Below, piece by piece: positions 1 to 18,817 of a stretch of 18,817 nucleotides of DNA. A program made the translations under genes and the position numbers. The notes under the pieces are model-generated. The model saw only the letters and a list, made by a program, of their open reading frames with translations, made no database searches and was not told where the DNA came from. The DNA is taken from the NCBI GenBank assembly GCA_021817025.1, contig JAKAWF010000038.1:1-18817 (forward strand). Reading direction: 5' to 3'. Source of the DNA: a bacterium (lineage in GTDB: Bacteria > Chloroflexota > Dormibacteria > UBA8260 > Bog-877). The stretch's first letter is position 1. Each line of letters opens with the position of its first letter.

Positions 1-19
1 CGGCGCCCGGAAGATCCTG

Positions 20-1357
20 ATGGCGAGAACGGAGCGAGGCGCCACCCAGGAGGCGGTGCGGCGGCACAACCTGGCGACTTTGCTGGGGCACCTGCACCGC
101 TACGGCCCGACCTCGCAGGCGCGGCTCACCAAGCTGCTGGGCCTGAACCGGGCCACCATCGGGGCTCTCGTGGACGAGCTGGTCGCCCGGGGCCTGGTCG
201 CGGAGGCAGCGGAGCCGGAGCGGGGGAGCCGAGGGCGGCCGTCCAAGGTGGTGGCCGTGCGCACCGACACGGTCGCGGTGGTGGCTGTGGAGATCGGGGT
301 GGACGCGATCCGGCTGGCCCTGGTCAGCTTGGGGGGGCTGGTCATCGATGGCGACCGTGAGGCCCTGCTGACAGATTCGGATCGCGAGTTCGGCCGCGTG
401 GTCGAGGTTGTGGCTCGGCTGGCAACTCGCCTGATGGCGCGATCCTTGGGGGATCGGATACCGGTTGGGATGGGGGTTGCGGTCCCGGGCGCCGTCAGTC
501 CCGGGGGAAGCATGGTCAGCTTCGCTCCCAACCTGGGCTGGCGCGGGGTGCCCCTGGGCGATCGCCTCCACGACGCTCTGGGGGGCGAGATCGTGGTGCG
601 GGTCGGCAATGACGCCAACCTGGGGGCGATGGCCGAGCACTCCAGGGGGGTGGCCAGCGGGGTCAACGATCTGGCCTACCTCCATGCGGAGGTGGGGGTC
701 GGGGGAGGCATCATCACCGCCGGGCAGATGCTGGAGGGCTCCAGGGGCTACGGGGGAGAGGTTGGCCACATGCAGGTGAACCCCTACGGGGTGGCCTGCC
801 ATTGCGGCTCCCGCGGCTGTTGGGAGACCGAGGCCGGAGAGGGCGCCCTGGTCCGGCGGGCGGGTTTGCCGGCCGGTGGGCAGGGCGCCGTGGAGGTGGT
901 CCTGCAGCGGGCCAGGGATGGCGACCCCACGTGCCTCGCCGCGGTGGAGACGACGGCGCGTTGGATCAGCGCCGGTCTGGTCAATCTGGTCAACTCGCTC
1001 AACCCTGAGATGCTGATCCTGGGCGGGATGTTCGAGGACATCTTCGAACTGGCGCAGCCCGCTCTGGTCGAGCAGCTGCGGGTAGGTGTCTACGACTCCG
1101 AGCAGCTGCCGGTGGCGGTGGTCAGGCCCAAGTTTGGGCGCGAGGCAGTGGTCGTGGGGGCTGCGGAGCTGGCTCTCCAGGTGATCCTGCTGGACCCGGC
1201 GGTGCTGCCCATGGTTGCCAACGGTGAGCCGGCCGTGCTGGGGACGGTTCGCCCGGGTCCGGCCATGGTCAAGCTAGCCGCCCGGCGGCGGCCGCGACCG
1301 GCGCTACGAGCCCACTCGCTGGCGCCGCTCCCGCCGGTTCCCGAGCTTCCCGTCTGA
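20..1357 (+). CDS. ROK-family transcriptional regulator (NagC/XylR type)
   Basis: A 445-residue protein of the ROK family in its repressor form. Residues about 10-65 form a winged helix-turn-helix (LTKLLGLNRATIGALVDEL), followed by a sugar-kinase-like fold. Visible ROK hallmarks are the NDAN motif at 197-200, the GVGGG loop at 226-230, and the zinc site made of H250 plus C260, C262 and C267 in GVACHCGSRGCWE. The N-terminal phosphate-binding DxGxT motif of active ROK kinases is replaced by EIGVDAIR, so I infer a sugar-responsive DNA-binding protein rather than an enzyme. Compared with usual ROK repressors of about 380-400 residues it carries a C-terminal Pro/Arg-rich extension of roughly 40 residues. 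The ATG at 20 follows a weak GGAAG. It converges on mgsA; its targets are not evident here. Family is secure, effector unknown. Confidence 0.9.
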   Translation: MARTERGATQEAVRRHNLATLLGHLHRYGPTSQARLTKLLGLNRATIGALVDELVARGLVAEAAEPERGSRGRPSKVVAVRTDTVAVVAVEIGVDAIRLALVSLGGLVIDGDREALLTDSDREFGRVVEVVARLATRLMARSLGDRIPVGMGVAVPGAVSPGGSMVSFAPNLGWRGVPLGDRLHDALGGEIVVRVGNDANLGAMAEHSRGVASGVNDLAYLHAEVGVGGGIITAGQMLEGSRGYGGEVGHMQVNPYGVACHCGSRGCWETEAGEGALVRRAGLPAGGQGAVEVVLQRARDGDPTCLAAVETTARWISAGLVNLVNSLNPEMLILGGMFEDIFELAQPALVEQLRVGVYDSEQLPVAVVRPKFGREAVVVGAAELALQVILLDPAVLPMVANGEPAVLGTVRPGPAMVKLAARRRPRPALRAHSLAPLPPVPELPV

Positions 1358-1426
1358 GGCGGCTCCAGCCAGGTCGCGGGCACCATCAGCAAGCGGCGTG
1401 GCGAGCCCGGCGCCGGGAGACGCAGT

Positions 1427-1906
1427 TCAGTCCCCGATCGGCATTCCCGGAGCGCTGCTGGGCGCGCTGACATTTCCCTGCCGGTTTCGGTGCCGGGCGC
1501 TGGCCCGGACCCTGGCCTTCTCCCAGAGCACTTCCGAGCCCATCAGGATGTCGGCGGTCGCGATGTTCGTGGCCAGGGGCACATCGTGGACATTGCAGAC
1601 GCGCAAGAGGGTTTGGATGTCAGGATCGTGAGGGTGCTTGCCGAGCGGGTCGACTATGAAGATGACGGCGTCGACCTCGCCATCCACCACCCTGGCCGCC
1701 ATCTGGGCGTCCCCTCCGAGCGGTCCCGACTTGAGGCGGTGGACCTCCAGGCCGACCTTCTCCTCGAGTAGGCTGCCGGTGGTGCTGGTGGCGAGCAGGT
1801 AGCAGCTCTTCAGCCGCTCCCGGTTGTAGGTGGCGAAGGCCACCATGTCGGCCTTCTTGCCATCGTGGGCGATCATCGCCACATGCGGCCGGGGCATTGT
1901 CGCCAA
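1427..1906 (-). CDS. mgsA: methylglyoxal synthase
   Basis: Methylglyoxal synthase converts dihydroxyacetone phosphate to methylglyoxal and phosphate in the cytoplasm, a bypass of lower glycolysis under phosphate limitation. The protein aligns without gaps to the remembered E. coli enzyme through the active site: AHDGKK (H14, D15, K18), SGPLGGD with D66, VDPLG with the catalytic D86, and HPHDPD with H93 and D96, a constant offset of five residues from E. coli. TNIATAD follows at 113-119. The last 25-30 residues, rich in Arg, Ser and Pro, extend beyond the conserved core. I chose the TTG at 1906 because a GGAGG sits six bases before it; the ATG three codons later would be 15 bases away. It stands alone and converges on the ROK gene. 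Confidence 0.95.
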   Translation of the reverse strand: MATMPRPHVAMIAHDGKKADMVAFATYNRERLKSCYLLATSTTGSLLEEKVGLEVHRLKSGPLGGDAQMAARVVDGEVDAVIFIVDPLGKHPHDPDIQTLLRVCNVHDVPLATNIATADILMGSEVLWEKARVRASARHRNRQGNVSAPSSAPGMPIGD

Positions 1907-1912
1907 GACCCA

Positions 1913-1917
1913 CCTCC
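1913..1917 (-). promoter_or_regulatory. ribosome binding site fixing the TTG start of mgsA
   Basis: A consensus GGAGG lies six bases upstream of the TTG at 1906, whereas the in-frame ATG at 1897 would be 15 bases away. This favours the TTG as initiation codon. Confidence 0.7.
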
Positions 1918-1980
1918 CTCAACTCACTTCGCTGCCCTGCCGACTGAAATGGCGGTCGCGTGAGCGCGGCAGCGCACGCG

Positions 1981-2286
1981 TCAAGGGTACCGGACCGTAG
2001 TTGCGGACGCCATGTCGGCACTCGCTCGGAAGTCAGGCGCCACGCGGGCGAAGGCGACCCGGTGCTCTGTCCGACGCGGCTCCGCGGCCCAAGTGCCCAC
2101 CGGATGACCGCCGGGGGGAGAAATCCCGCACCCGAGCACCATCGAACTTGCGGTACCGGCGCTGTGGCTCCGCAAGGCTTGGGCCACCGTCTCGACCAGC
2201 GGGGTGCCGACCAGCAGGCCCTCGACCTCGGGGCCGCCCAGGACGAGGACTTGATCCTCGGCGCCGGGCGGCTCAGGCCGGGTCAC
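1981..2286 (-). CDS. short hypothetical protein, possibly a truncated gene
   Basis: A 101-codon frame opens with GTG exactly six bases after a perfect AGGAGG (2293-2298). The first 40 or so codons have the strongly G/C-ending third positions of the neighbouring genes and read as an alpha/beta protein start (DQVLVLGGPEVEGLLVGTPL). After about residue 42 the composition loses that bias and no fold is apparent. I do not recognise the family. The simplest reading is a real gene whose 3' part has been lost or frameshifted, leaving a read-through tail. It may still be a short expressed protein. It lies downstream of parA on the same strand, about 500 bases away, and upstream of mgsA. Confidence 0.3.
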   Translation of the reverse strand: MTRPEPPGAEDQVLVLGGPEVEGLLVGTPLVETVAQALRSHSAGTASSMVLGCGISPPGGHPVGTWAAEPRRTEHRVAFARVAPDFRASADMASATTVRYP

Positions 2287-2780
2287 GGTGGTCCTCCTGG
2301 GAGCAGGGGGTCCTGCTCGCGTCGGCCATCTTCGTCGATCTCGAGCCGGCGCCGCCTTCCGCACGGCGCTTCTCCGTCCGGCGGCGGGCGAGAAGTGCCT
2401 CCAGCCGGCCGCCCGGTCACCGCTCGGATTGCTTCCCGACAAGCGCCTGTGGCTCTGGGTATGTGCCCGCGCCATCGGCCCAGGAGCAGCCTCCCCGCCT
2501 GCCCGCGAACTCAGGACCGGCATATCAGCCCCGGCCGCCACCGATTGGCCGCAGAAACTCCGACTCCGGGTGCTGGTCGGGCGGCGCCGAGGTCACCCAG
2601 CTGATCCCGCTCTCCTCCAGCCGGCGCCGGAGGGGCTGCGCCCGACCGCCACCCCAGACCAGCTGCGGCGAGTTCCGCGCCAGCGCTCAGCCACCCTTCG
2701 CCCGGCGCCTCGCACCCTGAACTTCTGGAAGTCCCGCTCGGTCGGCGCCCGCCGGGCCGCGGCGGAACCGGTCGGAGATT

Positions 2781-3527
2781 TCAGCGCGACTGTCCGTCCC
2801 GCACTTCCGACCACAGCCCCTGGTAGGCTCTGGCCGCCTCACTGCTGGGGGAAAGGAGCAGGACCGGCAGCCGCCGCGGCCCCATCTGTTCCACCACCGA
2901 GGCGGCCGGCACCACCGCCTGGGCGACGTCGGACCGCTCCGCTCGCACCTGAGTGATGGTGTCCCGGTGCAGGCGCTTGCGCCGGTCGGCCATCGAGAAG
3001 AAGGCGAGGATCACGGGCCGGGGTGGCTTGGCCTGGGCCACGAACGCGGTGAGCTGGTCGAAGCTCCGCAGGGCCAGGGTCGTCGGCACCAGCGGGATCA
3101 GCAGGGTGTCGGCCGCGCGGAGCACGCCCTCGGACACCAGCGAGACGCTCGGCGGGCAATCCAGGATCACGACGTCGTACTCCGCCGCGAGCGGTTTGAG
3201 CAGCTGGGCCAGGCGCCGGACTGGGCGCTTGGAGCGCTCCAGGGCGAGGTCCATGTTGCGGTAGGAGAAGTCCGCGGGCAGCAGGTCGAGGTTGGCGAAG
3301 TCGGTGCCCTTGATGGGAGCGTCCAGCGGCACCCGTCCCTTGACCAATGCCCTCACTCCGCCTCTGACCCGCGGGCGCACCCGGAACAGGAAGGTGGCCG
3401 CGCCCTGGGGGTCGAGGTCCCAGAGCAGGGTTCGATTGCCCTCCCGGGCCGAGATGTAGGCCAGGTTGACCGCCGCTGAGGTCTTCCCGACCCCTCCCTT
3501 GATGTTGTACGTGGCCAGGACCCTCAC
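2781..3527 (-). CDS. ParA/MinD-type ATPase
   Basis: A 248-residue cytoplasmic P-loop ATPase of the ParA/Soj class. It opens with the deviant Walker A KGGVGKT (residues 10-16, with the signature lysine K10), then WDLDPQG (D37, D39) and the Walker B strand VVILDCPPS (D123). Such proteins form ATP-dependent dimers that bind DNA non-specifically and position plasmids, chromosome origins or protein assemblies. No ParB gene or parS-like repeat lies next to it, which argues against a plasmid partition locus. Its GTG start overlaps the stop of the CHAD gene by four bases (GTGA), so the two are almost certainly co-translated, suggesting the cargo is the CHAD protein or the polyphosphate it binds. Cargo is inference; ATPase class is secure. 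Confidence 0.88.
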   Translation of the reverse strand: MRVLATYNIKGGVGKTSAAVNLAYISAREGNRTLLWDLDPQGAATFLFRVRPRVRGGVRALVKGRVPLDAPIKGTDFANLDLLPADFSYRNMDLALERSKRPVRRLAQLLKPLAAEYDVVILDCPPSVSLVSEGVLRAADTLLIPLVPTTLALRSFDQLTAFVAQAKPPRPVILAFFSMADRRKRLHRDTITQVRAERSDVAQAVVPAASVVEQMGPRRLPVLLLSPSSEAARAYQGLWSEVRDGQSR

Positions 3528-5134
3528 CGCTCACCTCCTGGCGGCTTCCGCGAGACGCGGACCGGGCCCAGCTCCGCCAGGTGCGCCCGCGTCTGCTTGT
3601 CCGCGAACCGGGCGAACCTGGCGGCGAACAGCTTCCGCGCCGCGCCCTGGCGGGCCTCGAGCCGGTCGGTGGCGCGTCCCATCGCCATGAAGGTGGCGGC
3701 GGGGGCCCCGCCCTCGGCCAGGATCGCCTCCGCAAACGCGCTGATGGCGGAGCGCTCCACCTGGCTGTCCTGGAACTCGCCCAGGCAGTCCTGCAGCGCC
3801 TTCAGCTGGTCGAGTACCGCCCGGTAGGCTGGGGGATCGAGCAGCGAGCTGAAGAATTCGAGCAGGTAGCGCAACTCCTTGCAGCGCTTTCGTAGCGCGT
3901 GGAGCTCCGTGGCCGGCGCGGCCGGGGTGATCAGAGCTCCCAGCCTGACGGCGCGCCGGTACGCCCGCGCGATGCGGTCCAGAGCAACCACCGGGATGGG
4001 GATCGCGCCAGCGGCTGGGGCACCGGCCGCCGCTGGCGAGGACTCGGCCACTGCCTCCCACCGCCGCCGTGCGCGCGACCAGCGGCGCGACCGCAGCCCC
4101 GCGACCAGGGTCCGCTGCGCCAGCTGGCGCCGTCTCAGCAGGAAGTCGAGGAACGGCTCCAACTCCTCCGAGCCGGCGTCAGGGCCGGCAATGGCGTCCA
4201 GGTTGAGCAGGTAGACGTCAAGGTCGCGTGTGGGCGTGGTCAGGTCTCCCATCCACTTCATCTCCACCGCCAGCCCGGCGACGTCGCGGGCGGGCAGCGT
4301 GTCGCCGACCAGCTTCAGGGCCGACCGGGCTCGACGCACTGCCACTCTCAGATCGTGCAGGAACTCGGTGTCGAGATCGGCCACCACCCCGGGCAGGTTG
4401 GCGTCGGCGATGGTCAGAAGCCGTCGGAGGAGGAGCCGCATCGCGCTCCCGGCGGACATCGTCGGGGTCAGCTGCGCGTCGACTCTTCCGGAGTAGTCGC
4501 CGGGGTGCCTCCCGACCCCCGCCAGCGCGGCTGCGAGCGGGGAGGTCGAGGCCTGGTGAAGGTCGGGCAAGGCCGCCAATTGGTGGGCCAACCTGGCGGC
4601 CTCGGCGTCGTAACCGCGCAGCCCGACGACTTGGAGCCGGCAGGGGGGGGCGAGCAGGTGCGCGGACTTGCCGGATGGGGTCTCCAGCACGATTCGCGCC
4701 ACCGTCTTGGCCTCGGTGTCGAGGACGCGGAACGAGACCACCCGCGCCCTGGTCGCCAGCAGCGGCAGCAGGGCCCGCATCGCCACGATTGGCTCCAGGC
4801 GCCTTCGTACTCCGCCCGCCGGGATCACCGCGTCCATCGGAAAGCCGATCCGGGGCGCATCGCCGGCGCCGGAGGGCACTCTGTCAGACACCGTCTGCAA
4901 GACCCTGCCAGAGCGGTTGCTCAGTATCAGCTGGGCGCCCCCGGTGCCGCCCCAGGTGAGGCGTTCCAGGGTCAATCCGGCACTGTGCAATCGCCAGTCG
5001 AAGGTGTCGAACCAGAGGCGGCGCACGACCCGTTCCGGTTCCTTCCTGAGTTGTGCGCCACCACCCAGCGCATCCGCCAGAGCCGTGGGCGAGATCTCCG
5101 CATCGCCCACGAACTCACCTGGTCGACCAGCCAC
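3524..5134 (-). CDS. CHAD domain protein with degenerate CYTH-like N-terminal domain
   Basis: A 536-residue protein. Residues about 225-515 are a CHAD domain, an alpha-helical fold rich in conserved His, Arg and Lys that binds inorganic polyphosphate. Visible CHAD signatures are FLHDLRVAVRRAR (258-270), the TPTRDLDVYL stretch (300-309) and LHALRKRCKELRYL (411-424). Residues about 1-200 resemble the CYTH/triphosphatase tunnel fold that often precedes CHAD (WFDTFDWRLHSAGLTLERL), but the N-terminal ExExK metal/phosphate motif is missing, so hydrolysis of triphosphate is doubtful. The start is uncertain: GTG at 5134 gives the longest form, while GTG at 5110 has a better-spaced AGGTG. It is first in a two-gene unit with the ParA ATPase (4-base overlap). 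Likely role: binding or organising polyphosphate granules. Confidence 0.85.
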   Translation of the reverse strand: MAGRPGEFVGDAEISPTALADALGGGAQLRKEPERVVRRLWFDTFDWRLHSAGLTLERLTWGGTGGAQLILSNRSGRVLQTVSDRVPSGAGDAPRIGFPMDAVIPAGGVRRRLEPIVAMRALLPLLATRARVVSFRVLDTEAKTVARIVLETPSGKSAHLLAPPCRLQVVGLRGYDAEAARLAHQLAALPDLHQASTSPLAAALAGVGRHPGDYSGRVDAQLTPTMSAGSAMRLLLRRLLTIADANLPGVVADLDTEFLHDLRVAVRRARSALKLVGDTLPARDVAGLAVEMKWMGDLTTPTRDLDVYLLNLDAIAGPDAGSEELEPFLDFLLRRRQLAQRTLVAGLRSRRWSRARRRWEAVAESSPAAAGAPAAGAIPIPVVALDRIARAYRRAVRLGALITPAAPATELHALRKRCKELRYLLEFFSSLLDPPAYRAVLDQLKALQDCLGEFQDSQVERSAISAFAEAILAEGGAPAATFMAMGRATDRLEARQGAARKLFAARFARFADKQTRAHLAELGPVRVSRKPPGGER

Positions 5135-5732
5135 TCAAAGAGGGACCTCGAGGCGAATCCCAAGCCGCCCCACCTTCGACCAGCCCGGCTGCGGCTGTGG
5201 CCCCTGGTTCGGCCGACACCCCGCGGCATGGCGGCGGAGGGGGCGGCGGAGGAGGTGGGGGCAAGCCCGCCCCAGCCTGGGGATGGTGAAGCTCTTCGCG
5301 CGAGGCTTCCAGGGACCCGACGCCAAGCGCCGTAAGCCTTCGGGGGAGGGGCAACGGGGGCTGGCACACCGCCTCGAGCGGCACGCGGTCCGACTACAGG
5401 CGCATCCGAACTCCGAGTTCGCAGTCGATCGGTCCTTGATGCTCAGCATGATGCCACAGCCGAGCCCTGCCGCCGGCGCGAGCCAGTGCTGGGGGGGCGG
5501 GGAAGGCACCTCCTGGGCCGACGTCCATCAGGGACATGCGCGGCGCTCGCTCACCGCGCCGCGAGGAGGGCGACGAGGCGACCAGGCGGCCACCGCGCTG
5601 ACATCTGCCAGCGGTGCTCCCCAGCGCCTTGCGGCCATCCGGCCGAACGCTCCCGGATCGAAGCTTCCGGGGAGCGCTGGCGGCCACCCACCCGCCAGGA
5701 CCCACTCCGGCCCCGTGTCCAAGGACGGCGTG
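5135..5732. other. 598-base intergenic region, no gene seen
   Basis: Frames in this interval are compositionally odd (for example a run of eleven prolines on the minus strand from the G-rich tract) and none resembles a known protein. It should hold the promoter of the CHAD-parA unit (reading left) and the 3' end region of the protease gene. I could not identify -35/-10 boxes or a convincing terminator. Confidence 0.5.
5230..5261 (+). repeat. G-rich tract with potential to form a two-layer G-quadruplex
   Basis: The + strand has at least ten closely spaced GG or longer runs, including two runs of five G, separated by single C, A or T bases. It lies about 100 bases upstream of the CHAD gene start, so the minus-strand transcript leader would be C-rich and the template-strand DNA G-rich. 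Structure formation is inferred from composition only. Confidence 0.35.
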
Positions 5733-6875
5733 TCACGCCTTGGAACGCGAGCCTGGGGCCTGCGGCAAGCCGGCAAGGCGGGCGACATCCATCCCGGAGA
5801 TGACACCCACCAGTTGCGAGCCGTCCATGACCAGCACGCCGCGCTCGAGGGCTGGTCCGAGCCGGCGCACTACCGCCTCCAGATCCTCGTGCAGGTCAGC
5901 TGTGGGAAATGCCGTCGCGGGCAGCGCGAACTCACGCAGGCGCCGCTGACGTGCGGCCGGAGAGGTGAGCGCCAGCAAATCCGCCAGGTGGACGAGGCCC
6001 GACTCTGATCCTGAGGGATCGTGGAGGACGTAGATGGGAGTGCGGTGCTGACCCCCGCCGGCGCTGAGCAGTTGCTCGACCGTCAACCAATCCGGGACCG
6101 TGACCACCGGTGTGGTCATGGCGGCCGCCACGGACACGGTCTTGAGGGCGGCTCGGATCTGGGTCTGGCGCTCTTCGGCGCCGCCAGCCGAGAACAAGAA
6201 CCAGCCGATGAAACCGAGCCAGATGCCGCTCAACAAACCACCCAGGACGATCTCCAGAAGGCCGCCTGCGATCACCAACGAGGCGAAGACACGGCCCACC
6301 CGAACCGCGCCGTGGGTCCCGCGCTGGCGCGACCCGGTGTGCCACCAGATGAGGGAACTGAGCAGGCGGCCCCCGTCCAGGGGGAAGGCAGGGATGAGGT
6401 TGAACACCCCCAGGACCAAGTTTAGAATGGCCAGCCAGCCGATCAGATTGGTGATGATGGCGGGTGCCCTGACGGCGGTCAACCCCACCGCGAGACCGAA
6501 GCCGATGGCCGCGATGGCCAAGCTCGTCAGGGGGCCGACCACGGTTATCAGCGCCTCGGCGGCGGCGCTGGCGGGCTCGCCATCCAGCTGGGTCACGCCG
6601 CCAAACAGCCAGAGGGTGATGCCGGCCACCCTGACCCCCTTGCGTCGCGCCACGAGCGCATGGGAAATCTCATGGGCCAGCAGGCAGCCGTAGAAGACGA
6701 GTGCTCCCAGCAGGCCGCTGCCCCAGTAGGCCCAGGCCGCCTGATTGGGGGCGGCCTGAGGCAGAACGGTGGTCGCCATCGTCCAGGCGATCAGGAGGTA
6801 GATCAGGATCAGGCTCCAGTTGAACCTGATCTCGAGTCCGAAGATTCGGCCGAGCCGGATCGTTTGATTCACCAC
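5733..6875 (-). CDS. membrane M50 (site-2 type) zinc metalloprotease with CBS pair
   Basis: A 380-residue intramembrane zinc protease of the M50B group (SpoIVFB/Rip3-like). Counting from the GTG at 6875, hydrophobic segments lie at about 20-40, 50-75, 107-130, 137-160 and 200-225. The zinc/catalytic motif HEISH falls at 68-72 and the third ligand is D167 in the NLIPAFPLDGG motif. Residues about 240-370 form a CBS-domain pair (MTTPVVTVPDWLTVEQLL, later VLVMDGSQLVGVISGMDVA), which usually senses adenine nucleotides. It lacks a PDZ domain. The family cleaves membrane-anchored anti-sigma factors or transcription-factor precursors; no such partner is visible nearby. GTG at 6875 is preferred because an AAGG lies eight bases before it; the TTG at 6881 would be only two bases from it. 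Confidence 0.92.
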   Translation of the reverse strand: MVNQTIRLGRIFGLEIRFNWSLILIYLLIAWTMATTVLPQAAPNQAAWAYWGSGLLGALVFYGCLLAHEISHALVARRKGVRVAGITLWLFGGVTQLDGEPASAAAEALITVVGPLTSLAIAAIGFGLAVGLTAVRAPAIITNLIGWLAILNLVLGVFNLIPAFPLDGGRLLSSLIWWHTGSRQRGTHGAVRVGRVFASLVIAGGLLEIVLGGLLSGIWLGFIGWFLFSAGGAEERQTQIRAALKTVSVAAAMTTPVVTVPDWLTVEQLLSAGGGQHRTPIYVLHDPSGSESGLVHLADLLALTSPAARQRRLREFALPATAFPTADLHEDLEAVVRRLGPALERGVLVMDGSQLVGVISGMDVARLAGLPQAPGSRSKA

Positions 6876-6984
6876 GCACAAGACCTTAACCGCACCGCGG
6901 TGAACATCGCCGCCCAGGAGGCTGGGGCAGCCCCGCGCCGTATTCCGTCTCAGGTCATCATCACGACGTGTCCGTGGCCAAGCT

Positions 6985-7010
6985 CGGGGCGGCGACGAGC
7001 CGCCGCCCCG
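6985..7010 (-). terminator. GC-rich hairpin downstream of ggt, possible terminator
   Basis: A perfect 10-base-pair stem (CGGGGCGGCG on the left arm) closes a six-base loop, located about 165 bases beyond the ggt stop in the direction of its transcription and about 110 bases before the protease start. There is no T-run after it, so termination would depend on the strong stem alone. It may instead be a structured leader element of the protease transcript. Confidence 0.35.
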
Positions 7011-7175
7011 CTGGAGACCTTGGGCGCGGGGGCCAGCCAGGCGGCCCGAAACCTCAGCCCGGCGCCGGTCGCATTGGACTGGGCGAGGAACCGCCTTCCC
7101 CCATGCGCGGGGTGAACCCCCCAGAGGATGTCAAAACGGGCAGGCGGCCATCCCCGAAGAGGCGTAGCCGCGGGC

Positions 7176-8948
7176 TCAGCGCCCGGCCGCGTACGCCTGT
7201 CCCTGACGGGGATCGGCGCCCGCTCGCAGCTGGCCGTCATCGCCGAGCTCGACCGCGCAAAGTCGGCCGAGGGACCAGTCCTCGTGGAGGCGGACGTCAT
7301 GGCCACGCCGGCGCAGCTCCTGGACCACATCGTCGCTGAAGCGTCCCTCCATATGGAGCTGACCCAAACCGGCCGCTCGGGGGTAGAAGGAGCTGTGGAA
7401 GTGGGTCGAGTGAAAGGTCGGCACCTCGATCGCGGTCTGGAGATCAAGTCCAAAGTGAAGCCGGCGCAGGAAGAAGATCAGCGACCACTGATCCTGCTGA
7501 TCTCCCCCTGGGGTCCCACAGGCCAGCCACGGCCGTCCCTCGCGCAGCACCAGAGTGGGGGTGAGGGTGGTGCGGGGCCGCCGGCCTCCGACCAGAGAGC
7601 TGGCCAGACCCTCCTCCAGCCAGAACATCTGGGAGCGGGTCGAGAGCGGGAACCCGAGTCCGGGCACGACCGGAGAGCCGTGCAGCCAGCCCCCGCTGGG
7701 GGTCGCCGACACCATGTTGCCCTCCCTGTCGACCACGTCCAGGTGGCAGGTGTCCTTCCCGACCGGGTCGGGCGGCAGGCCGGCCGCCTGGTCGATGGCC
7801 TGGGTGTGAGAGCGCAGTCTTGGGCTGGGCAGCCTCGGTTCGCGGCCGCCGGGGCGCCCGGGCCGGATCTCCTGGGAGGCCTGGTCGGTCACCAGCCGGC
7901 GCCGTTCCGCGGCGTAGGCGGGGCTGAGCAGGTCTGGCAGCGGCACGTCCACATGGCGGGGGTCTCCGTAGTACGCCTCCCGATCTGCAAAGGCGAGCTT
8001 CCCGCACTCCACCACCAGGTGGACGAACTCCGCCGACGTCGGCTCGAGCGCGCCCAGGTCGTACCCGGCGAGAAGCTGCAGCTGCTGCAGGAAGACGGGC
8101 CCCTGGCCCCAGGGGCCCGTCTTGTGGACGAGCGCCCCGTGGTAATCCAGCGTGGCCGGCGCCTCGAATGAGGCGCTCCATGTGGCCAGGTCCTGGCCTC
8201 TCAGGAAGCCTGGGTGAGCGACCTCGGTCTCGTCCCAGAGCACGGCAGTCTCCATGAAGCGGTCGATGGCCCCGGCGACCGGACCTTCATAGAAGGCCCT
8301 GCGCGCCGCCTCGATCTGAGCCGAGCGGCTGCTCCCCGCGCCTTCGGCCCGGGCCAGGATCGCGCTGTAGGTAGCGGCCACGTCCAGGTTGGCGAACAGA
8401 CTGCCGATGGCCGGGGCCTGGCCACCGGTCAGGAATACCTCGCCGGAGCTGGGCCAGAGTTGGCGGAAGCGGCTTTCGCACGACTGGATGGCCCGGTGGA
8501 CGGCGGGCAGGATCGGGACCCCGTGGCGGGCGTAGTGGATGACCGGCTCGAGCACGTCTCGCAGCGATAGCCGGCCATAGCGCTCCAGCATCAGCATCCA
8601 GGCGCCAAAGGCGCCCGGAACATTGGCCGCCAGCAGCCCTGTGCCGGGGATAAGCTCCAGTCCCAGCTGGGCAAACCCAGCCAGGCTGGCGGCGGCCGGG
8701 AGCGGGCCCTGGCCGTCGACCACCACCACCTCCTGGGCTCGGGCGTCGTAGAGCAGGATCGGCACCTCGCCGCCGGGCCCGTTGAGGTGAGGCTCGACCA
8801 CCTGGAGCACCAAACCGGTCGCGACCGCGGCATCGAAGGCGTTGCCGCCGCGCTCCAGCATCGCCATCCCACTGGCGGCTGAGAGCCAGTCGCTGGCGGC
8901 CACCATGCCGAAGCTTCCAACCAGTTGGGGGCGGGTGGGGGAGTTCAT
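7176..8948 (-). CDS. ggt: gamma-glutamyltransferase family protein
   Basis: A 590-residue N-terminal-nucleophile hydrolase of the gamma-glutamyltransferase family, which removes or transfers the gamma-glutamyl group of glutathione and related compounds and matures by self-cleavage before a threonine. The family's N-terminal signature is seen at 34-43 (GGNAFDAAVA), and the cleavage site at 398-407 reads KDTCHLDVVD, making T400 the predicted nucleophile. The usual second threonine is cysteine (C401). GTPGGDQQ (488-495) corresponds to the substrate-binding Gly-rich loop. No signal peptide is seen, so unlike most periplasmic or secreted enzymes this one is predicted to be cytoplasmic. ATG at 8948 overlaps, as ATGA, the stop of an upstream transporter remnant. 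Substrate may be a gamma-glutamyl compound other than glutathione; family is secure. Confidence 0.93.
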   Translation of the reverse strand: MNSPTRPQLVGSFGMVAASDWLSAASGMAMLERGGNAFDAAVATGLVLQVVEPHLNGPGGEVPILLYDARAQEVVVVDGQGPLPAAASLAGFAQLGLELIPGTGLLAANVPGAFGAWMLMLERYGRLSLRDVLEPVIHYARHGVPILPAVHRAIQSCESRFRQLWPSSGEVFLTGGQAPAIGSLFANLDVAATYSAILARAEGAGSSRSAQIEAARRAFYEGPVAGAIDRFMETAVLWDETEVAHPGFLRGQDLATWSASFEAPATLDYHGALVHKTGPWGQGPVFLQQLQLLAGYDLGALEPTSAEFVHLVVECGKLAFADREAYYGDPRHVDVPLPDLLSPAYAAERRRLVTDQASQEIRPGRPGGREPRLPSPRLRSHTQAIDQAAGLPPDPVGKDTCHLDVVDREGNMVSATPSGGWLHGSPVVPGLGFPLSTRSQMFWLEEGLASSLVGGRRPRTTLTPTLVLREGRPWLACGTPGGDQQDQWSLIFFLRRLHFGLDLQTAIEVPTFHSTHFHSSFYPRAAGLGQLHMEGRFSDDVVQELRRRGHDVRLHEDWSLGRLCAVELGDDGQLRAGADPRQGQAYAAGR

Positions 8949-9112
8949 CGTTGCCAGACCTCAAGACTGAATTGCTCGGCGATGCGGTGGCACCGGGCCA
9001 GGTGCCCAGTGGGTGAGACTTTGGTCGGGGCGGGTGGTTCCAGCGAGCAGCGCTGGTGGGCAAGCGGACACCGGGGGCGCAAACTGCAGTTTGCGGGGAT
9101 GCGCTCCCTTCT
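8945..9112 (-). pseudogene. 3' remnant of an oligopeptide ABC-transporter ATPase (OppD/OppF type)
   Basis: On the minus strand, in a frame ending with TGA at 8947-8945, about 50 codons read as the C-terminal oligo_HPY tail of Opp/Dpp ATPases: the pattern CSLRPRCPLAHQRC, then a proline-rich spacer, then GHLARCHRIAE, matching the family's conserved cysteine-rich FxPRCPxAxxxC and GHxxxCH ends. The frame is closed by a TGA at 9190-9188 without a start codon, and the ABC core (Walker B, LSGGQ) does not follow in any frame, so only the 3' end survives. Its stop overlaps the ggt ATG by four bases (ATGA), the arrangement of a once-intact opp-ggt operon. The left boundary is approximate; family resemblance is confident, truncation is a direct reading. 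Confidence 0.65.
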
Positions 9113-9489
9113 GGGTGCCGCTCCGCGCTTGATCCGGTGGCGACAGGATATCGGACGTGGACCGGGGTTGGTCTGTGATGCGACTCGTCAGCCCAGACTC
9201 AACCAGGCGGAAAGCTGTCTCTTCGGGCAGATGGAACTTCTCCGGGCGCTGGTGCTCGACCAGGCGATGCCATCCAGGGGCCGCTCTGCCCGCCCGTGCA
9301 GGTCCGTCGCCAGCTGGCGAACTTTGGCGAGACCTTCATGCGGCGCCCCTCGCGGGGTGCGGGCTAGGGATGCGGCGATCCGGCCCCAGCGTCGAGTCTG
9401 CCCCGGCGGCGCTGAGCCCGGATCACGCCCTGACTCCGGCAGGAACGCCCTCCAGCGCGGCGCCAGCCAGGACCGGTAAGGTCATAGCC
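9113..9489. other. 377-base stretch upstream of the SNF2 gene, no intact gene
   Basis: Contains the presumed promoter of the helicase unit on + and, on minus, fragments with coding-like composition in two frames (for example AKVRQLATDLHGRAERPLDG then, frameshifted, FHLPEETAFRLVESGL) that I cannot assign. Together with the transporter remnant this suggests decayed genes. No promoter boxes were identifiable. Confidence 0.4.
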
Positions 9490-12243
9490 GTGCTGAGCGA
9501 GTACCGCGGAGACGCCCTCTTCATTCCCGGCGACCCCCCCCGCCGCGGCCGGCTGGCCCTCTTTCCGCCTCCCTCCAGGGCCAGGTCGGCGCGGTCCGGC
9601 AGCGTGGAGATGGTGGTGCGGGCGGGATCGCGTTTTCGCCGTGCCAGCGTGCCGGCCCAGCTGCTGTCGATGGCGCAGGCGCTCGAGCTGCTCACGGGCC
9701 TGCCGGCTGGGGCCGAGCTCCCGCTCTCGCTGGCCGCCTGGTCGCTGGCATTCAAGGCGGGGATCACGCTGGTGGCTCGCGGCCGTCTGCTGCCGGCTGC
9801 GGGCCGGACCGGAATGGACGCCTGGCGAGCCGGCCCGCTCGACGTCTCCGACGAACGGTGGCTCCGACAGCTGGCCGCCGCCTTCCCCCCGGAAGCCCAC
9901 GGCCTCCTGGTCGATGGCGGCCGGCCGCTCCGGGTGAGGTCTCCGGAGTCCCTGATCAGGGAGTGCTGGGATGCCATCGCCGACACCATGCCTCGGACCA
10001 AGGCCGCGCCGCGGCTGACGGGCCAGTCCGCCTTCGCCGGGACCAGGCCGATTCGAGTATCCGGTTGGGGTGAGTGGCTGGAGGTGGCGTCGCAGGGGTT
10101 GCGGGAGAGCGCCCGGCCCGGCCTTCGGGTGCTCCTTCCAGACCGGCCAGAGGGGCTCCTGCAAGCCGTGCTCCAACTGCGCAGCCACGCCGATCCCTCC
10201 CTGGTGGTCGACGCGGCCGACCTCTGGCGGTCGCCGGCCGTGGTGCTGCGCCGCTTCGGGGAGGCGGCTGAGTCCGACCTGCTGCTGGCTCTGCGCCGCG
10301 GCGCCCGGGCGTGGCCGCCCCTCCAGAGGGTGATCGAGGAGGCTCGTCCCGACCGCATCGAGCTGGCTGACGAGGAGGTCGGTGAGCTGCTCGGCCCGGC
10401 TGCCGAGGGGCTCGCGGCGGCCGGCTTGGAGGTGCTCTGGCCGGCGGAGCTCTCCGGGGCGCTGGAGCTTCGGGCGGCGGTGAGCACCCCTTCCCCGGAT
10501 GCCGCCGGACGGGTCGCCTTCCGCCTCGACGATCTGCTCGACTTCCGCTGGGCGCTCACCTTGGACGGGGACCCGCTCACCGCCGAGGAGGTGGAGGCTC
10601 TGGCGGAGGCGAAGCGGCCCCTGGTCAGGCTGCGGGGCAGGTGGGTGACTCTCGACCCGTCGCTGCTGGAGCGGCTGCGCCGGCCGCCGCCCCGCTTGCG
10701 CGCCGGGGAGGCGCTGGCGGCGGCGCTGGGCGACGGCGCGGTGGCGGTCGACGGGCAGCCGGTCCCAATAGCGGTCCAGGGTGGCCTCGCCGATCTTCTG
10801 GATCGCATCCAGAGCGCCGCCGCGCCCCACGAGGAGGCGGAGCCGCCCGGCCTCAAAGGCTCCTTGCGCCCGTACCAGAGGCGCGGTCTGGCCTGGCTCC
10901 GCGACATGTGCGATCTGGGTCTGGGGGGGTGTCTCGCCGACGACATGGGTCTGGGCAAGACCATCCAGGTGATCGCGCTGCATCTGAGCCGCCAGTTGGG
11001 GCCGGCCCTGGTGGTCTGCCCCGCCTCCCTGCTCGGCAACTGGGAGAGCGAGTTGCGCCGCTTCGCGCCCCAGTTGGCGGTCCGGCGCTACCACGGCGGG
11101 GGCCGGCATCTGGAGGAGTTGACCGCGGCCGAGGTGGTGCTGGTGACCTACGGCGTGGTCCGCCGTGACAGCTCCCGGCTGGCCCAGGTGGAGTGGGACC
11201 TGGTGGTGGCGGACGAGGCCCAGCACGTCAAGAACCCCCTCTCCCGGGGGGCTCGGGAGCTGCGCGCGATCCCGGCCGGGGTGCGGCTGGCCCTGACCGG
11301 CACCCCGATCGAGAACCGGCTGTCGGAGCTGTGGTCCATCCTCGACTGGACCACCCCGGGGTTGTTGGGCTCGCTGCAGAGCTTCCAAACAGGGGTGGCG
11401 ATCCCGGTCGAGCGCTACGGGGACGACGCCGTGCGGGAGCGGTTGGCCCGCTCGGTGCGCCCCTTCCTGCTGCGGCGCCGCAAGGTCGACCCCGACATCG
11501 CGCCCGAGCTCCCGCCAAAGACCGAGACCGACCATCTGCTGCCGCTCACCCAGGAGCAGGCCACGCTCTACGAGGCGGTGGTGCGGGAGGCTCTGGAGGA
11601 GATCCGCCGCAGTGAGGGGATCGCCCGCCGCGGGCTGGTCCTGAAGCTCTTGACCGCCCTCAAGCAGGTCTGCAACCACCCCGCCCAGTACCTGCGCCAG
11701 CCGGGGCCGCTGAGAGGCCGCTCCGGCAAGCTGGCGGCGCTGGACGAGCTGCTGGACATCATCACCGCGGAGGGGGAGTCGGTCCTTGTCTTCACTCAGT
11801 ACGTGGCCATGGCCAGGCTGCTGGAGGGCCACCTCGAAGAGAGGGGGATAGGCAGCCTCTTCCTCCACGGTGGGGTGCCGGCTCGCGGCCGCGACCGGAT
11901 GGTGGCCGAGTTCCAACGAGGGGACACCCCCGTGTTTCTGCTCTCACTCAAGGCGGGGGGAGTGGGCCTCAACCTGACTCGTGCCACCCATGTCGTCCAC
12001 TACGACCGCTGGTGGAACCCGGCGGTCGAGGACCAGGCCACCGACCGCGCCTACCGGATCGGCCAGGATCGACCCGTCCAGGTCCACAAGCTGGTCAGCC
12101 AGGGCACTCTGGAGGACCGGATCGCGGAGCTCCTGGAGCGCAAGCGAACGCTGGCCGAGTCCGTGGTGGGGGCCGGGGAGGCGTGGATCAGCGAGCTCTC
12201 CGACTCCGCCCTGTCCGAGCTCGTGACGCTGAGGCGGGCCTGA
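9490..12243 (+). CDS. SNF2-family DEAD/DEAH helicase (bacterial SWI2/SNF2, HepA-like)
   Basis: A 917-residue ATP-dependent DNA translocase. The N-terminal ~440 residues are the poorly conserved bacterial SNF2-associated region. The helicase core follows: Walker A DDMGLGKTIQ with K490, Walker B DEAQH beginning at D575, the SNF2 motif III ALTGTPIENRLSELWSILD, FLLRRRK, then in the C-terminal lobe VFTQYVAMARLLEGHL, LSLKAGGVGLNLTRATHVV and the arginine-finger stretch AYRIGQDRPVQVHKLV. I chose GTG at 9490, which has AAGG eight bases upstream and is where a plausible N-terminal beta-strand begins; the in-frame extension to 9157 is low-complexity and unconvincing. The stop overlaps the next gene's start (TGATG), so it is co-translated with the SWIM protein. 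Role presumably in remodelling DNA or nucleoprotein complexes, for example in repair or transcription recycling. Confidence 0.93.
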   Translation: MLSEYRGDALFIPGDPPRRGRLALFPPPSRARSARSGSVEMVVRAGSRFRRASVPAQLLSMAQALELLTGLPAGAELPLSLAAWSLAFKAGITLVARGRLLPAAGRTGMDAWRAGPLDVSDERWLRQLAAAFPPEAHGLLVDGGRPLRVRSPESLIRECWDAIADTMPRTKAAPRLTGQSAFAGTRPIRVSGWGEWLEVASQGLRESARPGLRVLLPDRPEGLLQAVLQLRSHADPSLVVDAADLWRSPAVVLRRFGEAAESDLLLALRRGARAWPPLQRVIEEARPDRIELADEEVGELLGPAAEGLAAAGLEVLWPAELSGALELRAAVSTPSPDAAGRVAFRLDDLLDFRWALTLDGDPLTAEEVEALAEAKRPLVRLRGRWVTLDPSLLERLRRPPPRLRAGEALAAALGDGAVAVDGQPVPIAVQGGLADLLDRIQSAAAPHEEAEPPGLKGSLRPYQRRGLAWLRDMCDLGLGGCLADDMGLGKTIQVIALHLSRQLGPALVVCPASLLGNWESELRRFAPQLAVRRYHGGGRHLEELTAAEVVLVTYGVVRRDSSRLAQVEWDLVVADEAQHVKNPLSRGARELRAIPAGVRLALTGTPIENRLSELWSILDWTTPGLLGSLQSFQTGVAIPVERYGDDAVRERLARSVRPFLLRRRKVDPDIAPELPPKTETDHLLPLTQEQATLYEAVVREALEEIRRSEGIARRGLVLKLLTALKQVCNHPAQYLRQPGPLRGRSGKLAALDELLDIITAEGESVLVFTQYVAMARLLEGHLEERGIGSLFLHGGVPARGRDRMVAEFQRGDTPVFLLSLKAGGVGLNLTRATHVVHYDRWWNPAVEDQATDRAYRIGQDRPVQVHKLVSQGTLEDRIAELLERKRTLAESVVGAGEAWISELSDSALSELVTLRRA

Positions 12244-13595
12244 TGCCCCCGCGCGACTGGGAGGGGTGGGGCACCGGGCGGAGGAAGGCCCCGATCGGTC
12301 CGGCCCGCCGCGGTGCCCGCTTCGGGGTCAGCTGGTGGGGCAAGGCCTGGGTGGAGGCCCTGGAGCAGCGAGCCCGCCTCGATCCCAACCGACTGCCCCG
12401 GGGCCGCACCTACGCCCGCAGCGGGGCGGTGGGGGAGCTGGAGGTCGGCCCCGGTGAGGTCAGCGCGCTGGTGCAGGGATCGCGCGCGCGACCCTACAGC
12501 GTGCGGCTGCGGGTGCGCGAGTTCACCCAGGACGAGTGGGCCCGAACCACCACCGCCATAGCCGCCCGCGCCGCCCACGCCGCCGCCCTCCTGGACGGCA
12601 CTCTCGAGCCCGGCATCGTGCCGGAGCTGACCAGCCAGGGGGTGTCCCTGCTGCCCGCGGCCGGGGAGCTCGGCCCCTCCTGCAGCTGCCCGGACTGGGC
12701 CGATCCCTGCAAGCACGCCGCGGCGGTCTGCTACCTGGTGGCCGACCTGATGGACCGTGACCCGTTCACCATCTTCCTGCTGCGGGGTCGCGGCCGCGAT
12801 CAGGTGCTGGCCGGAGTCCGGGCGCGGCGTTCCCACCAGCACCAGGACGCGGAGCGTGACACCTCGGGGCCGCTGGAGGCCGCCGATCTGGGGATCGAGG
12901 CCCGGGTCGCGTTCCAGGGCTCCGGAGGGGGGATCCCGCTGCCGGCTCCGCTGCCGCCACCGGACCGGCCCGGCCGTCCGGCCGGTGTGGCCGTCGCGGC
13001 CGAGGGGCGGGTCACCGGCGAGGCCCTTGCCTGGCTGGCGGCGGACGCCGCCGGGCGTGCCTTCGACCTCAGCCGAGGACTTGGGGATGGCGGTCTGAAT
13101 CTGTCCCAACATGAGGACCTTGCCCGGATTGCGGCCGGTCACATCGGCAGATCCGACTTCGACTCCTTCGCCGGGCGCTCAGGGATGGCGCCGCGGCCCC
13201 TGATGCGCCTGGCGCTGGCCTGGAAGGCTGGCGGACCGGGTGCGGTGGAGGTCCTGGATCAGGGGCCCTGGCGTCCGCCGCCAGCGGTCATGGAGGAGGG
13301 TTTGAGAGCCATGGGACTGTTGCCCGGACACGGTTCCCGGCGCAGTGAGCGGATCACCAACCAGCCGGCTGGAGTCCAGCTCCGCTACGGGCCGGACGGA
13401 CTCTGGTACCTGCTGGTGCGCCGAGGCGGTGCCTGGGAGATCCACGATCCCCCCGCCGCCGACCCGCGGGCGTTGGTAAGACCCGTCGCCGCGCTGGCGG
13501 CGGGTGAGGACGCCCGCCGGCTCGAACTTGCCGCCGGCACCTCCGATGACCTCGATGAGGATCTGGATGATGATTGGGATCCAGACGAGTGGTGA
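12243..13595 (+). CDS. SWIM zinc-finger protein, partner of SNF2 helicase
   Basis: A 450-residue protein with the SWIM zinc-finger pattern CxCx6CxH: C147 and C149 in CSCPDW, C156 and H158 in CKHAAAVCY. SWIM domains bind DNA or protein partners. The N-terminus (FGVSWWGKAWVEALE, then RGRTYARSGAV) is typical of the bacterial SWIM proteins that sit beside SNF2 helicases, and the rest lacks other known domains. The protein ends in a very acidic tail (DDLDEDLDDDWDPDEW). The ATG at 12243 overlaps the helicase TGA by one base, implying obligate co-expression and probably a physical complex. A longer in-frame reading beginning inside the helicase gene is not credible. Function beyond partnering with the helicase is not known. 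Confidence 0.9.
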   Translation: MPPRDWEGWGTGRRKAPIGPARRGARFGVSWWGKAWVEALEQRARLDPNRLPRGRTYARSGAVGELEVGPGEVSALVQGSRARPYSVRLRVREFTQDEWARTTTAIAARAAHAAALLDGTLEPGIVPELTSQGVSLLPAAGELGPSCSCPDWADPCKHAAAVCYLVADLMDRDPFTIFLLRGRGRDQVLAGVRARRSHQHQDAERDTSGPLEAADLGIEARVAFQGSGGGIPLPAPLPPPDRPGRPAGVAVAAEGRVTGEALAWLAADAAGRAFDLSRGLGDGGLNLSQHEDLARIAAGHIGRSDFDSFAGRSGMAPRPLMRLALAWKAGGPGAVEVLDQGPWRPPPAVMEEGLRAMGLLPGHGSRRSERITNQPAGVQLRYGPDGLWYLLVRRGGAWEIHDPPAADPRALVRPVAALAAGEDARRLELAAGTSDDLDEDLDDDWDPDEW

Positions 13596-13740
13596 GCGGC
13601 CAGCGCCAGGAGCGCCTGACAAGCGGTGGGGCTGCGGCGGACTCGGCGCCGGCGTTCCGAGCCGGGCGGGAGCGCCATGGGGCCCCGGCCGCTTCCTGAG
13701 CCAGGGCGTGTCGCCGGCGTGGGAGGCTGCGGTTGCCGCT

Positions 13741-14549
13741 TCAGTTTGAGGCCGGTTGTCTTGCCGCCTTGGCGAGCCGATTCAGTGCCGTCTTGTAAGG
13801 CGCCAGGTAGACCCAGACCGCCGGTTGCCGCTGGGCCGGCCGCCCAGGTGAGCAGAGCTCCGGCAAGTCCTGAGCGCGCGCTGGGATAGGCGCGGCGAAC
13901 GCTTGGGCTGTCGTCATAGATGGGGGAGAGCGCACCCCATGCCCGGGCTGATGTCGAGCCCCTGGGAAGGTCGGGACTGAGGTAGGAAGGCACCGGGAGC
14001 AGGCGCCCCAGCTGACCTCCGGGGACGATCCCAATCCGCCTGTGAGCGGCTGCCGCCGCGCCGTCGAAGACGCTGTCGTGGAGACCCACCAGGATCGGTG
14101 CCCAGGCCTGGATCTCGGGCCACTCCAGGAACAGGTACTGGCTCTGAAGGTCGGCGGGGGCGGTGCGAAAGTTGGCCAGCACGGCGCTGGCGGTGAGCGA
14201 CCGGGATGCTGTCGCCGCCCCTTCCTCGGCTCCCAAGTGATAAGCCGAGCCCCGCCTGGAGAGCCAGCACGGCCGCGAGTCCAGCCATGGCCAGCACCAG
14301 CTGTGGTGGCCGTGGCGGTGCCAGTCGCTGCCAGCGGCGGACCGCGACCAGCCCCACTCCCACCAGCAGGGCCAGGTTGTAGGTGGGATATCGCCAGAGG
14401 ACGAAGGGCTGGACCGCTCCCGACGATGTCCGATTCGGATCGCTCAACAAGTCCGGAGATTCTCGCTCGTGGAAGGGAGACCCAGGGTGCCTGATGCGCC
14501 AGTGCCAGCCCCACTGGCGCTCGGCGACATCGCCCTCAGCGGCATGCAC
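13741..14549 (-). pseudogene. frameshifted membrane-protein pseudogene
   Basis: Three minus-strand frames carry consecutive coding-like blocks. Frame one (14549 to about 14220) has a hydrophobic domain with two likely membrane helices (NLALLVGVGLVAV and LVLAMAGLAAVLALQAGLGL). Frame two (about 14200 to 13850) reads as a soluble or extracytoplasmic segment (ADLQSQYLFLEWPEIQ, APILVGLHDSVFDG, ALSPIYDDSP). Frame three (about 13850 to 13741) gives a basic C-terminus (AVWVYLAPYKTALNRLAKAA) and the stop. Each junction needs a one-base shift in the same direction. Coding-like sequence may extend upstream to about 14640 in yet another frame. Joined, they give a membrane protein of about 265 residues or more that I do not recognise. 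Decay is likeliest; two sequencing indels are the alternative. Confidence 0.55.
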
Positions 14550-14746
14550 GCTCGCTTGGGAACCGCTGGGTGAGCCAGCTGGGACCAGGTGTCAGTGCTC
14601 ACCGCCACGGTGGAGGTCAGCCATCCCAGGTGAGCGGAGGTGCAATGGCCCTGGAGAAACCGGGAACGGCCGTTCCTGGGCCCGGTGCACCCAGGTGCGG
14701 GCCCGGGTGGGGCTGTGGTCGGCGGGGACTCCGCCGGTTGGGACGT

Positions 14747-15835
14747 TCAAACTGCGCCCGCCCAACTGCCCGGCGCCAGGGCCAGGCGCACCGCCTCGAC
14801 CAGGTCCTCAGACTTCACGCCCGGCAGGGCTGCGCCCGGCCAGGCAACTCCGATGCGATCTCCCACCGCTCCAATGTCGGCGGGCCCCAGGAGAGCCTGC
14901 TCCACCCTTTGCAGGGCATCTCCCACGGTGTAGAAGTCGCCGCTGATCAGGGCTGACGTGATTTGCTGATCCGCCACGATCACGGTCACCCGCAGGAGGC
15001 CGCCGGCAGCCTTGTGGACAGCGTGGCCGAGCCCGACATTGCCGGTGATCCGCAGCGCCTTGAGGCGGTCTGGAGGCATGCGGACCTGGTCGATCCACGC
15101 CGAGGAGCGCATCTGGCTGACCCAGCGACGGTACTGGAGCCGTTCCGCGTCGCGCAGCTCGCCGGGCACGAGGCTGCGGCCGAGGGTGCGCTCGAAGGCG
15201 CTCACCAGTTCCCGATGGACCGTCCGCGGGGCCGGACGGTAGCCCAGCTCCCGGGCCAGGCTGGAGACGTACGCCTCCATCGACTGAGCCACCTTGTCGC
15301 GCAGCTTCTCGTCGGGGATGCGCAGGACGCTGGCCGCAGCCCGGGCATCGAAGGCGGTGATAATCGAACCGACGAAGACGAACGCCTGGCCGATGGTGGC
15401 GGCCCCGAGCCCGCCGATCTTGCGGCCGGCCACTTGGAGGTCGTTGACCGGTGCGAAGTGCGCTCCGCTGATCCCCAGCGCTCGGTAGCATTCCACCGGA
15501 CCGCGGGCGAAGTACTCGAAGGCGTCCGTGATCTGGGCCGGCATCTCCTGGGGGTGCCAGACCAGTTGGAAGAACAACTGGTCCCGGTCGAGGTAGACAG
15601 CACCACCCCCCACCTCGCGGCGGAGAACTGGCAGACCCAGCCGCTGGCAGGCGGCGACGTCGACCTCGCGGTGGAGCTCCTGGTGGCGGCCGATGCAGAC
15701 ATACGGCCTTCGCGGCCGACAGACGATGATGGTGTTGGGGTCCTCAGGCCCCATGCTCGACGCCACCGCGTGATAGAGGGTCTGGCTCTCGGTGTACGAG
15801 CACAGGCCAAGGTCTAGCAGCCGGATCCCCTTCAT
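14747..15835 (-). CDS. lipoate-protein ligase with fused C-terminal accessory (LplB-like) domain
   Basis: A 362-residue enzyme that activates lipoate or octanoate with ATP and transfers it to a lysine of a carrier protein. Residues about 1-250 are the LplA catalytic domain: a PYVCIGRHQE strand, the RREVGGGAVYLDRDQLFF lipoate-binding loop (R72-F89) and the catalytic lysine K139 in VAGRKIGG. Residues about 260-362 resemble the accessory domain (ITGNVGLGHAVHKAAGGLLR, LISGDFYTVGDALQRVE) that is a separate LplB in some organisms. This fused architecture is that of the sLpl(AB) ligases that serve lipoate-binding proteins of the sHdr sulfur-oxidation pathway. The nearby GcvH-like genes fit this role. 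ATG at 15835 has GGAGG five bases upstream; longer in-frame starts lack such a site and run into the divergent gene. The 106 bases to the next gene's start presumably hold divergent promoters. Confidence 0.9.
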   Translation of the reverse strand: MKGIRLLDLGLCSYTESQTLYHAVASSMGPEDPNTIIVCRPRRPYVCIGRHQELHREVDVAACQRLGLPVLRREVGGGAVYLDRDQLFFQLVWHPQEMPAQITDAFEYFARGPVECYRALGISGAHFAPVNDLQVAGRKIGGLGAATIGQAFVFVGSIITAFDARAAASVLRIPDEKLRDKVAQSMEAYVSSLARELGYRPAPRTVHRELVSAFERTLGRSLVPGELRDAERLQYRRWVSQMRSSAWIDQVRMPPDRLKALRITGNVGLGHAVHKAAGGLLRVTVIVADQQITSALISGDFYTVGDALQRVEQALLGPADIGAVGDRIGVAWPGAALPGVKSEDLVEAVRLALAPGSWAGAV

Positions 15836-15840
15836 GTGTC

Positions 15841-15845
15841 CCTCC
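15841..15845 (-). promoter_or_regulatory. ribosome binding site fixing the lipoate ligase start
   Basis: GGAGG five bases before the ATG at 15835 selects this start over the in-frame ATG at 15856 and longer alternatives. Confidence 0.7.
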
Positions 15846-15941
15846 ACTTCACCCATCGGCGGACTGACTGACCGCGCCCGGGTCACAGCTGGGCTGGAAC
15901 TCCCATCCCCGCTGCGGCCAGACCCAGCGGGATTTGCCGTA

Positions 15942-17174
15942 GTGGAGTCTCTCACCTTGCGCCCGGTCGTGAACTCGTGGGCCGTCGCGCCCGACCAGTC
16001 CGTCGTGGTCGGGCGCGACGCAGGGAGGCCGGAGATCGCAGTGCTGCCCACTCCCTCCCGCGCCTACCAGCGGCTGGTCGAGCTACCGCTGCCGGCTCAT
16101 CACATCGCCCCTGCCGCCGCCGGCCGGCTGTGGTTGCGTTGCTGGCCGGCCAAGATCACACAGAGGGCCCGGGCGCGCCCGTTCGGGCGCGAACTGCTGG
16201 TGCTGGCCCCGGACGGCACCGTGCTTCGGCTCCTGACCATGGAGGGCGCACTGGCCCAGCTCCTGGCCGCCGGTCCTCTGATGCTGGTGGCGGCGGTCGG
16301 CGGGACGCTCCACGCCTTTGACGCGGACGGGCGGCTCCGCTGGCGCCATCCGGTGCCGGGATGGCCAGCCACCCCGGAGCCACGAGTCTGGTCCGATGAA
16401 GACGGGGCCAGGATCTGGGTGGCCGAGGCCGGCGGCATCAGCGAACTGGACGGTTCCGGGGCGCTGCGCTGGAGCGCGGACTTGCCGGCCTCTCTCGCCC
16501 CTGACCCGGTCTCACAGGCGCGACGCCGCCAGGCGGCGGAGTTGCTGGGAGTCGCGATCGATGCCTCTGCCCGCCAGCTGCGTCGCGCCTTCCACCGGCG
16601 GGCCAAGGAGACCCATCCAGACCATCATCCCGATGAACCCCGGGCGGCGGAGAGGTTTCGGGCAGTGGCGGGAGCGTACCGGGCCCTGAGGGAGGCCTCG
16701 CCCGGGGGGAATCCCCACGAGAGTGGCCTGCTCCGGGTCAGTGATGCCGTGGCGGCAGGGCAGGAGGGGGTGTGGGTTGGCACCAGCTCGGGGAGCTGGC
16801 ACCGCTTCGACGGCCGCGGCCGCGAAGTCGAGCAGGGCCAGCTCCGGCGCGGAGGGCCCGCGGTGCTGGCGGTCGACAGCGCGGGTCAGCTGGTCGCAGC
16901 CGGCTGTGAAGGGGAACTGGAGATGGGCGACGGCAGGCTGGTCCCGCTACCCGCCGACTGGGACTACCGCCTGCGCGCCACCCGCGCCGGTGTGATCGTC
17001 CACGGCCGTGATCGGCTGCTGGTGGTTGGGCCCGATGGCACCGTTCAGCAAAGTCGGCTGTCGCGCCCGGCGCAGGCCGAATGGGTCGGTGAAGATCTCT
17101 ACCTCTTCTGCGCCGAGGGCGACTTCCGCCATCTCAGACCGAGTAACCCTGCTCCTCCAGCAGGTCCTCCATGA
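15942..17174 (+). CDS. beta-propeller-like protein with inserted J-domain
   Basis: A protein of about 410 residues with an unusual architecture. Residues about 1-190 and 255-400 consist of short beta-rich repeats of the PQQ/WD type (LLVLAPDGTVLRLL, GGTLHAFDADGRLRWRHP, GGISELDGSGALRWSADL; later GVWVGTSSGSWHRFDGRGR and LLVVGPDGTVQQSRL). Between them, at about 197-251, lies a complete J-domain (AAELLGVAIDASARQLRRAF) with the essential HPD motif at 225-227, expected to stimulate a DnaK-type chaperone. No signal peptide or membrane segment is seen. The start is uncertain: GTG at 15942 avoids overlap with the divergent ligase gene; ATG at 15834 would give 447 residues. Its last 41 bases overlap the end of hdrC convergently. 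I do not know a named family; an assembly or quality-control factor is a guess. Confidence 0.75.
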   Translation: MESLTLRPVVNSWAVAPDQSVVVGRDAGRPEIAVLPTPSRAYQRLVELPLPAHHIAPAAAGRLWLRCWPAKITQRARARPFGRELLVLAPDGTVLRLLTMEGALAQLLAAGPLMLVAAVGGTLHAFDADGRLRWRHPVPGWPATPEPRVWSDEDGARIWVAEAGGISELDGSGALRWSADLPASLAPDPVSQARRRQAAELLGVAIDASARQLRRAFHRRAKETHPDHHPDEPRAAERFRAVAGAYRALREASPGGNPHESGLLRVSDAVAAGQEGVWVGTSSGSWHRFDGRGREVEQGQLRRGGPAVLAVDSAGQLVAAGCEGELEMGDGRLVPLPADWDYRLRATRAGVIVHGRDRLLVVGPDGTVQQSRLSRPAQAEWVGEDLYLFCAEGDFRHLRPSNPAPPAGPP

Positions 17175-17817
17175 CGTCACCCAGAATCGTGTGCAGATTG
17201 ACATCGATGCTCTTGATCATGTCCAGGACCCCAGTCAGGTGCCAGATCAAGTAGAGCTCGGTGAGGGTCTTCTCGGACACGGCCCATGAGGTGCTGGTGG
17301 TGTGGAGCGTTTCTGGAGGCAGGGCCCTGCGCCACAGCTCGAGATTGGCCGAGACCACCTTGGTGTCCGGGCCCCAGTCCGGGAACGCCTCCGGCTGGAT
17401 CATGTCCGGGGAGACCTGCGTGCCGGTGCCCATGATCTTGTAGATGATCCGTCCGTACCCTTCCAGCGCCTCCTTGGCGGTGCGCAGACCGTTCCGGACC
17501 GCCACCTCGCGAAGGATCGTGATGACCCCGCCGGGGTTGTTGCCACGGGGACAGCGCAGGCAGGAGAAGCACTGGGAGCAGTCCCAGACCTCGCCATTCA
17601 TCTGCTCCCAGACCAGCTCGACGTCCTGGCGGGCGACCGCCTGGGTGATCCGACGGGGACTGAACTCGTAGAAGCGTGCGGAGGGGCAGGCCGCCACGCA
17701 GATCCCGCATTCGTAGCAACCCTTGAGGAAGTCGGGGAAGCGCGCGTCGGCTTGGACCTCAGCGAAGAGGCGCTGCTTCTCCTCGAGGGGGGCTTCGGGA
17801 ACCGAGGTGGGCCGCAT
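17134..17817 (-). CDS. HdrC-like iron-sulfur subunit (sHdr-type heterodisulfide reductase)
   Basis: A 227-residue soluble protein with two 4Fe-4S motifs. The first is a full CX2CX2CX3CP (C34, C37, C40, C44 in CYECGICVAACP). The second is CX2CX2CX2CP (C80, C83, C86, C89 in CSQCFSCLRCPRG), one residue shorter than the classical form. An HdrC-type helical C-terminus (about 150-227) follows, with no membrane helix. In heterodisulfide reductases HdrC relays electrons to the catalytic HdrB. Its operon with tusA and GcvH-like lipoate carriers points to the sulfur-oxidising sHdr complex rather than the methanogen enzyme. The ATG overlaps the tusA stop by one base (TGATG). hdrB and hdrA are not in the window. 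GlpC-like or lactate-utilisation subunits were considered but fit the neighbourhood less well. Confidence 0.85.
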   Translation of the reverse strand: MRPTSVPEAPLEEKQRLFAEVQADARFPDFLKGCYECGICVAACPSARFYEFSPRRITQAVARQDVELVWEQMNGEVWDCSQCFSCLRCPRGNNPGGVITILREVAVRNGLRTAKEALEGYGRIIYKIMGTGTQVSPDMIQPEAFPDWGPDTKVVSANLELWRRALPPETLHTTSTSWAVSEKTLTELYLIWHLTGVLDMIKSIDVNLHTILGDVMEDLLEEQGYSV

Positions 17818-18056
17818 CAGCTGGTCCTCCGGATCAGGAATCGCTGCACCTTGCCGTCCTGCTCGGTGGTGACCAGCTCATGTCCGGTGCGCCGTGTCCA
17901 GGTCTGAATGTCGGGGGTGGCCCCGGGGTCGTCGGCGATCAGGAGCAGCGTCTGCCCGACCGCCACCTCCTTGATCGCCTTGGAGACCTTCACGATCGGC
18001 ATCGGGCACATCATGTGCAGGCAGTCCAGGGTCTTGTCGGCAGCGTCAATGGCCAT
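17817..18056 (-). CDS. tusA: TusA-family sulfur carrier protein
   Basis: A 79-residue TusA/SirA-like protein. The active-site motif CPMP holds the sulfur-binding cysteine C17 after the typical LDCLHMMCPMPIVKV start; an extra cysteine, C12, lies five residues earlier. The remainder follows the two-layer TusA fold (KAIKEVAVGQTLLLIADDPG, then IQTWTRRTGHEL). TusA carries persulfide sulfur between proteins. In sulfur oxidisers it delivers sulfane sulfur to the sHdr or Dsr pathway, whereas in other bacteria it serves tRNA thiolation or molybdenum cofactor. Its position between lipoate-binding proteins and HdrC favours sulfur oxidation. ATG at 18056 is preferred over a longer form from 18092 because GGAGG lies six bases upstream of it. 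It overlaps the small CxxC gene by 11 bases and hdrC by one. Confidence 0.93.
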   Translation of the reverse strand: MAIDAADKTLDCLHMMCPMPIVKVSKAIKEVAVGQTLLLIADDPGATPDIQTWTRRTGHELVTTEQDGKVQRFLIRRTS

Positions 18057-18264
18057 CACTGTCCTCCAGTTGCGGGGCGCGGATGGAGTCACCCTCCAGC
18101 AGGTGGGACCACTCCAGTCGCTGTTGCTCTTTGAAACCTCGTCGTACCCAGGTGGGGGCGAGTTGCCAACAGGTGCGGCACATCGGTCGCCCCGGTTCCA
18201 CCGGCATCATCTGGCAGAGCCGGCAGAGCGGCTCAGTCGGCGCAGCGGAAGCATCGGATTCCAT
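18046..18264 (-). CDS. small double-CxxC (zinc-ribbon-like) protein
   Basis: A 72-residue frame with two CxxC knuckles 11 residues apart (C14, C17 and C29, C32), a likely zinc-ribbon or rubredoxin-like metal site, followed by a basic/aromatic segment (TWVRRGFKEQQRLEW) and an acidic tail. Its start lies 32 bases inside the upstream lipoate-binding-protein gene and its end overlaps tusA by 11 bases, so without it there would be a gap of about 175 bases in an otherwise gapless operon. This supports it being real. No strong ribosome site precedes the ATG (or the GTG just before it), which suggests translational coupling. I do not recognise the family; a metal-binding accessory protein of the sHdr cluster is inference. 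Confidence 0.65.
   Translation of the reverse strand: MESDASAAPTEPLCRLCQMMPVEPGRPMCRTCWQLAPTWVRRGFKEQQRLEWSHLLEGDSIRAPQLEDSDGH
18063..18067 (-). promoter_or_regulatory. ribosome binding site fixing the tusA start
   Basis: GGAGG six bases before the ATG at 18056, inside the last codons of the small CxxC gene. It excludes the 12-residue longer in-frame reading. Confidence 0.7.
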
Positions 18265-18694
18265 CACGGTCGATGCGCTCCTTGTAGAACTCGAAGGCCC
18301 GCCTGCCCGGGGTCAGCCGGTGCCGTTCACCTGCCAGCGCCGTCGGGCGCAGTCGCACCAGCCAGCCGGCCCCGTAGGGATCGCGATTGGCGACCAGGAT
18401 GTCCCGCTCGAAGCTGGCCTGATTGTGGGCCAGAAGTTCGCCCGACAGAGGGGTGGGGAAGGGGCCCGCCCACTTCGCGCTCTCGATGGTGGCGGCGCTC
18501 TGCCCCGCCTCCAGCAGCCTTCCCGGCCGCCTGAACAGGATGCTCACGAGCTTGCCGGCTCTGGTCTGGGCGGGGTCGGTCATGCCCATGGTGACGCTAC
18601 CGTCCGCTTCGAAGCGGACCCAGACGTCGGTCTCGAGCTGGTACTCGAGATCCTCTGGAATAGCGCATCCCTGGTGGGCTCGCAGCTGCTCCAT
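18233..18694 (-). CDS. lbpA: GcvH-like lipoate-binding protein (LbpA type)
   Basis: A 153-residue protein with the GcvH/lipoyl hammerhead fold. The lipoyl-attachment lysine is K74 in ESAKWAGPFPTPLSGEL, preceded by the KLVSILFRRPGRLLEAGQS strand. The aromatic KWxGP context resembles sulfur-pathway LbpA proteins rather than glycine-cleavage H proteins (ESVKAxSDxxxPxSGE). The C-terminus ends in two cysteines (GIRCFRCAD). In the sHdr pathway LbpA carries the lipoyl arm on which sulfur from TusA is thought to be oxidised, passing electrons to the Hdr-like complex. No other glycine-cleavage gene is present. ATG at 18694 has GGAGG six bases upstream, embedded in the final codons of the preceding gene, from whose stop it is separated by two bases. 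Confidence 0.88.
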   Translation of the reverse strand: MEQLRAHQGCAIPEDLEYQLETDVWVRFEADGSVTMGMTDPAQTRAGKLVSILFRRPGRLLEAGQSAATIESAKWAGPFPTPLSGELLAHNQASFERDILVANRDPYGAGWLVRLRPTALAGERHRLTPGRRAFEFYKERIDRDGIRCFRCAD

Positions 18695-18696
18695 CC

Positions 18697-18817
18697 TCAG
18701 CCTCCACAGTCGATTCCCTCCGCCTGGAGCAGGCGGCGGTAGGCTTCCACGCCCGCACTGCCGGTCACCAGCTCGGCACTCTCCACCTCCCAGTCGGAGG
18801 GCTGGAGGCGGACGATC
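18697..18817 (-). CDS. second GcvH-like lipoate-binding protein, C-terminal part
   Basis: The window edge cuts this gene; only the last 39 residues and the stop are present. Its end (IVRLQPSDWEVESAELV..., closing in AEGIDCGG) aligns without gaps over 37 residues with the C-terminal part of the neighbouring GcvH-like protein, with 12 identities, including VRL, the final GI-x-C and a matching tyrosine. I therefore infer a tandem paralogue. The lipoyl lysine lies beyond the edge. It is tightly coupled to the next gene (two-base gap) and supplies that gene's ribosome site. An alternative is a longer multidomain protein with a C-terminal GcvH-like domain. Confidence 0.6.
   Translation of the reverse strand, partial: IVRLQPSDWEVESAELVTGSAGVEAYRRLLQAEGIDCGG

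What the first reader, a model, noticed from the sequence alone, without database searches (positions are those of the whole stretch)
17134..18817. Edge of a lipoate-dependent sulfur-oxidation (sHdr) operon in a high-GC, non-proteobacterial-looking genome
Seen: two GcvH-like genes, TusA with CPMP, HdrC with two iron-sulfur motifs, all overlapping or within two bases. Known: sHdr clusters pair HdrC/B/A-like subunits with a lipoate-binding protein and TusA for oxidation of sulfane sulfur to sulfite. Inference: this organism can use thiosulfate or other reduced sulfur as electron donor, with an order (lbpA, lbpA, CxxC gene, tusA, hdrC) in which HdrC ends the operon rather than starting it.
Basis: partly seen in the sequence, partly recalled or inferred. 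Interest (0 to 1): 0.85.

Follow-up and report, generated by a model that had tools for sequence, protein, structure and literature searches.

The report
Sulfur-oxidation operon end in Dormibacteria
This is the tail end of a gene set that bacteria use to burn reduced sulfur with the help of lipoate-carrying proteins; the kind is known, but here it sits in a little-known group (Dormibacteria) with its genes in a shifted order, and in close relatives it lies beside genes for the remaining steps to sulfate.

Summary
The minus strand holds the last 39 codons of one lbpA, a whole second lbpA, a small four-cysteine gene, tusA and hdrC (one 2-nt gap, otherwise overlapping), then a convergent gene and an sLpl(AB)-type lipoate ligase. 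The lineage is Dormibacteria. The window's own genome is not held, so genes beyond 18817 were read in relatives. In the closest (L001, HdrC 93% identical) the operon is hdrB1-hdrA-hyp-hdrC2B2-etfB-etfA-EMO-like-...-lbpA-lbpA-CxxC-tusA-hdrC1. Both LbpAs carry the cysteines that mark LbpA, as far as visible; 6 of 6 true GcvH examined have none. It is a known kind: the Etf-linked 'Group III' sHdr cluster (eLife 2018). What differs: hdrC1 ends the operon in 5 of 80 loci plus the window, one clade; a rare CxxC gene; Sat, AprBA and Qmo-like genes nearby in 4 of those 5 genomes. Those 5 drafts show no DsrA over cut-off, no SoxB and no RuBisCO; LipS1/LipS2 are missing from 4. Sulfur oxidation is supported by homology and context, not by experiment. 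Thiosulfate as substrate is not shown.

The parts
18697..18816 (-). 3' end of lbpA_a (lipoate-binding protein, ESSKW in L001-L005), C-terminal 39 aa with the C-terminal Cys-Gly-Gly
   Evidence: sequence; 79% identity to the C-terminus of L001 LbpA_a; the full gene in L001 matches GCV_H at 113.1 bits
18233..18694 (-). lbpA_b, lipoate-binding protein with lysine in ESAKW, N-terminal GC and C-terminal CFRC
   Evidence: GCV_H 90.7 bits; below the gcvH equivalog cut-off, 58.9 against 115.85; tree; cysteines
18046..18264 (-). small four-cysteine (CxxC-x11-CxxC) protein of 72 aa, function unknown, probably metal-binding
   Evidence: conserved in L001-L005; dN .063, dS .29; 4 relatives in the protein search; DZR_2 14.1 bits, below cut-off; model of modest confidence, no fold match at E<=0.001
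17817..18056 (-). tusA, sulfur carrier protein with CPMP
   Evidence: Pfam TusA 83 bits
17134..17817 (-). hdrC1, iron-sulfur subunit of the sHdr complex; last gene of the operon
   Evidence: HdrC model 77.4 bits, below its cut-off of 350; PDB HdrC chains; tree with 80 loci
15792..17174 (+). convergent gene with a DnaJ domain (rest of the protein unassigned); 3' end overlaps hdrC1 by 41 nt; start codon uncertain
   Evidence: DnaJ 43.3 bits; same position in L001-L004, not in L005
14747..15835 (-). sLpl(AB)-type lipoate-protein ligase (LplA catalytic domain plus LplB-like C-terminus)
   Evidence: LplA-B_cat 110.9 bits; LplB-like 26.3 bits at residues 277-356, below its cut-off of 65; PDB 3r07 chains A and C; 65-81% identical single hit at the same place in G001-G004

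Best explanation
This is the 3' end of an Etf-linked (Group III) sulfur-oxidizing heterodisulfide-reductase-like operon of a Dormibacteria lineage, followed by the ligase that probably loads lipoate onto its LbpA proteins. Proposed working (inferred from the Hyphomicrobium model and gene content): DsrE-type proteins and TusA pass persulfide sulfur to the lipoyl arm or terminal cysteines of LbpA. The sHdr complex (HdrC1-HdrB1-HdrA-Hyp-HdrC2B2), with HdrC1 as electron wire, oxidizes the bound sulfur to sulfite. Electrons leave through EtfBA and a membrane-bound EMO-like protein to the quinone pool. In relatives, neighbouring AprBA, Sat and Qmo-like proteins turn sulfite into APS and then sulfate with ATP recovery. 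Shown here: gene content, order, motifs, relationships. Inferred: direction, substrate, electron path.
For: Operon content in L001 and L001-L005. HdrA of L001 to PDB 6tjr E=1e-87, ahead of methanogen HdrA. Cysteines that mark LbpA are present (for the definition), and 6 of 6 true GcvH domains examined contain no cysteine. LbpA and GcvH separate in the tree, the 6 GcvH rows together at SH-aLRT 99. True gcvH with gcvT and gcvPA elsewhere in G001. sLpl(AB)-like ligase beside the operon, single Lpl hit in each of G001-G004. Sat (G001), AprA and AprB (G003) above curated cut-offs, with homologues near the operon in G001-G004. No DsrA above cut-off in 7 of 7 genomes. The published Group III and Sulfobacillus hdr cluster II match in content.
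Against: The window's own hdrA and hdrB were not seen. LipS1/LipS2 are missing from G001-G004, and LipA was found above cut-off in only 2 of those 4, G001 and G004. No SoxB match in 7 of 7 genomes, so the route by which sulfur enters is unknown. For DsrA and SoxB none of the 14 control genomes reached the cut-off either, so those searches have no positive control. Genome completeness is not told. No expression or activity data. The genetic proof in the passages I read is for Hyphomicrobium (Group I), not Group III.
Confidence: 0.88

Rival explanations
1. The Hdr-Etf-LbpA set oxidizes thiols to disulfides on a carrier (as suggested for Thermomicrobium roseum) for survival in starvation, rather than oxidizing sulfane sulfur to sulfite for growth.
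For: Proposed in print for the T. roseum cluster, upregulated 45-fold on average in persistence (passages); no SoxB match in 7 of 7 genomes; RuBisCO in only 2 of 7, G411 and G233.
Against: Sat and AprBA near the operon in G001-G004 imply that sulfite is made and used; DsrE2-type and ArsR-type genes upstream.
Confidence: 0.15
2. Part of a sulfate- or sulfite-reducing pathway (Sat, Apr and Qmo run in the reductive direction, Hdr-Etf feeding electrons).
For: Sat, AprBA and Qmo-like genes lie near the operon; 4 of 7 genomes have a weak DsrA-model hit of 25-41 bits.
Against: No DsrA above the cut-off of 392.85 bits in 7 of 7 genomes, and similar sub-cut-off hits in 8 of 14 control genomes; LbpA and its ligase go with sulfur oxidizers in the papers read.
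Confidence: 0.04
3. Glycine-cleavage genes with a stray HdrC of the GlpC or lactate-utilisation type.
For: Both lbpA genes are GcvH homologues.
Against: Operon content; cysteines and tree; separate true gcvH beside gcvT and gcvPA in G001; HdrC scores 77.4 bits with HdrC, 18.5 with GlpC.
Confidence: 0.01

Closest known systems
Group III hdr-like/lbpA clusters with etfBA (Actinobacteria, Firmicutes; Cao et al. 2018, PMC6067878: sections 5 and 6 and passages read)
   Same: Hdr-like genes, two or three lbpA, etfBA linked; LbpA with two extra cysteines
   Different: Host lineage (Dormibacteria); hdrC1 at the 3' end; extra CxxC gene; Sat-AprBA-Qmo-like genes nearby in 4 of 5 permuted genomes. Figure 2 of that paper was not visible, so gene order there was not compared directly
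Sulfobacillus hdr gene cluster II (PMC4378227, passages read)
   Same: shares many subunits with cluster I (Hdr, dsrE, tusA, gcvH-like, lpl) and adds etfAB and a long membrane hdrC-like gene; L057 here is Sulfobacillus harzensis
   Different: In L057 hdrC1 precedes hdrB1, and lbpA-lbpA-sLpl-tusA sit between hdrC2B2 and etfBA
Thermomicrobium roseum 19-gene cluster trd_0160-0142 (PMC6776052, passages read)
   Same: hdrABC, etfAB, tusA, dsrE1, dsrE2, three lbpA in a Chloroflexi member
   Different: Order not given in the passages; different class; no sat or apr named in the passages
Hyphomicrobium denitrificans sHdr-LbpA system (Group I; PMC10332631 and PMC12423496, passages read)
   Same: HdrA kin, LbpA, sLpl(AB), TusA, DsrE-type protein, ArsR-type regulator
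   Different: No etfBA or EMO named for the operon in the passages read; lipS1/lipS2 and sox are linked there; hdrC2 and hdrB2 listed as separate there, fused here

Membership tests
sHdr-LbpA system (Group III) | LbpA with the lipoyl lysine and two cysteines (near N- and C-terminus) that GcvH lacks | tested here: met
   lbpA_b QGC...ESAKW...CFRC; lbpA_a tail EGIDCGG (its N-terminus and lysine are outside the window; seen in L001); 6 of 6 true GcvH domains have no cysteine
sHdr-LbpA system (Group III) | hdrC1, hdrB1, hdrA, hyp, hdrC2, hdrB2 in one cluster | tested here: met
   Met in relatives L001-L005 (hdrC2 and hdrB2 fused; hdrB1 cut by the contig end in L005); in the window only hdrC1 is visible
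sHdr-LbpA system (Group III) | HdrA of the short sHdr type | tested here: met
   L001 HdrA, 367 aa, best PDB hit 6tjr over 343 residues (identity of 6tjr recalled); C-x-G-[SC]-R-D...CSxxCC motif in 72 of 72 HdrA rows scoring over 450 bits
sHdr-LbpA system (Group III) | two or three lbpA genes linked with etfBA | tested here: met
   L001, L002-L004, L005 with etf genes broken by a run of 598 N
sHdr-LbpA system (Group III) | specific lipoate ligase sLpl(AB) near the cluster | tested here: met
   Window 15835-14747 and G001-G004; the LplB part is below its own cut-off
sHdr-LbpA system (Group III) | LipS1/LipS2 lipoyl synthases in the genome (74.3% of sHdr bacteria, PMC10332631 passage) | tested here: not met
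   None in G001-G004. Hits in G005 (LipS1 236.6 bits, over its cut-off; LipS2 183.9, under), G233 (both under) and G411 (both partial, under). Not obligatory by that paper
sHdr-LbpA system (Group III) | oxidation of sulfane sulfur to sulfite | not testable with these tools
   needs culture or enzyme
Glycine cleavage system | gcvH with gcvT and gcvP | tested here: not met
   LbpA_b of the window and LbpA_a of L001 score under the gcvH cut-off (58.9, 82.3, against 115.85); none of the L001 operon genes scanned is gcvT or gcvP; true set elsewhere in G001

The most novel reading that the evidence does not exclude
A clade of Dormibacteria is a lithotroph or mixotroph that oxidizes sulfane sulfur fully to sulfate from one chromosomal region (dsrE/dsrE2-arsR ... 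sat-aprBA-qmo-like-shdr-etf-EMO-lbpA-lbpA-CxxC-tusA-hdrC-slpl, as in G001), without Sox, Dsr, LipS1/S2 or RuBisCO. The two LbpAs have split roles, one ending in Cys-Gly (sulfur carrier), the other in CxxC (dithiol, redox relay), and the small CxxC protein is a clade-specific partner of TusA or LbpA.
Probability: 0.35. Interest if true: 0.55.

Novelty: new member of a known kind. Interest (0 to 1): 0.42.

Why it matters
My searches of the held papers gave no paper that describes this cluster in Dormibacteria, though I saw only listings and passages. If it works, a group reported from soils and acid mine sites (passage) gains a concrete electron source with testable markers. The two diagnosable LbpA subtypes give a handle on a question that the 2018 eLife paper calls unexplained: why some sulfur oxidizers have two LbpAs (passage).

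Tried and rejected
Glycine-cleavage and GlpC readings were tested and rejected. Sulfate reduction was considered and put low. Electron bifurcation by EtfBA was looked at and left open: the four best PDB hits of L001 EtfA (6fah, 5ol2, 7koe, 7qh2) bifurcate by recall, but EtfB is nearest to 1o94, a non-bifurcating one by recall. The CxxC protein: AlphaFold model pLDDT 72.1, pTM 0.45 on 7 sequences, no PDB fold match at E<=0.001, Pfam DZR_2 at 14.1 bits below cut-off; function stays unknown. The 247-aa operon protein has no Pfam or NCBIfam match at E<=0.001 and only one PDB hit, at E=0.43. A regex for the HdrA motif copied too strictly from a paper found 0 of 72; allowing Ser or Cys it found 72 of 72. 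The gene in the qmoC place: the qmoC model matches only its iron-sulfur part (model positions 1-95 of 360), so it is HdrCB/TfrB-like; QmoA and QmoB are named by me from HdrA-type hits and order. In one search the HdrC2B2 and EMO profiles overlap, so those labels were reassigned by score difference.
Full report
What is there. The minus strand from 18816 to 17134 holds, in order, the C-terminal 39 residues of a first lipoate-binding protein, a complete second one (153 aa), a 72-aa four-cysteine protein, TusA (79 aa, CPMP) and HdrC (227 aa), with a 2-nt gap and then overlaps of 32, 11 and 1 nt. Convergent to hdrC lies a gene with a DnaJ domain, and beyond it on the minus strand an LplA-LplB-type lipoate ligase. 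dN is 0.06 to 0.22 of dS between the window and L001 for the four whole operon genes.

Whose it is. Among the nearest HdrC proteins (93-98%), those whose source name states an organism are called Dormibacteria or Dormibacteraeota, except one at 95% named Nanopelagicaceae. No whole genome is held for the window. The window's HdrC is on a contig of 34,953 bases, of which I can read only 18,817.

What lies upstream. A scan of genome contigs with an HdrC alignment gave 233 relatives, of which the best 80 were kept. In L001, hdrC1 is preceded by hdrB1, hdrA, a 247-aa unknown, a fused hdrC2B2, etfB, etfA, a 664-aa membrane HdrD-like protein (EMO-like by recall; four hydrophobic segments, two 4Fe-4S motifs, a CCG domain), a 133-aa unknown, a 97-aa zinc-finger-like protein, lbpA, lbpA, the CxxC gene and tusA. 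The same set is seen in L002-L005, with hdrB1 cut by the contig end and etf genes broken by N in L005. HdrA of L001 best matches PDB 6tjr, E=1.2e-87, ahead of methanogen HdrA; I recall 6tjr as the sHdrA of Hyphomicrobium denitrificans.

LbpA, not GcvH. The eLife 2018 paper (section 6) marks LbpA by a lysine plus one cysteine near each end, absent from GcvH. Both window LbpAs fit as far as they can be seen (the N-terminus of lbpA_a is outside). The 6 true GcvH examined, from G001-G005 and G233, have no cysteine in the domain. In a tree of 103 rows those 6 form one group at SH-aLRT 99, apart from the window's LbpA (few columns, many open forks). In G001 the true gcvH stands between gcvT and gcvPA. 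HdrC scores 77.4 bits with an HdrC model and 18.5 with GlpC, both under the models' cut-offs.

The order. In 74 of 80 loci the next scored gene 3' of hdrC1 is hdrB1 (73 within 400 nt, L048 at 666 nt), and in L075 it follows a second HdrC1 piece. tusA lies within 2.5 kb 5' of hdrC1 in 52 of 70 loci that could be tested, the permuted ones included; in the Bacillota loci it mostly lies elsewhere. In L001-L005 hdrB1 lies far upstream and hdrC1 ends the operon, as in the window. These six form one clade (SH-aLRT 98, one change of state). Two other Dormibacteria genomes, G233 and G411, keep the common order. So the common order seems to have been circularly permuted once. HdrC1 was found in 7 of 110 genomes of the class and in 24 of 400 sampled from the phylum, one of them a partial match.

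The wider region. Upstream of hdrB1, G001, G002 and G003 have Sat, AprB, AprA, QmoA-like, QmoB-like and, in the place of QmoC, an HdrCB-like protein. The gap to hdrB1 is about 0.2 kb in G001 and G003 and 1.2 kb in G002. In L004 Sat, AprB, AprA and Qmo-like genes lie downstream. The contig of L005 ends in hdrB1, so it cannot tell. Of the other 75 loci only L014 shows Sat and AprA, but those were seen only to 10 kb on each side at most, whereas extra upstream stretches were fetched for G001-G004. Curated cut-offs were tested and met for Sat of G001 and for AprA and AprB of G003; the rest are by similarity to these. A DsrE2-like gene (189.2 bits, cut-off 210), a weaker DsrE-like gene (21 bits) and an ArsR-type gene lie further upstream in G001, with homologues in L095 and partly L093. 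In G001-G005 there is no DsrA above cut-off (weak hits of 40.5 and 37.1 bits in G001 and G004), no SoxB match and no RuBisCO match; G233 and G411 have RuBisCO. None of the 14 control genomes passed the DsrA or SoxB cut-offs, so those two searches had no positive control. All are drafts of untold completeness.

Lipoate supply. G001-G004 have a single Lpl hit, at the operon, and no LipS1/LipS2 (one LipS2-model hit of 22.9 bits in G001 overlaps its LipA). LipA is above cut-off in G001 and G004, a 37-residue fragment in G003, not found in G002. G005, G233 and, partially, G411 have LipS1 and LipS2 hits; only LipS1 of G005 passes its cut-off. In L005 the ligase follows hdrC1 without the DnaJ-type gene and is followed by lipS genes. 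So the ligase in the window's clade probably works with LipA-made or free lipoate; this is inference. PMC10332631 (passages) gives LipS1/S2 in 74.3% of sHdr bacteria, so their lack does not exclude membership.

How it works. The chain from DsrE/TusA to LbpA, sHdr, sulfite, Etf, EMO-like and quinone is inferred from published work on Hyphomicrobium and from gene content; only content, order, motifs and kinship are shown here. An alternative in print for Thermomicrobium is thiol oxidation. The Sat-AprBA neighbours speak for sulfite as product.

Is it new. The kind is known: Group III, Sulfobacillus cluster II, the T. roseum cluster. I found no paper with both 'sHdr' and 'Dormibacter'. In two papers that hold 'Dormibacter' with sulfur terms, the passages shown did not report this cluster in Dormibacteria; one of them has a figure of Sat, AprBA and Qmo genes per genome, with a Dormibacteria genome among its set, that I could not see. 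None of the 12 papers listed of 174 holds 'Dormibacterota'; two searches were seen as listings of 20 of 1,165 and 20 of 21. Supplementary tables, subscription papers and preprints were not searched, and the taxonomic tables of PMC10332631 may list the phylum.

Noticed in passing
window 18697-18816 and 18233-18694; LbpA rows of L001-L080 and L123-L130: The LbpAs of these clusters tend to two subtypes: ESGKW/ESSKW mostly with a single C-terminal Cys (34 rows; 6 ESGKW rows have CxxC, 6 rows none), and ESAKW mostly with a C-terminal CxxC (21 rows; 5 with one Cys, 3 none). Counts include duplicate rows from one contig (L074 and L130) and rows cut by contig ends. This may bear on why two LbpAs are kept.
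   Followed up: partly
L001:8387-8680 and 21 other loci: A small Cys/His protein (zf-Di19-like, below cut-off) lies near the EMO-like gene and lbpA in 22 of 81 rows, across several phyla; no function known to me.
   Followed up: partly
L005:12266-13027, L049:15710-16285 and similar: A third LbpA-like protein with EAAKF (10 rows) and no C-terminal cysteine sits near ligase and lipS genes, perhaps a lipoyl-assembly scaffold rather than a sulfur carrier.
   Followed up: no
window 17134-17817: The second iron-sulfur motif of HdrC1 is CX2CX2CX2CP, one residue shorter than in the methanogen HdrC chains aligned; seen in 81 of 81 rows.
   Followed up: partly
L091:15179-16384: The gene in the place of qmoC lacks a match to the membrane part of the qmoC model and is HdrCB/TfrB-like.
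   Followed up: partly
G012 (L057, Sulfobacillus harzensis): This Group III genome has no LipS1 match and only weak LipS2 matches (29.1 bits at best), although it has the ligase and two lbpA.
   Followed up: no
G002, G003: LipA was not found in G002 and only as a short piece at a contig start in G003; draft gaps or another lipoate source.
   Followed up: no
window 15792-17174: A DnaJ-domain protein, convergent with hdrC1 and overlapping its 3' end by 41 nt, is conserved at the same place in L001-L004; role unknown.
   Followed up: no
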